Shown in pieces: positions 1-64,000 of a DNA stretch of 64,000 nucleotides. Each line of letters opens with the position of its first letter. Positions within the stretch are counted from its first letter, which is position 1. Below the pieces are notes generated by a model. It was not told the origin of the DNA, ran no database searches, and worked only from the letters and a program-made list of their open reading frames with translations. Made by a program: the position numbers and the translations under genes. The stretch is from Candidatus Thermokryptus mobilis (GTDB lineage Bacteria; Bacteroidota; Ignavibacteria; Kryptoniales; Kryptoniaceae): NCBI RefSeq assembly GCF_900070205.1, contig NZ_FAOO01000003.1, forward strand, positions 103,170 to 167,169, written 5' to 3'.

Positions 1-179
1 TATCGCTTGAGAAATTGCCGACTTCAATTGAAGAGTATTTTTCGGTGATCTCAAGGATTCCGAAAAATGGTAAACTGAAGGCATATTTGAGCACTGCATA
101 TTATTATCGTGGTGGGGAAAGCGTTGATATGGTTAAAGCTGGAATTAAAAGCGTGGAGGAAATAATAAAAATGCTTTGA
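1..179 (+). CDS. C-terminal end of an unrecognised protein (5' end outside window)
   Basis: An open frame enters from the left edge (codons start at base 3) and ends at TGA 177-179, giving 58 residues ending in EEIIKML. The tail is amphipathic and lysine/glutamate rich, with a tyrosine-rich patch (AYYYRGGE) in the middle. I do not recognise the family. The next gene starts about 40 bases later on the same strand, so it may share a transcript with the beta-oxidation genes. That it is coding is inferred from the uninterrupted frame and the neighbour-like codon use. Confidence 0.5.
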   Translation, partial: SLEKLPTSIEEYFSVISRIPKNGKLKAYLSTAYYYRGGESVDMVKAGIKSVEEIIKML

Positions 180-217
180 GTAAATAAATTAAAAACAAAA
201 ATTTGGAGCACTTAACT

Positions 218-1099
218 ATGGAGATCAAAAAAGTTACGGTCGTTGGGGCGGGAACAATGGGAAGCGGAATTGCTCATGTTCTTTCACAAAATGGATATCT
301 TGTAAATTTGATTGACATCAACAAGAATGTTCTTGAAAGGGCTATCAATGTTATACGGCAAAACATGGATAGGCAAATCAAAAAGGGCTTGATGACAGAG
401 GAGGAAAGGGAACAGGCAATAGCCAGGATTAGTACTTTTACTTCTCTTGAGAGTGGAGCAAAAGATGCTGACTTTGTGATTGAAGCTGCTACCGAAAATG
501 TCAAGATAAAGAAAGACATTTTCAAAACGCTTGATTTGACCTGTAAACCAGAAGCAGTGCTTGCGACGAACACATCTTCTATTTCAATCACTGAAATTGC
601 CTCGGTGACAAATCGCCCAGATAAAGTCATAGGAATGCACTTTTTTAATCCTGTGCCAGTGATGAAACTTGTTGAGATAATCCGCGGTCATGACACATCC
701 GATGAGACATTTAGAATTACAAAGGAACTTGCCGAAAAGCTCGGCAAAGTTACAGTTGAGGTAAAGGATTATCCTGGGTTCGTTTCAAATCGTATTTTGA
801 TGCCGATGATAAATGAAGCGATTTACTGCTTGATGGAGGGCGTTGCGTCAGCGGAAGATATTGACACAGTGATGAAACTTGGGATGAACCATCCGATGGG
901 ACCACTTGCGCTTGCTGATTTAATCGGACTTGATGTCTGTCTTTCAATTATGAATGTCTTATATGAGGGATTTGGAGACCCGAAGTATAGACCGTGCCCA
1001 TTGTTGAAGAAAATGGTTGCAGCGGGTTATCTGGGTAGAAAATCAGGAAAGGGATTTTACGATTATACTCAACAACAAAATAATAAAACACAGCAATGA
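218..1099 (+). CDS. hbd: 3-hydroxybutyryl-CoA dehydrogenase
   Basis: Soluble NAD(P)-dependent enzyme oxidising 3-hydroxyacyl-CoA to 3-oxoacyl-CoA in beta-oxidation or butyrate metabolism. The N-terminus carries the Rossmann motif [10 protein letters not shown], the middle has [11 protein letters not shown] and [15 protein letters not shown] with the catalytic His, and the C-terminal domain has [16 protein letters not shown] and a [11 protein letters not shown] ending typical of the family. About 293 residues, the usual single-function length. A TTG at 203 is in frame, but ATG 218 is preferred because GGAG at 205-208 sits nine bases before it. The stop overlaps the next start as ATGA, so the two are probably translationally coupled. 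Confidence 0.95.
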
Positions 1100-2244
1100 A
1101 CTTCCAATTCACGGAGGAACAATTGATGATCAAAGAGACCGCGAGAAAATTCGCGGTTGAGGAACTTGCGCCAAAAGCGTCGGAGCGGGATGAAAAAGAG
1201 GAATTCCCGCATGAAGAGGTTAAAAAGCTCGCTGAACTTGGTTTTATGGGAATGATGGTTTCAGAAACATACGGAGGAGCTGGACTTGACACTATAAGTT
1301 ATGTACTTGCGATGGAAGAGATATCAAAGGTTGACGCATCTGTTGGGGTTATAATGTCGGTTAATAATTCGCTCGTATGTTGGCCAATTGAAACTTATGG
1401 GACGGAAGAGCAAAAATTAAAATACCTTCCGCGACTTGCTCGGGGTGAATTGCTCGGAGCTTTTTGTCTTTCTGAACCAGAAGCCGGAAGCGATGCCTCA
1501 AATCAAAGAACAACAGCTGTAAGAGATGGCGATTTCTACATTTTGAACGGGACGAAAAATTTTATAACTAACGGCGTTTATGCTAATATACTCATCGTAT
1601 TTGCACAAACGGATAAGGAGAAGGGCTCAAAGGGAATTTCGGCGTTCATAGTTGAGAAGGATTTTCCAGGAGTTATAGTTGCTAAAAAAGAGCGAAAGCT
1701 TGGAATAAGAAGTTCGGACACCGCGCAAATAGTTTTTGAGGACTGTAAAGTTCCTGCTGTTAATCGGCTTGGCGAAGAAGGGATGGGATTTAAAATAGCT
1801 ATGACGACATTAAACGGCGGAAGGATAGGCATAGCTGCCCAAGCCCTTGGGATAGCTCAAGCATCGCTTGAAGCGTCAATTAAATATGCTAAAGAGAGGA
1901 AAACTTTCGGTAAGCTTTTGGCTGAGCATCAGGCGATACAGTTTAAAATTGCTGATATGGCTACGAAGATTGAAGCTGCTCGTTTGCTGACGCTTTTTGC
2001 AGCTTGGAAAAAAGACAGAGGTGAAAGATATGTGAAGGAGGCATCAATGGCGAAACTTTTCGCATCACAAGTTGCAGTTGAGGCATCGCTTGAAGCAGTG
2101 CAAATTTATGGAGGATATGGGTATATAAAGGATTTCCCAGTTGAAAGATACCTGAGGGATTCAAAAATAACAGAAATTTACGAGGGAACATCGGAGATTC
2201 AGAGGATAATAATTGCAAGGGAACTTCTTGAGATGAAAATTTAA
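1096..2244 (+). CDS. Acyl-CoA dehydrogenase (short-chain/butyryl type)
   Basis: FAD flavoenzyme of 382 residues making the 2,3-double bond in acyl-CoA, with electrons normally passing to electron-transfer flavoprotein. Visible signatures are [11 protein letters not shown] and [10 protein letters not shown] (flavin and substrate contacts), [20 protein letters not shown], and the C-terminal [10 protein letters not shown], whose Glu is the catalytic base in short- and medium-chain enzymes. It overlaps hbd by four bases, so these two form a beta-oxidation pair. Chain-length preference cannot be read from sequence alone; similarity to the short-chain branch is a judgement from overall motifs. Confidence 0.93.
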
Positions 2245-2248
2245 TTTT

Positions 2249-2794
2249 TTAAATGGCGCGCTTTTGCGCGCCTTGTAAAATTTTCTTAACCCGCTCAAAA
2301 ATCATCATCGGAATTTCATCACGATTTTCAATTGTCAGTTTTATCAACTCCACATCTTGATGTGATTTTATTTTGTCAATGATTTCATCGCCTTTCTCTT
2401 TTATCGTTCCAACAAGAATTTTATCCGAATCAAGCAAGGAAAAAACCTTTCGGACAAATGTTTTTGAATAACATTCCATCTTCCCGATCTCATCAATTAC
2501 TATCACCTCGGTGTCGGCATCAATTGAAGGAATCGCTATGTTTTCAATGTCTTTTATATTAACGCCATATTTCCCAACTTTATAGGGCGATTTTAGATTT
2601 ATGTCGGCAAGAATTCCAATTTTACCATCAAGAGTTAAAATTTTAAAGCCTGTTCTTTTACCCAACTTATCCCTTATCTCCTCGGTTAAAAAACCAGACA
2701 TTTTGAAGTTTTCTTTTGCGAGGTCTATGAATTTTTTTATCGCTGTCGTCTTCCCCGTCCCGGGTGGTGAAGTTATAAGGATTTTTTTCTTCAT
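2249..2794 (-). CDS. THEP1-family nucleoside-triphosphatase
   Basis: P-loop NTPase of 181 residues matching the THEP1 group first characterised in Aquifex and common in thermophiles. Walker A is [10 protein letters not shown] near residue 10, and Walker B is [11 protein letters not shown] around residue 100. The family hydrolyses NTPs in vitro; its cellular role is unsettled. It is last in a minus-strand set after ebfC and recR and overlaps recR by four bases. The 3' end overlaps a GC hairpin that probably ends transcription. Confidence 0.85.
2255..2272. terminator. GC-rich hairpin between convergent genes
   Basis: Seven-base perfect inverted repeat GGCGCGC / GCGCGCC with a TTTT loop. It is 10 bases after the acyl-CoA dehydrogenase stop and lies inside the last codons of the converging NTPase gene, whose stop is at 2249-2251. 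A T-rich run precedes it on the plus strand (an A-run when read from the other side), but the T-run after it on plus is weak (TTGT). It could act for both converging units. Confidence 0.5.
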
Positions 2795-3390
2795 AAAGTG
2801 GTTCTGTTTTCAATTGCTCTTACTATCGTTGCGGTATCTGCATATTCAAGCGCTGTTCCTATGGGCAAACCACGAGCTATTCTTGACACCTTGACCCCAA
2901 ATGGTTTTATCAAGTTTGCAACATACATAGATGTCGTTTCCCCTTCAACGCTTGGATTTAAAGCGATTATAACCTCGTTAACTCCACCAGCTGATATCCG
3001 TGAGATGAGTTCTTTTATCTTCAGATCTTCGGGACCAATCCCTTCAAGCGGGTTTATGACCCCACCAAGAACATGATAAACACCACTGTATTCATTTGTT
3101 TTTTCAATGGCAAGGACATCCATTGGCTCCTCAACTACACAGATGGTTGATTTATCCCTTTTAGGATTTGAACATATAGGACAAGGATCGGTTTCGGTTA
3201 TGTTGAAACAAATTGAACAATACTTTATTTTCTCTTTTACATCAATTATCGCTTTTACAAGTTTTTCAACTTCTTCTTTTGGTTGTTTCAAAATGAACAT
3301 TGCGATTCTTTGTGCTGTTTTACGCCCAATCCCAGGGAACTTTGTGAGTTCTTCAATCAAATTTTCTAAGCTTTCGGATGTGTAAAGCAT
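2791..3390 (-). CDS. recR: Recombination protein RecR
   Basis: RecR of 199 residues, the usual length, which with RecO (present at 37.1 kb) loads RecA at gaps. It has the N-terminal helix-hairpin-helix ([16 protein letters not shown]), a four-cysteine zinc finger (CSIC...CPIC, residues about 57-72), and a Toprim domain with [12 protein letters not shown] and the C-terminal [14 protein letters not shown] motif. It follows ebfC by 20 bases, the widespread ebfC-recR pairing. Confidence 0.97.
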
Positions 3391-3410
3391 ATCTTGAAGG
3401 GGAGTTTATT

Positions 3411-3755
3411 TCAAGCTTTAAACCCGGGGAAGTTAAATGGAAGTCCGGGAATCCCGGGCAAAAGCCCACTTGTGACCTTTGCAATTTCTTCACTTATCAT
3501 TTTATCCGCACTTTGAAGTGCTTTATTTACCGCAGCAATGAGAAGGTCCTCAAGCATTTCTATATCATCTGGATTAACAACTTCTCTTTCAATTTCAATT
3601 TTTACAACCTCTCTCTTGCCATTAACTGTTACCTTCACCATCCCACCGCCCACTTCTTCTGTGACAGTTTTATTTTCTAACTCCGCTTGAACCCTCTCAA
3701 GCTCCTCTTGAACCTTTTCAATTTGCTTAAAAATTGATTTTAAATCTGGTTTCAT
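3411..3755 (-). CDS. ebfC: YbaB/EbfC family nucleoid-associated protein
   Basis: Small DNA-binding protein of 114 residues. An N-terminal coiled coil (residues 5-30, KIEKVQEELERVQAELEN-like heptads) is followed by the conserved VEEVGGGMVKVTVNGKREV region and a helical ending. Members form dimers and bind DNA with little sequence preference. It is immediately upstream of recR, as in most bacteria; dnaX, the other common partner, is absent. A good promoter precedes it (3774-3802 on the minus strand) and AAGGA sits ahead of the ATG. Confidence 0.92.
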   Translation of the reverse strand: MKPDLKSIFKQIEKVQEELERVQAELENKTVTEEVGGGMVKVTVNGKREVVKIEIEREVVNPDDIEMLEDLLIAAVNKALQSADKMISEEIAKVTSGLLPGIPGLPFNFPGFKA

Positions 3756-3773
3756 CGCTTTTTTCCTTGTTTT

Positions 3774-3802
3774 TATATAAATTAAGCACTAAATAATTTC
3801 AA
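3774..3802 (-). promoter_or_regulatory. Sigma70-like promoter for ebfC-recR-THEP1
   Basis: Reading the minus strand, TTGAAA (3802-3797), a 17-base spacer and TATATA (3779-3774) precede ebfC by about 20 bases. Spacing is ideal, and the same layout recurs elsewhere in the window. Confidence 0.6.
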
Positions 3803-3893
3803 AGCAAAAACGGAAAACTTTCGCCAGTTTTAAAATTTGCAAGTTAAAATTTAGTTGTTTAGATTGTTTTTAGAAAAAATTTTGTCAAGTGAA

Positions 3894-4922
3894 ATGTATA
3901 ACTACAGAAGACAAACAGAGGAAAGCGACAGAGCGGTAAACATAGTGGCGAATTTCTGGTTAAATTCCGAGCCGATATTTTTTGAAATTTTGCGAGGTAA
4001 GGTTGTTTTGCTTCTGTTTTTCAACTATGCAAGCCGCGAATGGGTTGAGCTCAGTAGATATCTAAAGGAATGGGAAAGAAGATATTTTGAAAAGGGACTT
4101 TTTATGTTTGGAGTTCATGTGCCAAAGTTTCCGTTTGAAACTAATGTTGAAAATATAAGTCGTGAAATAAAACGACTTGGGATAAATTTCCCGATCGCCG
4201 TTGACAATGATTGGATTAATTTAAGTAGATATAAAGTTCTTGAACTGCCTACAATTATTCTCATAAATCGCGATGGGTTGATCTCGTATTCGCACATCGG
4301 AACGAGGCGACTTTGGGAGGTTGAGTTCAATATTCAATCGCTCCTTATAAAAGCAGGATATCGTGGTGATTTCCCATTGCCGATTGGCTCAAGACATGAA
4401 TTTGATGAATCGTTTTTTTACAAAGTTATACCTGAAATTTACGCTGGTTACTCTGGTGGCTCGCTCGGGAATCCTGAAGGTTTTGCTTCTGAATCAGTCA
4501 TAAAATATGAAGACCCCGAGATTTACATCAACGGTAAATTTTATCTATCGGGCGAGTGGTATAACGGGAAACACTTTTTCAAGCATCAACCGGCTGAGGC
4601 ATCGCTTGGAGTTATCATATTGCCTTACATTGGGACAAATGTTGGGATGGTCGCTGAATCAACAAATGGCGAAGAAATAAATTTAATCGTAACGCAAGAT
4701 GGCGAACCGTTGAGTGATGAAAATCGTGGGGAGGATGTTTTTGTTGAGTGTGGTCAAAGTTATATTCGCATTTGTGAGCCGAGGTATTATGAAATAGTCA
4801 ATAATTTTGACTACGGGGAGCACATTTTAAAATTGTTTGTCATATCCGAGGGCTTCGCAATTTATAAGTTTTCAATATCAGCATTTAGAACAAACCGTGA
4901 ACCTGTGGGATATGGCGGATAG
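3894..4922 (+). CDS. DipZ-like thioredoxin-fold protein lacking the CxxC cysteines
   Basis: About 342 residues from ATG 3894; an in-frame TTG at 3855 would add 13. The N-terminal half follows the thioredoxin-like domain of DipZ/TlpA-type proteins: VVLLLFFNYASREW, YLKEWERRY, GVHVPKFPFE, LGINFPIAVDND, and cis-Pro strand LELPTIILINRDG. Where relatives have a WTYSCxNC site this protein has FNYASREW (SREW, residues about 47-50), so both redox cysteines are gone. The C-terminal half resembles the DipZ C-terminal beta-sandwich (IPEIYAGY, FYLSGEWYNG, CEPRYYEIVN). No clear signal peptide. Thiol oxidoreductase activity is therefore unlikely; a binding role is inferred. Confidence 0.7.
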   Translation: MYNYRRQTEESDRAVNIVANFWLNSEPIFFEILRGKVVLLLFFNYASREWVELSRYLKEWERRYFEKGLFMFGVHVPKFPFETNVENISREIKRLGINFPIAVDNDWINLSRYKVLELPTIILINRDGLISYSHIGTRRLWEVEFNIQSLLIKAGYRGDFPLPIGSRHEFDESFFYKVIPEIYAGYSGGSLGNPEGFASESVIKYEDPEIYINGKFYLSGEWYNGKHFFKHQPAEASLGVIILPYIGTNVGMVAESTNGEEINLIVTQDGEPLSDENRGEDVFVECGQSYIRICEPRYYEIVNNFDYGEHILKLFVISEGFAIYKFSISAFRTNREPVGYGG

Positions 4923-5409
4923 GATAAAAAAGTCAGAGATTAAAAACTTTTTGATTGAATTTTCTCGTAGAAATCAATTTAAACCTATGGTGGTTGAAAA
5001 AGGGGTTGGAAGGAAAAAAGAAAGGATTTTTGAGGATGTTTATTTTCTCGGGTTTCACTGTAGAATGGAGATAGGGAGTGGGGATAAAATTTATTTATTT
5101 AGGGCGACCAAAGATTATCAATATATTGGTGAGATTGTTTTTGAGATAGAAAATCCGAAGGGCATTTTATTTGATAAAGATGGTGAGATTGATAGCGTTA
5201 CTATAACAGCAAGGGGGAGTAGGTTTATAGTTAAAGTTTTTGGTCGTCAAAATGAAGAGATGCGTCGCGAGACGATTGCAAAGGTTGCTTATTTTATATG
5301 GCAGAGGAAGGGCGGGATTGGAAGTCAAGAGCTTGAGAATTGGGCTGAAGCGGAAAGGATTGTTCAGGATTGGGAGAGGATTTTTACCGAGGGCTTTATT
5401 AGGGTTTAA
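4912..5409 (+). CDS. Hypothetical protein with DUF2934-like C-terminus
   Basis: 165 residues from ATG 4912, which overlaps the previous stop by 11 bases, so translation is probably coupled. The N-terminal two thirds are unrecognised: charged, beta-rich, with no signal peptide or membrane segment. The last 45 residues (ETIAKVAYFIWQRKGG...ENWAEAERIV) resemble the short DUF2934 motif of unknown function, with its conserved AY.IW, G and DW/NW-AE positions. A longer reading from 4837 exists, but its first 25 residues run inside the previous gene and are rejected. Function unknown. Confidence 0.65.
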   Translation: MADRIKKSEIKNFLIEFSRRNQFKPMVVEKGVGRKKERIFEDVYFLGFHCRMEIGSGDKIYLFRATKDYQYIGEIVFEIENPKGILFDKDGEIDSVTITARGSRFIVKVFGRQNEEMRRETIAKVAYFIWQRKGGIGSQELENWAEAERIVQDWERIFTEGFIRV

Positions 5410-5410
5410 T

Positions 5411-5439
5411 TTGACATTGACAAATTAATTTATTATATT
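5411..5439 (+). promoter_or_regulatory. Promoter of the cold-shock gene
   Basis: TTGACA (5411-5416), exactly 17 bases, TATATT (5434-5439). A second TTGACA lies at 5417-5422. Predicted start near 5446, giving a leader of roughly 120 bases before the cold-shock ATG at 5566. Confidence 0.7.
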
Positions 5440-5454
5440 GAACCTAACTTTTTG

Positions 5455-5533
5455 CGCTCAGGAACAAGTGAAAATAGCGATAGCAACCACCCAAGTTGAA
5501 TTGGTTCCTGGGCGTTTTAAGGGGTCGGTTGCT
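5455..5533 (+). promoter_or_regulatory. Structured leader RNA with interleaved stems (possible pseudoknot) upstream of csp
   Basis: Two long complementary pairs interleave. Stem 1 pairs 5455-5465 (CGCTCAGGAAC) with 5504-5514 (GTTCCTGGGCG): eleven pairs with one G-U. Stem 2 pairs 5482-5488 (AGCAACC) with 5527-5533 (GGTTGCT), and can extend by CCC 5490-5492 with GGG 5522-5524 across a small internal loop. The order stem1-5', stem2-5', stem1-3', stem2-3' is that of an H-type pseudoknot. It ends about 15 bases before the strong ribosome binding site AAGGAGGT (about 5549-5556). Pairing is read directly; a regulatory role is inferred. Confidence 0.6.
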
Positions 5534-5565
5534 TGAGCAGTTAAACTTAAGGAGGTAGTAGTAAG

Positions 5566-5769
5566 ATGTCACGCGGTAAGGTGAAATGGTTCAACAACAA
5601 GAAGGGCTACGGATTTATCGAGGCAGAGGATGGACGTGAGGTTTTCGTCCATTACTCCGAGATCAAATCCGATAAGCGCTTCAAAACCCTGGAAGAGGGT
5701 TCAGTTGTGGAATTTGAGATTGTTGATGGACCTAAAGGACCCAAAGCAGTTAATGTCGTTGTCGTGTGA
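5566..5769 (+). CDS. Cold-shock domain protein (Csp family)
   Basis: 67-residue OB-fold single-stranded nucleic-acid binder. RNP1 is KGYGFIEAE and RNP2 is VFVHYSEI, preceded by the [11 protein letters not shown] start typical of CspA-type proteins. The length is standard. Such proteins melt RNA structure and act as RNA chaperones. It has its own promoter, a long structured leader, an unusually good ribosome binding site and a strong terminator, so it is probably a monocistronic, highly expressed gene. Its codon use is richer in C/G-ending codons than its neighbours, also consistent with high expression. Confidence 0.97.
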
Positions 5770-5802
5770 GCCAGACATAACTGGATGAGGTGAGAATATT
5801 AA

Positions 5803-5845
5803 CCCCAATTGTTCTGTTCTTTTGAACAGTCAATTGGGGTTTTTT
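5803..5845 (+). terminator. Rho-independent terminator after csp
   Basis: CCCCAATTG...CAATTGGGG outer stem, inner CTGTTC/GAACAG with a TTTT loop, then TTTTTT at 5840-5845. Confidence 0.9.
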
Positions 5846-5880
5846 AGTTTTAACTTAAATAAAAAGTGGGAGTTTAAAAG

Positions 5881-6303
5881 ATGAAATTCACAAAGAGGGA
5901 TGCTGAAAGGGTTGGGGAAGTTTTAAAGGTGAAACCGAAATTACAAAAAAATTCCTTCCTTTTCAATGTCGGCAAAACTTCACTTGAAATTTTTCCGAAG
6001 ATAAAAATAGGGAAAAAAAGTGGGACATTGGTTTCTGTTTATACGCCTTATTCACACCTTCAACTGCATTTTTGCACCGGATATGTCGCAAGTGATTTAC
6101 TTGGTGAGGTCACTTTCATAAGCGAACATGACGGCAGAGTATCTGGGCTTATAATTGAAGTAAATGGTGCTTGTTCTTTTTATGCGAATCTTGAAAAGGA
6201 AATTTTATCTGGCGACTTCACTAAACTTGAACCTCAAGTTATGATTCCCGGAATAGCACTTTCGCTGGGCGAACTTTTAATTGAAAAGAAGATAAGGAAA
6301 TAA
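5881..6303 (+). CDS. Hypothetical protein, 140 residues
   Basis: No family recognised. The protein is lysine rich, predicted mainly beta (for example TLVSVYTPYSHLQLHF, GEVTFISEHDGRVSGLIIEVN), without signal peptide or membrane segment. It has two cysteines and no obvious catalytic motif. ATG 5881 is preceded by GGGAG (about 5869-5873) at normal spacing. It stands five bases upstream of ybeY, so the two probably form one operon. The tight spacing and clean start support a real gene; function is unknown. Confidence 0.7.
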   Translation: MKFTKRDAERVGEVLKVKPKLQKNSFLFNVGKTSLEIFPKIKIGKKSGTLVSVYTPYSHLQLHFCTGYVASDLLGEVTFISEHDGRVSGLIIEVNGACSFYANLEKEILSGDFTKLEPQVMIPGIALSLGELLIEKKIRK

Positions 6304-6308
6304 TTTTG

Positions 6309-6734
6309 ATGGAAATCAACATAATTAACGAGCAAAAGAAAATTAAATTGCCGATTCAAAAACTTAGAAAGTTGATAAAACAAGTCGTTAGCGAAGAATC
6401 CCTTGGATTTACTCAGATTAATTTTATTTATGTCAGCGATGATTTTATACAGCGTATAAACAAGCAGTTTCTAAATCACGATCATCCGACGGATGTCCTT
6501 GCGTTTGATCTATCCGATGAAATTGAAACTTTGGATAAAATCGCTGAAATTTACATAAGCTTAGATAGAGCTTTTGAGCAGGCAAAGAGCTACAAAGTTA
6601 GTTTTGAAAACGAAGTTGCTCGGCTTACAACACATGGGCTTTTACATCTTGCTGGATATAAAGATGATACAAGGAGTGCAAAGATAAACATGAGAAGGCG
6701 GGAAAATTATTATTTGAGAAAATTCGGATTTTGA
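6309..6734 (+). CDS. ybeY: Endoribonuclease YbeY
   Basis: Single-strand endoribonuclease for 16S rRNA 3' maturation and ribosome quality control. 141 residues from ATG 6309; a TTG one codon earlier is less likely. The motif DHPTDVLAFDLS and the metal site HGLLHLAGYKDD are clear. The usual site is HGxLHLxGYDH; here the third histidine is missing and aspartates follow, a variant I recall from Bacteroidota homologues. It lies directly behind a hypothetical gene and ends two bases before the converging SPOR gene. Confidence 0.92.
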   Translation: MEINIINEQKKIKLPIQKLRKLIKQVVSEESLGFTQINFIYVSDDFIQRINKQFLNHDHPTDVLAFDLSDEIETLDKIAEIYISLDRAFEQAKSYKVSFENEVARLTTHGLLHLAGYKDDTRSAKINMRRRENYYLRKFGF

Positions 6735-6735
6735 T

Positions 6736-7149
6736 CTATCTCTTTTTTATTTTGTCGGGGACAATCCATGCGTATTTGAATCCCCTCTCAATAAAAAAAT
6801 TACGCAATGAGCTTGCCTCTTGTAGATGTTCAAAATCCCCAACTCTAACTTTATAATTTGGCGGTTCATAAACGATATAAACTTGTGCCTGAATCCCAGC
6901 GGAAGATAAAATCGATTGGATATAATTTTTAACCGAATTTGCACTGTCAAGTTGATCTGTGACAAAAATTTGAACCCTATATCCTGATGTTAACTCCCCC
7001 GTTTCATCTGTAAGAAATTTTTTCGGTAAGACAAGCTCTTTGATGTCATATATCTGCGGATTAAACTGTTTCTCATAGTAGTAAAGTGAATCTTTGTTCT
7101 GCGAATATAGAGGGGCTACCAAGATTAATAGAGCAAGAACTTTTTTCAT
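6736..7149 (-). CDS. Exported SPOR-domain protein
   Basis: 137 residues with an N-terminal signal peptide (KKVLALLILVAPLYSQ, cleavage after about residue 16) and no lipobox. The C-terminal 80 residues form one SPOR domain: GYRVQIFVTDQLDSA, then NYKVRVGDF, and RGFKYAWIVPDKI. SPOR domains bind denuded septal peptidoglycan, so a periplasmic cell-wall or division role is likely. It begins directly after the stop of the SPOR lipoprotein gene, so the two are co-transcribed and probably related in function. Confidence 0.85.
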   Translation of the reverse strand: MKKVLALLILVAPLYSQNKDSLYYYEKQFNPQIYDIKELVLPKKFLTDETGELTSGYRVQIFVTDQLDSANSVKNYIQSILSSAGIQAQVYIVYEPPNYKVRVGDFEHLQEASSLRNFFIERGFKYAWIVPDKIKKR

Positions 7150-8052
7150 TTACTTGATATTTTCTTTGATTTCAAAGGCATCGGTGAATTCAGATTTTAT
7201 CTCGTTAAGCATCTCAGTATCACCTTTTCTCAAAAGGGCAAAGACCTTAAATATATCATCTGTTTTTTTCACTTCAACCCTGATTTTGAATTTTTTCTCA
7301 ACATACTCTTTTATTCTAAACGCATTTTCATAGTTTGAATAGACGCCGATTTGAAGTTTTACCAGTGACTCACTGGTATCAGCTTCGGTTTGCTGTTTTA
7401 CATTTAAAGTTTTCTGCGAGGTTACAAATGCATCTGTGAAATTTTGAAGAACTATTTGGAGAGTTTTATTCGCTTCAGTTGAATCAGCGAAGCCATCTGT
7501 TAGAACTTTATAAAATCCAGATGTTGAGTCAAAAAAGATGTATGCATTATATGTTGGATAAAGCGATTTAAATTTCTTTAGTTGCTCAAAAGCTGAACTT
7601 TCTGTTATGAAAGCGCCGACTTGGATGAAATGGGTTTCGCTCTCTGAAATTTCAGGCGGTTTTGGTTTCTTTATTTCTGGTTCTAACTTTATGGGTTCAG
7701 TTTTAACTTGCTCTGGTTTCTCTTCTTTCGGCTTTGGAGTTTCTGGTTTTACTTCGGGGGTTGTCTCTTTCGGTTTTTCAGCTACGCTTTGAAATGGAAT
7801 TGCCATTATCGGAAGCACAATCGGGGCAAGTATGACTTGTTGGGGCTGAGCTTGCTTTGAGCGTTTCGGTATGATGACGGTGTCGGTCTCAGTTTCATAA
7901 ATTAAATCGTCAAATAGTTTTTGTGGCTTGTTTAAAATTAAAATCGTGTCTTGTTTTTCTCCTGGTCGTTCATTTTCTGGTCTGATTTCAACTTTGCTCC
8001 CAGCACAAGATATAAAGTAAAGAGATAGAAGCAGAGGCAAAAAATTTTTCAT
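7150..8052 (-). CDS. SPOR-domain lipoprotein
   Basis: 300 residues. The signal peptide ends in lipobox FISC (Cys about 16), predicting a lipid anchor. Then follows a long Pro/Lys/Glu-rich spacer (residues about 85-135, repeated KPE/PKPE units), probably spanning toward the peptidoglycan. Two SPOR-like repeats follow: HFIQVGAF...FYKVLTDGF near 140-205 and LQIGVYSNYENA...FKVFALLRKG near 230-290. The two-repeat, spacer-bearing layout resembles division-associated SPOR lipoproteins. It lies 27 bases after deoC on the same strand. Confidence 0.85.
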   Translation of the reverse strand: MKNFLPLLLSLYFISCAGSKVEIRPENERPGEKQDTILILNKPQKLFDDLIYETETDTVIIPKRSKQAQPQQVILAPIVLPIMAIPFQSVAEKPKETTPEVKPETPKPKEEKPEQVKTEPIKLEPEIKKPKPPEISESETHFIQVGAFITESSAFEQLKKFKSLYPTYNAYIFFDSTSGFYKVLTDGFADSTEANKTLQIVLQNFTDAFVTSQKTLNVKQQTEADTSESLVKLQIGVYSNYENAFRIKEYVEKKFKIRVEVKKTDDIFKVFALLRKGDTEMLNEIKSEFTDAFEIKENIK

Positions 8053-8079
8053 TTAACAAACCAATTTTTGATATGTTGA

Positions 8080-8979
8080 TCAATACGTTGAACGTTCTTC
8101 ATCCTTCGCTCCAGTTATAATTTTAACACTTGCGCTTGCCCCGATTCTATCCGCACCGCTTCTTATCATTTGAAGTGCTTCTTCATAACTTCTAATCCCA
8201 CCGCTTGCTTTAACTCCCATTGCGGTTCCGACAACCCTTCTCATCAAGGCGACATCCCCAGCTGTTGCACCACCTTTGCTAAACCCAGTTGATGTTTTGA
8301 CGAAGTCGGCGTTCGCCCTTTTTGCAAGGAGACACGCCTTGACTTTTTCTTCATCGGTCAAAAGCGCGGTTTCCAAAATCACCTTGACCAGGACATTATT
8401 TCTGTGAGCGACATTTACAACAGCTCTGATATCTTGCTCAACATATTCATAATAACCACCTTTGAGCATTCCTATGTTCATCACCATATCAACCTCTTCT
8501 GCGCCATCTTCAATTGCTTTCTCCGTTTCAAAAACCTTTGTCTCGGTTCTATTTGCACCAAGAGGAAACCCAATAACGGTGCATACCTTCACTTTTCTAC
8601 CTTTTAAAATTTCTGAAGCAAGACGTACATAGCATGGATTTACACATACACTTGCAAATTGATATTGTATCGCCTCAAGACATAATTTTTCAATGTCTTT
8701 TGGAGTTGCTTCAGGTTTTAAGAGAGTGTGATCAATCATTCTTGCTATATTTCCATCAATTTGTCCTTGTTCTGTGACTCCAAGTGTTGCGCTTATCCTT
8801 TCGGCACCATTTGAAATTATATTTTCTACCGCTTCTTTTTTATGCACAACGCAGTAACCACACCCTGCACATGGTTCCCTCGGATCACATACACCCCCAG
8901 GAATCTCAGTCCCCGGATGTGCTTTCTTAACCTCAAGTAAAAGCTCTTCAATTATTCTCTCAAGATAATCCCTGTCCAT
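8080..8979 (-). CDS. deoC: Deoxyribose-phosphate aldolase with N-terminal cysteine-rich extension
   Basis: Class I aldolase splitting 2-deoxyribose-5-phosphate into glyceraldehyde-3-phosphate and acetaldehyde. The TIM-barrel core begins near residue 78 ([14 protein letters not shown]). It shows VIGFPLGA, the catalytic Asp in [10 protein letters not shown], the Schiff-base Lys (K228) in [14 protein letters not shown], and VKASGGIRS with the second Lys (K257). At 299 residues it is about 75 longer than typical DeoC. The extra N-terminus holds C31, C37, C40 and C43 (Cx5Cx2Cx2C), which could bind zinc or an Fe-S cluster. The extension is in frame and neighbour-like in codon use. Confidence 0.93.
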
Positions 8980-9022
8980 ACGAATTTGATTTGTTTTTTC
9001 AAAGTTATGAAAACGAACTTAA

Positions 9023-11674
9023 TTATTCAACAAGATAAGCGTAATTTTGACGCAACTTTTCAATTGTCAATTTGAAGTTCTCGTATTTCTGTCTTTCCTT
9101 TTCAACAATTTCCTTTGGTGCCCTTGAGATGAAGTTTTCATCGTTTAATTTTCTCTCAACATCGGCAAGCATTGATTCGTATCTTTGTATTTCTTTTTCA
9201 AGGCGCTTCCTTTCAGCTTCAAAATCAATCAATCCTTCAAGCGGTATGTAAATTTCGGTTCCATGAACTACAGCACTTGCTGAAAATTTCGGTCTTTTTA
9301 ATTTTGAGCCAATTTTTACATTTTCAACTTTTGCCAATCGCTTTAAGTAAGGTAAAAAGTCATTCAGAAGTTCTTGTTTGTTCTCATCCTCAATGGAGAT
9401 GATGACATCGCAATACCTTGAATGCGGGACATTCATCTCGGCACGAATCGCCCTTATTGAAGTTATCAAGTCTTGAACGAATTCCATATTTTGTGTCATT
9501 CGTTCATCAATCCATTTTTCGTCTGGCTCAGGGAAGGGTTGAATCATTATGCTGTCGCCTTCGTCTCTTTTGCGGAGTTTTTGCCATATTTCTTCTGTTA
9601 TAAACGGCATGAAAGGATGAAGCAATTTTAACGCTTCCTCAAAGATGTAGACGGTGCGAGATAAAACAGCAATTTTTTCATCTTCTGATTTCGGCGAGTA
9701 GATTCTATCTTTTACAATTTCAAGATACCAATCACAAAAGTCATGCCATAGGAAATCGTAAATTGTTCTGGTTGCGTCATTTATCCTGTATGTTTCAAGG
9801 GCACGGTTTAATTCAATTATCGTTTTGTTTAATCTGCTTAAAATCCATTTATCAGTGAGGTCAAGTTTTTCAAATTTTAATTCATCTTTTATTTCAACAT
9901 TTTTCAAATTCATCAAGATAAATCTTCCGGCGTTCCAAATTTTGTTGGCGAAGTTTCTTCCAATTTCGCATTTTTTTGTTGAGAAAAGTATATCTTGACC
10001 AAGCGGTGCAAGGTATACAATTGTGAACCTGAGGGCATCCGCCCCATATTCTTTTATCACATCAAGGGGGTCGGGTGAATTTCCAAGCGATTTTGACATC
10101 TTTCTGCCAAATTCATCCCTGATTATGCTTGTGAAATAAACTTCTTTAAATGGGATTTCACCCATAAATTCAAGCCCAGCCATTATCATACGAGCAACCC
10201 AGAAGAAAATTATATCAGGACCTGTAACAAGTAAATCGGTCGGGTAAAAATACCTTAAATCGGGGTTATCTTTTGGCCAGTCAAGCGTTGAAAATGGCCA
10301 TAGCCAAGAGCTGAACCAAGTATCAAGAACATCTTCATCCTGACGAATTCTTGTGCTTTTACATTTCTTGCAAGCTTTTGGTTCTTCCCTTTCAACCATT
10401 ATTTCATCACAATCATCACAGTAATAAACGGGTATCCTATGTCCCCACCAAATTTGTCTTGATATACACCAATCTCTGACATTTCTCATCCAATGCTCAT
10501 AAACCTTGACCCATCTTTCTGGATAAAATTTTATCTTCCCATCAAGAACGACCTGGAGTGCCTTTTCAGCAAGTGGTTTCATCTTTACAAACCATTGATC
10601 AGATAGATATGGCTCTATCACTGTATCACATCTATAGCATCTCCCAACCGCATGATTGTAATCCTCAACCTTAAAAAGATAACCATTTGTTTCAAGGTCT
10701 TTAACAACTTCTTTTCTTGCTTCAAACCTGTCAAGTCCTCTGTATTTTTCCGGGGCATTTTCATTGATTTTTGCGTATGTATCCATTATGATTACAAATT
10801 CAAGATTGTGCTTGGTTGCGAGGAGATAATCGTTGGGGTCATGGGCTGGGGTGACTTTAACGGCGCCAGTGCCAAATTCCATATCAACAATTTCATCCGA
10901 AATGATGGGTAACCTTCTACCAACAAGTGGGAGGATTGCGAATTTACCGATCAAATGTTTATATCTTTCATCTTTTGGATTTACAGCGACAGCGGTATCA
11001 CCAAGCATCGTTTCAGGTCGGGTCGTTGCAACTGTGATAAATTCGTTTGAATTTTCAATCGGGTACTTTATATACCAAAGTTTTCCATTTTGTTCTTTGT
11101 GTTCAACTTCATCATCGGCAAGCGCTGTGTGACATCTGGGACACCAGTTGACGATGTATTTACCACGATAAATCAGCCCTTTTTCATATAATCGGATGAA
11201 CACCTCTTTAACGGCGTTTGAAAGACCTTCATCCATTGTGAATCTTTCCCTTTTCCAGTCGCAAGAGACACCCAGCTTTTTAAGTTGTTTTATTATCGTG
11301 TTTCCGTATTCTTCTTTCCATTTCCATACCCTTTCCAAGAACTTTTCTCTTCCAAGGTCCTCTCTGCGTAGACCCTCTTTTGCGAGCGCTTTTTCAACCA
11401 CATTTTGTGTCGCTATTCCAGCGTGGTCAGTCCCTGGGATCCAACATGCTTCATAACCTTGCATCCTCTTCCAGCGGATGTAAATGTCTTGAATCGTGTT
11501 ATTCAAAACATGTCCAAGGGTTAACATCCCGGTTATATTTGGCGGGGGCATGACTATTGTGTATGGCTTTTTCTCTGGGTTGACCTTCGCGTAAAAGTAA
11601 CCGTTCTTTAACCAATACTCATACCATTTGTCTTCAACCTCGTGTGGGTTATATGCCTTTGCTAACTCCTCCAT
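9023..11674 (-). CDS. valS: Valine-tRNA ligase
   Basis: Class I aminoacyl-tRNA synthetase of 883 residues charging tRNA-Val. It has the PPPNITGMLTLGH signature (HIGH-like, residues 43-55), editing-domain motif GTGAVKVTPAHDPNDY, WWGHRIPVYYC, zinc-type cysteine pairs around 395-425 (YYCDDCD, CKKC), KMSKS loop GRKMSKSLGN near 522, and a C-terminal coiled-coil arm (FEAERKRLEKEI...). Length and order match bacterial ValS. The gene stands alone between deoC and a cyclic-nucleotide-binding protein, all on the minus strand. Confidence 0.98.
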   Translation of the reverse strand: MEELAKAYNPHEVEDKWYEYWLKNGYFYAKVNPEKKPYTIVMPPPNITGMLTLGHVLNNTIQDIYIRWKRMQGYEACWIPGTDHAGIATQNVVEKALAKEGLRREDLGREKFLERVWKWKEEYGNTIIKQLKKLGVSCDWKRERFTMDEGLSNAVKEVFIRLYEKGLIYRGKYIVNWCPRCHTALADDEVEHKEQNGKLWYIKYPIENSNEFITVATTRPETMLGDTAVAVNPKDERYKHLIGKFAILPLVGRRLPIISDEIVDMEFGTGAVKVTPAHDPNDYLLATKHNLEFVIIMDTYAKINENAPEKYRGLDRFEARKEVVKDLETNGYLFKVEDYNHAVGRCYRCDTVIEPYLSDQWFVKMKPLAEKALQVVLDGKIKFYPERWVKVYEHWMRNVRDWCISRQIWWGHRIPVYYCDDCDEIMVEREEPKACKKCKSTRIRQDEDVLDTWFSSWLWPFSTLDWPKDNPDLRYFYPTDLLVTGPDIIFFWVARMIMAGLEFMGEIPFKEVYFTSIIRDEFGRKMSKSLGNSPDPLDVIKEYGADALRFTIVYLAPLGQDILFSTKKCEIGRNFANKIWNAGRFILMNLKNVEIKDELKFEKLDLTDKWILSRLNKTIIELNRALETYRINDATRTIYDFLWHDFCDWYLEIVKDRIYSPKSEDEKIAVLSRTVYIFEEALKLLHPFMPFITEEIWQKLRKRDEGDSIMIQPFPEPDEKWIDERMTQNMEFVQDLITSIRAIRAEMNVPHSRYCDVIISIEDENKQELLNDFLPYLKRLAKVENVKIGSKLKRPKFSASAVVHGTEIYIPLEGLIDFEAERKRLEKEIQRYESMLADVERKLNDENFISRAPKEIVEKERQKYENFKLTIEKLRQNYAYLVE

Positions 11675-11707
11675 CTATGTGATTGATTTTGTTTTTAAAT
11701 TTTATTT

Positions 11708-12217
11708 CTATCTTGACAGAATCAAACTCAGCGCTGTCGTCAATTTTAAAATGTCGTTATTTGCTTTTTTAAGCCGAGATGCGAGGGCACTTGCGATATT
11801 TTTAAATAAAAGGTATCCTATCTCAGCATCGCTTTCAGCAAGATTTAATATATCCGATTTTTTCAAAACGGCAAATAAACATTTAGTCGTAGTTATAACA
11901 GTTGCTGTCCTTTCAGCTTTATCGTCAAATAAAACCATTTCTCCAAAAAATGGGAAACCATCTGCGGAAAGCTTCGTCAAAGATTTCTCTTTTTGCTCCA
12001 ATCCGGGTAAATTCAAAACCAGCGACTTTGAAACTTCCACCTCGCCATTTAACAATATGTAAATTTCCTTTCCTTTTTCTCCCTCGCGTATAACAACCGC
12101 ATTCTCCGGAAATTCCTGAATCTGAATTATCCTTTTGAGATTTTTAAGATGTTCTTCTTTAATTCCGCTGAAAATCGGTATTTTCTTCAGGACTTCATCC
12201 GATATCTCCATAATCAT
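11708..12217 (-). CDS. Cyclic-nucleotide-binding domain protein (no DNA-binding domain)
   Basis: 169 residues. The first 120 are a CRP-type cNMP-binding beta-roll: IPIFSGIKEEHLKNL, FPENAVVIREGEKGKEIYILLNGEVEV, and a phosphate-cassette region GFPFGEMVLFDDKAERTATV-like, where FFGEMVLFDDKAERTATV aligns with the family's FGE...R.A. The remaining 45 residues are helical, without a recognisable HTH. The start overlaps the K+ channel stop as TAATG, so the two are coupled. This suggests a separate regulatory subunit for the channel, an inference from context. Confidence 0.85.
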   Translation of the reverse strand: MIMEISDEVLKKIPIFSGIKEEHLKNLKRIIQIQEFPENAVVIREGEKGKEIYILLNGEVEVSKSLVLNLPGLEQKEKSLTKLSADGFPFFGEMVLFDDKAERTATVITTTKCLFAVLKKSDILNLAESDAEIGYLLFKNIASALASRLKKANNDILKLTTALSLILSR

Positions 12218-13353
12218 TACGCTATATTTCCAATTACAATTGCCTCGTCCTTTTCGTTTATAACATAGTTGAGCGATGGATTTAAGTTCAATCTCACTTG
12301 CGGTGACTTAACATTTAAACCAGCTTCCTTTAACTTTCTTTCAATAAAAGCATCAATTTCAGTGTAGTCGTGCGAAAGTATATTTTCAAGAGTTATGGTC
12401 TCCTTCTCAACTATGAAACCAAGGAGGAGATAATTTTTTTCAATTTTGAAGTAGTTGAAAAGCTCTAAAAATGTCCTGCCGATGAATTTCTCCGGTATTT
12501 TAAGGCGAAGTATCTTCATTGTTGAACTCTCACTCAAAAGCGAGGATAAAACCTGAATTACACCTGGGTAAATCAACTGATTCGCTATGATGGACGGGAG
12601 ATATTCGTTTGTCACAATTATTTCGTCGGCATTTGCCTTTTTCAAATTGTTTGTGTTTTCACGATCAATTATGTGGGCGTAAACTTTTACATTTGGGTTA
12701 ATTGATTTGACATTTAGCGTCGCTATCAATGTTTTTTCATCAGATGGAACAGGTGAGAGCGTCTCATCAGGTAGAATTACAACTATCCTCGCTTGTTTGA
12801 TATTGGCTCTTTCAAGTATTGATTCCTGAGTGAAGTCACCTCGGACGAATTTTATCTCTATGTTTTTATATGTGTTCACAAGCGTTTCAATTCTCTCGGC
12901 TGGAAGATTGTTGAGAAGAACTATTTTTATGTTTCTTTTCTCACCGAGTTGGTTCAAGGCTTTTATCAACCTTTCTGTATCTTTATTCCAACCGCAAATT
13001 ATTATGTGATTTGTCATTTCCACTTTTTCAAGACCTTCCCTTTCTTTTATCTTTTTTGCAACGAGGATTGAGGAGACAGTTGCAGTGAACATTGAAACAA
13101 GGGTTACACCTGTGAACATGACTAAAAAGGCGATGATTTTACCAAGTGTTGTCTCTGGAATTTTATCGCCGTAGCCAACCGTCGTGATCGTTACGATTGC
13201 CCACCATAATCCATCAAAGACGCTTGAGAATTGATGATTTTGAGAATTTTCCACGAGATAAATTGAAAGTGAAGCGATAAATAAAACGAGTAAAATTAAA
13301 AAAGCAACCCTTAAAAGTCCATGATTCCAGATTATTTTTAAAATCTGCACCAA
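12217..13353 (-). CDS. Potassium channel with RCK (TrkA-N/TrkA-C) domains
   Basis: 378 residues, MthK-like. Two membrane segments (about 15-35 and 75-100) flank a pore helix with selectivity filter TITTVGYGD. A cytoplasmic RCK domain follows, beginning HIIICGWNKDTERLI with a Rossmann core, and a TrkA-C-like domain (ILRLKIPEKFIGRTFLELF). It is a ligand-gated K+ channel of the inner membrane. Start is uncertain: TTG 13353 and GTG 13350 are in frame, with no clear ribosome binding site. The next gene, coupled by TAATG, encodes a free cNMP-binding domain. Confidence 0.9.
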   Translation of the reverse strand: MVQILKIIWNHGLLRVAFLILLVLFIASLSIYLVENSQNHQFSSVFDGLWWAIVTITTVGYGDKIPETTLGKIIAFLVMFTGVTLVSMFTATVSSILVAKKIKEREGLEKVEMTNHIIICGWNKDTERLIKALNQLGEKRNIKIVLLNNLPAERIETLVNTYKNIEIKFVRGDFTQESILERANIKQARIVVILPDETLSPVPSDEKTLIATLNVKSINPNVKVYAHIIDRENTNNLKKANADEIIVTNEYLPSIIANQLIYPGVIQVLSSLLSESSTMKILRLKIPEKFIGRTFLELFNYFKIEKNYLLLGFIVEKETITLENILSHDYTEIDAFIERKLKEAGLNVKSPQVRLNLNPSLNYVINEKDEAIVIGNIA

Positions 13354-13418
13354 TGGAGAAAATCAGCCGTTTTGTTTATTCAAAATTAATGACTTTGTTT
13401 AAAAGTTTCAAGTTTTAA

Positions 13419-14636
13419 TCAGGCGAATCTTATTGCCTCAGCAGGTTGAATTCGTGAGGCAATCATTGACGGGATTAAACTTGCAAAAAAACATAGAGTT
13501 AGGGTAGCTATTGAGACGAGGGCAAAATTCCACAGCTCAAGTAAAATCGGCACCGAATTCATAAAATAGATGTCTTCGGGGAGGGAAAGAGGTTTGTAAT
13601 TTAATTGAATTAAACAAAGGATGTAGGCAAGAATATTTCCCAAAATTGTGCCAATTATACCGATGAACATGCCCTGGTAGATGAAAATTTTCATTATGCT
13701 TTTTGAATCAGCCCCCATTGATTTCAATATGCCAATTTCTTTTGTCTTTTCAATAACCATCATCAAGAGCGTTCCAATTATGTTGAAAACAGCGACAATT
13801 ATTATCAAACCGAGGACTATTGGAACTGGCTTTTTCTGTAGCTCAAGCCATGCGAAAAGGTTTCTATACATTTGATACATAGTCCTTGCGTAATAAGGAT
13901 AGCCAAGAACATCCTGAATTAAAACGGCAGTTTGATCAATCAAATCAATATTTTCAAGCATAACATCAAAGCCACTCACTTTATTTCCAAGATCAAGCAG
14001 ATATTGTGCGTGCTCAAGCCGAACATAAACGAATATATCGTCATACTCAGCCATTCCTGTTTCGTAAATTCCAGCGACTTTAAATTGTTCAATTTTTGGT
14101 GTTAAAGAATATGGATTGTTTGGATCAATAGCTACGATTACGACTTTATCCCCGAGTTCAACTCCAATTTTATTTGCGAGTTTTTTGCCTATTATAATTT
14201 TTGCATTTCCATCGCTTTCGTCAAAATCATATTTTCCGTCAATTATGCTTCTTTTAATTATTGAAAAGTCATATTCTGGAAGTATTCCCTTCAAATAAAC
14301 GCCTTCTATCGCATAGTTTGATCTTATCATCGCTTCTCTTCCTGCAAATGGGGAAACTGATTTAACATTTGGAATTTTTTTCAGCTTCTCAAGGCTTATC
14401 CAATCATCTTTTTGATGGTATCTTACATCAAATTTTGATATTTGGATGTGCGATGTGAAGCCGATGACTTTTTCTTTCAGTTCTTTTTCAAAGCCGTTTG
14501 AGATTGAGAGGGCGATGATAAGAGATGATGTCCCGAGCATTATTCCAATTATTGCGATCAAAGTTATAAATGAGATAAACCCGGTGAATCGGGTTGATTT
14601 TATATATCTTTTTGCTATGAAAATTTCAAAGGGCAT
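13419..14636 (-). CDS. LolC/LolE-type ABC transporter permease
   Basis: About 405 residues from ATG 14636 (MPFEIFIAKRYIKS); a start at 14672 would add twelve atypical residues. MacB/FtsX topology: one N-terminal membrane segment (FISFITLIAIIGIMLGTSSLIIALSI), a large periplasmic domain, then three C-terminal segments with the conserved IGILKSMGADSKSIMKIFIYQG coupling region. Family members extract lipoproteins from the inner membrane with the LolD ATPase, which is not next to it. The assignment rests on layout and the FEIFIAKRYI start. Confidence 0.88.
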   Translation of the reverse strand: MPFEIFIAKRYIKSTRFTGFISFITLIAIIGIMLGTSSLIIALSISNGFEKELKEKVIGFTSHIQISKFDVRYHQKDDWISLEKLKKIPNVKSVSPFAGREAMIRSNYAIEGVYLKGILPEYDFSIIKRSIIDGKYDFDESDGNAKIIIGKKLANKIGVELGDKVVIVAIDPNNPYSLTPKIEQFKVAGIYETGMAEYDDIFVYVRLEHAQYLLDLGNKVSGFDVMLENIDLIDQTAVLIQDVLGYPYYARTMYQMYRNLFAWLELQKKPVPIVLGLIIIVAVFNIIGTLLMMVIEKTKEIGILKSMGADSKSIMKIFIYQGMFIGIIGTILGNILAYILCLIQLNYKPLSLPEDIYFMNSVPILLELWNFALVSIATLTLCFFASLIPSMIASRIQPAEAIRFA

Positions 14637-14686
14637 TGAACGGGTTTTTTGTGAAAATTTAAGTTGAAGCATTTACAAATACAATT

Positions 14687-14714
14687 TTGATTTTTGCGAT
14701 GCAGTTTTTATATT
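14687..14714 (+). promoter_or_regulatory. Promoter for tRNA-Cys
   Basis: TTGATT (14687-14692), 16 bases, TATATT (14709-14714); the tRNA begins 13 bases later. Confidence 0.55.
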
Positions 14715-14727
14715 TATAACGGAAAAA

Positions 14728-14800
14728 GGCGACGTACCCAAGTGGCTAAGGGGGCGGTCTGCAAAACCGCTATTCCTGGGTTCGAATCCCAGCGTCGCCT
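14728..14800 (+). tRNA. tRNA-Cys (GCA)
   Basis: Full cloverleaf. The acceptor stem is GGCGACG/CGTCGCC (14728-14734 with 14793-14799), the anticodon stem GCGGT/ACCGC encloses anticodon GCA at 14761-14763, and the T-arm is CTGGGTTCGAATCCCAG. The discriminator base is U (14800), the known identity base of tRNA-Cys. CCA is not encoded. rpmB follows about 30 bases downstream. Confidence 0.95.
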
Positions 14801-14831
14801 CAAAATTTTTTAAAAAAATTAAAAGAATGCG

Positions 14832-15023
14832 ATGGCGAACATTTGCGCAATTTGTGGCAAAAAACCAATTACAGGACATAGGATAAGCCACGCTCACAAC
14901 CTTTCAAAAAGGAGATGGTTGCCAAATCTGCAAAAAGTCAGAGCCGTGATTAACGGCGAGGTTAAAAGGATAAAAGTTTGCACGACCTGCTTAAAACTTG
15001 GTCGTGTTCAAAAACCAGCTTGA
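14832..15023 (+). CDS. rpmB: 50S ribosomal protein L28
   Basis: 63 residues matching L28: ANICAICGKKPITGHRISHA, the basic middle SKRRWLPNLQ and the KVCTTCLKLGRV end. The CxxC pairs (CAIC near the start, CTTC near residue 51) make it the zinc-binding form. It lies between tRNA-Cys and a strong terminator and is probably co-transcribed with the tRNA. Confidence 0.97.
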   Translation: MANICAICGKKPITGHRISHAHNLSKRRWLPNLQKVRAVINGEVKRIKVCTTCLKLGRVQKPA

Positions 15024-15029
15024 TTTAAC

Positions 15030-15053
15030 GCCGACCTTACGGTCGGCTTTTTT
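15030..15053 (+). terminator. Rho-independent terminator after rpmB
   Basis: GCCGACC (15030-15036), loop TTAC, GGTCGGC (15041-15047), then six T. The next start codon follows only six bases after the T-run. Confidence 0.92.
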
Positions 15054-15059
15054 ATTATT

Positions 15060-15482
15060 ATGTGGGTTGAGATAACCATACTTTTGCTTGTAACAATCGG
15101 GTTTTATATCTCGCTTTATTTTACGCTTGTTTATTTCGGTTTTATAAACCCTCAGAGATTTCCCATACCTGATATTTGCAAGTTATCTGAAAATACCTGT
15201 CAGAAAATTATTTACACAAGGTATGCACACTTACTCGGGTTGCCAAATTTTATCTATGGCATTTTCTACTATGTGGCTTCGTTCATTCTTGTTATTTCAG
15301 ACCCAAATGGTTATATTAAAATTGCGTTTATCCTAATCGCTTGGTTTGTCGTTTGCTTTGGAGTTTATTTAATTTATGTGTTGATCAGGGTTCTCAAAGT
15401 TAATTGTGTCCTTTGTTTCATAAGTCATGGTTTGAATTTTTTACTTGCAATTTCATTCACAATAAGGGAGTTTTTACAATGA
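15060..15482 (+). CDS. VKOR-family disulfide-forming membrane protein
   Basis: 140 residues, four predicted membrane segments. It carries the vitamin K epoxide reductase pattern: a cysteine pair C40...C47 in the first loop (DICKLSENTCQKIIYTRYAHLLGLP) and C116-x2-C119 (NCVLC) in the last segments. Bacterial VKORs pass electrons from a periplasmic thiol oxidoreductase to quinone, so a role in disulfide formation is likely. No thioredoxin-like partner is fused or adjacent. No ribosome binding site is visible, because the start sits right after the rpmB terminator. It overlaps the deacetylase gene by four bases. Confidence 0.85.
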   Translation: MWVEITILLLVTIGFYISLYFTLVYFGFINPQRFPIPDICKLSENTCQKIIYTRYAHLLGLPNFIYGIFYYVASFILVISDPNGYIKIAFILIAWFVVCFGVYLIYVLIRVLKVNCVLCFISHGLNFLLAISFTIREFLQ

Positions 15483-16429
15483 AAAAAGTTGGCTTAATTT
15501 ACCACGAAGATTATTTAAAGCATGATACTGGCTCGGGTCATCCAGAAAGAAAAGAAAGGTTAATTGCAATAGTTGAACATTTAAAGAAATCGGACATCAA
15601 GGATAGGATAGATTGGTTTTCACCGAGTATAAGAAGTGATGTTGAGAGATGGATTTTGAAGGTTCATTCGCCAAGGCATTTTGAGTTTGTCAAAAGCAGT
15701 ATTCTTGCGGGGGTTAGATTACTTGATTTCGGTGATACTTATGTAAGTAAAGATTCTTTTGATGTTGCTTTGCTTGCTGTTTCTGGAGTGATTGATGGTG
15801 TTGATAAAATTTTTTCAACCGGGTTTGATAAAGTTTTCTGTGCAATAAGACCGCCTGGGCATCACGCTGAAAGTGACAAGGTTATGGGTTTTTGTCTATT
15901 TAACAATGTAGCAATTGCAGCAAGATATGCCCAGGAAGTTTATAAGGTTGGGAAAGTAGCAATAATTGATTGGGATGTGCATCATGGCAACGGGACTCAA
16001 GAAATTTTTTACGATGATCCGACTGTTTTTTATATCAGTTTGCATCAATATCCATTTTATCCAGGAACGGGTTCAAGCGATGAAAAAGGAACGGGAAAAG
16101 GTTATGGCTTCACTTTGAACTTCCCTATGCCAGCTGGTTCAGATGATGAAGATTATCTAAAAGTTTTCGGCGAGGAAATTGTGCCAGCACTTGAAAAATT
16201 TCAGCCGGAGTTTATAATTATTTCAGCTGGATTTGATGCGCATCGCGATGACCCACTTGCTGGGATGAATTTAACTGAGGAGGCGTTTCATAAGATGACA
16301 GAGTTGACAAGTGAGATTGCGAGAAAGTTTTCAGATTCAAAGATTCTCTCTGTTCTTGAAGGTGGTTATAACCTTAAAGCACTTGCTTTGTCCGTTGAAT
16401 CCCACTTGAAAGGGCTTCTTGAAATGTGA
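15479..16429 (+). CDS. Histone deacetylase-family (acetylpolyamine/acetoin type) amidohydrolase
   Basis: 316 residues from ATG 15479 (ATGA overlap with the VKOR gene). Zinc-dependent deacetylase fold: HPERKERL, RPPGHHAESDKVMGFCLFNN with the tandem catalytic His, the metal site DWDVHHGNGTQ, ISLHQYPFYPGTG, SAGFDAHRDDPLAG with the metal Asp, and LEGGYN. All catalytic residues of class I/II-like bacterial deacetylases are present. The substrate (acetyl-lysine, acetylpolyamine or another amide) cannot be read from sequence. Its coupling to a membrane VKOR is unusual. Confidence 0.92.
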   Translation: MKKVGLIYHEDYLKHDTGSGHPERKERLIAIVEHLKKSDIKDRIDWFSPSIRSDVERWILKVHSPRHFEFVKSSILAGVRLLDFGDTYVSKDSFDVALLAVSGVIDGVDKIFSTGFDKVFCAIRPPGHHAESDKVMGFCLFNNVAIAARYAQEVYKVGKVAIIDWDVHHGNGTQEIFYDDPTVFYISLHQYPFYPGTGSSDEKGTGKGYGFTLNFPMPAGSDDEDYLKVFGEEIVPALEKFQPEFIIISAGFDAHRDDPLAGMNLTEEAFHKMTELTSEIARKFSDSKILSVLEGGYNLKALALSVESHLKGLLEM

Positions 16430-16502
16430 TTTCAAGCACACTTTATTGTTTCACTTTTTCATTAAATTGAGGTAGAAAAACAAAACAAATTTAGGTAAAG
16501 AA

Positions 16503-18521
16503 ATGAAAAGAAAAATTTTGCTCCTATTTGGTATCCCATTTTTTATTTTTTTAAGCGGTTGTTTTGAAAAACCATCCGAGCCAGTTTTACCAACTTGGGA
16601 TGTTGATTTGACCGTTCCAATACTTGACAAGACATTCACGCTAAAAGAGCTCATTGAAAAAGATACAACATATTTTAAAGTTGGCGCTGGAAATCAAATT
16701 TATTATTCAACATCTGAAAACCTTGACGCTACCAAAATTGGGGATAATTTAAAGATATCGGATATTTCAACTTCCGCCTCAACTGAACTTGGAAATTTTG
16801 AGATAAAAAATCCGGGAACAATAAGCGCCAGCATAAAGGCGTATGATATTTTCCCAAGTTTATCCTCAAATCTGCCACCTGGAGATTACATAATTCCATC
16901 AAACGCTCCGGGTCAGACAGTTACAACGAATTTCACCGCCTTTGATAATTTTCAGTGGGTTACTTTTGATGGCGGGGTTATCAAGGTGACTGTAAATAAC
17001 GGTTTGCCTGTGCCATTGCAATTTCCAAATGGGCTTGCAATTTATAATAGTAACGATTTGACAACGCCGATTTTGACATTGTTTGAAAATGCTACCATAA
17101 ATGCAAATTCCGAACTTACTGCAACAGCTGACCTTGCTGGTAAAACTTTGCTAGCAAATTTATCGCTTAAGGTTACTGTGCTTTCCCCAGGTAGCGAGGG
17201 ACAACAGGTTTATCTTGATGTGAATCAAATGTTTGTCAATGTTTCTGCCTCGCTTGAAAATTTGAGCATCGCATCGGCAGAGGCGAGAATCCCACAGCAG
17301 ACAGAACCAGTTGTAATCTCAGATAGCTTTGTGCTTGAACCAAATGAACCGCAACCCGATTTGATCAATGAAGTTCTCTTCAAGAGTGGTTCAATGGAAA
17401 TTAAAATAACCAACAACATTGACCTTGGGCTTAACGGTTCTATAACTTTGTATAATTTTGTCAATAGGTCAAATAATAACCCTCTTCAAATATCGCTTGA
17501 CATCGGGCGAAAGAATTCGGCTTTTATTAATCTTGATCTTAAGGATTATAAACTTGTTGGGAACTTGACGAACAAGGTTGATTATAAGGTTGAAGTTAGA
17601 ACGGAGGACACTGGGGATGAATTTAGAACAATAAATAAGAATGACGGACTTAGTGCTGAGATAAATTTGAAAGATATTGTGATAGAGTCAATTTCAGGAA
17701 AAGCCAAACCTAGGGAGATAAGCTTTGAGGAACAAAAAATTGATTTAACGGGCTTGAAGGATTACAGAGAGAAATTTAGAGGAAGTTTGAAGTTTGATGA
17801 TATTCAAGTTGAGATAAACTTATTTAAGACGGCGCAATTCACATTTGATTTGAATTTGAAAATAAAAGGTGTAAACACAAAGACCGGTAAGGTTGACTCA
17901 ATTGAAATTCCTTCGGATCAAAGAAGATTTGAAGGTTCAAGCCATAGGATAGTTTTGAATAAGAATAACAGCAATATAGTTGATTTTATAAATTCGTTCG
18001 CAAGCGAGGAGCTTCCTGAATATCTTATAGTCAGCGGAAATGTTTTTCTGAACCCGAATTACGAGCTTGGTAAGGTATCATCTTCAGATTCAGTATATGG
18101 TTCTGTTTCGGTGAGTTTCCCAGCAAGTATTGGGATTTCAAACGCGGTGTTTGAAGATACGGCTGAAGTTAGGGAGCTTTCCGAGGATACGAAAAAGGAG
18201 ATTGACAAGACAAATTATGGGGAATTGTTCGTTGAAGTTGAAAACGGGCTTGGTGTTGAAGTCAAGTTTAGAGCAAAGATACTTGGAGCTGTCATGGACT
18301 CACTTCTTTCCATTCCGAAGAGTGATGATTTCACTATTAGCCCAGCACCTGTTGGGAGTGATGGATTTTCAACTGGAACCACGAAATATATAAATGTGAT
18401 TGAACTTAACCGTGATGAGATTCAAAAGTTTAAGGATATGAAATTTGTCCGCTCATTTATATATCAATTGCCACAGCAAATAGCGGTGAGATTGTTAAGT
18501 TTAGAACGACAGATTCAATAA
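16503..18521 (+). CDS. Large hypothetical lipoprotein, apparent frameshift near the 3' end
   Basis: 672 residues up to TAA at 18519-18521. The signal peptide ends in lipobox LSGC (Cys about 20), followed by repetitive beta-strand-rich sequence with no family I recognise: alternating extended strands, many Ser/Thr/Asn, probable tandem beta-sandwich units. From about 18471 the sense-looking frame moves: the next frame reads TANSGEIVKFRTTDSIKVK... and runs to TAA 18572-18574, while the annotated frame turns atypical (AVRLLSLERQIQ). A missing base at about 18471-18473 would restore one protein of about 690 residues. It stands directly upstream of an outer-membrane barrel gene. Confidence 0.85.
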   Translation: MKRKILLLFGIPFFIFLSGCFEKPSEPVLPTWDVDLTVPILDKTFTLKELIEKDTTYFKVGAGNQIYYSTSENLDATKIGDNLKISDISTSASTELGNFEIKNPGTISASIKAYDIFPSLSSNLPPGDYIIPSNAPGQTVTTNFTAFDNFQWVTFDGGVIKVTVNNGLPVPLQFPNGLAIYNSNDLTTPILTLFENATINANSELTATADLAGKTLLANLSLKVTVLSPGSEGQQVYLDVNQMFVNVSASLENLSIASAEARIPQQTEPVVISDSFVLEPNEPQPDLINEVLFKSGSMEIKITNNIDLGLNGSITLYNFVNRSNNNPLQISLDIGRKNSAFINLDLKDYKLVGNLTNKVDYKVEVRTEDTGDEFRTINKNDGLSAEINLKDIVIESISGKAKPREISFEEQKIDLTGLKDYREKFRGSLKFDDIQVEINLFKTAQFTFDLNLKIKGVNTKTGKVDSIEIPSDQRRFEGSSHRIVLNKNNSNIVDFINSFASEELPEYLIVSGNVFLNPNYELGKVSSSDSVYGSVSVSFPASIGISNAVFEDTAEVRELSEDTKKEIDKTNYGELFVEVENGLGVEVKFRAKILGAVMDSLLSIPKSDDFTISPAPVGSDGFSTGTTKYINVIELNRDEIQKFKDMKFVRSFIYQLPQQIAVRLLSLERQIQ

Positions 18522-18574
18522 AGGTTAAAATTTACGGTAGGGTAAATTACAGAGTTGAAATTTCAAACAAATAA
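18472..18574 (+). pseudogene. Displaced C-terminal end of the lipoprotein gene
   Basis: This frame continues the protein above as TANSGEIVKF through NYRVEISNK to TAA 18572-18574, matching its style of short beta strands and joining after IYQLP if one base is added. It has no start codon or ribosome binding site of its own. No slippery heptamer is visible, so a sequencing or assembly error, or a real disabling mutation, is likelier than programmed frameshifting. Confidence 0.7.
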
Positions 18575-18589
18575 AAAGGGAAACAAGCA

Positions 18590-20320
18590 ATGAGGTTTAA
18601 AGCGCTCATTTTAGCGATGCTTTTGATCTTTTCTTTTGCTTTTGGCGGGGATGATAAATCAAATGTTCGCGGTCTCGGGATGGCTGGGGCTACGACTGTA
18701 ACAAGTAGGACAATAGATGCAATAGGTATAAATCCAGCGCTTCTTGCTTATATGGGAATTTCGGGCACGGCGGAATTCACCGGGCGTGTGATTGATTCCG
18801 ATACTAAACAACCCATCCCAGGTGCTTTGATAAGCGTTAGAAACTTGAATTTGAGCACGCGTGCGAATTTTAGTGGTGAATTTTCAATCAAAAATATCCC
18901 ATCAGGAACTTATACAGTTGTGGTTAGTCAGAAGGGATACGAGACATTGATCATAACTGATTTTAAAGTGAGGGGGTCTTCTTCAATTAAGGGGACTATT
19001 CAGTTAACAAGGAAAGAGACAAGGGAGGAGCGAGCTGTTAATTTCAGGAGCATTGGATTTGAAGTTAAAGAATATAAACCGCTTATCTACAATGATAACA
19101 GCAGTTTTACTTTAAGCTTATTGCCACAGATTGGCGTTGGCGTTGGAATGAATTTCTTGAGCTATAAGCTTTACCTTGATTATTTCACCGGTGTTGATAG
19201 TGCAGGCGAAAAAGTCGGAAGATATTTGAGCGATGAGGATAAGCAAAAGATTCTTGATTCATTTTTAGAAAATCCCGGGACCTTAATGACACAAATGGAT
19301 GTTAAGGTTTTGAGTTTAGCATTTCGTATAAAAAGTGTCGGCTTTGGGCTTGGTGTAAGGGAGAGAGGGATCGCTAAGTTTCTTGTCCCGAAGGAATTTT
19401 TGGAGTTCCCGCTTTACGGAAATAAACCGGGATCGGTTTATTCTTTTAATTTTGGAATCAATGGTGCTTGGATAAGGGAGTATTCTGTTTCATTTGGGAC
19501 TAAGCTTCCGATTAATTTGGTTGCGGTTGAAAATATAAATATTGGCGCTGGTGTTAAGTTTATTCAGGGTTTTGGTTATATCGGGACGGATAAACTTAAT
19601 TTGACTATTGAGACGGGTGATTCATCTCGTGCCTATGAAATTACTGCTAAGATGGATGGATTAATAAAAAGGGCAGGCGTTGACTTTCTCGGTGGGGATA
19701 AGGATGCGAAATTTACTCCCTTCCCAACGCCGGCTGGAACTGGGCTTGGTTTTGATATAGGAGCAAGTGCCGAAGTTTTGGGACTTTTTGCTGTGGGTGT
19801 AAGTATAACAGACATTGGCTCTGTGAAATGGACGAGAAATGCAATAATTACTTCTGGTGACACAGTTTTCAAGTTCTCTGGATATACGACACAGGAAAAG
19901 CTTGATAGCTTAAAACAAAGTTTTGAGGATTACGTTAATAGGAAGAGATACGAAGGTTTTACAGCAGGTCTTCCAACGGCTATAAGGTTTGGGGTTGCAA
20001 CCGATTTGAAAACTTTGTTTCCGCCTTTCCCTGGGAGAATGTTAGTTTCAGCTGATTATTACCAACCAATAGGGAACGAGCAAATTTCCGTCAATAAAGC
20101 AAAGTTAGGGCTTGGGATTGAATGGCGTTTGATAGGATTTTTACCTTTAAGGGCTGGTGTATCAATTGGTGGGATTGAGGGATTTGCACTTTCGGCTGGG
20201 ACTGGAATAAATTTGCCTTTTATGGAGCTAAATATAGCAACCGGGCATTTAAACGAGGTATTGAAAGGTGGAGATTTTAGATTTTTCTCCCTTGCAACTG
20301 AGTTGAGGTTGAAATTTTAA
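18590..20320 (+). CDS. Outer-membrane barrel protein (DUF5723/FadL-like) with inserted carboxypeptidase-regulatory-like domain
   Basis: 576 residues with signal peptide (to about residue 19). The N-terminus has the RGLGMAGATTV...IGINPALLAYMG signature of PorV/FadL-like barrels. Immediately after it, residues about 60-140 form a CarboxypepD_reg/CNA-B-like sandwich (FTGRVIDSDTKQPIPGALISV, GEFSIKNIPSGTYTVVVSQKGY). The rest is alternating barrel strands (FGLGVRERGIAKF, GAGVKFIQGFGYIG) ending in an aromatic-rich strand, ELRLKF. AAGGGA precedes the ATG and a strong terminator follows. Probably surface-located; a role in export or as a scaffold is inferred. Confidence 0.82.
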   Translation: MRFKALILAMLLIFSFAFGGDDKSNVRGLGMAGATTVTSRTIDAIGINPALLAYMGISGTAEFTGRVIDSDTKQPIPGALISVRNLNLSTRANFSGEFSIKNIPSGTYTVVVSQKGYETLIITDFKVRGSSSIKGTIQLTRKETREERAVNFRSIGFEVKEYKPLIYNDNSSFTLSLLPQIGVGVGMNFLSYKLYLDYFTGVDSAGEKVGRYLSDEDKQKILDSFLENPGTLMTQMDVKVLSLAFRIKSVGFGLGVRERGIAKFLVPKEFLEFPLYGNKPGSVYSFNFGINGAWIREYSVSFGTKLPINLVAVENINIGAGVKFIQGFGYIGTDKLNLTIETGDSSRAYEITAKMDGLIKRAGVDFLGGDKDAKFTPFPTPAGTGLGFDIGASAEVLGLFAVGVSITDIGSVKWTRNAIITSGDTVFKFSGYTTQEKLDSLKQSFEDYVNRKRYEGFTAGLPTAIRFGVATDLKTLFPPFPGRMLVSADYYQPIGNEQISVNKAKLGLGIEWRLIGFLPLRAGVSIGGIEGFALSAGTGINLPFMELNIATGHLNEVLKGGDFRFFSLATELRLKF

Positions 20321-20348
20321 AAAGGAAATTCTTCTTTTGATTTGGTGA

Positions 20349-20374
20349 GGCGAGCCATTCGGCTCGCCTTTTTT
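20349..20374 (+). terminator. Rho-independent terminator
   Basis: GGCGAGCC (20349-20356), loop ATTC, GGCTCGCC (20361-20368), TTTTTT (20369-20374). Confidence 0.93.
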
Positions 20375-20386
20375 GTTCCTTTTGGC

Positions 20387-20415
20387 TTGATTTTAAGATT
20401 TAAAGTTCGTATTTT
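20387..20415 (+). promoter_or_regulatory. Candidate promoter of the KaiC-like signalling cassette
   Basis: TTGATT (20387-20392), 17 bases, TATTTT (20410-20415), placed between the upstream terminator and the first gene at 20447. Confidence 0.45.
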
Positions 20416-20446
20416 TTAGTAAGTTAAACCTCAAAAAGGGAATCTT

Positions 20447-21364
20447 TTGTTAAAAAAGCAAATGAGTAAACAAGGCGCTGAAAGGGAGGGAGTAGTAGAG
20501 CAGGAGTTAGAAATTATAGAGGAAGCGGTTTTAACTTTAAGGGAAACTGGGAAAAAAGCTCCAGAGATAAAAGGGATTCCGACGGGGATTGAAGGTCTGG
20601 ATGATTTGTTTTTTACAACCGTTTTTGAAAATGGAAAAGCAAAATTAATCCCACTTGGTGGGATACCGCAATATTCCGTTTTTAACATAACTGGGATATC
20701 CGATACGGGGAAGAGTTTAATGGCTGAACAATTCGCTATAAAACAAGCTTCGCTTGGTAATTCGGTTGCTTTTATAACAGTGGAATCGCCAGCGCATTTC
20801 GTTGCGAGTTCAATGAAGATGAGGGCTTTAGCTATGGGTGTTGATGAAAAAAGTGTTGATGAGAATATCGTTTTTATTGATGCTGCTTCTTTTAATAAGT
20901 TGAGGGAAGATATACCGACTTTGCTTAACACTCTTGCATATGCGATAAAGAAATACAAGATCAAATTTACTGTCATTGATTCAGTTACAGGGCTTTATGA
21001 GGCGAAGGAGATGATAGCAAGGGTTATTGTAAGGCAACTTTTTAATTTTATGAAGAAGTGGTATCAAACAGCTATTTTCGTTTCTCAGAAGAGGTCGGGT
21101 CAGGAGGAACTTTCAGCTGAAGCAGCTGGTGGGTTTGCAATTCCTCATATTGTTGATGGGACAATTGTTTTGTCAAAAGTTTTGATAAATAGTCAGTATA
21201 CCGAGAAAATTTACAAGCGACCGATAGGTGAGATAGTTCGGCTTTTTAGGATTGACGGTTGCAGAATGTCTGGTCATAGCACCGATACATATCTTCTTGA
21301 GATAAGTGAAAGTGGTCTTGTAAAAATCGGGCCATCTTTAAAGGAAATAGCAAACAAAAAGTGA
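20447..21364 (+). CDS. KaiC-like RecA-superfamily ATPase (archaeal AF_0795-like type)
   Basis: 305 residues, one KaiC/RAD55-type domain. Walker A is GISDTGKS (near residue 85), followed by the strand AFITVESPAHF and Walker B FTVIDSVTGLYEA (near 180). A FVSQKRSG switch-like region follows, and a KaiC-like C-terminal strand pair (RIDGCRMSGHSTDTYLLEIS). The N-terminus has the family's IPTGIEGLDDLF. TTG 20447 is chosen because AAGGGA precedes it; ATG 20462 is the alternative. From memory this fits the single-domain family found in archaea and thermophiles beside a small HTH partner, and that partner is the next gene. Its role is probably signal-dependent regulation. Confidence 0.8.
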   Translation: MLKKQMSKQGAEREGVVEQELEIIEEAVLTLRETGKKAPEIKGIPTGIEGLDDLFFTTVFENGKAKLIPLGGIPQYSVFNITGISDTGKSLMAEQFAIKQASLGNSVAFITVESPAHFVASSMKMRALAMGVDEKSVDENIVFIDAASFNKLREDIPTLLNTLAYAIKKYKIKFTVIDSVTGLYEAKEMIARVIVRQLFNFMKKWYQTAIFVSQKRSGQEELSAEAAGGFAIPHIVDGTIVLSKVLINSQYTEKIYKRPIGEIVRLFRIDGCRMSGHSTDTYLLEISESGLVKIGPSLKEIANKK

Positions 21365-21376
21365 GGATATTTAAAA

Positions 21377-21751
21377 ATGCCGATCATAAAAGAGGAAGAG
21401 GTTATCCAGTTAGAAGAGCAGGTTGACGAACTTGTTTTGAAAGTTTTTTTGAAAGCACTTGACATAGTTGGGGGTCCGAGAAAATTAATTTTATACAGGC
21501 ATTTAACTTGGGTTCCGAGTTTGATTGAGGCTTGCTATGCAGTTGTGTTGAAGGAAAAATTTTTCAAGACGGAATCAGAAATAGCTAGTATCCTTGGTTT
21601 GACAAAGCAAACTGTTAGAAATATATTGACGGCGAAGACGGAGGGAATAAGGGAAAATATTGAAACTGAACTTAAGAAGAAGACGATAAAAACGCATGTA
21701 GCTGGTGCTCTTGCAAAATTGGCTTTTAAAGAGATAAATCAAAGTGCTTAG
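21377..21751 (+). CDS. Small HTH protein, 'near-KaiC' partner
   Basis: 124 residues. Residues about 65-95 contain a helix-turn-helix, KTESEIASILGLTKQTVRNIL, with an N-terminal helical region resembling the regulatory domain that regularly accompanies AF_0795-type KaiC genes. It starts 12 bases after the KaiC-like gene with GAGG ahead, and its frame ends five bases before the ATG of the receiver gene. DNA binding is likely. Pairing with the ATPase is known for the family; the target is unknown. Confidence 0.75.
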   Translation: MPIIKEEEVIQLEEQVDELVLKVFLKALDIVGGPRKLILYRHLTWVPSLIEACYAVVLKEKFFKTESEIASILGLTKQTVRNILTAKTEGIRENIETELKKKTIKTHVAGALAKLAFKEINQSA

Positions 21752-21755
21752 TTTT

Positions 21756-22460
21756 ATGGATAAGACAGAATTGAGAGTTCTTTTAGTTGAGGATGATTCA
21801 AGCATTGCTGGTCTAATCAAGTATTACATGAAAAGTTACAGGGGTTATTTTTTTAACATTGACTGGGTTGATTCAGCTGAAAAGGGAATAGAAAAGTTGT
21901 CAAATGCTGGTGATTATGACATTGTGATACTTGATTATTATCTCCCAGGGCTAAATGGGGTTGAGGCGCTTAAAATTCTGAAGGCGCGCGGGGTAAATAT
22001 ACCAGTTGTGTTCTTGACAGGGGCAAAGGAAAATGAAATCGCTTCAGAGGTTTTAAAACTTGGTGCAGTTGATTATTATGTGAAGGAAGATATAATCGGA
22101 CCGATACTGCCAGTTTTGATCGTTAATATCGTTGAAAGGGAAAATTTAAAAAAGGAAATTGAGAAAGACAGAGATGAAAGTTCCCAAAGGATTGAAGCAA
22201 TTCAAGAGCTGGTTATCACAGTTTCCCATGAGATAAACAACCCGCTTGCAGCTATAAAACTTGCTGCGAACATCTTGCTCAAAAAAGAACTTCCGGTGGA
22301 TATAAAGACATACATCAAGATAATAAAAGAAAATGTTGACAGGATTGAGCATACGATTTTGAAGTTAAGGGAACTTAGAAGCGAGCAAATCGTCCCATAT
22401 GTTGGAAGGTTGCGAATGTTTGATTTATCTTCTGGAGGTGAAAAAAAGGAAGGTGGATAA
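21756..22460 (+). CDS. Receiver domain fused to a histidine-phosphotransfer (HisKA) domain, no ATPase
   Basis: 234 residues from ATG 21756; GTG 21744 is also in frame. A receiver domain occupies 1-125, with acidic pocket VEDD, phospho-acceptor D60 (VILDYYLPG), T/S in FLTGA and Lys in YYVKED. A linker coiled coil leads to a HisKA dimerisation unit, ELVITVSHEINNPLAAIKLA, with phospho-acceptor H158. The protein then stops (SSGGEKKEGG), with none of the N, G1, F or G2 boxes. It can receive phosphate on Asp and perhaps His but cannot autophosphorylate, so it is probably a relay protein. Confidence 0.8.
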   Translation: MDKTELRVLLVEDDSSIAGLIKYYMKSYRGYFFNIDWVDSAEKGIEKLSNAGDYDIVILDYYLPGLNGVEALKILKARGVNIPVVFLTGAKENEIASEVLKLGAVDYYVKEDIIGPILPVLIVNIVERENLKKEIEKDRDESSQRIEAIQELVITVSHEINNPLAAIKLAANILLKKELPVDIKTYIKIIKENVDRIEHTILKLRELRSEQIVPYVGRLRMFDLSSGGEKKEGG

Positions 22461-23831
22461 ATGCCTGATGGGAGCATTAAACCGAAAATACTCGTTGTAG
22501 ATGATGAGGAATACCTATGTGAGCTTTTAAAGGAAGAGCTTCTTTCTACGAAAATGTTTGAAGTTGATATAGCAAATGATGGAGCTCAGGCGATAAATAA
22601 AATTCAAAGTGGGCTCTATGACCTTGTCTTGCTTGATATAAAAATGCCGAGGATTTCGGGGATTGAAGTTTTAAAGTTCATAAAAGAATTTTCACCGGAT
22701 ACTGAAGTTATTATGATAACGGCCCATGGAGATATAAAGCTTGCGGTTGAGACGATAAAGCTTGGTGCCTTTGATTTTATAACGAAGCCATATAATTTTG
22801 ATGAGCTTCTTGTTTCAATTCAAAATGCGCTTGAGCGAAGGAATTTGAAACTTCAAAACAGGTTGATGAAAAAAGAGATTTCGCGCCTCATCCACGATGA
22901 TGAAGTTGTGGGGCAAAGCAAAATTTTTAAAGATGTGCTTGACATTGTCGCTAAAGTTGCCGGGACTGATGCAACTGTTTTGATTTATGGTGAGAGCGGA
23001 ACCGGGAAAGAAGTCATAGCACGCCTTATCCATAAAAATAGCCCAAGGCGTGATAAACCATTCGTTGCGATAAATTGTGCTGCGATTCCTGACACTTTGA
23101 TTGAATCGGAATTATTTGGACACGAAAAAGGGGCTTTTACGGATGCTTATACTTCAAAGCCTGGGCTTGTTGAGATTGCAAATGGCGGGACATTGTTCCT
23201 TGATGAAGTTGGGGATTTAAGTCAATATGTTCAGCCGAAACTTTTAAGGTTTATTGAAACGGGCGAATTTAGAAGAGTTGGTGGAAATAACATTCTTAAA
23301 GTTGATGTTAGAATAATTTCAGCCACTAACAAGGACTTGAGTGAAGAGGTACGCAAAGGGAATTTCAGAGAGGACTTGCTTTACAGGTTAAATGTTGTTA
23401 CGATTCGGCTTCCCGCATTAAGGGAAAGAAAAGAAGATATACCTCTTTTTGTTGATTATTTTTTAAAGAAGAAAACACTTGGGCGGAAAAAAATGAGTCC
23501 AGAAGCGATGAAGATATTGATTGAGTACGATTGGCCTGGGAATATACGCGAGCTTGAAAATGTCATTGAAAGAGCTGCTATCCTTGCAAAAGATGATTTG
23601 ATAAAGCCTGGGGACTTAGCTATAAAGCCGGAATTGAAGGAAGATTATTATGCAAAGCTTGCGAAAAAGCCCGTTAATTCACTTTCGCTTGCTGAACTTG
23701 AGAAGATTCATATTGAAAATGTCCTTAAGGCAAATAATTGGAATAAATCAAAGACCGCTGAAGTACTTGGAATTAGTTTAAAAACGCTTTACCTTAAGTT
23801 AAAGCGGTATGGGATAACTGAACCGTTTTAA
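22461..23831 (+). CDS. NtrC-family sigma54-dependent response regulator with GAFTDA motif
   Basis: 456 residues: receiver (D near 57, LVLLDIKMPRISG), AAA+ sigma54-activator domain (Walker A GESGTGKE, Walker B GGTLFLDEVGDL, R-finger region FREDLLYRLNVV), and C-terminal Fis-type HTH (NKSKTAEVLGISLKTLYLKLKRYG). The sigma54-contacting loop reads GAFTDA (residues 224-229) instead of GAFTGA, a change known to weaken or alter activation in some members. It starts directly after the preceding stop, with GGAAGGTGG ahead. It is probably the transcriptional output of this cassette. Confidence 0.93.
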   Translation: MPDGSIKPKILVVDDEEYLCELLKEELLSTKMFEVDIANDGAQAINKIQSGLYDLVLLDIKMPRISGIEVLKFIKEFSPDTEVIMITAHGDIKLAVETIKLGAFDFITKPYNFDELLVSIQNALERRNLKLQNRLMKKEISRLIHDDEVVGQSKIFKDVLDIVAKVAGTDATVLIYGESGTGKEVIARLIHKNSPRRDKPFVAINCAAIPDTLIESELFGHEKGAFTDAYTSKPGLVEIANGGTLFLDEVGDLSQYVQPKLLRFIETGEFRRVGGNNILKVDVRIISATNKDLSEEVRKGNFREDLLYRLNVVTIRLPALRERKEDIPLFVDYFLKKKTLGRKKMSPEAMKILIEYDWPGNIRELENVIERAAILAKDDLIKPGDLAIKPELKEDYYAKLAKKPVNSLSLAELEKIHIENVLKANNWNKSKTAEVLGISLKTLYLKLKRYGITEPF

Positions 23832-23865
23832 TCATTTAAATAAAACAAAAATTTTGGGAGAAATG

Positions 23866-24819
23866 ATGGGGATGGAAATGGAAAGGGAAAATACGCAACC
23901 AATTGAGATCCAGGAGGGAGAGGGCAAACCGAAGTTAATAGCTGGGAGACAGCCGGTTATTGAAGCGCTTAAATCACAAAGCGTTATGATTGAAAAAATT
24001 TACATCCTTCACGGGATAAGAGGAAGTCAAATTGATAAGATAAGAAATTTGGCGCGCAAAAAGGGCGTGCCAGTTGTTGATTTAAACAAACAAAGATTTC
24101 GTGAATTGGCAAGCGACATAGCCACGCAGGGCGTTATCGCAATGATATCTGAGGCAAAATATATAAGTGTTGATGATATTTTGAACATCTCAAAGGAAAG
24201 AGGAGAAGCACCGTTTATTTTAATTCTTGACGAGATCGTTGATCCGCAAAATTTTGGAGCACTTGTTAGAACCGCTGAATGTGCTGGAGTTCATGGGGTT
24301 ATAACTACAAAGCATCACACAGCGATTATAAATTCAACGGTTGCCAGAGCTTCAGCTGGAGCTGTGGCTCACATTGGAATAGCTAAAGTTACAAATCTTG
24401 CACAAACGCTTGACGAACTTAAAGAAAAAGGGATTTGGATAGTTGGAGCGGATGCAAACGCTGCGAAATATTACTATGAAGTTGATTACACAATGCCCGT
24501 CGCTATCGTCATAGGAAATGAAGGCAAAGGTTTAAGATTTCTAACCAAACAGAAATGTGATTTTCTTGTTAAGATTCCAATGTATGGAAAAGTTGAATCG
24601 CTGAATGCCTCCGTTGCAGGTGCTTTGATTATGTATGAGGTTGTCAGAGCGAGGGAGTTGAGAAAGAAAAAAAATATAAATCCGTATATTTTAAATGAAC
24701 CGATCTCGGAGTTTTTCTCCCCCATAGCTGAGCAGCAAAAATTGATCAGCGAGCAAATTGAAAAAGAGGAAAATCCCGAAACCAAGAAGAAAAAGAAAAC
24801 GAAGAAACAGCAGAAGTGA
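23866..24819 (+). CDS. rlmB: SPOUT-family 23S rRNA 2'-O-ribose methyltransferase (RlmB/TrmH)
   Basis: About 317 residues. The N-terminal substrate-binding domain begins IAGRQPVIEALKS. The knotted SPOUT domain has DEIVDPQNFGALVRTAECAGVHGV, NSTVARASAGAVAHI, VIGNEGKGL and the SLNASVAGALIMYE C-terminal knot. The usual target of RlmB is G2251 of 23S rRNA. A lysine-rich tail (KKKKKTKKQQK) of about 45 residues is extra and could bind RNA. The start is ambiguous among ATG 23863, 23866 and 23872, following GGGAG at 23856-23860. Confidence 0.92.
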   Translation: MGMEMERENTQPIEIQEGEGKPKLIAGRQPVIEALKSQSVMIEKIYILHGIRGSQIDKIRNLARKKGVPVVDLNKQRFRELASDIATQGVIAMISEAKYISVDDILNISKERGEAPFILILDEIVDPQNFGALVRTAECAGVHGVITTKHHTAIINSTVARASAGAVAHIGIAKVTNLAQTLDELKEKGIWIVGADANAAKYYYEVDYTMPVAIVIGNEGKGLRFLTKQKCDFLVKIPMYGKVESLNASVAGALIMYEVVRARELRKKKNINPYILNEPISEFFSPIAEQQKLISEQIEKEENPETKKKKKTKKQQK

Positions 24820-26027
24820 ATTTTGAAATTCAGGAAAGAATTTTGAAGCTTGCGGATAAATTTTTACCGAGGATTGTCAGCATAAGAAGAAGGATACATC
24901 AATATCCCGAGCTTGCTTTTGAGGAATATAGGACTTCCAAGCTTGTTTCAAAGGTTTTAAGTTCGCTTGGTTTTAAGGTTATAACAGGTATAGCGAAAAC
25001 AGGGGTTGTTGGTATCCTTGAAGGGAGAGGGAGTGGGAAAGGGGATTATGAAGTTGTTGCTTTGCGTGCGGATATGGATGCACTTCCGATTCAAGAGCAA
25101 ACTGGTTTGCCATTTTCTTCAAAAATTCCCGGTAAGATGCATGCTTGCGGACATGATTCACATACCGCAATGCTTCTAGGTGCTGGTATGATTTTAAAAC
25201 AGTTGCAAGAACATTTCAATGGCATTGTAAAATTTATCTTTCAGCCAAGCGAGGAAAAAAATCCAGGCGGGGCAAGCTTGATGATAAAAGAAGGTGTGTT
25301 GAAATCCCCGGATGTTGAAATTATCTTCGGTTTACATGTTCGTCCAGACGCTGAGCCTGGGACCGTTTTCATTAAAGAAGGTCCGCTTATGGCTTCTTCT
25401 GACGAGATATATCTCAAGATCAAAGGTCGCGGTGGGCATGGAGCTCGTCCTCATTATACGGTTGACCCAATTGTGATCGCTTCGGAAGTTATACTTTCAC
25501 TTCAAAAAATCGCAAGCAGATTCTTTGACCCGATTGAACCAAGAGTTTTAACGATTGGTTCTATTCACGCTGGCTCAGCAACAAATATAATTCCTGATGA
25601 AGTTTTAATCTCGGGTACTTTGAGAACAATGAACGAGGATTGGAGAAGAAAAGCCTGGTCAATGATTGAACAAGTTGTAAAGGGTATAACTTCCGCTTAT
25701 GGGGCTGAATATGAGCTCAGAATTAGCAAAGGTTATCCCGTTCTTGTTAATCATAAAGAAGCGACTGAATTTGCGAGAAAAAGGGCGATTGAATTGCTCG
25801 GGGAAAAGAAGGTTTTTGAGGCAAGACCTGTCATGGGGGCTGAGGATTTTGCTTATTATCTTCAAAAAGTCCCTGGTTGTTTTATCTGGCTTGGCGCTGG
25901 AAGTAAAAACTCAAAATATGATATCCACAGTTCAAAGTTTACGATAAATGAAAATGCAATGAAATTCGGTGCTTCCATTCTCGCTTATCTTGCCTTTTGT
26001 TCCCTTTCAAATAAAGTTAAGTCATAG
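24816..26027 (+). CDS. M20-family amidohydrolase (N-acyl-amino-acid / hippurate type)
   Basis: 403 residues, GTG start overlapping the rlmB stop by four bases. Motifs of the M20D/amidohydrolase group: RRIHQYPELAFEEYRTS, ALRADMDALPIQEQTGLPF, the metal ligands HACGHDSHTAMLLGAG, FQPSEEKNPGGA with the catalytic Glu, and MGAEDFAYYLQKVPG. Zinc-dependent cleavage of N-acyl amino acids or small amides is expected. No signal peptide, so cytoplasmic. The exact substrate cannot be decided from sequence. Confidence 0.92.
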   Translation: MNFEIQERILKLADKFLPRIVSIRRRIHQYPELAFEEYRTSKLVSKVLSSLGFKVITGIAKTGVVGILEGRGSGKGDYEVVALRADMDALPIQEQTGLPFSSKIPGKMHACGHDSHTAMLLGAGMILKQLQEHFNGIVKFIFQPSEEKNPGGASLMIKEGVLKSPDVEIIFGLHVRPDAEPGTVFIKEGPLMASSDEIYLKIKGRGGHGARPHYTVDPIVIASEVILSLQKIASRFFDPIEPRVLTIGSIHAGSATNIIPDEVLISGTLRTMNEDWRRKAWSMIEQVVKGITSAYGAEYELRISKGYPVLVNHKEATEFARKRAIELLGEKKVFEARPVMGAEDFAYYLQKVPGCFIWLGAGSKNSKYDIHSSKFTINENAMKFGASILAYLAFCSLSNKVKS

Positions 26028-26029
26028 AG

Positions 26030-27808
26030 TTGCTCACTGGGGAAGAGCCGAGGTTTAAAAAGTTTTCCGATACAATTGATAAATTGATGTTTATCATCGC
26101 TGGCTCTGTCATAGCAACGCTTTTAATTGAACATGGCTTTTACATTGACGACATCGTGAGAAAAATTATCCATCAGTTTAATTCTTTCGCAGTTTTTTAT
26201 TTTGTTTTCTTCAATCTGTCAAAGCTTGTAATAAGTGAAAAGCCGTTGAGTTACATACGCAGGAAATGGATTGAATTTGTTTTGACTTTTTTAATTTTGA
26301 TTCAAATTTTCGGCTTTTTGATTTACATCCGTCAGCCATATAAAGTTGATGTTTTGACCTTGACGAGAATTTACATTGCTTCTGTGCAGGTTTATCTGGC
26401 GCTTGATATTTGGTTCAAAGTGATAAGATATAGTCAGAAGTTGGTTCAAAAGTCGGTGCATCCAGCAAGGTTATTTATGTTGAGTTTTTTGATTTTAATT
26501 TTTTTGGGGACACTTCTACTTCTTTTGCCAAAAGCGACATACAAGGGGATATCTTTAATAGATGCTCTTTTCACAGCTACGAGTGCTGTTTGCGTTACAG
26601 GTTTGACTGTTGTTGACATTGGGTCATACTTCACTGCGCTTGGTCAATTCATCATAATGCTTTTGATTCAAGTTGGCGGGCTTGGGGTAATGACATTTAC
26701 GACATTTTTTATAACCCTTCTCGGTGGTATAAGTTTGAGGGAGAGGATTTTGCTAAGCGAGATTTTCAATGAGAGAAGTTTAGCGAAGATATCTTCAACG
26801 ATTACTAGGATTTTACTTTTGACATTTACGATTGAGTTTATAGGAGCGATTGCTCTTTTTAATTTTTTGCCTGATTCACTTTTTAAAAACAAGTCAGATA
26901 AAATTTTCCATTCGGTATTTCATTCAATCTCAGCGTTTTGTAACGCTGGTTTTTCAACCTTTTCAAATAATTTAATCGCCATTAAATATAACGCACCCGC
27001 CATTTTGACGATCGCATTTCTGTTTATAGCTGGGGGGCTCGGTTTTATAGTTTTAACCGAGTATACTGAAAAACCAATTTTAAGGTTATTGCGCAGTGTG
27101 AAATTATTCAGGGAGAGAATCCGACCTCAAAGTGTGACTTTAAGTTTGCATTCAAAACTTGCCCTTTCAACGACTTTTATTTTGATAATCTTTGGGACAT
27201 TTTCTTTTTTCGTACTTGAATTTAACAACACTTTGAAAGGCGAGTCATTTTTTTACAAGGTTCTTCATTCTTTTTTCCAAGCAGTGACGCCTAGGACAGC
27301 CGGATTTAATACTTTGGATATATCTCAAATTTCAGTTGCTACTTCTCTTTTGATAATATTTCTTATGTGGGTGGGTGCTTCTCCAGGGTCAACTGGTGGA
27401 GGTATAAAGACGACATCATTTGCCTTGATAATCTTAAAGATAATTTCAATGATGAACGGTAGAGGAAAAGTGGAAATTTTTAAAAAACAGGTTCACGAGG
27501 AGACGGTGATGAGGGCTTTTGTGTTGGCTATTTTTTCAATTTTAATTTTATCAGTAGCGACTTTCTTTTTGACTTTGATTGAGAGGGGGAAGGGTTTGAT
27601 TGACTTGTTTTTTGAAGTTGTTTCAGCTTTTGGGACTGTTGGATTGAGTCGTGGGGTGACATCAAATTTGACAAATGTTGGAAAGTTGATTATCATTATG
27701 ATGATGTTTATTGGAAGAGTTGGAGTTTTGACTGTTTCCTTTGCTTTGTTCGGTAGGATTGAGAGGAGAAATTATGAGTTTCAGAAAGAAAATATACTTG
27801 TGACATAA
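26030..27808 (+). CDS. Trk/Ktr-type potassium transporter membrane subunit
   Basis: 592 residues. Four pore repeats are visible: TSAVCVTGLTVVD, HSISAFCNAGFSTF, AVTPRTAGFNTLD and SAFGTVGLSRGV; SPGSTGGGIKTT follows the third. The first 135 residues add about four membrane segments before the core, longer than usual for KtrB. Start is TTG 26030, two bases after the previous stop; no in-frame ATG lies before residue 19. The RCK subunit gene follows directly. Family role: K+ uptake coupled to Na+ or H+. Confidence 0.93.
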   Translation: MLTGEEPRFKKFSDTIDKLMFIIAGSVIATLLIEHGFYIDDIVRKIIHQFNSFAVFYFVFFNLSKLVISEKPLSYIRRKWIEFVLTFLILIQIFGFLIYIRQPYKVDVLTLTRIYIASVQVYLALDIWFKVIRYSQKLVQKSVHPARLFMLSFLILIFLGTLLLLLPKATYKGISLIDALFTATSAVCVTGLTVVDIGSYFTALGQFIIMLLIQVGGLGVMTFTTFFITLLGGISLRERILLSEIFNERSLAKISSTITRILLLTFTIEFIGAIALFNFLPDSLFKNKSDKIFHSVFHSISAFCNAGFSTFSNNLIAIKYNAPAILTIAFLFIAGGLGFIVLTEYTEKPILRLLRSVKLFRERIRPQSVTLSLHSKLALSTTFILIIFGTFSFFVLEFNNTLKGESFFYKVLHSFFQAVTPRTAGFNTLDISQISVATSLLIIFLMWVGASPGSTGGGIKTTSFALIILKIISMMNGRGKVEIFKKQVHEETVMRAFVLAIFSILILSVATFFLTLIERGKGLIDLFFEVVSAFGTVGLSRGVTSNLTNVGKLIIIMMMFIGRVGVLTVSFALFGRIERRNYEFQKENILVT

Positions 27809-28456
27809 ATGAAAAAGGTCGCGGTTATTGGGCTTGGTAATTTCGGGAAAAGCCTGGCTGAGAATCTCGCTGAAGGAGGCGCGGAAGTCCTTGCAGTTGA
27901 TATAAGCGAGGAAAAAATCAACGAGTTAAATCACCCTAACATAACTGCTGTCAAGTTTGACAGCACAGATGTCAGAGAACTTGAAAGGTTCGGAATTAAA
28001 GATATGGATGCAGTTGTTATAACGATTGGTGAAAATTTTGAAGCGTTACTTTTGACCTGTATGTTGTTAAAAGAAATGGGTGTCAAACGAATAATCGCTC
28101 GTGCGAACGAAAGAATCCATAAGAAAATTTTAAAAAGCGTTGGTATAAGGGAGGAGGATATAATCTCACCTGAAGAGGAGGTTGCAAGGCATCTTGCGAA
28201 AATTATTTTGCGTGAGGGTTTGCTTGAATTTTTTGAAATTGAGAAAGATTATGAAATCGCTCGCCTTAAAGCTCCATCTGAATTTATCGGTAAGTCGCTC
28301 AGAGAAATTGAGCTTAGAAAAAATTTCAATCTTCTTCTCGTCACAATAATTCGGAATAAGAAACCGATAGGTGTTCCTGACCCAGATGTGAAAATTGAAG
28401 ACGGGGATGAACTTCTCATATTCGGCAGGGACAAAGATATTAAAAAGATAAGTTGA
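27809..28456 (+). CDS. Trk/Ktr potassium uptake RCK subunit (TrkA/KtrA)
   Basis: 215 residues: RCK-N Rossmann domain (KKVAVIGLGNFGKSLAENL, then acidic strand end AVD), and RCK-C domain from about residue 135 (IARLKAPSEFIGKSLREIEL, PDVKIEDGDELLIFG). It binds nucleotide and gates the membrane subunit encoded immediately upstream; the junction is TAAATG. Length is that of KtrA rather than the doubled TrkA. Confidence 0.93.
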   Translation: MKKVAVIGLGNFGKSLAENLAEGGAEVLAVDISEEKINELNHPNITAVKFDSTDVRELERFGIKDMDAVVITIGENFEALLLTCMLLKEMGVKRIIARANERIHKKILKSVGIREEDIISPEEEVARHLAKIILREGLLEFFEIEKDYEIARLKAPSEFIGKSLREIELRKNFNLLLVTIIRNKKPIGVPDPDVKIEDGDELLIFGRDKDIKKIS

Positions 28457-28464
28457 TTAAGGTT

Positions 28465-28839
28465 ATGTTTAAGATTACGGTTCAGAAAAATTTTTCGGCT
28501 TCGCATATAATCAGGGGTTACCCTGGTGAGTGTGGGCGATTGCACGGTCATAATTGGAAAGTTAAGGTAGTTGTAAAGACGGAGAAACTTGATCGTTATG
28601 GGATGGCTATTGACTTTAAAGAGATTTCGGAAATTTTAAATGATATAATTGAGAAGGTTGACCATTACCATTTGAATGATATTCCACCTTTTGATAAGGA
28701 GCAACCAACTGCGGAAAACATCGCTAAGTTTTTCTATGATGAGGTGAAGCAGAGGTTATCTGGAAGGGAAGGGGTTGAGATTGATTTTGTTGAAATTTGG
28801 GAGACAGAAAAATATTCAGCCATTTATCAAGAGCTATGA
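28465..28839 (+). CDS. queD: 6-carboxy-5,6,7,8-tetrahydropterin synthase
   Basis: QueD of 124 residues, second step of the 7-deazaguanine (queuosine) route. Zinc ligands appear in NFSASH and CGRLHGHNWKV; the active-site Cys is within GECGRLHGH, and DHYHLND and the C-terminal VEIWET match the family. ATG 28465 gives the usual MFKITV start; a TTG at 28453 would add four residues. It overlaps queE by four bases, so the pathway pair is coupled. Confidence 0.92.
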   Translation: MFKITVQKNFSASHIIRGYPGECGRLHGHNWKVKVVVKTEKLDRYGMAIDFKEISEILNDIIEKVDHYHLNDIPPFDKEQPTAENIAKFFYDEVKQRLSGREGVEIDFVEIWETEKYSAIYQEL

Positions 28840-29495
28840 GGAAGGGGAAAAACATATTGACGGTGAACGAGATATTTTTCAGTATTCAAGGTGAATCAAG
28901 CTGGATGGGTATGCCGTGCGTGTTCGTAAGGTTGACATATTGCGATCTTAGATGTGTTTGGTGTGACACTGAATATGCTTTTTATGAGGGTGTTGATATG
29001 ACGATTGACGAGGTGATTGAGAAGGTTAAGTCGTATAATTGTGGTCTTGTGGAGATAACCGGTGGAGAGCCACTTCTTCAGGAGAATTCGCTTGAATTAA
29101 TGAAGAGGTTATGCGATGAAAAATTTACAGTTCTCCTTGAAACGGGCGGACATAGAGATATAAGCGTTGTTGACCCAAGGGTTCACATAATAATGGATGT
29201 GAAATGCCCCGGGAGCAAGATGAGCCACAAAAATCGTTGGGAAAATATATCATATTTAACGAAGAAAGATGAAGTCAAATTCGTGATAAAGGATAGGGTT
29301 GATTATGAGTGGGCGAAGGAAGTTGTGAATAAGTATAATCTTTTTGAGAGAGTTGGAGCGGTTTTGTTTTCGCCGGTTTTCGGAGAGATTGAGCCATCTA
29401 TCCTTGCGGGTTGGATACTTGAAGATAGAATCCCGGTTCGCTTTCAGATTCAACTGCACAAATACATTTGGTCACCAGAGGCAAGGGGCGTTTAA
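28836..29495 (+). CDS. queE: 7-carboxy-7-deazaguanine synthase (radical SAM)
   Basis: 219 residues from ATG 28836. The radical-SAM cluster motif is CDLRCVWC (Cx3Cx2C), preceded by NEIFFSIQGESSWMGMPCVFVRL, typical of QueE, and followed by EITGGEPLLQ. It catalyses ring contraction to the 7-deazapurine core after QueD. The stop overlaps the converging feoB stop by three bases within TTTAA, leaving no intergenic space. Confidence 0.93.
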   Translation: MRKGKNILTVNEIFFSIQGESSWMGMPCVFVRLTYCDLRCVWCDTEYAFYEGVDMTIDEVIEKVKSYNCGLVEITGGEPLLQENSLELMKRLCDEKFTVLLETGGHRDISVVDPRVHIIMDVKCPGSKMSHKNRWENISYLTKKDEVKFVIKDRVDYEWAKEVVNKYNLFERVGAVLFSPVFGEIEPSILAGWILEDRIPVRFQIQLHKYIWSPEARGV

Positions 29496-31513
29496 ATTAA
29501 AATTTGTGAAACTATACCTCCGATTGTAAATGCGATTATCCAGCTTGAGAGCCAAATTATCAATCCTTCAAATGCTCCTCTCTCTTTCAACATCACCATA
29601 AGCGAGGCGATGCAGGGGACGAAAAGAGTTATTGTGACAAGTCCAACGACAGTTTGCATTGGTGTAAGTTCAAGCGAGTAAAATCCAGCAGCCCCGAAAT
29701 CCCTTCGGACAATTCCCATTATGAAAGCCTGCGATGCTTCAGCGGGAAGTTGAAGCCAATTAACAGTCAGTGGTGAAAGGAGTTGAATCCACTTATCAAG
29801 CAATCCCGTTACTTGTAACAGACCGACGACAAAAGCTCCTACAAAGAACCACATACCAGCTTCTTTTATGAAATAGAAAGTTCGCATCCAAGTTTTTTTA
29901 GCGAGGTTTTCAACTCTGGGTATTCTCATAGGAGGCAGATCAATTAGTAAAGGGGTTGCTCCACCTGGTAAAATTTTATTCAAAGTAAGCCCAATGATCA
30001 CGAAAACGAGAAACATCGTCATAGCATAGATAACCGTCGCTTTGAATCCAGCTCTCATTAAAAGTGTCGTTATAACGGCAAGTTGAGCTGAACACGGGAT
30101 GGTAATTTGCAGAATCGCCGTCATTATCCTTTTCTCGCGAGTTGTGGTGAGAAGTCGCGTCGTTATAGTTGCCATAGTAACGCATCCAAAACCAAGTATC
30201 ATCGGTATAATTGCTTTCCCATTTAGCCCGATGTAGTTCATCAGTTTATCAACAAATGTCGCAAGTCGTGGTAAATAGCCACTATCTTCAAGAATTGAAA
30301 GCATAAGATAAAATCCTATCACAAGAGGAAGAAGTAGAAAAAGAAGATATCTAACCGTCATCGTCAAGACGCCGAATTCACCGAATAAAATGAACAAAAT
30401 GGGGTTTTTAAATTCAAACTCATATTCAACATTTTTACCATTTGCAAAATCTTCCATCTGCTTTAGGGTTGTTTCTGAAGCCCTTGTTCCATTTTCAAAT
30501 ATGAAAGTTCTTGTGTCAATTATGTTATCGTCCTCGTCAAGTATGTTGACTTTGATTGAAACAGGGAAATATCTCGCTACGAATTTTCTGACGTTGTATT
30601 CATAGATTTTCTTGCCTATTTCATTTTCCGTAAGGTCTACGATGTCCTGAGCGATCAATTTGCCCACAAGGATATAGGCGAGGTAAAGTATAACGATGAA
30701 AAATGCCAACCCAAAAATCGGGTGAATCGCTATTCTTCCAAAAAAGTTTGAAATCCTCCCGCTTATTGTGTCTATGTTTGTGACTTCTGCTACAATTTGA
30801 TTTGCTTTATTCCTTCGTTCAATGTAAATTTTTTCCCGCTCATCGTGGATGTATAACTCCCCGTTAAATTTCGTCCTATACTTATTTATCGTTTCCGAGT
30901 CACCTTCAAGTATTAAAAGAGCTTCTATTTCTGTGACCTTAAGCTCATTGGCTATTTTTTTTATCTTTTCAGCAAGTTTTTTATCCCTGTTTCCGATCGT
31001 TGCTTTTTCTATTGCCTCAGTTATTTCCCTGAAACCCTTATACTTGATTGCTATCGTTGGAATTACGGGGACGCCGAGAATTTTTGAAAGTTGTTCAACA
31101 TTTATTTTGATTCTTTTCTTTTCGGCTTCATCCATCATGTTCAATGCGACGACAACCGGTTTGCCGGAGTCAATGAGTTGTAGCGTTAAAAACAAATCCC
31201 TCTCAAGATTGACGGCATCAACTATGTTAAGTATTATATCGGCATCAATTATTATATTTTTGGCTATTCTTTCCTCGTCATTAAATGAAGATAAACCGTA
31301 AATTCCAGGTGTATCATAGACGATGAAATTTTTATATCTTCCCTTTAGGATTTCAACCGTTGTTCCAGGGTAATTTGAGACCTCAACATACAAACCCGTG
31401 AGATAATTAAAGAAAATTGATTTGCCAACATTGGGATTTCCGACAAGGACAAGTTTTTTGGGTTTGCTTTCAATTTTAGTTTCTATTTTGTCATTGGTTT
31501 GATGTGTATGCAT
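29492..31513 (-). CDS. feoB: Ferrous iron transport protein B
   Basis: 673 residues. The N-terminal G domain has GNPNVGKS (25-32), DTPGIYGL and NMMDE, and is followed by the helical GDI-like region. The membrane domain has the conserved GFGCVTMATITTRLL and SAQLAVITTLL motifs of Fe2+ passage. A hydrophilic insertion of about 70 residues (around 300-375, DEDDNIIDTRT...) separates the first membrane segments and probably lies in the periplasm. It follows feoA in a fur-feoA-feoB operon. Confidence 0.95.
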   Translation of the reverse strand: MHTHQTNDKIETKIESKPKKLVLVGNPNVGKSIFFNYLTGLYVEVSNYPGTTVEILKGRYKNFIVYDTPGIYGLSSFNDEERIAKNIIIDADIILNIVDAVNLERDLFLTLQLIDSGKPVVVALNMMDEAEKKRIKINVEQLSKILGVPVIPTIAIKYKGFREITEAIEKATIGNRDKKLAEKIKKIANELKVTEIEALLILEGDSETINKYRTKFNGELYIHDEREKIYIERRNKANQIVAEVTNIDTISGRISNFFGRIAIHPIFGLAFFIVILYLAYILVGKLIAQDIVDLTENEIGKKIYEYNVRKFVARYFPVSIKVNILDEDDNIIDTRTFIFENGTRASETTLKQMEDFANGKNVEYEFEFKNPILFILFGEFGVLTMTVRYLLFLLLPLVIGFYLMLSILEDSGYLPRLATFVDKLMNYIGLNGKAIIPMILGFGCVTMATITTRLLTTTREKRIMTAILQITIPCSAQLAVITTLLMRAGFKATVIYAMTMFLVFVIIGLTLNKILPGGATPLLIDLPPMRIPRVENLAKKTWMRTFYFIKEAGMWFFVGAFVVGLLQVTGLLDKWIQLLSPLTVNWLQLPAEASQAFIMGIVRRDFGAAGFYSLELTPMQTVVGLVTITLFVPCIASLMVMLKERGAFEGLIIWLSSWIIAFTIGGIVSQILI

Positions 31514-31520
31514 TTCCGAT

Positions 31521-31739
31521 TTATATTTTTTTGACGAAAATTTTTTTCGCTATATCGCTTCCAATTGCAATTTCAAGCGTTCTTTTTGATATGACAACGG
31601 TCCCACCGGGTAATTTGTGTGCGCATTTTATCCTTGTTCCTTCAGTTATGCCGAGGCGTACGAATTGCGTTTTTATATTTCCCTGCGGTAATTCAACGAT
31701 TTCTAATTCATAGCCGGGTTTTGCATCCGTTAATCTCAT
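31521..31739 (-). CDS. feoA: Ferrous iron transport protein A
   Basis: 72 residues, SH3-like FeoA fold: MRLTDAKPGYELEIVEL, FVRLGITEGTRIKC, GGTVVISKRTLEIAIG. ATG 31739 overlaps the fur stop as TGATG, which decides the start; a longer reading from 31766 would run 28 bases into fur. FeoA supports FeoB-mediated Fe2+ uptake. Confidence 0.92.
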   Translation of the reverse strand: MRLTDAKPGYELEIVELPQGNIKTQFVRLGITEGTRIKCAHKLPGGTVVISKRTLEIAIGSDIAKKIFVKKI

Positions 31740-32197
31740 CAGCTCATCTTTCCCTTTTCTGAGCATTTTGCACAGAGTCCATAAATTTGGTGGGTATGCC
31801 TCAATGGTTTAAACTTATACTTTTTACAAATCTCGTCTTGAAGTTTCTCAATTTCTTCGCTTGCAAACTCAATCATCGCTCCACAATTTATGCAAATAAG
31901 ATGGTCATGGTGTGTCCTTCCTATGGCTCTTTCATAAATATAAGTATTCCCGACTTTATGTCTTGACACAACGCCGAGTTCAAGAAGTATGTCAAGTGTA
32001 TTATATACAGTCGCTCTTGAAATTTTTTTGCCTTGATTTTTCATTTGGATAAATAAATCCTCGGCGCCGAAGTGACCATCTATTTCAAGGATTGCATTGA
32101 GAACTTCATATCTTTGCTCAGTTGAGCGCAGATTGACCCTTTTAAGATAGCTTGCGAAGTCGCGCTTTACCTTTTCAACCAGTTTTGCGCTCGCCAT
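31739..32197 (-). CDS. fur: Fur-family metal-responsive repressor
   Basis: 152 residues: winged HTH (LRSTEQRYEVLNAI, ISRATVYNTLDILLELGVVSRH), metal site HHDHLICINCG, and structural zinc pairs CINC and CAKC. It could be Fur or a PerR-type sensor; position at the head of feoAB favours iron. Its promoter contains a perfect 14-base palindrome, suggesting autoregulation. Confidence 0.92.
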   Translation of the reverse strand: MASAKLVEKVKRDFASYLKRVNLRSTEQRYEVLNAILEIDGHFGAEDLFIQMKNQGKKISRATVYNTLDILLELGVVSRHKVGNTYIYERAIGRTHHDHLICINCGAMIEFASEEIEKLQDEICKKYKFKPLRHTHQIYGLCAKCSEKGKMS

Positions 32198-32228
32198 ATA
32201 TTTTGGGATTTGTTTTTTAAATTTAATC

Positions 32229-32257
32229 TAAATAAAGATATATCTTTTTGATTTCAA
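32229..32257 (-). promoter_or_regulatory. Promoter of fur-feoA-feoB
   Basis: On the minus strand: TTGAAA (32257-32252), 17-base spacer, TATTTA (32234-32229), about 32 bases before the fur ATG. Confidence 0.55.
32234..32247. promoter_or_regulatory. Candidate Fur operator
   Basis: Perfect palindrome AAAGATATATCTTT lying in the spacer between the -35 and -10 elements, where a bound repressor would block polymerase. It is AT rich like Fur/PerR boxes but does not match the classical Fur box exactly. Confidence 0.5.
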
Positions 32258-32346
32258 AAGCAAATTTTGAAAGCCGTCCTCACCTGTTTTTTGCAAGACA
32301 GATTATTTATTGTTAAATTTTGAAGGTTAAAAAAGAGAACAATTTT

Positions 32347-33336
32347 ATGCCTGAATTTAGACAAAATAGGGCAACTAAAAATTGGGTTATAGTCGCAACT
32401 GAAAGAGCTAGAAGACCGCATGATTTTTTGGTTCACGAAGAGATGGCAACGCTTCCGGAGTTTGACCCGAAATGTCCATTTTGCCCAGGCAATGAAGACA
32501 TGACACCGCCAGAGATTTATAGAATCGTATGTGACAGTAAATGGAGTGTGCGCGTTGTACCGAATAAATTTTCAGCTCTTGTTCCAGATGCTGAATTAAG
32601 AAGAGAGATGAAGTTTCAATTTTTCAGAAAAGTGGCTGGTTACGGTTTTCATTATGTTATAATTGAAACGCCAATTCATAACTTGACCATAGCGACGATG
32701 AGCGAGGAACAGGTGTGCGATATCTTCAAGACATATTTAAAACTTTACAAAGATTTAATGTCAAACCCGAATATAAATGTTGCGATTATCTTTAGAAACA
32801 ACGGTAAAAAAGCTGGGACATCACTTGAGCATCCTCATTCACAACTTATAGCGAGTCCAATTGTCCCAACGCATATAAGGCATTTGCTTGAAGAAGCAAC
32901 GCGATATTACGATGATCACGGTAGTTGCGTTTTTTGCGATATGATTTCCATAGAGGAATATGTCATGGAGCGTGTGGTTTATAGAGATGATGATTTTCTT
33001 GTGATTGAACCATTTGCTTCAATTTCACCTTTTGAGACGTGGATTTTGCCAAGAAAACATAACGCTTGTTTTGGTAATATAAGCGAGGAAGAAGCTTGCC
33101 GTACAGCTAAGGTTGTTCGGCTTGTTTTGAAACAGCTTTATGATAAGCTTAACAATCCTGACTATAACTATGTCATTCACTCGTCCCCTTTTAAAGATGC
33201 GAATGAGGAGTTTTATCATTGGTATATTCAAATTTTGCCTCGGCTTACGATTCCTGCTGGATTTGAGCTTGGTTCAGGGATTTACATAACAACAGCGCTT
33301 CCTGAGGAAACGGCTAAATTTTTAAAAATAAATTAA
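32347..33336 (+). CDS. galT: Galactose-1-phosphate uridylyltransferase
   Basis: About 329 residues from ATG 32347 (MPEFRQNRATKNWVIVATERARRP); a TTG at 32320 would add nine. HIT-superfamily enzyme of the Leloir pathway. The catalytic motif is GTSLEHPHSQLIASP (HPHSQ), the metal-binding pair CPFCPGNE is near the N-terminus, and a C-terminal HWYIQILPR strand matches. Paralogues with ADP-glucose specificity share these motifs, so the exact sugar nucleotide is not settled. No other Leloir genes are adjacent. Confidence 0.88.
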   Translation: MPEFRQNRATKNWVIVATERARRPHDFLVHEEMATLPEFDPKCPFCPGNEDMTPPEIYRIVCDSKWSVRVVPNKFSALVPDAELRREMKFQFFRKVAGYGFHYVIIETPIHNLTIATMSEEQVCDIFKTYLKLYKDLMSNPNINVAIIFRNNGKKAGTSLEHPHSQLIASPIVPTHIRHLLEEATRYYDDHGSCVFCDMISIEEYVMERVVYRDDDFLVIEPFASISPFETWILPRKHNACFGNISEEEACRTAKVVRLVLKQLYDKLNNPDYNYVIHSSPFKDANEEFYHWYIQILPRLTIPAGFELGSGIYITTALPEETAKFLKIN

Positions 33337-33346
33337 AGGGAAGTCA

Positions 33347-33673
33347 ATGACTCTTCAGCCGTGTCCGCATTGTGGTAAATTTGGGACATTGCATCGTTCA
33401 AGGTCAAGGAATTTTAAAGAGCGTTTGGTTAAGTTTTTCCTACCATATAAAATTTACAGGTGTAGCGAATGTGGTTGGCGTGGTTATATTTACATTGGTT
33501 TTACGGAGAAGTTTTTCGGTAAAACGGAGACGAGAAAGAAAATCGCCAAGTGGAAAATTTATTCGTTTGTTATTTTATTGTTAATACTTTTAGTTTTGAC
33601 ATATCGTTATTTTGACGAGGTTGGGACGACGCTTGCGCCAATCGTAAAAGAGATACTTCAAAGGGGGGAATGA
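33347..33673 (+). CDS. Small zinc-ribbon membrane protein
   Basis: 108 residues: a zinc ribbon formed by CPHC (6-9) and CSEC (near 40-43), a basic middle, one membrane segment (about 72-90, [13 protein letters not shown]) and a short tail. No family name recognised. It is 10 bases after galT and overlaps purL by four bases (ATGA), so it belongs to the same transcript. Function unknown. Confidence 0.75.
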
Positions 33674-35910
33674 CAAATATGGAGGTTGGGACAAAATCAA
33701 TGCGGAATTTAGCAGTTGAACTTGGCTTGACAGAGGAAGAATATGATAGGATAATTGAACTTATTGGGAGGGAACCGACATTTGAAGAGCTTGGGATGTT
33801 CAGCGTCATGTGGAGTGAGCATTGCAGTTATAAAAATTCAATTTTAGTGTTAAAAACTTTGCCAAGGAGTGGTCCTAAGTTGCTTGTTTCTGCTGGTGAG
33901 GAAAATGCTGGTCTTGTTGATATTGGAGATGGGCTTGCGGTTGCATTTAAAATTGAATCGCATAATCATCCATCCGCTGTTGAACCATATCAAGGAGCTG
34001 CAACTGGGGTTGGGGGAATTCTAAGGGACATTTTCACAATGGGCGCAAGACCAATCGCAATACTTAATTCGCTTAGGTTTGGGGAGTTGTCAAATCCTCG
34101 CGTTAAATATCTTTTCAATGGCGTTGTTCGTGGAATCGCTGACTATGGCAACAGCTTTGGTTGCCCAACTGTTGGAGGTGAGGTTTACTTTGAAAAATGT
34201 TATAATCAAAATCCGCTTGTAAATGCAATGGCTGTTGGAATTGTAAGGAAGGATGAAATTGTCCGAGCCGTAGCAAAAGGTGAGGGGAATCCGGTTTTGA
34301 TCGTTGGCTCAAGGACAGGCAGAGATGGGATTCACGGGGCTACATTTGCTTCTGAAGAGATAACTGAGGAATCAGAGGCAAAAAGACCCTCAGTTCAAGT
34401 TGGAGACCCCTTTACTGAAAAACTTTTACTTGAAGCTACACTTGAAGCGATAAAAACGGGTCATATCGTTGGGATTCAAGATATGGGTGCAGCTGGAATA
34501 ACTTGTTCAACAAGTGAGATGAGTGCACGTGGGGAAAGTGGTATGGAAATTGACCTTGACCTTGTTCCAACGCGCGAGAAAGGAATGAGCGCATATGAAA
34601 TTTTGCTTTCTGAATCACAGGAAAGAATGCTAATGGTTGTTGAAAGGGGATTTGAAGATGAAATAATAAACATTTTCAAAAAGTGGGACTTAAACGCTGT
34701 TGTCATCGGTTATGTCACTTCGGATGGGATGTTAAGAGTTAAGAAAGATGGAAAGGTTGTCGCAAATATACCAGCTGATTCGCTTGTCGTTGGTGGTGGT
34801 GCTCCGATATATCAGAGGGAAGCAAAGGAACCGGAATATCTTCAAGAGGTTAGGAAATTTGACCCACATGAGATTGAGCAACCGAAGGATTTTAATGAGG
34901 TTTTTTTGAAATTGATTTCCTCACCAAATATTGCGAGTAAGGAATGGGTTTACGAGCAATATGATACTATGGTGCAGACAAATACTGTCGTTTTGCCCGG
35001 TGGGGATGCGGTTGTTGTTAGAATTAAAGGCACAAATAAAGCGCTTGCATTGAAGACGGATTGTAATTCAAGATATGTCTATCTAAACCCATATCGTGGT
35101 GCGATAATAGCCGTGGCTGAGTCAGCAAGAAATGTTGTTTGCGTTGGAGCTGAACCAATCGCTATTACGAACTGTTTAAATTTTGGAAATCCATATAAAC
35201 CGGAGATATTTTGGCAATTTAAGGAAGCGGTTCGCGGTATGGGAGATGCTTGTAGATTTTTGGGAACGCCAGTGACAGGTGGAAATGTGAGCTTTTATAA
35301 CGAGGCTCCTCAAGGTTCGGTCTATCCAACTCCAGTTATAGGTATGCTCGGCTTAATAGACGATTTAAAATTTATCACTACAGCAAGTTTCAAAACCCCT
35401 GGTGATGTTATAATCCTTCTTGGGAAAAATACTGGCGAAATTGGCGGAAGCGAATATCTGGCTTGGATACATGGAAAAGTTTTGGGTGATGCTCCATTTA
35501 TTGACCTTGAGATTGAAAAAAGAGTTCAACAGGTTTGTCTTGAAGGGATTCGGCTTGGTCTTGTGAAGTCGGCTCACGATGTTTCAGATGGTGGTATTGC
35601 TGTTGCGCTTGCTGAGTGCTGTATCATTGATAAGGAAAATATGTTGGGTTGTGATGTTAAAATTGAAGATGGGATTCGCCCTGATTTTCTACTCTTTGGC
35701 GAAGGGCAATCAAGAATAATTGTAACAGTTGAAGAGGGAAATCTTGATAGATTTGAAAAGCTTTGCAAAAGATTTGGTATTCCTTATTCAATTCTCGGCT
35801 TTGTAACTGAAGAGCAAAAGGTCAAAATTAATGACTGGATTGATTTAAAAATTGATGAGATTGCTGATGTTTATTACAATGCGTTGAGGAAGATTATGGA
35901 GGTTATTTAA
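33670..35910 (+). CDS. purL: Phosphoribosylformylglycinamidine synthase subunit PurL
   Basis: 746 residues, the small-type PurL that works with separate PurS and PurQ (neither in the window). ATP-grasp-like AIRS domains: [48 protein letters not shown], second-half [22 protein letters not shown] and [14 protein letters not shown]. It makes FGAM from FGAR in purine synthesis. Start is the ATG overlapping the preceding stop. Confidence 0.97.
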
Positions 35911-35919
35911 TAAGTTTTG

Positions 35920-35993
35920 TGGGCCCTGGAGGACTCGAACCTCCGACCCGCTGATTATGAGTCAGCTGCTCTGACCAACTGAGCTAAGGGCCC
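35920..35993 (-). tRNA. tRNA with CAU anticodon, probably tRNA-Ile2 (alternatively elongator tRNA-Met)
   Basis: Cloverleaf on the minus strand: acceptor GGGCCC.../...GGGCCC with discriminator A (35920), D-arm AGCTCAGTTGGTCAGAGC, anticodon loop CTCATAA with CAT at 35959-35957, T-arm GGAGGTTCGAGTCCTCC. C4-C5 of the acceptor stem and TTAGCTC resemble the lysidine-modified tRNA-Ile(CAU) of E. coli and B. subtilis more than elongator Met. CCA is not encoded. It lies antisense between purL and mtnA and has its own promoter. Confidence 0.9.
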
Positions 35994-36006
35994 GAATTCC
36001 GTTATT

Positions 36007-36035
36007 AATTTAAAAAAATATAACAAAAAAGTCAA
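36007..36035 (-). promoter_or_regulatory. Promoter of the CAU tRNA
   Basis: Minus strand: TTGACT (36035-36030), 17 bases, TAAATT (36012-36007), 13 bases before the tRNA. Confidence 0.5.
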
Positions 36036-36047
36036 GATTTTTGAGAA

Positions 36048-37106
36048 ATGGAAAGAATACGGTCAATTGAATGGGTGGGTGATAAAGTTAAGATCATTGA
36101 CCAGACGAAATTGCCGACTAAGGTTGAATTTATAGAGACGGACGATTATAAAGTCGTTGCTGAGGCGATAAAAAGTTTGAAAGTTCGGGGTGCACCCGCT
36201 ATTGGAATTGCTGCTGGGTTTGGGATTTACCTCGGTGTCAAGTCTTATGATGGGAAGGATAAAGAAAGGTTGAAATTAATTTTAGAAGAGGTATGTTTTG
36301 AGTTCGCTTCAACGAGACCGACGGCTGTTAACTTATTTTGGGCGATTGAAAGAATGAAGAAGGTTTTTTATCAGAATTTTCACCTTGAGGTTGATCAGAT
36401 AAAGGGAATTCTTTTGGATGAGGCGTTGAGGATTCAAAATGATGATATTCAAATGTGCAAGGCGATAGGTCTTAATGGTTCAAAGCTTATTCCTGAAAAG
36501 GCAAACATCTTGACACATTGCAACACTGGGTGGCTTGCAACCGGAGATTATGGAACTGCGCTTGGGGTGATTTACACTGCTTTTGAACAAGGTAAGAAGA
36601 TAAAGGTTTATGTTGATGAGACAAGACCACTTCTTCAAGGTGCTCGGCTTACAACTTGGGAGCTTATGCAAAGGGGAATTGAGACGGTTTTAATCACGGA
36701 CAATATGGCTGCTTTTTTGATGAAGCGAGGTGAGGTTGATTGTGTAATTGTTGGTGCTGATAGGGTTGCCTTAAATGGTGATACCGCAAATAAAATCGGG
36801 ACATATAACCTTGCCATAGTGGCTAATTATCATGGTGTTCCCTTTTATGTTGCTGCTCCTACTTCGTCAATTGATTTTAACATAAACACAGGCGATGAGA
36901 TACCAATTGAATTTAGAAGTGGTGACGAAATAACAGAAATTATGGGAAAGAGAATAGCGCCAGAGGGTGTGAAAACATTTTCGCCAGCTTTTGATGTGAC
37001 CCCAGGAAATCTTATAACAGCGATAATAACGGAAATTGATATTTTTCATCCACCGTTTAAGGAAAGTTTAGTTAAAATCAAGGAGATGTTGAAAAAGGAG
37101 GATTGA
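36048..37106 (+). CDS. mtnA: Methylthioribose-1-phosphate isomerase
   Basis: 352 residues of the eIF2B-like aldose-ketose isomerase family, methionine salvage step converting MTR-1-P to MTRu-1-P. Family residues: RGAPAIGIAAGFG, THCNTGWLATGDYGTALGVI with the catalytic Cys, VDETRPLLQGARLT, VGADRVALNGDTANKIGTYNLA with the catalytic Asp, and the C-terminal FDVTPGNLITAIITE. No other methionine-salvage genes are nearby, which allows a role on ribose-1-phosphate-type substrates, but the motif set fits MtnA. Confidence 0.93.
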   Translation: MERIRSIEWVGDKVKIIDQTKLPTKVEFIETDDYKVVAEAIKSLKVRGAPAIGIAAGFGIYLGVKSYDGKDKERLKLILEEVCFEFASTRPTAVNLFWAIERMKKVFYQNFHLEVDQIKGILLDEALRIQNDDIQMCKAIGLNGSKLIPEKANILTHCNTGWLATGDYGTALGVIYTAFEQGKKIKVYVDETRPLLQGARLTTWELMQRGIETVLITDNMAAFLMKRGEVDCVIVGADRVALNGDTANKIGTYNLAIVANYHGVPFYVAAPTSSIDFNINTGDEIPIEFRSGDEITEIMGKRIAPEGVKTFSPAFDVTPGNLITAIITEIDIFHPPFKESLVKIKEMLKKED

Positions 37107-37877
37107 ATGCTTACAAAGACGGAGGCAATTGTGTTGAAAGCGATCAAATACAGAGAGACAAGTAAAATCGTGACCTTATACACCAAAAAATTTGGGAAGT
37201 TGAATGTTATAGCGAAAGGAGCTATGCTGACGACAAGTAAATTTGGTGCATCGCTTGAGCCGATGTCTTATATACTTGCGATACTTTATAAGAAAGAGAC
37301 AAGGGAACTTCAATTTTTATCACAAGCTGATGTTATTAAGTCCTTTCTTGAACTTTACAAAAACTATAACAAGATGACAATAGGTCTTGCTATTTGCGAG
37401 ATGGTTTATAGGGTCATAAAATTTGAAGAGGAAAATCCAAGGATATTTAAGCTTCTCGTCGACACGCTTGAGAATTTGAACAACGCCGATAAGAATGAAA
37501 TAAATTTGCTTTGGTACTTTCTTATCCATTTGGTTGATGTTTTAGGATTTGGGTTAAATTTCAGGAATTGTTTAAATTGTGGAGAAAAATTCGGGATGAA
37601 GAATTTATCGCAGAAAGTTGTTTTTTATCCTGTTAAAGGTGGGTTTTTATGTTCAAGGTGTGGGGCTGGTGCGAGCGAGAATTTTTATTCGGTTGGAACT
37701 TTCAAAAGTTTAGTTTGGCTTAGCGGGGCAAAGATTGATTCGGTAACAAGTTTAAAGATAGATCGTAATATAAATAGCGAAATTCAAAGGTTGCTCTTTG
37801 ATCATTTGCGTGAGCATGTTGAGGAGTCGTTGAATTTGAAATCGCTTGAGATTTACAATAAACTGAAACAAAGTTGA
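37107..37877 (+). CDS. recO: DNA repair protein RecO
   Basis: 256 residues: N-terminal OB fold (KTEAIVLKAIKYRETSKIVTLYTKKFGKLNVIAKGA), helical middle, and a four-cysteine zinc site (NCLNCGEKF and FLCSRCGAG). Works with RecR (2.8-3.4 kb) and RecF in RecA loading. It starts directly after the mtnA stop with GGAGG immediately upstream. Confidence 0.93.
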   Translation: MLTKTEAIVLKAIKYRETSKIVTLYTKKFGKLNVIAKGAMLTTSKFGASLEPMSYILAILYKKETRELQFLSQADVIKSFLELYKNYNKMTIGLAICEMVYRVIKFEEENPRIFKLLVDTLENLNNADKNEINLLWYFLIHLVDVLGFGLNFRNCLNCGEKFGMKNLSQKVVFYPVKGGFLCSRCGAGASENFYSVGTFKSLVWLSGAKIDSVTSLKIDRNINSEIQRLLFDHLREHVEESLNLKSLEIYNKLKQS

Positions 37878-37941
37878 GTTTTAGCCTGTTATATTTTATT
37901 GAATTGGTCAAAAACAAAAACTTTCAGGAGGCAAGTAAAAA

Positions 37942-39450
37942 ATGACGAAAAAGCAGGTAGCTGGGGCCATAGCACTTGTCCTTGCTGGCTTTTTATTTGG
38001 AGTTATCTTGATGTCAGGATTCAACGCTATTAAAACAACGGTTGCCCTTGATTCACCCATTATTGGGTCACAAGATAAACCTTTAGGTACAAAATTTGAC
38101 CCACTTTCAACGCAGGATGCCTTCGTTCAAGTAGCAAAGGAAGTTATTCCAACGGTCGTTTCGATTAGAGTTGTAGCAAAAAGCGAGTCAAGAAGAGCAC
38201 CGTTTGATTTTTTCCATTTCTTTGGTCCTGATTTTGAATTTAAAATCCCAGAACCAAGACCTCAAGAAGGTATGGGTTCTGGTGTGATAATTACAAAGGA
38301 TGGGTATATTTTGACGAATAACCATGTTGTGGAAGGCGCTGAAAAGGGGAATATAACTGTAACGCTTTATGATGGAAGGGAATTTAAAGGTAGATTGATC
38401 GGAAGGGATAAATTGACCGATCTTGCTGTAGTTAAGATTGAGTCAGATGATTTGCCAGTTGCACGACTTGGAAATTCGGATGATGTTCAAGTTGGACAGT
38501 GGGTTTTGGCGGTTGGGAATCCGCTTGGATTTAACTTAACAGTCACCGCTGGGATTGTTAGTGCATTGAGTAGAAATCTTGGGATAATCAGGGAGACATA
38601 TGGAGTTGAAAATTTCATCCAAACAGATGCTGCGATAAATCCCGGAAACAGTGGTGGTCCACTTGTCAACCTTAGGGGTGAGGTTATAGGGATAAATACG
38701 GCGATCGCATCAAGGACTGGGTATTATCAAGGTTATGGTTTTGCTATACCGATTAATTTAGCAAAAAAGGTGGCTGAGGATATAATAAGATATGGAAAGG
38801 TCAGGCGTGGTGTGTTAGGTGTTCAAATAATGCAACTTGATGAAGCGACAGCAAAGGGGTTCGGTCTTGATAAGCCAAGGGGAATTCTTGTTCAGGATGT
38901 AATCTCTGGAAGTGCAGCCGAGGAGGCAGGCATAAAAGCTGGTGATATAATACTTGAATGTGATGGTAAGGAAGTTAACAGACCTGGTGAGCTCCAAGAG
39001 ATAATCGCAAGGAAAAGCCCTGGGGATAAAGTCAAGTTGAAAATTTATAGGGAAGGTAAAACACTTGAAATAATGGTGACATTGAAACCAAGGAATGAGG
39101 ATGAAGAAGTTGCAAAGGTTGAAGATAAGGAACCACCAGTTAAAGAAGTTGAACCCGGGGTTTTAAATCTTGAAAAACTTGGACTCACTGTGGCAAATCT
39201 TGATGATCAAGCTAGGGCTAAGTATAAAGTTAAAAATGGTGTGATAATTACTCGTGTTGAGCTGTATTCAGAAGCGTATGATAAAAATATAAGGGAAAAT
39301 GATATAATCATTGAGGCGGATAGAAAACCGGTGAGGAATGTTGATGACTTTAAGAAAATCGTTCAGAGCCATAAATCGGGTGATGTTATCCTTTTGAGGA
39401 TAAGGTCAAGCAATGGTCAAAATAGATATGTTGGCTTGAACATTCCGTAA
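37942..39450 (+). CDS. htrA: Periplasmic serine protease HtrA/DegP family, two PDZ domains
   Basis: 502 residues. An N-terminal signal/anchor (GAIALVLAGFLFGVILMSG) precedes a trypsin-like domain with His about 129 (NNHVVEGA), Asp about 160 (LTDLAVVKI) and Ser about 237 (NPGNSGGPL). PDZ1 is near 285-375 (GVLGVQIMQL...GSAAEEAGIKAGDIIL) and PDZ2 near 400-500. Envelope protein quality control is the family role. A strong ribosome binding site AGGAGG precedes it and a clear terminator follows. Confidence 0.96.
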   Translation: MTKKQVAGAIALVLAGFLFGVILMSGFNAIKTTVALDSPIIGSQDKPLGTKFDPLSTQDAFVQVAKEVIPTVVSIRVVAKSESRRAPFDFFHFFGPDFEFKIPEPRPQEGMGSGVIITKDGYILTNNHVVEGAEKGNITVTLYDGREFKGRLIGRDKLTDLAVVKIESDDLPVARLGNSDDVQVGQWVLAVGNPLGFNLTVTAGIVSALSRNLGIIRETYGVENFIQTDAAINPGNSGGPLVNLRGEVIGINTAIASRTGYYQGYGFAIPINLAKKVAEDIIRYGKVRRGVLGVQIMQLDEATAKGFGLDKPRGILVQDVISGSAAEEAGIKAGDIILECDGKEVNRPGELQEIIARKSPGDKVKLKIYREGKTLEIMVTLKPRNEDEEVAKVEDKEPPVKEVEPGVLNLEKLGLTVANLDDQARAKYKVKNGVIITRVELYSEAYDKNIRENDIIIEADRKPVRNVDDFKKIVQSHKSGDVILLRIRSSNGQNRYVGLNIP

Positions 39451-39458
39451 TGGATGTG

Positions 39459-39484
39459 AAGGCGTGCGAATGCACGCCTTTTTT
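39459..39484. terminator. Terminator between htrA and rtcB
   Basis: AAGGCGTGC (39459-39467), loop GAAT, GCACGCCTT (39472-39480), T-run to 39484. Strong for plus transcripts; it may also affect converging rtcB, though its minus-strand T-run is only two bases. Confidence 0.9.
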
Positions 39485-39487
39485 ATT

Positions 39488-40939
39488 TTAGCCCTTGATA
39501 TTTCCGATTGGTCTTAAAGCAGCGACCTTACGTGAAATTCCGGCTCTATCAACTGCTTCAACTACATCGGAAATGTTTTTATAAGCAGCGCCTGCTTCCT
39601 CAACTAGTCCTGATTTTGACGCTGCTCTTACATAAATTCCGCGTTCCTCCATTTGCTTTATCAACTGGTTGTAATTTATCTCTTTCTTCGCCTTATGCCT
39701 GCTCATCGTTCTACCGCTTCCGTGACAAGTTGAACCAAATGTCTCTTCCATTGCTCTTTTAGTCCCGACGAGAAGATATGAACCTGTTTCCATTGAACCA
39801 CCGATAATTACGGGTTGACCAATGTCGCGGTAAATCTCGGCAAGTTCGCTATGTCCTGGACCAAAGGATCGGGTTGAGCCCTTTCTATGAACGAGAACTT
39901 TTTTAATTTTTCCATCTATTTCATATTCCTCGGCTTTTGCTATGTTGTGTGCTACATCGTATACGAGGTGCATTCCGAGTTCCTCTGGTGATTTTTTAAA
40001 AACTTTTTCAAATGCTTCTCTAACTCTGTGTAGAATTACTTGTCGGTTTGCAAACGCCATATTTGCTGCACAGAGCATGGCTGAGTAATAATCTTTTCCC
40101 TCTGGTGAATCAATCGGAGCACAAGCAAGTTCCTTATCAAGAAGCGGTATTCCATATTTTTTCATTGCATCAAGGAAGACCTTTAAATAATCTGTTGCAA
40201 TTTGATGACCGAAACCACGCGAACCACAATGTATCATCACGACGATTTGCCCTTCCTGTTCAATCCCGAACGCCTCGGCTACATTTTGGTCAAAAATTCT
40301 ATCAACTACTTGAATTTCAAGGTAGTGGTTTCCAGAGCCAAGCGTTCCAAGTTGATCAATCCCCCGTTCTCTTGCTTTTTTACTTACCTTTGATGGGTCT
40401 GCACCTTTTATTGCACCGTGTTCTTCTATCCTTTCAAGGTCTTCTTTCCAACCATATCCATGTTCAACGCACCAGCGTGCCCCCTTGACCATCACCTCAT
40501 CAAATTGAGAATTTGAAAGTTTGACAAATCCAGTTGCTCCAACGCCAGTTGGAACTGTTTGAAAGAGCAAATCAACAAGTTCTTTCAGTTTCGGCTTTAC
40601 TTCTTCAATCGTTAAGTTAGTTCTGACAAGTCGCATACCGCAGTTAATGTCAAATCCAATTCCACCTGGGGATATAACTCCATTTTCAAAGTCAAACGCA
40701 GCGACTCCACCTATTGGGAATCCGTAGCCCCAATGCCCATCTGGCATGCAAAGAGCGTATTTTTGAATGCCCGGTAGACATGCGACATTTGTAACTTGTT
40801 CAAACACGCCTTCATCCATTGAATCAAGGAGTTCTTTTGTGGCGTAGATGCGAGCTGGAACTTTCATTCCTTTTTTATATGTCTGAGGTATTTCCCAAAT
40901 TACCTCTGAAATTCTTTTTATCTCTTTTGGTGCTGGCAT
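39488..40939 (-). CDS. rtcB: RNA-splicing ligase RtcB
   Basis: 483 residues; GTP/Mn-dependent ligase joining 2',3'-cyclic phosphate to 5'-OH RNA ends. Metal and guanylylation residues occur in PDGHWGYGFPIGGVAAFD, GGIGFDINCGMR, LGSGNHYLEIQ, HCGSRGFGHQI, and near the C-terminus FGSTCHGSGRTMSRHKAK with the guanylylated His. No archease or RtcA gene is adjacent. The length is that of the archaeal/long bacterial type. A role in RNA repair or tRNA healing is inferred. Confidence 0.96.
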   Translation of the reverse strand: MPAPKEIKRISEVIWEIPQTYKKGMKVPARIYATKELLDSMDEGVFEQVTNVACLPGIQKYALCMPDGHWGYGFPIGGVAAFDFENGVISPGGIGFDINCGMRLVRTNLTIEEVKPKLKELVDLLFQTVPTGVGATGFVKLSNSQFDEVMVKGARWCVEHGYGWKEDLERIEEHGAIKGADPSKVSKKARERGIDQLGTLGSGNHYLEIQVVDRIFDQNVAEAFGIEQEGQIVVMIHCGSRGFGHQIATDYLKVFLDAMKKYGIPLLDKELACAPIDSPEGKDYYSAMLCAANMAFANRQVILHRVREAFEKVFKKSPEELGMHLVYDVAHNIAKAEEYEIDGKIKKVLVHRKGSTRSFGPGHSELAEIYRDIGQPVIIGGSMETGSYLLVGTKRAMEETFGSTCHGSGRTMSRHKAKKEINYNQLIKQMEERGIYVRAASKSGLVEEAGAAYKNISDVVEAVDRAGISRKVAALRPIGNIKG

Positions 40940-41021
40940 TTTTCAAGAGGGCATTTTGTTTTTGAAGCGTAGATAATTTACAAAAAAAATGGGTTAAGCC
41001 AAAGTGTTAAATGGGTTTGCC

Positions 41022-41816
41022 TTACATTTCTTTGTCCCCCGAACTATGGCAAACGATACAAGGTTTTTTCCAATTGAAGTTTTCAAAATCAAAGACGAGG
41101 GCATAAGTTAAACCTTTATCGCTCCAAGAAAGGATATTTAAACCATCCCGTGTATCAAGGTAGAAATCCAATTCTTTGAATGTAAACTTATTCTTTCCAT
41201 GCGGAGTTGCGCTCCTTGAAGGAGCAACGAGCAAAGTCATCGGTCGGTTATCCATCTCGTAAGAAACAAGAGCAGCATAATCGTTGTTGAGCGCAACAAG
41301 GCGAGCGCCCTTGATTTTATATGGTTGCTTTGTCGGGTCGGGATAACGAGGAAGACGAAAATTGAAGTTTAATTTGCCCGAAAACCAATTAGATATTTCC
41401 GCCTCTGAAGATGTTTCAATTTCAAGTGGCAATTGACCCCGGGTTTGCCTTATATGATTTTCTATGGCAATTTCTGCGAAATCAGTGCGAGAAGAATAGA
41501 GAAAAGTCAAATAAATACCAATGCCAAGCGAGACAGCTATAATTGCTAGTAAGATTGCTAATTTTGAGAAACTTTTTCTTTGCGGTTTAAAATCTTCAAT
41601 CTGTGAAATCAATTCTTTTTTGAAATCTGAAAAATCAAAATTTACTTCGTCTTTCAAGATTTTGATTGAATCAACAAAGTCGCGTTGTTGCTTTAAAAGT
41701 TTTGAACATTCTGAGCATTTGTTTATATGCTGTTTAAATTGTTCAAGTTCTTCTCCCGCTAGCTCTCCATCAAGGTAGAGATTTATCCATATTTTTATCG
41801 TTTTATGATCTATCAT
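41022..41816 (-). CDS. Anti-sigma factor with zf-HC2 and C-terminal CxxCH
   Basis: 264 residues. An N-terminal zf-HC2 anti-sigma domain has H30-x3-C34-x2-C37 (HINKCSEC), then one membrane segment (about 84-107) and a periplasmic domain of about 155 residues. Its last residues are KPCIVCHSSGDKEM, with C253-x2-C256-H257, a c-type heme attachment motif. It overlaps the sigma gene by 14 bases. The zinc-finger part should hold the ECF sigma. Sensing through the CxxCH tail is a hypothesis, and a metal or redox site is an alternative. Confidence 0.85.
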   Translation of the reverse strand: MIDHKTIKIWINLYLDGELAGEELEQFKQHINKCSECSKLLKQQRDFVDSIKILKDEVNFDFSDFKKELISQIEDFKPQRKSFSKLAILLAIIAVSLGIGIYLTFLYSSRTDFAEIAIENHIRQTRGQLPLEIETSSEAEISNWFSGKLNFNFRLPRYPDPTKQPYKIKGARLVALNNDYAALVSYEMDNRPMTLLVAPSRSATPHGKNKFTFKELDFYLDTRDGLNILSWSDKGLTYALVFDFENFNWKKPCIVCHSSGDKEM

Positions 41817-42327
41817 TTTCTTTCTTCTCGTAAATTTTTAAGAAGTTTTCTTTTAGTTTTTCTCTTGCTCTGTTCAACCTTGACATCACTGTTCCAAGCG
41901 GACAACCAAGTATTTTTGAAATTTCGCTATAAGAAAAATCCTCAAAATATCTGAGGATTAAAATTTCCCTGTAAACATCAGGCAAATTTTCAAGGGCTTT
42001 GAGCAATGTTTGACGCATTTCATTATTTATTAACAATTCCTCTGGGTTTATATTCCAATCGTCGCTTTTATTTTCAATTGCTTCATCAATTTGGACTGGT
42101 GAGATTTGTTGTCTTTTCTTTTGATTTAGCCATATATTTCGCATGATTGTAAAAAGCCACGCTTTTACATTTGAAGTTTCATCAAGTGAGTTTAAATTTT
42201 TTAACGCCCTATAACATGTCTCCTGGACGAGGTCTTTTGCCTCCTCTTCGTTCCCTGTCACAAGTAAAGCGTATCTTAAAAGTGAGTCAAGGGTGTCAAT
42301 TATTTCTTTTTTTAATTTTTCAAGCAT
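41803..42327 (-). CDS. ECF-type RNA polymerase sigma factor
   Basis: About 174 residues from ATG 42327 (MLEKLKKEIID); a TTG at 42369 would add 14 atypical residues. Region 2: YALLVTGNEEEAKDLVQETCYRALKNL and VKAWLFTIMRNIWLNQKRQ-like core. Region 4: LPDVYREILILRYFEDFSYSEISKILGCPLGTVMSRLNRAREKL. It is a RpoE-like group sigma, paired with the membrane anti-sigma encoded next. Target promoters are not identifiable here. Confidence 0.93.
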   Translation of the reverse strand: MLEKLKKEIIDTLDSLLRYALLVTGNEEEAKDLVQETCYRALKNLNSLDETSNVKAWLFTIMRNIWLNQKKRQQISPVQIDEAIENKSDDWNINPEELLINNEMRQTLLKALENLPDVYREILILRYFEDFSYSEISKILGCPLGTVMSRLNRAREKLKENFLKIYEKKENDRS

Positions 42328-42400
42328 AAATGGTTTTAATGTATTTTCTCTGGAATAAAAGATAATCAAAAGAGTTTAAGGGAGCAAGTTTGTGTTGTTC

Positions 42401-42429
42401 TTGATAATTAGTTTTTGAGTTATTAATTT
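42401..42429 (+). promoter_or_regulatory. Candidate promoter of the cyclase gene
   Basis: TTGATA (42401-42406), 17 bases, TAATTT (42424-42429), with the start codon 24 bases on and GGAGG (about 42442) in between. Confidence 0.45.
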
Positions 42430-42452
42430 TTTAGAAAAAAGAGGAGGCAGAG

Positions 42453-43391
42453 ATGAGAAGAAACATCAATTTGATATACATCTTTGTCGTATCATTTTTT
42501 CTCGGTTGTAGTTCAAATAGGCAAGAGTTTAAATTGTGGAAAGTTTATGATGATGTTTTTAAGAGTGCAAAATATATTGACTTAACGCATGCTTTTAATC
42601 CGAGTATACCAGTTTGGCCTGGTTTTGAACAGGCGAGGTTTGAGCCAGCTAAGGCTGGGAGAGACCTTGGTGATTATGCCCGTAAAGGAGAGGAATTTAC
42701 TTATCAAAAGCATGGCTTTATTGCGACAGCGTATTGGCTTCCAACGGATCAATATGGGACACAGCTTGATCCCCCAGCTCACTGGGATAGCCTCGGAGCT
42801 ACTATAAGTGATATACCAGCAACTTATGCTATAAGACCGCTTGTTGTTATTGACATACATGATAAGGTTGCCAAAGATTCAGGGTATCATTGTTCAATTG
42901 AGGATATAAAGGCATGGGAAAGCAAATATGGGAAAATTCCCGAAGGTTCAGTTGTCATGATAAGGTCGGACTGGTATAAACTTTTCCAGACAAACCCAGA
43001 GCGGGTTAATAAGAAGCCGTTTCCGGGGATCACACTTGAGGCGTTGAAATTTTTACATTTGGAGCGTAAAATTTTATTCCACGGGCATGAACCCCTTGAC
43101 ACTGACACAACTGCAAATCTTGAGGGTGAATATTGGCTTATGCACAATCATTATTGCCAGGCTGAAGGTGTTGCAAATCTTGACAAAGTTCCCGAAGCCG
43201 GGGCTCTTATTGCTATCGGTTTTGCCAAGCCCGAGGGTGGCACTGGAGGATACGCAAGATACATTGCTATTTGTCCACCTGATTGGAAATATGGCAAATC
43301 AGTAATTGAAGAGCCAGGCGCTCCTTTACCTAAACAACCATTTCCTTTGAGAAGGGATAAACAAGGTGTTTTAAGACCATCAAAAAGATAA
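42453..43391 (+). CDS. Cyclase-family (kynurenine-formamidase-like) lipoprotein with altered metal motif
   Basis: 312 residues. The signal peptide ends in lipobox FLGC (Cys about 19). The mature part follows the PF04199 cyclase fold: IDLTHAFNPSIPVWPGF, SVVMIRSDWYK, PFPGITLEALKFL, and HGHEPLDTD. The metal motif HxGTHxDxPxH reads TDQYGTQLDPPAHW, so two of the usual histidines are Asp/Gln. A second site, HGHEPLD and HNHYCQAEG, is intact. Either a differently metallated hydrolase or a non-catalytic binding protein. An ECF sigma pair diverges upstream. Confidence 0.8.
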   Translation: MRRNINLIYIFVVSFFLGCSSNRQEFKLWKVYDDVFKSAKYIDLTHAFNPSIPVWPGFEQARFEPAKAGRDLGDYARKGEEFTYQKHGFIATAYWLPTDQYGTQLDPPAHWDSLGATISDIPATYAIRPLVVIDIHDKVAKDSGYHCSIEDIKAWESKYGKIPEGSVVMIRSDWYKLFQTNPERVNKKPFPGITLEALKFLHLERKILFHGHEPLDTDTTANLEGEYWLMHNHYCQAEGVANLDKVPEAGALIAIGFAKPEGGTGGYARYIAICPPDWKYGKSVIEEPGAPLPKQPFPLRRDKQGVLRPSKR

Positions 43392-43405
43392 ATTTTGGAC
43401 ACATA

Positions 43406-44452
43406 ATGAAATTTAAAATCGCCCTTATTGGATTTGGAAATGTTGGGCAAGGATTTGCTCAGTTGCTTGAAGCAAAGAGAGATTACTTATCGGAGAATTA
43501 CGGAGTGGAATTTTTAATAGTAGCGATCTCTGACACTGTTAAAGGTTCGGTTTTTCAGGAAGAGGGGATTGATTTGAAAAGAGCAATTGAACTTGTTAGG
43601 AAAAATGGGGATTTGAAGTCGTATGATGGCGGGATTATCGGCTGGGATAGCTTTAAAACTATAAGTGAGAGCAATGCCGATGTTATCATTGAGGTTACCC
43701 CAACAAATATAACAACTGCCGAGCCAGCTTTGTCGCATATAAAACTTGCTTTTGAAGTGGGTAGACATGTCATCACGACAAACAAAGGTCCTGTGGCTTT
43801 GTTTTACAGACAGTTAAAAGAAATGGCTGATGAAAAAGGGTTAGCTTTTAAGTTTGAGGGAACTGTTTTAAGTGGGACACCTGTATTTAGTTTTTATTTT
43901 AATTCGCTTCGTGGAGCTTTTGTAAAGAGAATAAGGGGGATTTTGAATGGGACTACAAATTTTATTTTAACTCAAATGCATAAGGGGGAAAGCTATGATG
44001 AGGCTTTAGAAACAGCCAGAAAGCTCGGGTATGCGGAGGCAGATCCAAGTGCTGATGTTAAAGGTTTTGATGCGATGGCAAAAATAATTATACTTTCAAA
44101 TGTGATAATGGGGAGCAACCTTAAACCAAGTGATGTTGAGGTTGAGGGTATTACCAATATAACATCTGAAAGGATAAGGGAGGCGGTATTGAATGAACGA
44201 AAAATTAAACTTATATCTGAGGTATGGCGTGATGGCGACAATTTTAAAGCGATAGTTTCGCCCCGAGAACTTACAAAAGATGATTTCTTTTATCATATAG
44301 ATGGCACAATGAACGCTATTTGTTTTTCAACTGATGTAATTGGTGATGTCTTTGTGACAGGACCTGGTGCTGGCGGAGTTGAAACTGGTTATGCTATTTT
44401 AAGTGACTTGTTGGATATTTATTTATCAGTTTATTCGGGGAAAGAACGCTAA
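43406..44452 (+). CDS. hom: Homoserine dehydrogenase
   Basis: 348 residues. N-terminal Rossmann motif IGFGNVGQGFAQLL, VIIEVTPTN, TTNKGPVALFY with the catalytic Lys, RGILNGTTNFILTQM, EADPSADVKGFDAMAK. It lacks the C-terminal ACT domain of the longer, threonine-inhibited enzymes. It reduces aspartate semialdehyde to homoserine, feeding threonine and methionine. ATG 43406 is fourteen bases after the cyclase stop. Confidence 0.93.
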   Translation: MKFKIALIGFGNVGQGFAQLLEAKRDYLSENYGVEFLIVAISDTVKGSVFQEEGIDLKRAIELVRKNGDLKSYDGGIIGWDSFKTISESNADVIIEVTPTNITTAEPALSHIKLAFEVGRHVITTNKGPVALFYRQLKEMADEKGLAFKFEGTVLSGTPVFSFYFNSLRGAFVKRIRGILNGTTNFILTQMHKGESYDEALETARKLGYAEADPSADVKGFDAMAKIIILSNVIMGSNLKPSDVEVEGITNITSERIREAVLNERKIKLISEVWRDGDNFKAIVSPRELTKDDFFYHIDGTMNAICFSTDVIGDVFVTGPGAGGVETGYAILSDLLDIYLSVYSGKER

Positions 44453-44529
44453 ATTTGTTTATTTACCTTTCTGAAGTTATATTTAAAACCTAAATTTGAT
44501 CGCTTAAAAATAAATTCGGTTAAAAACCT

Positions 44530-45552
44530 ATGATGCTACAGTTTGACGAGGTCAAGCAGGTTATAGATAGATCAAACAATTTCGTAATCACAACGCATGT
44601 CAATCCAGATGGTGATGGTCTTGGTTGTGAGACCGCTCTCTTGTGGTTTCTTAGAAAACTTGGGAAATCAGCTGTTGTGATAAATGTCAGTGAAACCCCG
44701 GACAATTATAAGTTTCTTGATTTGGAGGGCGAGTTCATCATTTTTGATGAGAGCGATGGAAATTGTGTTGATAAGATTTTAAAAGCGGATGTGATTTTTA
44801 TATGCGATATGAATCAATCGCACAGATTGAAGGCGATGGAGAAGTATGTCCTTCAAAGTGAAGCGAAGAAGATTATAATTGATCATCATCTTGAAACGCA
44901 AAATTTTGCGGATTATTATCTTATTGATGTTGACGCCCCAGCAAGTGGTGAGGTCGTTTATAGGTTGATAAAACTTTTTGACGAGGTTAAAATTGATGAA
45001 AGGATAGCCCTTGGGATTTACACTGCTATAATGACTGATACCGGCTCATTTAGATTCCCGAGAACTGATTCTGAGACACACCGAATAATCGCTGAGCTTC
45101 TTGACGCTGGCGTTGATCCAATATTTGTCTATGAAAAAGTTTATGAGCAAAGCTCTATTGGCAGAATTAAACTCCTTGGGCGTTGTCTTTATGAGCTTGA
45201 AACAAGATATGATGGGCGTCTTGGTTTTATAGTTGTAACGCAGAAAATGTTGAGTGAGTTTGGCGTTAAGGAGTGGGAGACAGATGGTTTTGTTCAGACG
45301 ATCCTCTCTGTGAAGGGGATTAGGATTGCGATTTTTGTGCTTGAATTGAAAGATGGAGTTAAGTTAAGTTTCAGGTCAAAAGGTGATATTCCGATAAATG
45401 AGCTTGCGAAAGAGTTTGGAGGGAATGGGCATAAAAATGCAGCTGGGGCTCGGCTTTATAATGTAACTGTCGGTGAAATTTTGCCAAAAATTTTGGAAAG
45501 CGCGAAGAAATTCGCTTATTTTGAAGAAAAACAAATTGAGGTTGAAAAATGA
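44530..45552 (+). CDS. nrnA: DHH/DHHA1 phosphoesterase (NrnA, nanoRNase / pAp phosphatase)
   Basis: 340 residues: DHH domain with NNFVITTHVNPDGDGLGCE, ICDMNQSHR and IIDHHLETQNFAD, then MTDTGSFRFPRTDSETH, and DHHA1 domain ending with GGNGHKNAAGAR. These match the Mn-dependent oligoribonuclease/3',5'-bisphosphate phosphatase family. Cyclic-di-AMP-degrading members share the motifs, so the substrate is not certain. The start has two consecutive ATGs (44530, 44533). It overlaps pepA by four bases. Confidence 0.92.
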   Translation: MMLQFDEVKQVIDRSNNFVITTHVNPDGDGLGCETALLWFLRKLGKSAVVINVSETPDNYKFLDLEGEFIIFDESDGNCVDKILKADVIFICDMNQSHRLKAMEKYVLQSEAKKIIIDHHLETQNFADYYLIDVDAPASGEVVYRLIKLFDEVKIDERIALGIYTAIMTDTGSFRFPRTDSETHRIIAELLDAGVDPIFVYEKVYEQSSIGRIKLLGRCLYELETRYDGRLGFIVVTQKMLSEFGVKEWETDGFVQTILSVKGIRIAIFVLELKDGVKLSFRSKGDIPINELAKEFGGNGHKNAAGARLYNVTVGEILPKILESAKKFAYFEEKQIEVEK

Positions 45553-47066
45553 AGGTCTCTTTTTCAAAAGCAACAATTAACACTATAAAAGCTGATTCGG
45601 TGATTGTTTTTACATTTTCAGATGAAGAACTTTTAAATTCAACGGCTGATAAACTTGATAAATTTCTCGGTGGTCAGATTAGGTCTGCAGTTTCATTGGG
45701 TGATTTCAAAGGAAAGGAGAAGGAAATTCTTGTCTTGTATCCACTTGATTCGGGTTTGAAAGCGCGTCGCATCCTCATTGTTGGACTTGGAGAGAGGGAA
45801 AAGATAACGCTTGAGAAAATAAGGCGCTCTTGTGCTGTTGCATCAAAGAGAGCACAAAGTTTGAAATCGGAGACGATAGCAATAGAATTTCCAAATTATT
45901 CGCTTTTGAAAGATAAGATAGACGAACCGTTGAGTTATATTTCTCAGTCAATAATTGAGAGTTCGGTTCTTGCCCTTTATAAATTTGATAAGTATTTCAC
46001 CGATGAGGAGAAAAAGAATAAGAAGGTTAGGGAAGTGATTTTGTTTTCTCCAGATGATTCAAGGGAGATAAGGGAAGGGGTGAGAGTTGCTGATATAGTT
46101 TGCGATGCGGTTTATTTTGCCAGAGACCTTGCAAACGCACCTGCGAATGAGATTTATCCCGAGACGCTTGCAGAAAAGGCGGTTAAGTCAGGTAGAAAGT
46201 ATGGGTATAAGGTAAAGGTTCTTGGTAAGGAACAGATTCAAAAACTTGGAATGGGTGGTTTGCTTGCTGTTAACTCCGGGAGCGCAAGACCGCCAAGATT
46301 TATAATTATGGAATATAACGGAAATCCAAGAAGTAATGAAAGATATGTTCTTGTTGGTAAGGGAATAACTTTTGATAGCGGTGGGATCTCTTTAAAACCG
46401 GCTCAAGGAATGGGTGAAATGAAAATGGACATGTCAGGTGCTGCAGCTGTGATTGCGACGATCCAAGCGGTTGCGAGGTTAAAATTGCCAGTTAATGTTG
46501 TTGGTCTTGTCCCAGCAACTGAAAATTTACCAAGTGGTTCAGCTTATAAACCAGGGGATATTTTGAGAACATATATTGGAAAAACAATTGAAGTTGATAA
46601 CACTGATGCGGAGGGAAGAATTATACTTGCTGATGCACTTGGCTATGCTCAAAGATATAAGCCAACAGCTATAATTGATCTTGCGACTTTGACGGGAGCT
46701 TGCGTTGTTGCACTTGGTTATTTTGCAACGGGAATGTTTGGGAATAATGAACAACTTATGGAAGAGATTAAAAAGGCGGGTGAAAAAACATATGAAAGGG
46801 TTTGGCAGTTGCCAACATGGGATGAGTATGACCAGTTGATAAAAAGTGATGTAGCTGATGTTAAAAATACAGGTGGGAGATGGGCTGGGGCTATAACAGC
46901 AGCAAAGTTTCTTGAAAAATTCGTCGGTAATTACCCCTGGGTTCATCTTGACATAGCTGGGACAGCGATGCTTGACAAGGAATATGATTATCAGCCAAAA
47001 GGTGGCTCAGGCGTTGGAGTTAGATTGCTAGTTGAATTTTTCAGGAACAAAGCAAAGGGCAAATGA
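45549..47066 (+). CDS. pepA: Leucyl aminopeptidase (M17)
   Basis: 505 residues. The C-terminal catalytic domain holds the two-zinc site residues: VGKGITFDSGGISLKPAQGM with Lys and Asp, KMDMSGAAAVIA, and NTDAEGRIILADALGYA with the catalytic Arg. The N-terminal macro-like domain begins at the ATG overlapping nrnA. Hexameric cytoplasmic exopeptidase; it could supply cysteine from Cys-Gly. Confidence 0.96.
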   Translation: MKVSFSKATINTIKADSVIVFTFSDEELLNSTADKLDKFLGGQIRSAVSLGDFKGKEKEILVLYPLDSGLKARRILIVGLGEREKITLEKIRRSCAVASKRAQSLKSETIAIEFPNYSLLKDKIDEPLSYISQSIIESSVLALYKFDKYFTDEEKKNKKVREVILFSPDDSREIREGVRVADIVCDAVYFARDLANAPANEIYPETLAEKAVKSGRKYGYKVKVLGKEQIQKLGMGGLLAVNSGSARPPRFIIMEYNGNPRSNERYVLVGKGITFDSGGISLKPAQGMGEMKMDMSGAAAVIATIQAVARLKLPVNVVGLVPATENLPSGSAYKPGDILRTYIGKTIEVDNTDAEGRIILADALGYAQRYKPTAIIDLATLTGACVVALGYFATGMFGNNEQLMEEIKKAGEKTYERVWQLPTWDEYDQLIKSDVADVKNTGGRWAGAITAAKFLEKFVGNYPWVHLDIAGTAMLDKEYDYQPKGGSGVGVRLLVEFFRNKAKGK

Positions 47067-47068
47067 GT

Positions 47069-47090
47069 TTTTTCTTTTAGAAAAGAAAAA
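47069..47090 (+). repeat. AT hairpin downstream of pepA
   Basis: TTTTTCTTTT / AAAAGAAAAA with a two-base centre, directly behind the pepA stop. Weak pairing and no following T-run; possibly a 3' end structure or chance. Confidence 0.35.
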
Positions 47091-47101
47091 TATTTGAAGA
47101 A

Positions 47102-47281
47102 ATGAGCGAGTGTAATTGTAAAAACAAAACAGCAAATCCTTTTGGATTTATCATAGATGGCGTCAATTTTATCAAAAATTGGGAACACTCCGCTTATAAA
47201 GATAAAGAAACTCTCTTCACATTTAAAGCATGTTTCAATTTATGCGAAGGCGGAGTGGTTCAATCCAGGGGGTTCGGTTAA
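47102..47281 (+). CDS. Possible cysteine-bearing leader ORF
   Basis: ATG 47102 opens a 59-codon frame starting MSECNCKNK, with two Cys codons among the first six, ending TAA 47279-47281. GAAG precedes the start. It overlaps the first 125 bases of the cysteine synthase gene in another frame. Its position just before a cysteine-forming operon recalls cysteine-responsive leader peptides. It may equally be chance. Codon 20 onward overlaps the synthase and could not be independently constrained. Confidence 0.25.
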   Translation: MSECNCKNKTANPFGFIIDGVNFIKNWEHSAYKDKETLFTFKACFNLCEGGVVQSRGFG

Positions 47282-48092
47282 AGACCGCCCTGCTTTTTAT
47301 ATGATAATGGACGGGATAAAGAAAGGACTTTTGACCAGGGATAAAATTATCATAGATGCTTCAAGTGGCAATACTGGAATTGCTTATGCGATGATTGGAG
47401 CCGTCCTCGGTTTTAGGGTTAAAATTGCAATCCCTAGAAATGCAAGCACTGAGCGAATAAAGATTTTAAAAGCATATGGTGCTGATATTATTTTCACTGA
47501 TCCGCTTGAGGGGACTGATGGGGCTCAAAAGATTGTTAAGGAGATAGTTTCAAATGAACCCGAAAGATATTTTTATCCAGATCAATATAACAATGAAGCG
47601 AATTGGCGCTCTCATTATGAAACAACTGCCGTTGAGATAATAAGGCAAACAAGGGGAAAAGTTACACACTTTGTCGCTGGGCTTGGGACGACTGGAACCT
47701 TTGTTGGGACAGCGAGGAAATTAAAAGAGTTTAACCCACGAATTAAAGCGATCGCAGTTCAACCCGATTCACCGTTTCACGGAATTGAGGGCTTGAAACA
47801 CATTCCAACAGCCATAGTTCCAGGAATTTTTGACCCAAACATTGTGGATGAAGTGATTGAAATTTCAACTGAAGAAGCATATGAAATGGTTATACAGCTA
47901 GCTTGTGAGGAAGGGTTGCTTGTCGGCGTTTCATCTGGGGCTGTTATGTCAGCTTGTTTGAAACTCGCTCAAAGGATTGAAAAGGGTGTGATAGTAACGG
48001 TTTTCCCTGATTCTGGGGTCAAATATTTAAGTGAAAGCTTTTGGGAAAATAAAATTGATGGGGAAGAATGGTTAAGGTTTCAGCTGAAATAA
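47157..48092 (+). CDS. cysM: Cysteine synthase (CysM-like)
   Basis: 311 residues, PLP beta-family. K42 in NPGGSVKDRPAF is the Schiff-base Lys; SSGNTGIAYAMIG and GLGTTGTFVGTARKLKE (phosphate grip) follow, then GVSSGAVMSA. Clustering with JAMM, MoaD-like and MoeZ-like genes fits the CysM that uses a protein-bound thiocarboxylate and O-phosphoserine (known in Mycobacterium) rather than free sulfide with O-acetylserine. Sulfur donor is inferred from context. No ribosome binding site is seen before ATG 47157. Confidence 0.9.
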   Translation: MASILSKIGNTPLIKIKKLSSHLKHVSIYAKAEWFNPGGSVKDRPAFYMIMDGIKKGLLTRDKIIIDASSGNTGIAYAMIGAVLGFRVKIAIPRNASTERIKILKAYGADIIFTDPLEGTDGAQKIVKEIVSNEPERYFYPDQYNNEANWRSHYETTAVEIIRQTRGKVTHFVAGLGTTGTFVGTARKLKEFNPRIKAIAVQPDSPFHGIEGLKHIPTAIVPGIFDPNIVDEVIEISTEEAYEMVIQLACEEGLLVGVSSGAVMSACLKLAQRIEKGVIVTVFPDSGVKYLSESFWENKIDGEEWLRFQLK

Positions 48093-48496
48093 TTGAGCAG
48101 ATAAAAAAGCATGGGGAGGAAACATATCCAGAAGAATGTTGTGGTGTTTTGATCGGTAAATTCAGTCAAGATGAAAAAGAAATTTTTGAATTTTTGAGGA
48201 TTGAGAATTCAAGTGAAAGCGAAAAAAATCGCCGATTTTTGATAACGCCGGAAAATTATCTTATGGCTGAAAGATATTCAAGGGAGAAAAACCTTGATAT
48301 AGTCGGGTTTTACCATTCTCATCCGGATCATCCCGCCAAACCTTCCGATTATGATAGGGAACATGCTTTGCCGTTTTTTTCATATTTTATTGTTTCAGTT
48401 GAAAACGGGATTGCGAAGGAAATTAACAGTTGGGTTTTGAAAGAAGACAGAAGTGGGTTTGAATTTGAGGAAATTGAGATAAAAAACAAAATTTGA
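48068..48496 (+). CDS. JAMM metalloprotease (Mec-like, CysO-cysteine peptidase)
   Basis: 142 residues. JAMM zinc motif: Glu22/23 in YPEECCGVLIG and H83-x-H85 with S93 and D96 in HSHPDHPAKPSDYD. In Mycobacterium the homologue releases cysteine from the CysO-cysteine adduct. Related enzymes also trim residues after the terminal GlyGly of the carrier. The gene overlaps cysM by 25 bases and is followed by the carrier gene. Confidence 0.9.
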   Translation: MVKVSAEIIEQIKKHGEETYPEECCGVLIGKFSQDEKEIFEFLRIENSSESEKNRRFLITPENYLMAERYSREKNLDIVGFYHSHPDHPAKPSDYDREHALPFFSYFIVSVENGIAKEINSWVLKEDRSGFEFEEIEIKNKI

Positions 48497-48503
48497 TTTG
48501 AAA

Positions 48504-48782
48504 ATGAAAGTCAAAGTTATGATTCCAACTCCTTTGAGACCATACGCTGAAAATAGAGATCTAATTGAGGTTGAGGGTGAAACCATAGATGAATTACTTA
48601 AGGATTTGGTGAAGAGATACCCGCAATTGGGGCGCCATCTTTTCTCTGAGGATGGGAAGTTGAGAAGTTTTGTTAACATTTATGTAAACGATGAAGACAT
48701 AAGGTATCTCAACGGCGAAAAGACAAGCGTCAAAGATGGCGATGTCATAAGCATAGTTCCTGCAATAGCTGGAGGTATTTAA
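48504..48782 (+). CDS. cysO: MoaD/ThiS-like sulfur carrier (CysO-like) ending GlyGlyIle
   Basis: 92 residues from ATG 48504 (TTG 48498 would add two). Ubiquitin-like fold with KVMIPTPLRPYAE, VEGETIDELLKDLVKRYP, VNIYVNDEDIR, DGDVISIVPAIAGGI. The carboxyl end is Gly90-Gly91-Ile92, so one residue hides the GlyGly that must be adenylated and thiocarboxylated. The adjacent JAMM gene could remove it. Expected partner of the MoeZ-like E1 encoded next. Confidence 0.9.
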   Translation: MKVKVMIPTPLRPYAENRDLIEVEGETIDELLKDLVKRYPQLGRHLFSEDGKLRSFVNIYVNDEDIRYLNGEKTSVKDGDVISIVPAIAGGI

Positions 48783-48808
48783 AATAAATTTGAGGAGGTG
48801 TGATAAAG

Positions 48809-49966
48809 ATGATAAATACACTTGAAGTTGAGTTAAGCCGAGAGGAATTCCTCAGATATGGTCGTCATCTTATAATCCCTGAGGTTGGGCTTGAAGGTCA
48901 GAGGAAATTGAAATCAGCGAGTGTTTTAATAGTTGGCGCTGGTGGGCTTGGCTCACCTTTGGCTTTTTATCTTACAGCTGCTGGTGTTGGAAGGATTGGC
49001 ATTGTTGATTTTGATGTTGTTGATTTGTCAAACCTTCAAAGGCAAATAATTCACACGACGAAAGATGTAGGCAGGTCTAAACTTGAATCCGCTCGTGAAA
49101 AACTTAAGGCGCTAAATCCGAATGTTAAAATTGAAACCTATGAAATGCGACTCACAAGCGAAAATGCTCTTGATGTGATAAAGAATTATGATATCGTTGT
49201 TGATGGGACTGACAATTTTCCAACGCGTTATCTTGTAAATGATGCTTGTGTTTTCTTAAAAAAGCCAAATGTTTATGGGAGTATTTTCAGATTTGAAGGT
49301 CAGGTATCAGTTTTTTATGCTGATAGAGGTCCTTGTTATCGTTGTCTTTATAAAGAACCTCCCCCACCTGGTCTTGTCCCAAGTTGTGCTGAAGGTGGAG
49401 TCCTCGGCGTTTTACCTGGAATAATTGGGACAATTCAAGCGCTTGAAACGATAAAATTGATCCTTGGTATTGGTGAGCCGTTGATTGGAAAACTTTTGCT
49501 CTTTGATGCGCTTAAGATGAAATTTAGAGAGCTTAATCTAAGGAAAGATCCAGAGTGCCCGGTTTGTGGTGAAAATCCAACGATTAAGGAGCTGATTGAT
49601 TATGAAGCTTTTTGTGGTATAACGCCAGAGCAAATTTTGCGTGAGTCCGGTCTTGAGGTCACACCTGAGGAGTTGAAAGCGAAACTTGAAAATGGTGAGG
49701 ATATAATTTTAATTGATGTTCGTGAGCCAGTTGAATATGAAATAAACAGGATTGAGGGTAGTAGGTTAATCCCGCTTTCAAAATTGCCTGAAAAGGTTAA
49801 TGAGCTTGATCAGACGCGTGAGATAATTCTTTATTGCAAAATGGGTGGAAGGAGCGCCAGAGCAGTTCAACTTTTAAGGGAACTTGGCTTCACAAGAGTT
49901 AAAAATCTTGCTGGAGGTATTGACGCATGGATAGAAAAGATTGATCCGACTATGCCACGGTATTAA
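48809..49966 (+). CDS. moeZ: MoeZ-like adenylyltransferase/sulfurtransferase (ThiF domain plus rhodanese)
   Basis: About 385 residues from ATG 48809, with GAGG GGAGG-type sequence (about 48792-48798) ahead. E1-like ThiF domain: RYGRHLIIPEVGLEGQRKL, GAGGLGSPLAFYLTAAGVG, VDGTDNFPTRYLVND, and zinc-type CPVCG. C-terminal rhodanese domain: DVREPVEYEINRI and active-site ILYCKMGGRSARA. It activates the carrier C-terminus and transfers sulfur. Last gene of the cysteine cluster, followed by a terminator. Confidence 0.94.
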   Translation: MINTLEVELSREEFLRYGRHLIIPEVGLEGQRKLKSASVLIVGAGGLGSPLAFYLTAAGVGRIGIVDFDVVDLSNLQRQIIHTTKDVGRSKLESAREKLKALNPNVKIETYEMRLTSENALDVIKNYDIVVDGTDNFPTRYLVNDACVFLKKPNVYGSIFRFEGQVSVFYADRGPCYRCLYKEPPPPGLVPSCAEGGVLGVLPGIIGTIQALETIKLILGIGEPLIGKLLLFDALKMKFRELNLRKDPECPVCGENPTIKELIDYEAFCGITPEQILRESGLEVTPEELKAKLENGEDIILIDVREPVEYEINRIEGSRLIPLSKLPEKVNELDQTREIILYCKMGGRSARAVQLLRELGFTRVKNLAGGIDAWIEKIDPTMPRY

Positions 49967-49970
49967 TAAA

Positions 49971-49995
49971 AGGCACGCCGAAGGCGTGCCTTTTT
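49971..49995. terminator. Terminator after moeZ, possibly bidirectional
   Basis: AGGCACGCC (49971-49979), loop GAA, GGCGTGCCT (49983-49991), T-run to 49995; A-run before the stem gives a minus-strand T-run for the converging S9 gene. Confidence 0.9.
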
Positions 49996-50000
49996 AGTTT

Positions 50001-52403
50001 TCATTCAATTGAAAATTCAAACTGAGGAAATTTTGTAATTTTCAGACGAAGGTCATCTTTTAATGTCGTTGAGTCAAAGCTTAACTTAACAGGGAAGTAG
50101 GGATTAATTTTGTCCGGGTTTAAGTTCAATTTGATATCGCCCGTTAAAACGGATTTTGCACCCGTCACTTCAACAGGCACACCAAAAGCATTAACTTTAT
50201 TTCCGTTCCGATCAAAGATTGTAAAGTCGTTTAAAATTGATAAATCCAAGTTGTTTGCATTTTCCCCGGACTTAAACAGAAGTTCAACCTCAATGAATTT
50301 TTTCGTCGTGTCAAAACCAGAATAAACCACATTTTTATTTGCTTTCACAACTTTGATTTCCCAACCACCAGCAAGTACCCATTCATCTGTTCTGACTATT
50401 GGTTTTTTATTTGGCTCAATTCCAAGCAGATATTTATTAAACCAATCAAGGCAACGGTAAAATTCATCAATTCTATGATTTGGCTCTCTGAAGCCATGAG
50501 CCTCGCGTGGATACCTTACAAATTCAACCGTCTTTCCAAGATGTTTTAATGCTTGGTGCATTTCTTTTGAATTGCTTATGAATGTGTTCGGGTCTTCGTC
50601 ACCGTGCAAAATTAAAACTGGCGTCTTTATATTTTTAACATAGTAGAAAGGCGAGCGTTCAAGATAAATTTTGAGGTTGTTCCAATAGTAATCACCGAGG
50701 TAATTTGGCTCCCAACTTGGGAGATATGAGTTGCTGTAATCGGTTATCAAGTTGAAAATTCCAAACATTGAAACAGCAGCTTTGAATCTGTCGGTCTGCG
50801 TAATAGCCCAGTTTGTCATGTAACCGCCGTAACTTCCGCCAAAAATGCCAAGTTTGTTCTCGTCGGCGATTTTAAGCTCTTTAATTATGTAATCAATCCC
50901 ACTCATGATATCTTTAAAGTCGCCTCCACCGAGATCCTTAAAGTTTGAAATGCCAAATTTATTTGAATATCCCGAGCTTCCTCTGAAATTCGGGGCAAAA
51001 ACGATATAACCTTCATTAGCCCAGACCTGGAAATTATAATACTGTCGGAGTGTGTTTTGAATTCTTCCGTAAGGACCACCGTGAACGGCAACAAGCATCG
51101 GATATTTCTTTCCTTGCTCAAAATTGACTGGTTTGACGAGAATCCCTTCAATTGTCCAACCATCAAAACTTTTCCATTTTATAACCGTTTGTTCACCAAA
51201 TGTGAAATTTGAAAGTTGCGGGTTTAAGTCAGTTAACTTTTTGAGTTCCCCATCTTTAAAGATGTAAATGTCTGGTGCACTTGTTTTATCTTCAATCAAC
51301 AATGCGATTGTTTTATCTCCATTTGAAATTGATATATCGTTGAAGACCTTTTCACCGACAAGGAATTCCTTTATGCTACCGTCTTTGGTTGAAATTGTGT
51401 AAATGTGAGTGTAAACGCCACTTGCTGTTCTTGCATAGATTTTTTCCGCTTCAGATTTTGAAAACTCGTAGCTTACAATTCCTATGTCAAACGATTCAGT
51501 TAAATTTTTTATTTGCTCTGTTGTTGGGTCAACAATGAAAAGTTCCTCTTGAGAATAGGTGAACTTTGGGTCAAGGTCTGCGATAAAGGCAATCAACTTG
51601 CCATCAGGTGACCATTTCGGTTGTCTTTCTCCACCTGGTCTTTTCGTCAACTGTCTTGATTTCCCTGTTTCAATTTCAAATATCCAAAGGTCAAACTTTG
51701 GTCCATCGTCTATGTCGCCAGTGTAATTTGTGTTATAGACGACAAGTCTTCCATCTGGAGATACATCAAATTGATCAACGCCGTAATCCCCAATGAAAAC
51801 CCTTTTTTCTTTCTTCGTTTCAACATTTACAAGGTAAAATTCCTTGCGATATTTTTCTTTATCAACAACAATTGGATCAAATTTCAATTTTTTGTCTCTT
51901 TCTTTTTTCTCTTTCTCTGGCTTTGGAAGAGTTTCTTGAGTCAAATACAGAATGTTCTTCCCATCGGGCATCCATTGGTAATTTATAACTCCTTCTGGGG
52001 CATTTGTAAGTTTGAACGCTTCTCCACCATCAACTGGCAAAAGCCATATTTGTGTCTTTGTCTCTTTTTGATCGTCAGAGGCTTTCCTATTTGATAGGAA
52101 AGCGATGAACTTCCCATCAGGTGAAAATTTTGGTGATGTCTCGTTTTCCTTTGAAAATGTCAATTGCCTGACTTTACCATCCGCGGTTGAAACCATATAG
52201 ATGTCTGTCCTAAAAGCGCTCTCTTCAAAATCGGCTTTTGATAGCGTGAAGACAATATATCTTCCATCGGGCGAAATGTTAATTTGAGAAGCGGTGTTAA
52301 TTGAAAGCATGTCTCTAATTGTGAACTTCTTCTTCTGTCCCTGGGCAAAAAGGGCAGCGATTGAAAGCGTCAAAATAAGTAGAAAACTTGAAATTTTTCT
52401 CAT
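50001..52403 (-). CDS. Secreted S9 (prolyl oligopeptidase/DPP-IV-like) peptidase
   Basis: 800 residues with signal peptide (to about 20, ending SIAALFAQG). A WD40-like/PD40 beta-propeller (repeated INISPDGRYIVF, KFSPDGKFIAFLSNRK, WSPDGKLIAFIAD) is followed by the alpha/beta hydrolase domain. Ser about 524 sits in GIFGGSYGGYM, Asp in HGDEDPN near 602 and His in REAHGF near 634. An extra C-terminal beta domain of about 120 residues could be a sorting or binding module. GGAGG precedes the ATG. Peptide scavenging in the periplasm or outside is likely. Confidence 0.94.
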   Translation of the reverse strand: MRKISSFLLILTLSIAALFAQGQKKKFTIRDMLSINTASQINISPDGRYIVFTLSKADFEESAFRTDIYMVSTADGKVRQLTFSKENETSPKFSPDGKFIAFLSNRKASDDQKETKTQIWLLPVDGGEAFKLTNAPEGVINYQWMPDGKNILYLTQETLPKPEKEKKERDKKLKFDPIVVDKEKYRKEFYLVNVETKKEKRVFIGDYGVDQFDVSPDGRLVVYNTNYTGDIDDGPKFDLWIFEIETGKSRQLTKRPGGERQPKWSPDGKLIAFIADLDPKFTYSQEELFIVDPTTEQIKNLTESFDIGIVSYEFSKSEAEKIYARTASGVYTHIYTISTKDGSIKEFLVGEKVFNDISISNGDKTIALLIEDKTSAPDIYIFKDGELKKLTDLNPQLSNFTFGEQTVIKWKSFDGWTIEGILVKPVNFEQGKKYPMLVAVHGGPYGRIQNTLRQYYNFQVWANEGYIVFAPNFRGSSGYSNKFGISNFKDLGGGDFKDIMSGIDYIIKELKIADENKLGIFGGSYGGYMTNWAITQTDRFKAAVSMFGIFNLITDYSNSYLPSWEPNYLGDYYWNNLKIYLERSPFYYVKNIKTPVLILHGDEDPNTFISNSKEMHQALKHLGKTVEFVRYPREAHGFREPNHRIDEFYRCLDWFNKYLLGIEPNKKPIVRTDEWVLAGGWEIKVVKANKNVVYSGFDTTKKFIEVELLFKSGENANNLDLSILNDFTIFDRNGNKVNAFGVPVEVTGAKSVLTGDIKLNLNPDKINPYFPVKLSFDSTTLKDDLRLKITKFPQFEFSIE

Positions 52404-52419
52404 ATTTACCTCCCTTGTG

Positions 52420-53868
52420 TTAATTTTTTATGTTTTCCTGTGTTTTTGATTTCTCCTCGTATTCGGCGATGATTTTATCTTTTACCTTCATTAGATATTC
52501 AAAAGCTGCGTCGTGCTCGTTTGGAATTATACCTTCAAGGATTGCTTCCTCAATTGCTTTCTTTAATCGACCGACCAGTGGTCCTGGCTTTAACCCGAGC
52601 GCTTGCATTATTTCATTTCCATCTACAGGGGATTTAAAAGCCCTTAATCTGTCTTTTTCCTCAACTTCTTTAATTTTCCTCACGACGATGTCATAGTTTC
52701 TGGAGTATTCCTCAACTAATTTTGGATTTCTTGTTGTTATATCTGCTCTGCAAAGTTTTATTAAATCGTCAAGGTCTTCCCCGGCTTGAACGATCAATCT
52801 TCTTATTGCGGAATCAGTTACACTTTCATCAACCAAAGCCATTGGGCGAAGATGTAGTCGGACGAGTTTTTCAACATATTTTGATTTTTCAATTGGCAAT
52901 TTTAATCTGCGGAAAATTTGCCGAACCATTTTTGCACCAAGAATATCATGCCCGTAGAATGTCCAACCGACACCTTCTTTAAATGCTTTCGTCTTGGGTT
53001 TAGCTATATCATGAAATAAGCCCGCAAGCCTAAGCCAAACATCATCTGTAACCTTAGCAAGGTTATCAACAACTTGACAAGTATGTTGAAATACATCTTT
53101 GTGGTGATAGTCCGTCCTTTGCTCCGTTCCTTCAAGTTCTGCAACCTCAGGTAGAATGATTTTCATTAAACTTGTCTCCTGAAGCAATTTTAATCCGATT
53201 GAGGGTTTTTTCGCCTGCATAATTTTCAAAAATTCATCCGTTATCCTCTCCTGTGAAACGATTTCAATCCGTTCTTTCATCTTTTTTATCGCTTCAAGGG
53301 TTCTTTCTTCTATCTTGAATTCAAGTTGCGTCGCAAATCTGATAGCTCTTAACATTCTGAGTGGGTCGTCGTCAAATGTTTTCTCCGGGTCAAGTGGTGT
53401 TTTGATGATTTTATCAACAAGGTCTCGTCTCCCGTTAAATGGGTCAATTATTTTTCCGAAGTCATCTTGATTTATTGAAATTGCTATAGCATTTATCGTG
53501 AAATCGCGCCTTGCGAGGTCATCATCAAGCGTTCCATCTTCAACTATCGGTTTTCTTGAATCCCTTCGGTAACTTTCCTTTCTTGCGCCGACGAATTCAA
53601 TTTTTCTATCCTCAAGCATTATCATCGCAGTTCTAAAATTCTCGTAAACAGTTACCCTTTTCCCAAATTTCTTCCCAACTATCCTTGCAAATTTAATCCC
53701 CTCTCCGATCACAAGAAAATCAACATCTTTAACCTCCTTCCCAAGGAGCAGGTCCCTTACATATCCCCCAACGACATAAACTTCAAAATTATTTTCGTCA
53801 GCAATACTTCCAACCTTCTTAACAATTTCATCATTTATTTGAATTTTTTCAGCGAAAATTTCCAGCAT
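52420..53868 (-). CDS. cca: CCA-adding/poly(A) polymerase-family nucleotidyltransferase with HD domain
   Basis: 482 residues: nucleotidyltransferase motif GGYVRDLLLGKEVKDVDFLVIG, RRDFTINAIAI, and DDPLRMLRAIRFATQLEFKIE; then an HD phosphohydrolase domain with LAGLFHDIAKPKT and RLHLRPMAL. Both tRNAs here lack an encoded CCA, so the enzyme is needed. The HD part may give 2',3'-cyclic phosphodiesterase activity as in E. coli. Confidence 0.93.
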   Translation of the reverse strand: MLEIFAEKIQINDEIVKKVGSIADENNFEVYVVGGYVRDLLLGKEVKDVDFLVIGEGIKFARIVGKKFGKRVTVYENFRTAMIMLEDRKIEFVGARKESYRRDSRKPIVEDGTLDDDLARRDFTINAIAISINQDDFGKIIDPFNGRRDLVDKIIKTPLDPEKTFDDDPLRMLRAIRFATQLEFKIEERTLEAIKKMKERIEIVSQERITDEFLKIMQAKKPSIGLKLLQETSLMKIILPEVAELEGTEQRTDYHHKDVFQHTCQVVDNLAKVTDDVWLRLAGLFHDIAKPKTKAFKEGVGWTFYGHDILGAKMVRQIFRRLKLPIEKSKYVEKLVRLHLRPMALVDESVTDSAIRRLIVQAGEDLDDLIKLCRADITTRNPKLVEEYSRNYDIVVRKIKEVEEKDRLRAFKSPVDGNEIMQALGLKPGPLVGRLKKAIEEAILEGIIPNEHDAAFEYLMKVKDKIIAEYEEKSKTQENIKN

Positions 53869-53889
53869 CTTCGGAACTTAAATTTTGTT

Positions 53890-54909
53890 TTAAATTGTGT
53901 CATGAAGTGACATCTTGCTTCGCACGATTTCCTGTTGTTTTTCTATCTCATCTATAATTTTGAACGCTACTTCAAGGGCACGTTTGCCATCCTCGGCTGA
54001 AACACCGGGGGCTTTGTCATATAGAATTGATTCAATAAATGAAACGAGCTCCGCTTCAATTGGGTTGATATTTTTGACGCTTGGTTGCTCGTAGATGATT
54101 TTTTTCGGTTTCGTTCCAAGCTCAATTTTCCCTAGTAAAAAAGTTGGGTTGACTTTTTCTTCATCTCCAACTATGCGAAATATCTCCGATATTCCCTGCA
54201 TAAAATCAATAGAAATATAAGCGTTGCGCTGAAAGATCCTCATCTTTCTCTCATTTTTCCTTGAAATTCTACTCGCTGTTATGTTTGCAATGCAACCATT
54301 TTCAAATTCAATCCTCGCATTAGCTATATCTATTGAATCGGATATCACAGCCACACCGCTTGCTTTGATCTCTTTTATCTTGCTTTTCACAAGATTTAAA
54401 ACAATATCAATGTCGTGAATCATCAAGTCAAGGATTACAGCAACATCAGCTCCTCTCCCTTTGAATTGAGCAAGACGATGCACTTCAATGAACACGGGTT
54501 GAAGTTCGTAGTTTTCAAGCGAGAGCAAAGCTGGGTTAAATCTTTCAACATGCCCAACTTGAACCTTTAAATTTTTCTCATTTGAAACCTTTATTATCTC
54601 TTCCGCTCCTTCAACTTTGTCTGTTATCGGCTTTTCTATAAATGTGTGAATTCCTTTGGACAAGCATTGAATTGCAATTTGATGGTGAGTTGTCGTTGGT
54701 GTCGCAATCACAACCGCTTTTACATTGTTGAGCAAATCGTCAAGCCTTTTAAAACTTTTAACGCCAACTTCTCTTGCTACTTCATCTGCCCTTTGTTGAT
54801 TTATATCGTATACACCAACTAAATTTGCTTTATCTATCTTTGATAAAATCCTTGCGTGTATGCTTCCAAGATAACCAACACCTATTACTCCAATATCAAC
54901 TTTATCCAT
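53890..54909 (-). CDS. Gfo/Idh/MocA-family oxidoreductase
   Basis: 340 residues from ATG 54909 (MDKVDIGVIGVGYLGSIHARIL); a TTG 30 bases earlier would overlap the preceding gene. NAD(P)-binding N-terminus, then catalytic EKPITDKVEGA and RGADVAVILDLMIHDIDIVLNLV. It resembles UDP-GlcNAc 3-dehydrogenase-type members linked to lipid A, but no lpx genes are adjacent, so substrate is uncertain. Confidence 0.88.
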   Translation of the reverse strand: MDKVDIGVIGVGYLGSIHARILSKIDKANLVGVYDINQQRADEVAREVGVKSFKRLDDLLNNVKAVVIATPTTTHHQIAIQCLSKGIHTFIEKPITDKVEGAEEIIKVSNEKNLKVQVGHVERFNPALLSLENYELQPVFIEVHRLAQFKGRGADVAVILDLMIHDIDIVLNLVKSKIKEIKASGVAVISDSIDIANARIEFENGCIANITASRISRKNERKMRIFQRNAYISIDFMQGISEIFRIVGDEEKVNPTFLLGKIELGTKPKKIIYEQPSVKNINPIEAELVSFIESILYDKAPGVSAEDGKRALEVAFKIIDEIEKQQEIVRSKMSLHDTI

Positions 54910-54913
54910 AGTT

Positions 54914-56179
54914 TTAACCCTCAATTTTTGCAAAGCCAACTATTCTATCAAAACCGCCAAAGTTTGGGTCTCGGTAATAAACAACGATTTGATATAAATT
55001 CACTGTCTTCCAGTCGCTACCTTCAAGCTCAATCCAATCAAGAACCACAACATCATTTTTAGCTTTATTAAAATAACCGATGACATATTGATAATCATAA
55101 ACACCACGCTTTAACCATTTTCTGATGAAGTAATAATTCCTTAAAGCATCATATTTTAGCATATCGTCAATTGTCGGTTTCCAATTATTGAAACAGCCGA
55201 CGATGTAAATGTCTCCTTTCAATTTCTTTCCCACCTCTGCATCAATCTCAAGCCGAAACATCACTTCAAGATATTCCGAATACATGCCCTCATCAACAAT
55301 CATACACCCGCCGTTCATATCTTGTTCACCTTGCCAAAATTTTCTGACCTTATCAACTCCACCAATTGGAATCACAAGTTGTCCGTTCGGATAAATTTTT
55401 TCGCTTCTTAAATCAATTTGTCTGTATTCATTCCCAGGTAAAATGTTCCAAATTTTGAAAATCCTTGAACTTGAAGGGAAACCGCTTACAAATGTATATT
55501 TTTTTCTCTCGTTGAAATCAACGCGATAAGGGTAGTAAATTTTCCAGTTCTCATAGATATCAACAGCTGTGATGTAATACCAGTTTAATGAATCAGGTAT
55601 TTCAACCTCAATGTCAATTTCATTGACATAGTTTTTCACATTTGCTTCCTCGCCGAGTAAAACTTTGTTCAAATTTGCCTTGATGTTTGTAATTTGATCA
55701 ACCACTATAAATCTTCCAGTTGCGTAAACGGTTGTGTCAGTTCTTTTGTCGTAGATTTCAAAGATATAATTCCCAGAATACGGGAATTGCACGATGTTAT
55801 CGTTGTCAGGGAAAATGTTTTTAAAATGAAAATTATACCCTCTTATTCCTTTCTCTGCTGTTGTGTAATTTAAAAAAAGCGTTTTGCTATGAAAGAAACT
55901 TTGAACAAATATATTTTCGGTCTTACGCCAGTTCCTATCGCAGTGGTAAAAACGTATTCCAAGGTCTGGAACTTTTTGGCATCTCACATCAAATTCAATT
56001 ATTATGTAATCATTAACGGTATTTGGCTCGCCGTTCCAAAGCGTATCATATCTTATGATTATCGGCGGATATATTTCTCCTTCGTAGCTGTAAACTCTCA
56101 ATCCTTTTATTTCAATTTCATCTCGGGCAAGTGAAAAATTAGCGAAGAAAAAATATAAAATCAAAAAGAGCCATAACAT
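54914..56179 (-). CDS. DUF5103 (type IX secretion plug-like) protein
   Basis: 421 residues with signal peptide (to about residue 18). The body follows DUF5103: YPPIIIRYDTLW, IIEFDVRC...IRFYHCDRNWRKTENIFVQSFF, FPYSGNYIFEIYD, RFIVVD. The end has an E-set-like region (IVGCFNNWKPTIDDMLKYD). In Bacteroidota the family is tied to type IX secretion translocons as a periplasmic plug. No SprA is in the window, so the tie rests on family knowledge. Confidence 0.82.
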   Translation of the reverse strand: MLWLFLILYFFFANFSLARDEIEIKGLRVYSYEGEIYPPIIIRYDTLWNGEPNTVNDYIIIEFDVRCQKVPDLGIRFYHCDRNWRKTENIFVQSFFHSKTLFLNYTTAEKGIRGYNFHFKNIFPDNDNIVQFPYSGNYIFEIYDKRTDTTVYATGRFIVVDQITNIKANLNKVLLGEEANVKNYVNEIDIEVEIPDSLNWYYITAVDIYENWKIYYPYRVDFNERKKYTFVSGFPSSSRIFKIWNILPGNEYRQIDLRSEKIYPNGQLVIPIGGVDKVRKFWQGEQDMNGGCMIVDEGMYSEYLEVMFRLEIDAEVGKKLKGDIYIVGCFNNWKPTIDDMLKYDALRNYYFIRKWLKRGVYDYQYVIGYFNKAKNDVVVLDWIELEGSDWKTVNLYQIVVYYRDPNFGGFDRIVGFAKIEG

Positions 56180-56180
56180 G

Positions 56181-56900
56181 TCAATCGCTCACCTCATTTT
56201 TAAAGATCAAATAATTTAAAACTTTTTTAAGCTCCTCAATAGAATTTACGGTAATGTCTGGCTTCATATCCATTACCTTTTCCTTCGCAAGCGAATCCCA
56301 AAGCGCGGATATAACTTTAACCTTGGCTTCCCTTGCAGCTTTTACATCGCTTGTGGCATCACCGATGAGGATTGCTTCGTCAGGGGAGAGATTTAAAATT
56401 TCAAGTATCTTCTTTATCCCTTCGCCTGAGGGTTTGTGTGACTTAACATCATCACCGGTGATTATGATATCAAAAAATTTTTCAAGGTCAAGCTTTTTCA
56501 AAGTTATTGAAGTTGTGACCCTGCCTTTTCCAGTAAAAATTGCGAGCTTCAAACCAGCCATTTTCAAAGATGAAAGCAAATCCCTTATCCCCTCATATTC
56601 CCTTGCTTTGTGGTGGTTCATCTCATAGTAAGAATAAAACTCCTTGGTTGCTTCCCTGATGAATTCCTCGCTTTTAATTTTATCATCGCCGTATAATATG
56701 ATAAGTTTTCTTATCCCTCCTTCTTCTGGGGGACCAAAAAACTCATTGGCTATTTCCTCAGGCGTAAAAACTTTACCGGTATATTTCCTTGAGATGTAAT
56801 TAAACGTCTCAAAAATTAATTCATTTGTTTGTGCGATTGTCCCGTCAAGGTCAAAGATTACACACTTGATTTTCAATCTTGAAGAAAAATTTGTTTTCAA
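56181..56900 (-). CDS. HAD-family phosphatase (phosphoglycolate phosphatase-like)
   Basis: 239 residues: nucleophile VIFDLDGTIAQTNELI, cap helices, KLAIFTGKGRV, ITGDDVKSHKPSGEGI and VLIGDATSDVKAAREA. The start overlaps the upstream eRF1-like gene by four bases. Nearby glcDF makes 2-phosphoglycolate hydrolysis attractive, as it would supply glycolate, but this is inference. Confidence 0.88.
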   Translation of the reverse strand: MKTNFSSRLKIKCVIFDLDGTIAQTNELIFETFNYISRKYTGKVFTPEEIANEFFGPPEEGGIRKLIILYGDDKIKSEEFIREATKEFYSYYEMNHHKAREYEGIRDLLSSLKMAGLKLAIFTGKGRVTTSITLKKLDLEKFFDIIITGDDVKSHKPSGEGIKKILEILNLSPDEAILIGDATSDVKAAREAKVKVISALWDSLAKEKVMDMKPDITVNSIEELKKVLNYLIFKNEVSD

Positions 56901-58051
56901 ATCGTTGTTTTTGTAACGCCCTTATGTCTTAAAATCGCTCCAACACCTTCTTGATTTAATTCTTTTGAGTAAAATATCGGATAAATTTCAATGTTTGTCT
57001 CACTTGCCACATCAATTATCTTGAGCATTATGTTCTGCGTCCTTATGAGATTAACACCACATCTCGGGCATTTATCGTCTTTTAAGGCGAGGTAGTTACA
57101 AGATGGGCAGTATTTCCCAGAATATGAAAAGTCAAGGTTAAAAACCAGCTTGCTCACATTTGATTCATTTAAAGCCCTTATCGTGTCTTTAATGCCTATC
57201 ACAGCCATTTCCGATGTTTTTGATCTTGCATGTGTTTTAATCTGGTCAATCACTTTTTCCTCCTCTTGGATCTGTAACTTAATTTCAAGTTCAAGCGATT
57301 TTCTTAAAATGTCGCTATCTTTTGCATCTATCGGGAGGTTAAAAGAACCTCGGTAAATTTTTTTTAGATATGGATGAAGTTGTTCAACAAATAAATTTAT
57401 GTCCTCCTGTTTCCCACCGATGAGGAGAAGATCAAATTTTTCACTTTGATAAATTTCAAGTAGTTTCTCGGAAATTTTTTTGTAGTGTTCTATTATCTTG
57501 TTCTCTTTATACTCCGTCACCCTTGACTCATCAAACCCGTGATAACCGGCAATTTTAATCTTCTTCGGCGTCTCGTTGTAGATTTCACTGGTTAAGGTGA
57601 TTTCATTTCCAAGTATTGTGAAAATTTTTGCCTTTCTATGATCAAATATGGTGGTGCATATTTTATGATTCCTTGACGTTATCAAAAGCAAAGGTCTGAT
57701 GTATGGGGATCTGTCAATCATAAATAAATTCGGGGGTGAAACAGTCAGTTCATAAACTTGCCAAAATTTTTCCTTTGCGCACGAGAAGATAGCCAAACCC
57801 TTATTTTTGACGATGTCAAGATTTTGAGATATGTAGTTTTCCATCTTTTTTATATCCTCAAGGACATCTTTGAATTCTTTTTCATTCTCCAGTTCTATTT
57901 TCTTCTCCTTGATGAGGTCTTTGAAGATGACCTCAATTTGCTTCTTTGAAAATTTGCTTCCATCAGTGTTAAGATAGAGAGAAGAGACGAAGCAGTTTTG
58001 GGGTTTGTAGTTTTTGAGTTCTTTCAGCCGTTTCTCTAAGTTGATCAGCAT
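56897..58051 (-). CDS. eRF1/Vms1-like bacterial release-factor-superfamily protein
   Basis: About 384 residues from ATG 58051, chosen because ACGGAGG lies seven bases upstream; a longer reading to 58234 runs inside the rhomboid gene. Domain 2-like RNase-H fold: CTTIFDHRKAKIFTI, IAGYHGFDESRVTEYKENKIIEHYKKI. Where eRF1 has GGQ the loop has YHGFDESR. L7Ae-like domain: EMAVIGIKDTIRALNESNVSKLVFN, then a zinc ribbon CPSC...CPRC. Related bacterial proteins (baeRF) are little studied; a ribosome rescue or tRNA-processing role is plausible. Confidence 0.78.
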   Translation of the reverse strand: MLINLEKRLKELKNYKPQNCFVSSLYLNTDGSKFSKKQIEVIFKDLIKEKKIELENEKEFKDVLEDIKKMENYISQNLDIVKNKGLAIFSCAKEKFWQVYELTVSPPNLFMIDRSPYIRPLLLITSRNHKICTTIFDHRKAKIFTILGNEITLTSEIYNETPKKIKIAGYHGFDESRVTEYKENKIIEHYKKISEKLLEIYQSEKFDLLLIGGKQEDINLFVEQLHPYLKKIYRGSFNLPIDAKDSDILRKSLELEIKLQIQEEEKVIDQIKTHARSKTSEMAVIGIKDTIRALNESNVSKLVFNLDFSYSGKYCPSCNYLALKDDKCPRCGVNLIRTQNIMLKIIDVASETNIEIYPIFYSKELNQEGVGAILRHKGVTKTTI

Positions 58052-58080
58052 TGATGACCTCCGTTTTGAGTTTTTATTTT

Positions 58081-58764
58081 TTAATCCCATCTTCTTCTCC
58101 TGGCGAAAACAAACGAAAGCAACAGCCCAGCTATAAACCCGCCAATATGTGCCCACCAAGCAACCCCTCCAGTTGCAGCATAAGTTGCAGCGCCAAGTGA
58201 AGCAATGCCATTGAAAAACTGAAGTATGAACCAAAAGCCAAGAAATACAAAAGCAGAAACCTCAATCAAATCAAAAAAGAAGAAAATGGGAATTAAAGTT
58301 ATAACCCTTGAATGGGGAAATAAAATAAAGTAGGCGCCAAGGACTCCGGAAATTGCACCGCTTGCACCAACAGCTGGGATCTCAGAGTGTGGGTTAGTAT
58401 AGACATGAGCTAATCCTGCAAATATCCCGCAAAGCAAATAGAATAACAAAAACTTAAAATGTCCCATCCTGTCTTCAACATTATCTCCGAAGACCCAAAG
58501 ATAAATCATATTTCCGATTAAGTGCATCCATCCACCGTGCAGAAACATTGAGGTGATGAAAGGGAAGTATATAATTAAGAATGGAGCGTCCGACTCCTTT
58601 AATTCAAAATATGTTGCTGGGACAACCCCAAAAATGTCAAAAAATTCTGAAAGCCCCTCGCCAAGTGAAATTTCAAAGAAAAAAATTAAAACATTCAACA
58701 CGATTAAACTTACAGTGACGATTGGGTACGTCCTTGATGGTATTGTATCTTTAAGCGGTATCAA
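58081..58764 (-). CDS. Rhomboid intramembrane serine protease
   Basis: 227 residues, about six membrane segments. HGGWMHLIGN (76-85), catalytic Ser135 in VGASGAISG and His206 in WAHIGGF. GxxxG and the WR-like loop are typical. Start is TTG 58764, overlapping glcF by 14 bases. Substrates unknown; the next gene encodes the eRF1-like protein. Confidence 0.9.
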   Translation of the reverse strand: MIPLKDTIPSRTYPIVTVSLIVLNVLIFFFEISLGEGLSEFFDIFGVVPATYFELKESDAPFLIIYFPFITSMFLHGGWMHLIGNMIYLWVFGDNVEDRMGHFKFLLFYLLCGIFAGLAHVYTNPHSEIPAVGASGAISGVLGAYFILFPHSRVITLIPIFFFFDLIEVSAFVFLGFWFILQFFNGIASLGAATYAATGGVAWWAHIGGFIAGLLLSFVFARRRRWD

Positions 58765-60037
58765 TCTTTTCCTCCGTTAATTTTTTTGACATTTTATAAG
58801 CAAGGTTCAAAAGCGATACAGGATGCATAACTTTTATATTTTTCCCCGCTTTCCTTAAGCCATATTCAATTTGTGCATGACAGCCAGGATTTGCCGTAAG
58901 AACGATCTCGGCGCCAGTTTTAAGGATGTTTTCAATTTTCCTTTCCAAGAATTTCATTGAATCATCAAACCTTAAAATGTTGTAAATCCCAGCGCTACCA
59001 CAACACCAACTTGATTCGTTCAGTTCAACGAAATTTATTCCGTCAATTGATTTTATTATTTCCCTTGGTTGCAAAGTTATTTTTTGAGAGTGTGCGAGAT
59101 GACAAGCGTCGTGATAAGTCACTTTGAAATTCAATTCAGCGTTTGGCTTTTTGAATCCGATTTCATAAAGAAACTCATTTATATCTTTTGTCAGCCTACT
59201 TATATTTTCGGCTTTCTCTTTTAAAAGTTTATCATCGCTGAATATTTCCCTGTATTCTTTCATAAACGCTCCACATCCAGCTGAATTTATCACTATCGCA
59301 TCAAGTTCATATTTTGAAAATTCAATTATATTTTTCCTTGCCAATTTCTTCGCCATTTCAATGTCCCCATAATGTGCCATAACAGAGCCACAGCAAACCT
59401 GTTTTTTTGGAATGTAAACCTCGCAATCGTTCTCAAGTAGCGCTTCAATCGTGTCAATGTTCACATCCGAATACATCACATTCATAAAGCAACCCGTTAG
59501 AAATCCAACTCTATACTTGGCTTTGCCGTTTGGTCTTATACGCTCGGGTAAAATTTCATCTGAAAATTTATTTGAGATTTTTGGGGCAAGTTCCTCAATT
59601 TGCCTCAAGCTTTCTGGTAGCAAGTTATGAAGCTTGGACTGAAACTTGCTCTGATAAAATCTCACTGCTTTTGCAAAAAACTTGAAAATTGAGTTTGAGG
59701 CAAATATGAACCTAAATACAAGTTTCTTCAACATCGCTTGCTTGTCTTTCCCTGATAGAAAAATTTTAACTCTGGCTGATTCAACTATTCTTCCATATTT
59801 AACCCCAGCTGGACAGATAGTTTGACACGCTTGACAATCAAGACAAAAATACATCTCTTCAATAAAATCATCAGTGATAGGTAAATTTCCATCTTCAACT
59901 TCTTTAACGAGGCGGATTCTACCTCTTGGTGACGATTTTTCATTTAATGTTAAGTTATATGTCGGACAAACTGGTAGGCACATCCCGCAGTGCATGCATT
60001 GAATTATAAGTTCAGATGGGATTTTTATGTTAAGCAT
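58751..60037 (-). CDS. glcF: Glycolate oxidase iron-sulfur subunit
   Basis: 428 residues. Two [4Fe-4S] motifs: CMHCGMCLPVCPTY and CLDCQACQTICPAGV. Two CCG domains with CCGSVMAHYG and CCGSAGIYNI. It passes electrons from the flavoprotein GlcD (encoded upstream, 18 bases away) to the quinone pool. D-lactate dehydrogenase complexes have the same layout, so glycolate versus lactate is open. Confidence 0.9.
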   Translation of the reverse strand: MLNIKIPSELIIQCMHCGMCLPVCPTYNLTLNEKSSPRGRIRLVKEVEDGNLPITDDFIEEMYFCLDCQACQTICPAGVKYGRIVESARVKIFLSGKDKQAMLKKLVFRFIFASNSIFKFFAKAVRFYQSKFQSKLHNLLPESLRQIEELAPKISNKFSDEILPERIRPNGKAKYRVGFLTGCFMNVMYSDVNIDTIEALLENDCEVYIPKKQVCCGSVMAHYGDIEMAKKLARKNIIEFSKYELDAIVINSAGCGAFMKEYREIFSDDKLLKEKAENISRLTKDINEFLYEIGFKKPNAELNFKVTYHDACHLAHSQKITLQPREIIKSIDGINFVELNESSWCCGSAGIYNILRFDDSMKFLERKIENILKTGAEIVLTANPGCHAQIEYGLRKAGKNIKVMHPVSLLNLAYKMSKKLTEEKIDTA

Positions 60038-60055
60038 AAAATTTCCCGTTTTATT

Positions 60056-61504
60056 TCAAATCCATAGACCGCCGAATTTTTCAATTTCTTCCCTTGAATT
60101 TGGAAGGCGACCTTCACATCTTGGTTTAAAATCAAAAATTTTCCCCGGGTTTAAAACTCCTTTCGGGTCAAGGACTTCCTTTATTTTCCGCATGAAATCA
60201 ATTGTGGCTGAGTTAAATTGTTTCGGTAAAAACTTTTTCTTCGCAAGCCCAATCCCGTGTTCTCCAGTTATTGTCCCACCAAGTTTTATAGCGAAGTCAA
60301 AAATTTCATCAAACGCCATCTCAACCCTTTTCATCTCATCTTTATCCCTTTCATCTGTCAAGGCGGTCGGGTGCAGATTCCCATCCCCAGCGTGACCAAA
60401 ATTTCCTATAATTATCCCATATTTTTTTGCTATTTCTTGAATCTTTTCAACCATTTCTGGAACACAGCTTCTTGGAACGGTTGCATCTTCAAGTATCGTC
60501 GTCGGTTTTATCCTTGCAAGGGCAGCAAAAGCTGAGCGCCTTGCGGTTTTAAGTTTTAGCGCTTCACCTTCTGTCATCGCTACTTTAAAATCTGTTGAAC
60601 GGTTAACTTTGCAAATTTTTTCTATTTTTTCCGCTTCCTCTTGAACCTGTGCCGGATGACCATCAACTTCAATTAAAAGTAAAGCCCCAGCTTCTGTCGG
60701 AAGCCCAAGATGTGCATAATCTTCAACGCATTTTATCGTTGTATTATCAAGAAATTCAAGCGTTGCTGGGGTTATATGGTTTGCAATGATTGATGAAACA
60801 GCTTTACCAGCGTCTTTTATAGAGTTGAAAAAGGCAAGCATGGTCTTTGATGCCTGAGGTTTTGGGATGAGTTTAAGCAAAATCTTTGTGAAAATTGCCA
60901 GTGTTCCCTCTGAACCGATTAAGACATCTTTAAGGTTATATCCCGCGACATCTTTAACATTTTTACCGCCGACATTTATTATTTCACCTGTTGGTAGAAC
61001 AGCTTCAATTCCTAAGACATAATTTTTCGTCACGCCATATTTTAGACCCCTTAAACCGCCGGCGTTTTCAGCAACATTTCCGCCAATTGTTGATATAGTC
61101 ATACTCCCGGGATCAGGTGGATAAAAAAGCCCTAATTTCTCAACCTCTTGATGAAGTTGAGCTGTTATTACACCGGGTTCAACCAATGCTGTCAGATTTT
61201 CGGTATCAATTTCAATTATCTTCCTCCATCTGTTCATTAACAAAACGATTGAATTCGGGACGGGCACAACTCCACCGCTAAGTCCTGTCCCTGATCCACG
61301 CGGTATCACAGCAAAACCCTCTTCATTTGCAAGTTTTAAAATTTCAGATACCTGCTCAACATTTGATGGGATTACAACAGCATCAGGTAAACTTGAAAAT
61401 GTTGGGGTGGCATCGTATGAATAAGCAATCCTGTTTTCAATTGATGTCAAAACATCTTTCCTTCCGACTATCTCCTCAAGACGATGTATAACTTTCGCAT
61501 CCAT
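60056..61504 (-). CDS. glcD: FAD-binding glycolate/D-lactate oxidase subunit
   Basis: 482 residues: FAD-binding-4 domain (VIPRGSGTGLSGGVVPVPNSIVLLMNR, PDPGSMTISTIGGNVAENAGGLRGLKYG), and C-terminal domain with HAGDGNLHPT and TGEHGIGLAKK. First gene of a unit with glcF and probably the rhomboid and following genes. A good promoter lies upstream. Confidence 0.93.
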   Translation of the reverse strand: MDAKVIHRLEEIVGRKDVLTSIENRIAYSYDATPTFSSLPDAVVIPSNVEQVSEILKLANEEGFAVIPRGSGTGLSGGVVPVPNSIVLLMNRWRKIIEIDTENLTALVEPGVITAQLHQEVEKLGLFYPPDPGSMTISTIGGNVAENAGGLRGLKYGVTKNYVLGIEAVLPTGEIINVGGKNVKDVAGYNLKDVLIGSEGTLAIFTKILLKLIPKPQASKTMLAFFNSIKDAGKAVSSIIANHITPATLEFLDNTTIKCVEDYAHLGLPTEAGALLLIEVDGHPAQVQEEAEKIEKICKVNRSTDFKVAMTEGEALKLKTARRSAFAALARIKPTTILEDATVPRSCVPEMVEKIQEIAKKYGIIIGNFGHAGDGNLHPTALTDERDKDEMKRVEMAFDEIFDFAIKLGGTITGEHGIGLAKKKFLPKQFNSATIDFMRKIKEVLDPKGVLNPGKIFDFKPRCEGRLPNSREEIEKFGGLWI

Positions 61505-61531
61505 TGCTCTTTCAAATTTTTTCTACATTTA

Positions 61532-61560
61532 AAGATAATTAAGCGAACTTGAAATGTCAA
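61532..61560 (-). promoter_or_regulatory. Promoter of the glcD operon
   Basis: Minus strand: TTGACA (61560-61555), 17 bases, TATCTT (61537-61532), 28 bases before the glcD ATG. Confidence 0.65.
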
Positions 61561-61575
61561 GTTGAACTTAATGGC

Positions 61576-61604
61576 TTGATAAATTTTCCTTTTCGTTGTA
61601 TATT
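61576..61604 (+). promoter_or_regulatory. Promoter of the PEGA-protein unit
   Basis: TTGATA (61576-61581), 17 bases, TATATT (61599-61604), divergent from the glcD promoter and 34 bases before ATG 61638. Confidence 0.5.
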
Positions 61605-61637
61605 TCCATTGAACATAAAAACTTTCGCTGTGTTTTT

Positions 61638-62066
61638 ATGCGTAAAATTATTTTGTTTGCCTTTTTAATCCCAATTTTAGCGCACTCGCAAGACACAACT
61701 ATCGCAACACTAATCATTGAGACGGAGCCAAAGGAAGCGATCGTCATCATTAACGGAAAAGTTTACGGACTTACGCCAGCGAATTTTAAATTGCCATTCG
61801 GAAGTTATCAGATTAAATTGGTGAAAGAAGGATATTATGAGACGAGTTTTGAAATTGATGTCCAAAAAAGTGAAGTCATAGTGAAGAAATTCAAACTTGA
61901 AGAGACCCCGGAGACGAAAGCCGTTAGAGAATATAGGAAAAGGTTACTTTGGAAGGGGAACTTAACTTATCTTGGTTCAACTTTGACAGTCGCATCAATT
62001 GGCATCGCAGTTGCACTTCATATAAAGTCAGAGAGCGTCTATGAGAAGTATCGCTGCAGCGGTTGA
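61638..62066 (+). CDS. PEGA-domain protein, N-terminal part before a frameshift
   Basis: 142 residues from ATG 61638 with a signal peptide (RKIILFAFLIPILAHSQ). A PEGA unit follows: TLIIETEPKEAIVIINGKVYGLTPANFKLPFGSYQIKLVKEGY. Then a charged stretch and one membrane segment (TYLGSTLTVASIGIAVAL). The frame ends early at TGA 62064-62066 after YEKYRCSG. An extra base near 62055 (CGC T GCAGCG) explains this: without it the reading YEKYRAAVEIEKI continues into the next frame. Starting at 61596 (TTG) would put 14 unlikely residues before the signal. Confidence 0.8.
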   Translation: MRKIILFAFLIPILAHSQDTTIATLIIETEPKEAIVIINGKVYGLTPANFKLPFGSYQIKLVKEGYYETSFEIDVQKSEVIVKKFKLEETPETKAVREYRKRLLWKGNLTYLGSTLTVASIGIAVALHIKSESVYEKYRCSG

Positions 62067-62274
62067 GATTGAAAAGATTAGAAAGTATAGAGAGGAATAT
62101 TACAAAGTCATAAAGCAGAGAAACATTGCAATCGGTGTAGGTGCCTTGTTTGCAGGGCTTACGCTTTACAACACATTGAGAAATGTTGATGAGATAAAAA
62201 TTTTACCTGTGAGTTTGAGCAATGGCTTTGAAGTTCGCCTTGAAATAAATTTGCCGGGTTTTTATGAAAATTAA
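62056..62274 (+). pseudogene. Displaced C-terminal part of the PEGA protein
   Basis: Reads AAVEIEKIRKYREEYYKVIKQRN, then a membrane-like segment (IAIGVGALFAGLTLYN) and a beta-strand tail, ending TGA... TAA at 62272-62274. This matches the usual PEGA-protein ending of charged helix, second hydrophobic helix and short tail, and it lacks a ribosome binding site. The last 11 bases overlap the following lipoprotein start. One-base insertion upstream is the simplest explanation. Confidence 0.65.
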
Positions 62275-63025
62275 ATTTGTGATTTTTTTGGTGTTTTTTT
62301 CTCTCTCATCCTGTGTTAGAAATTTGGATAATCCAGTTGATCCTGAAAGTAGTGCATATGAGCCACCGTCGGTGACGATTTTACAGCCAGAGGAAGGGGA
62401 CACACTGACCACAAATGCGGTTCTCGTTTTATGGGAAGGAAATAACCCAAGGGCGAATGAATTCAGATATAGATTGATTGATTATTCCAATTGGACCGAG
62501 TGGGTGACATATAACAGTGTGCTTTTTGATTACCTTGACGATGTAAGCTATAGGTTTGAGATTGAGGTGAGATATAAGTCCCAAAGCGATATAAAGAAAT
62601 TCGTCAGAAATTTTAGTGTTGATGCGATAAAGGGTCCAACTTTGAAATTTTATAAGTTAAGGAATGTCGTCGGGATTGACAGCCAATTTACAGTTGGAGT
62701 CTGGGTTGAAGATGTTAGCCAATTGAAAAGGTCAAAGTTTAAAATTGATTTTGATAGTGTGAAGCTTTCGCTTTTGTCTGTTGATAGGGGAGCATATCCA
62801 AGTGAAAGGGGAGTGGAGCAAACTATCGCTTTTAATCCTTCAACAAGAGAAATAAACACCGAATTTTCTAGAGGTATAAGCGGTAGCGGTGAAATAATCA
62901 AATTAAAATTTAGAGGTAGGGATAAAGGGGTAAGTTATCTTGAAATGAATGGGATTGAGATTACGGATGAAAACGGTGAGATTATAAACCCGCAGGCGGA
63001 AAGGGCTTTAGTTGAAATAAAATAA
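62264..63025 (+). CDS. Lipoprotein with cohesin-like C-terminal domain
   Basis: 253 residues. The signal peptide ends in lipobox LSSC (Cys about 17). An N-terminal Fn3-like strand set (PSVTILQPEEGDTL, VLVLWEGNNP, FRYRLIDYSNWTEW) precedes a cohesin-type sandwich from about 135: FTVGVWVEDVSQLKRSKFKIDFDSVKLSLLSVD, then GSGEIIKLKFRGRDKG and EMNGIEITDENG. Cohesin-like modules mediate protein contacts outside the cell. It overlaps the preceding frame by 11 bases. Function inferred as surface adhesion or assembly. Confidence 0.75.
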   Translation: MKIKFVIFLVFFSLSSCVRNLDNPVDPESSAYEPPSVTILQPEEGDTLTTNAVLVLWEGNNPRANEFRYRLIDYSNWTEWVTYNSVLFDYLDDVSYRFEIEVRYKSQSDIKKFVRNFSVDAIKGPTLKFYKLRNVVGIDSQFTVGVWVEDVSQLKRSKFKIDFDSVKLSLLSVDRGAYPSERGVEQTIAFNPSTREINTEFSRGISGSGEIIKLKFRGRDKGVSYLEMNGIEITDENGEIINPQAERALVEIK

Positions 63026-63036
63026 ATCTGGTTGAT

Positions 63037-63564
63037 GTGAAGCAAAGGAAATTTGTCCGTCCATTAACTGATGAGGAAAGGCAGAAACTTTTAAATACAC
63101 TTTCCAACGAGGAGCATCTTCATCCGTCAATTTATCGCAAGGCGAAGGCGATTTTACTAAGTGAACAAGGCAAAACAATCCGAGAAATAGCTAAAGAGTT
63201 AGGTGTAACCGAACCAGCAGTGATATACATTATCAGAAATTTTGAGAAGGAAGGGATTGACGCTTTTCTCAACAAAAAGGGTGGACGGAAAGAAAAATTT
63301 ACGGATGAACATAAGGAAATAATCCTTCGCCTTGTGCAACAATTTACACCTGTTGAATTCGGATTGAAAAAGAAATTCTGGACATATGACGCTATTTCAA
63401 AGGTTATGAAGAGGATTTATAATGTCAAGATTTCGTATAATACCATCAGAAAAATTTTGCTTGATAAGGACATTTCTCTGAAAGAGACGCGCTATAAGAC
63501 AGAAGGGAAAAACTTTAAATCCATTATATCTGCCATCAAAAGGGGAAGGAGAGGGAAAGGGTAA
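63037..63564 (+). CDS. Winged-HTH protein related to IS630-type transposase N-termini
   Basis: 175 residues from GTG 63037. A first HTH (IYRKAKAILLSEQGKTIREIAKELGVTEPAVIYIIRNF) and a second winged-helix region (TYDAISKVMKRIYNVKISYNTIRKILL) as in IS630/Tc1 transposases, but the DDE catalytic domain is absent: the frame ends in a basic tail (AIKRGRRGKG). No terminal inverted repeats seen. It may be a remnant or a domesticated DNA-binding protein. Confidence 0.65.
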   Translation: MKQRKFVRPLTDEERQKLLNTLSNEEHLHPSIYRKAKAILLSEQGKTIREIAKELGVTEPAVIYIIRNFEKEGIDAFLNKKGGRKEKFTDEHKEIILRLVQQFTPVEFGLKKKFWTYDAISKVMKRIYNVKISYNTIRKILLDKDISLKETRYKTEGKNFKSIISAIKRGRRGKG

Positions 63565-63595
63565 AATTAAAAAATGTTTGACTTGACACTTCACC

Positions 63596-63721
63596 TTACT
63601 TCTTCATCTTTATTGGGATTTCATTTGATTTTTCTTTCATTTCAACTTTAGGCAAATCAGACTTCAGCAAGACAAACCACTTGATTAACGCTAAAGTTGA
63701 AGTGAAAACAAACAAAATCAT
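63596..63721 (-). CDS. Small single-pass membrane peptide, 41 residues
   Basis: ATG 63721, TAA 63598-63596. MILFVFTSTLALIKWFVLLKSDL is a hydrophobic segment of about 20 residues, followed by a lysine-rich tail (VEMKEKSNEIPIKMKK). AAGGGG about nine bases upstream supports the start. It follows the ComM-like gene by about 80 bases on the same strand. Unrecognised, but composition and start signals favour a real gene. Confidence 0.5.
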   Translation of the reverse strand: MILFVFTSTLALIKWFVLLKSDLPKVEMKEKSNEIPIKMKK

Positions 63722-63800
63722 TAAACCAATCCCCTTGTGATTCCCTCTTTTTGTTTTTTAAACCGCGCTTTTTTCTTCACGTCTTTGAGCGTATTCTCTT

Positions 63801-64000
63801 TCAAGTTAATCCCCAAAGGTTTCTGTCAAGAGACCTGTATTGAATTGCTTCGCTTAGATGTTCTGGTTTTATGTTTTCGCTTCCTGCGAGGTCGGCGATT
63901 GTCCTTGCAACTTTTAAAATTTTATCATAAGCGCGAGCAGATAAACCGAGTTTTGTTATAGCGTTTTTAAGCAAATTCTCTCCATCAGAGTCAATTTTGC
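63801..64000 (-). CDS. ComM/YifB family Mg-chelatase-like ATPase, C-terminal end only
   Basis: The minus-strand frame ending TGA at 63803-63801 encodes the conserved C-terminus of this family: [24 protein letters not shown] and [15 protein letters not shown]. In Proteobacteria ComM is a helicase aiding branch migration in natural transformation. The N-terminus lies beyond the right edge. Confidence 0.85.

Follow-up and report, generated by a model that had tools for sequence, protein, structure and literature searches.

A probable two-helix pseudoknot in the leader of the cold-shock gene of Candidatus Thermokryptus mobilis and its relatives

The cold-shock gene considered here lies in a 64,000-nucleotide stretch of the Candidatus Thermokryptus mobilis genome, referred to below as the window. 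The gene, csp, encodes a 67-aa protein with a clear cold-shock domain (Pfam CSD, 4.6e-28), in keeping with the earlier note, which had placed a structured leader upstream of a cold-shock gene. A search of the window's own genome with this protein gave no other match at E <= 0.001. A close relative, L009 (94% protein identity), assigns the window to Candidatus Kryptonia, a lineage that has been reported from high-temperature geothermal springs only (PMC4737851). Upstream of csp is an open reading frame (4837-5409) with a C-terminal match to DUF2934 (2.9e-10), the end of which lies near the csp promoter. The promoter is of the sigma70 type, and its position places the predicted transcription start at about 5446-5447. 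Centred on its -35 box is a near-perfect 11-nt inverted repeat, TTAATTTGACA/TGACAAATTAA (5406-5428), whose symmetry is weaker in congeners; it is possibly an operator and possibly a product of chance. The features of the leader are as follows.

5411-5439, forward strand: sigma70-type promoter TTGACA-17-TATATT, 11 of 12 consensus positions (-35 box TTGACA 5411-5416, spacer 17 nt, -10 box TATATT 5434-5439)
5455-5465, forward strand: stem 1, 5' arm CGCUCAGGAAC, pairs kept in 7 of 7 genus members
5466-5481, forward strand: loop 1, with AAAUAGCGA invariant in the genus
5482-5492, forward strand: stem 2, 5' arm AGCAACCACCC
5493-5503, forward strand: loop 2, A/U-rich (75% A+U in the genus)
5504-5514, forward strand: stem 1, 3' arm GUUCCUGGGCG, pairs kept in the genus
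5515-5521, forward strand: loop 3, 7 nt in the window
5522-5533, forward strand: stem 2, 3' arm GGGUCGGUUGCU, with C5526 bulged
5534-5550, forward strand: unpaired linker, with a UGAGCnGyURA-like stretch common to family f2 and L093
5551-5555, forward strand: Shine-Dalgarno (SD) sequence GGAGG, outside the knot
5566-5769, forward strand: csp, 67-aa cold-shock protein, ATG at 5566

Stem 1 is formed by CGCTCAGGAAC (5455-5465) with GTTCCTGGGCG (5504-5514), giving 11 bp, one U-G among them, and could be extended by one further G-U pair (5454-5515). Stem 2 begins with 7 bp between AGCAACC (5482-5488) and GGTTGCT (5527-5533), and continues with A5489-T5525 across the bulged C5526, followed by CCC (5490-5492) with GGG (5522-5524). 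The earlier note had described an eleven-base stem 1 interleaved with a seven-plus-three-base stem 2, located between promoter and ribosome-binding site. All of this was recovered: the arms follow one another as 5' arm of stem 1, 5' arm of stem 2, 3' arm of stem 1 and 3' arm of stem 2, with the TTGACA-17-TATATT promoter on the 5' side and GGAGG on the 3' side.

The ordinary nested minimum free energy of the leader is not unusual (z = +0.42), because nested folding cannot represent a knot. A purpose-written scanner was used instead, which finds the best interleaved helix pair by stacking energies and takes dinucleotide shuffles as its control. The best interleaved pair of the leader reaches -38.0 kcal/mol of stacking energy (z = -4.8), and none of 100 dinucleotide shuffles was as good. 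Among 984 control tiles (130 nt, from the window only, both strands), none scored at or below -30, so that no interleaved helix pair in the 64 kb is stronger than that of the csp leader. The claim that such complementarity is unlikely to arise by chance is thus supported, and the csp leader almost certainly forms a real structured RNA.

The genus set comprised the window and six congeners (L003-L008). The promoter boxes TTGACA and TATATT are invariant across the seven members, and both helices are kept in the six congeners, with 97% of cells paired, a figure that drops to 48% or less for slid partners; in some congeners stem 2 is an uninterrupted helix of 11-14 bp. Most changes within the genus affect one side of a pair (G-C/G-U, A-U/G-U); stem 1 shows a single G-C/G-U/A-U series and stem 2 a single double change, and covariation within the genus alone (7 leaders) did not rise above shuffle controls. 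The congeners also bear on the idea of a transcription attenuator in the csp leader, which UUUU directly after stem 1 in the window might suggest; they carry GCGUAA at this place instead of a U run, and no terminator-like site was found in the leader, leaving an attenuator very improbable. An upstream open reading frame or leader peptide was considered and rejected, as by eye no frame is kept across 5527-5566, where congeners have insertions of 2 or 3 bases. Between the SD sequence and the ATG, TAGTAGTAA (5556-5564) is invariant in all seven genus members, and the SD-to-ATG spacing is 10 nt in the genus (7/7) vs 4-6 nt in families f2 and f7.

For a wider comparison, csp genes were taken from other genomes of the class and their leaders scanned without Kryptonia sequence; the MAFFT alignments used for covariation were built without structure. 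In nine leaders of f2, a second family of the same order, 11 of 20 pairs have changed on both sides. The cells changed on both sides number 22 vs 9.6 in shuffles (0 of 500 reach the count), and slid controls give at most 3 pairs. When f1, f2 and f9 are pooled, stem 2 has changes on both sides in 7 of its 9 pairs (20 cells, 0 of 500 shuffles). In a trio of f7 leaders (L107, L115 and L180), stem 2 has 18 bp with 9 double changes and is 96% paired vs at most 40% when slid, with stem 1 constant. Three f2 leaders (L098, L103 and L179) have, by eye, an extra hairpin in loop 3, between the 3' arms of the two stems, and keep both stems. The earlier note had tied its pseudoknot to the preservation of pairs by compensatory changes in homologous leaders; such changes were found in f2, in f1, f2 and f9 combined, and in f7, the genus alone being undecided. 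As far as the aligned sequences go, both helices and their interleaving are evolutionarily preserved.

The two interleaved inverted repeats sit downstream of a promoter, as would DNA operators bound by a transcription factor. However, the compensatory changes are accompanied by a bias of G-U over A-C in helix cells (52 vs 11), indicating that it is the RNA of one strand, the csp sense (+) strand, whose pairing is under selection. The arms, moreover, have entirely different sequences between families. These observations largely refute the operator explanation, which we consider to have only a minimal chance of being correct. Short stretches outside the arms are shared more widely: loop 1 ends in GGC-RAAA-GC in f2 and f9 (L093) vs AGCGARAGC in Kryptonia, and a GAGCnGyURA-like stretch in the linker is common to Kryptonia, f2 and L093.

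Among 194 leaders, the top scanner scores belong to Kryptonia, f2 and f7, with L093 (f9) next at a lower score. De novo scanning recovered the knot from csp leaders in four families of a single class, including leaders that have no stem sequence in common (e.g., L097, L099, L101, L106, L115 and L192). A covariance model built from stem 2 and its flanks matched 21 of 391 class genomes, once per genome, and 20 of these matches were at a csp leader (7/7 Kryptonia, 12/13 f2 and one f9). The remaining match, in a genome of family f15 (G344), is weak and inside an ABC-transporter-like coding region, and is a false positive; in the window, the csp leader was the sole match. Since training of the model included most of the matched sequences or close relatives of them, the independent matches are the hairpin-bearing f2 leaders (G007, G017 and G018). 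L103 and L179 are not part of the model, yet it matches them at 1.3e-8 and 9.5e-10. The model no longer recognizes the f7 members, which are too diverged; these came from the scanner alone. The knot is missing from one of the 13 f2 genomes (L104) and from many f7 genomes. No convincing knot was seen in about 40 csp leaders from a wider phylum sample (the same class and other Bacteroidota classes) or in about 75 csp leaders from other phyla. Borderline interleaved pairs in these samples, at L040, L036, L240 and L247, are differently built. Judged from sequence, the knot is tied exclusively to csp and, in the samples searched, restricted to one bacterial class.

Other csp leaders of these families have features of their own. 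A second csp in f2 (L153-L157 and L177) has a different conserved leader, with a CUGGCGCGACGGCUCGGGUACGCAUUU-like stretch before GAAAGGA, which is perhaps another csp leader RNA. In L183 and L186 (f7, genus g72), csp is directly preceded by a 16-bp stem that encloses a loop; an A/U-rich helix that may interleave with it would reach the SD sequence, making these leaders a candidate for real SD masking.

The anatomy of the knot was summarized from 23 leaders. Stem 1 has 5-13 bp (median 12) and stem 2 has 6-20 bp; loop 1 is 3-16 nt, loop 2 is 9-26 nt, and stem 2 ends 7-22 nt from the SD sequence. Loop 3 is 0-12 nt (median 4) and in most leaders 0-5 nt, the longer values being mostly cases in which stem 2 is only partly called or a hairpin is inserted; in congeners with a full stem 2 it is 3-4 nt. 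The earlier note had called the structure H-type. The topology holds, as seen in the order of the arms and the compensatory changes in both helices, whereas the classical coaxial geometry probably does not: a loop 3 of 0-5 nt facing a stem 1 of 5-13 bp makes the textbook H-type stack unlikely. We infer that the helices, instead of stacking, are arranged next to each other or that each partly unwinds the other. By a rough estimate, all of the loop lengths would allow a side-by-side arrangement in which loop 3 connects the helices at one end and loop 1 at the other. The short loop 3 could also mean that the two stems coexist incompletely.

Taken further, this strain would suit a bistable thermoswitch, in which stems 1 and 2 are sterically incompatible, one forming in the hot and one in the cold, with the transition uncovering or concealing the translation start. 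Two conformers are also described for E. coli cspA, with a pseudoknot holding the cold one (PMC4496569). However, the arms of the Kryptonia-type knot never have nucleotides in common, unlike those of usual switches, the side-by-side packing just described would satisfy all loop lengths by rough estimate, and the predicted accessibility of the SD sequence barely differs between the states. A bistable switch is an unlikely explanation.

The predicted SD accessibility is in fact much alike with and without the knot in the 23 leaders, and masking of the SD sequence by stem 2 or by the nested ensemble showed no consistent effect among them. A simple SD-hiding thermometer is therefore unlikely, and, with no consistent gain or loss of SD accessibility from the knot, the route by which it would control translation is one that we infer. 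Two further pairings were considered and rejected: that of the 5' arm of stem 2 with the SD sequence is possible in G005 only and is not conserved, and loop 1 could form a third helix with GAGCUGCUGAC in f2 but not in Kryptonia.

An SD sequence predicted to be free in both models is what would be expected of a passive 5'-end stabilizer or spacer, guarding the mRNA from decay and keeping the SD region open without sensing anything. The predicted transcription start lies at most about 10 nt from stem 1 in the window and in L107 and L115, which speaks for such a role. A simple hairpin would suffice for this purpose, however, and the two conserved interleaved helices, together with the conserved letters of loop 1, suggest more; in addition, the g41 leader L192 has its stem 1 far from the apparent promoter. 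We regard a purely passive role as rather unlikely.

Autoregulation by Csp receives support from the occurrence of the element upstream of csp only, from an A+U content of 68-87% in loop 2 of the three main families (f1, f2 and f7), and from E. coli cspA, which is known for Csp feedback on its own leader (PMC4496569). Csp would bind the A/U-rich loop 2 or melt the knot, so that its own mRNA is shut off or stabilized. Against this stand the sequence of loop 2, which is not conserved between families, and the weak specificity of Csp binding, and binding of Csp to this leader is purely putative. Autoregulation in this form is a tentative proposal.

The reading that best accommodates these results is that of a conserved cis-acting csp leader RNA, a two-helix pseudoknot in the 5' UTR whose 3' limit lies about 7-22 nt short of the SD sequence, and we consider it probable. 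That the knot controls csp post-transcriptionally is very likely, presumably at the level of translation or mRNA lifetime. That it senses temperature, Csp or both is a reasonable possibility, somewhat short of an even chance; that it is purely an element of 5' stability or ribosome loading, without sensing, is a possibility to be held tentatively. In the mechanism that we propose, the knot would stay folded on the nascent mRNA near its 5' end, and the ribosome-binding stretch beside it would be kept single-stranded. The knot would protect the 5' end from decay and adjust ribosome loading, and Csp, as an RNA-melting protein, or a shift in temperature may loosen the strained knot and feed back on csp expression. 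Loosening by Csp or temperature is the most attractive version by analogy, because csp leaders elsewhere act so. We offer tentatively, as less likely than not, the picture of a new csp-leader RNA family spread over several families of one class, with a near-zero loop 3 and side-by-side helices, a strained spring opened by Csp or temperature. If true, it would apply in hot-spring thermophiles too, for which "cold shock" has to have another meaning.

No known RNA family had been recognized in the earlier note, and Rfam 15 agrees: positions 5447-5565 gave no gathering-level match, and the only matches in the window were two tRNAs. Seven leader loci compared with Rfam at E <= 1 gave no leader match beyond coding-driven cspA scores and chance-level matches well under gathering. 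For the cspA thermoregulator (RF01766, gathering threshold 78 bits), there was no match to the window at gathering and none to L002 at E <= 1; the best relative, L094, scored 28 bits from its coding part alone, with the leader skipped, and was rejected as a cspA thermoregulator. A literature search, with most subscription journals outside its reach, turned up no description of the Kryptonia-type knot.

In E. coli cspA, a pseudoknot maintains the cold conformer and is undone upon binding of CspA to the cold box (PMC4496569), and the likeness to the Kryptonia knot lies in a csp 5' leader with strong RNA structure and a reported pseudoknot. The E. coli element (a 428-nt model), however, spans the coding region and rearranges globally, whereas the Kryptonia knot is compact, at about 80 nt, and has no sequence or model match to RF01766. 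The Bacillota csp thermoswitches, in the cspB and cspC leaders, are likewise structured and are thought to be temperature-responsive, but are described as alternative hairpins, which sets them apart. Those sampled here (among L033-L087) have no comparable interleaved pair, leaving aside weak cases with a different spacing (L040, for example). Among ribosomal-protein genes, the S15 operator is a pseudoknot that adjoins the ribosome-binding site and serves autogenous control, and the operator knots of S4 and S15 overlap the start codon or SD sequence and trap the ribosome. The S4 alpha-operon (PMC7858274) is similar to the csp leader in having a pseudoknot by the ribosome-binding site, there for autogenous control. 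Unlike these operator knots, the Kryptonia-type knot ends 7-22 nt before the SD sequence.

We class the csp knot as a new family of RNA belonging to a kind already known, that of structured csp leaders, and unusual for its short loop 3. Structured cold-shock leaders have, to our knowledge, been described chiefly in E. coli and Bacillota; Kryptonia and its relatives, on the Bacteroidota side, would add a third and apparently separate solution. At about 80 nt the pseudoknot is compact, its loop geometry is unusual and its covariation strong. Its architecture is clear enough for testing, and it opens a route to asking what a csp gene senses when the only reported habitat of the organism is high-temperature springs (PMC4737851).

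Follow-up and report, generated by a model that had tools for sequence, protein, structure and literature searches.

The four co-directional genes at 20447-23831 of the window (the whole stretch of 64,000 nucleotides of Candidatus Thermokryptus mobilis DNA that was analysed) are, with high probability, a juxtaposition of two independent modules: a KaiC_2/near-KaiC pair (module A) and a receiver-HisKA protein with an NtrC-type activator (module B). The arrangement is best read as lineage-specific, with both modules belonging to known kinds. The original prediction had treated the four genes as one cassette with an ATPase input; this is not supported, since three Kryptonia genomes and the sister family have module B but no KaiC beside it. 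The gene run and its surroundings comprise the following features:

20347..20370, + strand: terminator-like hairpin (10 pairs, 7 of them GC), dividing an upstream outer-membrane-protein-like gene from the gene run
20447..21364, + strand: thermo_KaiC_2, a single-domain RecA/KaiC ATPase (start TTG at 20447 or ATG at 20462; Walker A GISDTGKS)
21377..21751, + strand: near-KaiC HTH protein, a short form of 124 aa without the C-terminal region typical of most homologues
21756..22460, + strand: receiver-HisKA protein without HATPase (phospho-acceptor candidates Asp60 and His158)
22461..23831, + strand: NtrC-type response regulator (receiver, sigma-54 AAA+ domain with GAFTDA, Fis-type HTH)
23854..24819, + strand: SpoU/TrmH-family 2'-O rRNA methyltransferase, the first of the downstream genes that accompany the receiver-HisKA/NtrC pair in Kryptonia, whether KaiC is present or not
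24816..26027, + strand: M20 peptidase, a member of the conserved downstream run
26030..28456, + strand: TrkH-like and TrkA-like genes, belonging to the run that was confirmed in KaiC-less Kryptonia

The four ORFs are present where they had been predicted, and their domain calls agree with those made before. They are separated, in order, by gaps of 12, 4, and 0 bp. This tight spacing makes co-transcription likely and, in consequence, some functional coupling of the modules possible. The single candidate promoter proposed ahead of the four genes was not recovered: no sigma-70-like site was found between the hairpin and the KaiC_2 ORF, and promoter-like matches around the gene run are no commoner than in shuffled sequence. 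The co-directional run extends past 23831 and encompasses genes for a SpoU/TrmH rRNA methylase, an M20 peptidase, TrkH, TrkA, QueD, and QueE (Trk and Que names assigned from sequence).

The separation into two modules rests on comparison with related genomes. Within the Kryptonia family, KaiC_2 is encoded in three of seven genomes and the receiver-HisKA protein in six, the exception being G396 (78% complete). In G397, G399, and G401, which harbor no KaiC_2 gene anywhere in the genome, the genes for receiver-HisKA, NtrC, TrmH, M20, TrkH, and TrkA are collinear with the window, and kaiC or near-kaiC remnants were not detectable at the site. The receiver-HisKA and NtrC genes are again adjacent in the sister family (~40-44% and 62-64% identity, respectively). 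As module B is kept in KaiC-less Kryptonia and in the sister family, it is most simply older than the KaiC pair and independent of it; likewise, as other Kryptonia lack the pair, module B can do without it. The Kryptonia sample is small, with seven genomes of which two are 71-78% complete, so that both the absence in G396 and the history of gene loss are uncertain. As a separate observation, the receiver-HisKA/NtrC pair directly follows ftsA-ftsZ in two sister-family loci read closely (L148:6007-9315 and L149:3619-8277), a hint that in these genomes the pair may be connected with cell division or growth control.

In both Kryptonia lineages with KaiC, the pair occupies the identical position upstream of module B, despite a differing gene upstream of KaiC (outer-membrane-protein-like in G000 and G398, a divergent secA in G400). 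Together with the adjacency and the short gaps, this constancy speaks for a single four-part pathway, in which KaiC_2 would sense or use ATP and act via near-KaiC on the receiver-HisKA protein, with the phosphorelay ending in sigma-54 control. Archaeal KaiC-like ATPases have indeed been proposed as signalling hubs, a few of them being fused to receivers (PMC5847659). Such a pathway is nevertheless improbable, given that congeners and the sister family keep module B without KaiC and that the examined loci outside Kryptonia show KaiC_2 without these neighbours. The latter observation had been named in advance as one that would speak against the original prediction; the search for homologous neighbourhoods was carried out, and KaiC_2 homologues routinely lack the neighbours seen here. 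The comparison covered about 80 named KaiC_2 loci of some ten phyla (Aquificota, Campylobacterota, Thermodesulfobacteriota, Thermotogota, Dictyoglomota, Caldifarciminota, and others); outside Kryptonia, module B adjoins KaiC in none of them.

Module A pairs a RecA-fold ATPase with an HTH protein, the two being passed on jointly among thermophiles. The ATPase is a single-domain KaiC-like protein, as predicted, matching TIGR03878 (thermo_KaiC_2) with 449 bits (cut-off 232) over model positions 1-258 of 259. Its Walker A motif is intact, with the G and the D-T-G-K core invariant over 48 homologues, and its predicted model (pLDDT 89) resembles single-domain KaiC folds, e.g. PH0284 and the KaiC CI domain. 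The source genome encodes only one KaiC_2 gene; the nearest named match is from Candidatus Thermokryptus RSWP10 (97% identity). KaiC_2 is unusually conserved, with ~59-76% identity to homologues from other phyla, and its hosts, judged by name, are thermophilic lineages. The description of this ATPase as of a mostly archaeal kind was not borne out by the closest 80 loci, which are all titled as bacteria, in a ranking that favours close relatives and is no measure of the archaeal share.

As in the cyanobacterial KaiC-SasA-RpaA clock output, a RecA-fold KaiC ATPase is located near two-component genes. In contrast to that system, only one KaiC domain is present instead of the two tandem domains of clock KaiC (40 bits versus 546 for TIGR02655), no KaiA, KaiB, or SasA gene is adjacent, a sigma-54 activator takes the place of RpaA, and module B exists without KaiC. 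What Makarova is said to have described in 2017 as the archaeal KaiC signalling hub reportedly comprises a KaiC-like ATPase coupled to signalling partners. KaiC_2 adjoins signalling genes in Kryptonia only, and those genes also occur without it.

The second protein of the pair confirms the expected KaiC/near-KaiC pairing. It starts 12 bp downstream of kaiC and matches TIGR03879 (near_KaiC_dom) with 112 bits (cut-off 65). Both proteins are thus far above the curated cut-offs of the TIGR03878/TIGR03879 pair and adjacent, as in most homologous loci that bear near-KaiC. The protein is unlike most homologues in its length: these are 201-222 aa long, with an additional C-terminal region of ~80-95 residues that in some matches DUF2795 weakly. 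The short form (~124 aa), which lacks this region, is found in Kryptonia, Dictyoglomaceae, one Acidobacteriota MAG, and some genomes of the source genome's phylum. Near-KaiC is predicted to be all-helical with an HTH-like core; since a fold search against the PDB returned nothing significant (best E 0.19, the ParB DNA-binding region), the assignment goes no further than an HTH-like fold.

The gene at +1 of KaiC_2 is usually near-KaiC, and the pairwise identities of the two proteins correlate across 53 loci (r=0.92), which suggests that they move as a unit. The nearest relatives of the Kryptonia pair are those of Dictyoglomaceae; the two groups share the ancestry of their pairs, forming one clade in the KaiC_2 and near-KaiC trees (SH-aLRT 100 and 98). 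In two loci of the Dictyoglomaceae type, the genes on either side of the pair look like metabolic or RNA-modification genes without relation to it (names from sequence). When the module B tree is rooted with the sister family, the two lineages with KaiC fall on either side of KaiC-less ones, species with KaiC being basal and also nested among those without. This topology and the identical insertion point make one gain and at least two losses the simplest history of the pair in Kryptonia; a second gain or a transfer between members of the genus is possible. Module A would have entered the Kryptonia lineage at a site immediately ahead of module B, probably earlier than the split of the genus, and some species would later have lost it.

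A search for a two-component or other signalling partner of KaiC_2 in other lineages yielded none: besides near-KaiC, only reverse gyrase stands out across phyla, and the remaining recurrent neighbours represent lineage-level synteny or housekeeping genes. Reverse gyrase (identity confirmed with 1123 and 1043 bits) is the +2 gene on the same strand in 13 KaiC_2 loci of Campylobacterota and Persephonella-type Aquificota (e.g. L014:8001-12900, L053:4194-9097, and L060:7974-13106), and the near-KaiC stop and the rgy start touch or overlap in several of these. In Campylobacterota and Persephonella, the KaiC pair likely heads an operon with reverse gyrase. No published account of this link was found in open PMC text, a scope outside which most subscription journals fall; a supplementary figure of the Nautilia rgy neighbourhood has been published (PMC2628731).

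These neighbourhoods raise the question whether the KaiC pair serves genome maintenance at high temperature and is tied functionally to reverse gyrase (e.g. in its expression or loading), with its position in Kryptonia due to chance. The RecA fold plus HTH of the pair fits such a role, as do the 13 loci and one Hydrogenothermaceae locus, in which reverse gyrase lies divergently at -1 of KaiC. In a sample of 249 Campylobacteria, reverse gyrase is encoded in all ten genomes with KaiC_2 (within about 1 kb of it in six) versus 3 of the 239 without, and 31 of 36 KaiC_2 genomes have a reverse gyrase above the cut-off. Thermophily alone could, however, explain this co-occurrence. Moreover, the genes are not adjacent in Kryptonia, the reverse gyrase gene of the source genome (G000:C3:172183-175311) sharing a contig with the KaiC pair at a distance of about 48 kb, and six other genomes of the phylum harbor KaiC_2 with no reverse gyrase detected. 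Within Kryptonia, a tracking of KaiC_2 by reverse gyrase is ruled out, as genomes without KaiC_2 retain reverse gyrase, a presence that is also documented elsewhere (PMC4737851). A functional tie to reverse gyrase thus appears possible but rather doubtful.

Module B, the older of the two modules, combines a receiver-HisKA protein with an NtrC-type sigma-54 activator. Both domain assignments of the original prediction were upheld. The former protein contains Response_reg (8-111) and HisKA (150-207) domains and no HATPase domain; the latter contains receiver, Sigma54_activat, and Fis HTH domains, and rpoN, encoding sigma-54, is present in all seven Kryptonia genomes including that of the source. 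The sigma-54 contact motif reads GAFTDA, not GAFTGA, here and in the NtrC homologues of Kryptonia and the sister family that were read. The positions of Asp60 and His158, counted from the ATG at 21756, are correct as predicted. Asp60 is conserved in all 31 aligned receiver-HisKA rows (a count in which one row duplicates the window). His158 and its H-box SHE[IVL]NNPL are kept in 18 of 18 loci with an adjacent NtrC gene (one being the window) and His158 is replaced in 9 of 12 relatives without one (kept in three), counts whose weight as evidence is reduced by kinship among the rows. This pattern ties the histidine to the NtrC partner. At residues ~215-225, the receiver-HisKA family additionally shows a motif in its C-terminal tail (Y, then M-x-D-[LI]-S) that is conserved across the class of the source genome.

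Histidine phosphotransferases of the Spo0B/ChpT type have a HisKA-like bundle without kinase activity and act between response regulators. The receiver-HisKA protein resembles them in this bundle and differs in that it has a receiver of its own and lacks a recognisable ATPase domain. Receiver-HisKA proteins without an ATPase domain have already been described in archaea (PMC5847659); receiver-(PAS/GAF)-HisKA proteins without HATPase (e.g. the archaeal AF_1472) likewise combine receiver and HisKA domains, with the conserved His and without a catalytic domain, whereas the Kryptonia protein has no intervening PAS or GAF domain and, in Kryptonia and the sister family, is a fixed partner of an NtrC-type regulator.

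As the receiver-HisKA protein has no catalytic domain, its phosphate must come from a kinase elsewhere, which supports the earlier suggestion of a cognate kinase at another locus. Judged from its residues, an Asp-His-Asp phosphorelay through Asp60 and His158 is possible: a histidine kinase encoded elsewhere would probably phosphorylate Asp60, and the dimerisation domain with His158 would then give phosphate to the NtrC receiver, or take it off. Instead of being a phosphotransferase, the protein could be a dimeric scaffold or a phosphatase for the NtrC receiver, His158 then serving dephosphorylation only. For this speak the invariance of Asp60 alongside the loss of His158 in those nine relatives, and the phosphatase role suggested for 'nonenzymatic HK-like proteins' (PMC5847659); the presence of the complete H-box in every relative having an NtrC neighbour argues in the other direction. 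The scaffold or phosphatase role is accordingly regarded as a tentative option, though one to be taken seriously.

In the two-module reading, module A would most probably be a regulator or accessory factor for life at high temperature that binds DNA and depends on ATP, and it may share the transcript of module B without signalling to it. A further reading would have KaiC_2/near-KaiC bind DNA in dependence on ATP and serve genome maintenance at high temperature, in an operon with reverse gyrase in several bacterial lineages; in Kryptonia, the pair would head a sigma-54 phosphorelay operon and perhaps secondarily regulate it. This combination is considered unlikely. The two-module reading keeps a misleading four-part pathway off the record. 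Kryptonia species that have the pair and species that lack it resemble each other in the rest of the locus and thereby represent natural controls. The reverse gyrase operon, finally, offers a functional lead for KaiC_2/near-KaiC, an uncharacterised and strongly conserved gene pair of thermophiles.
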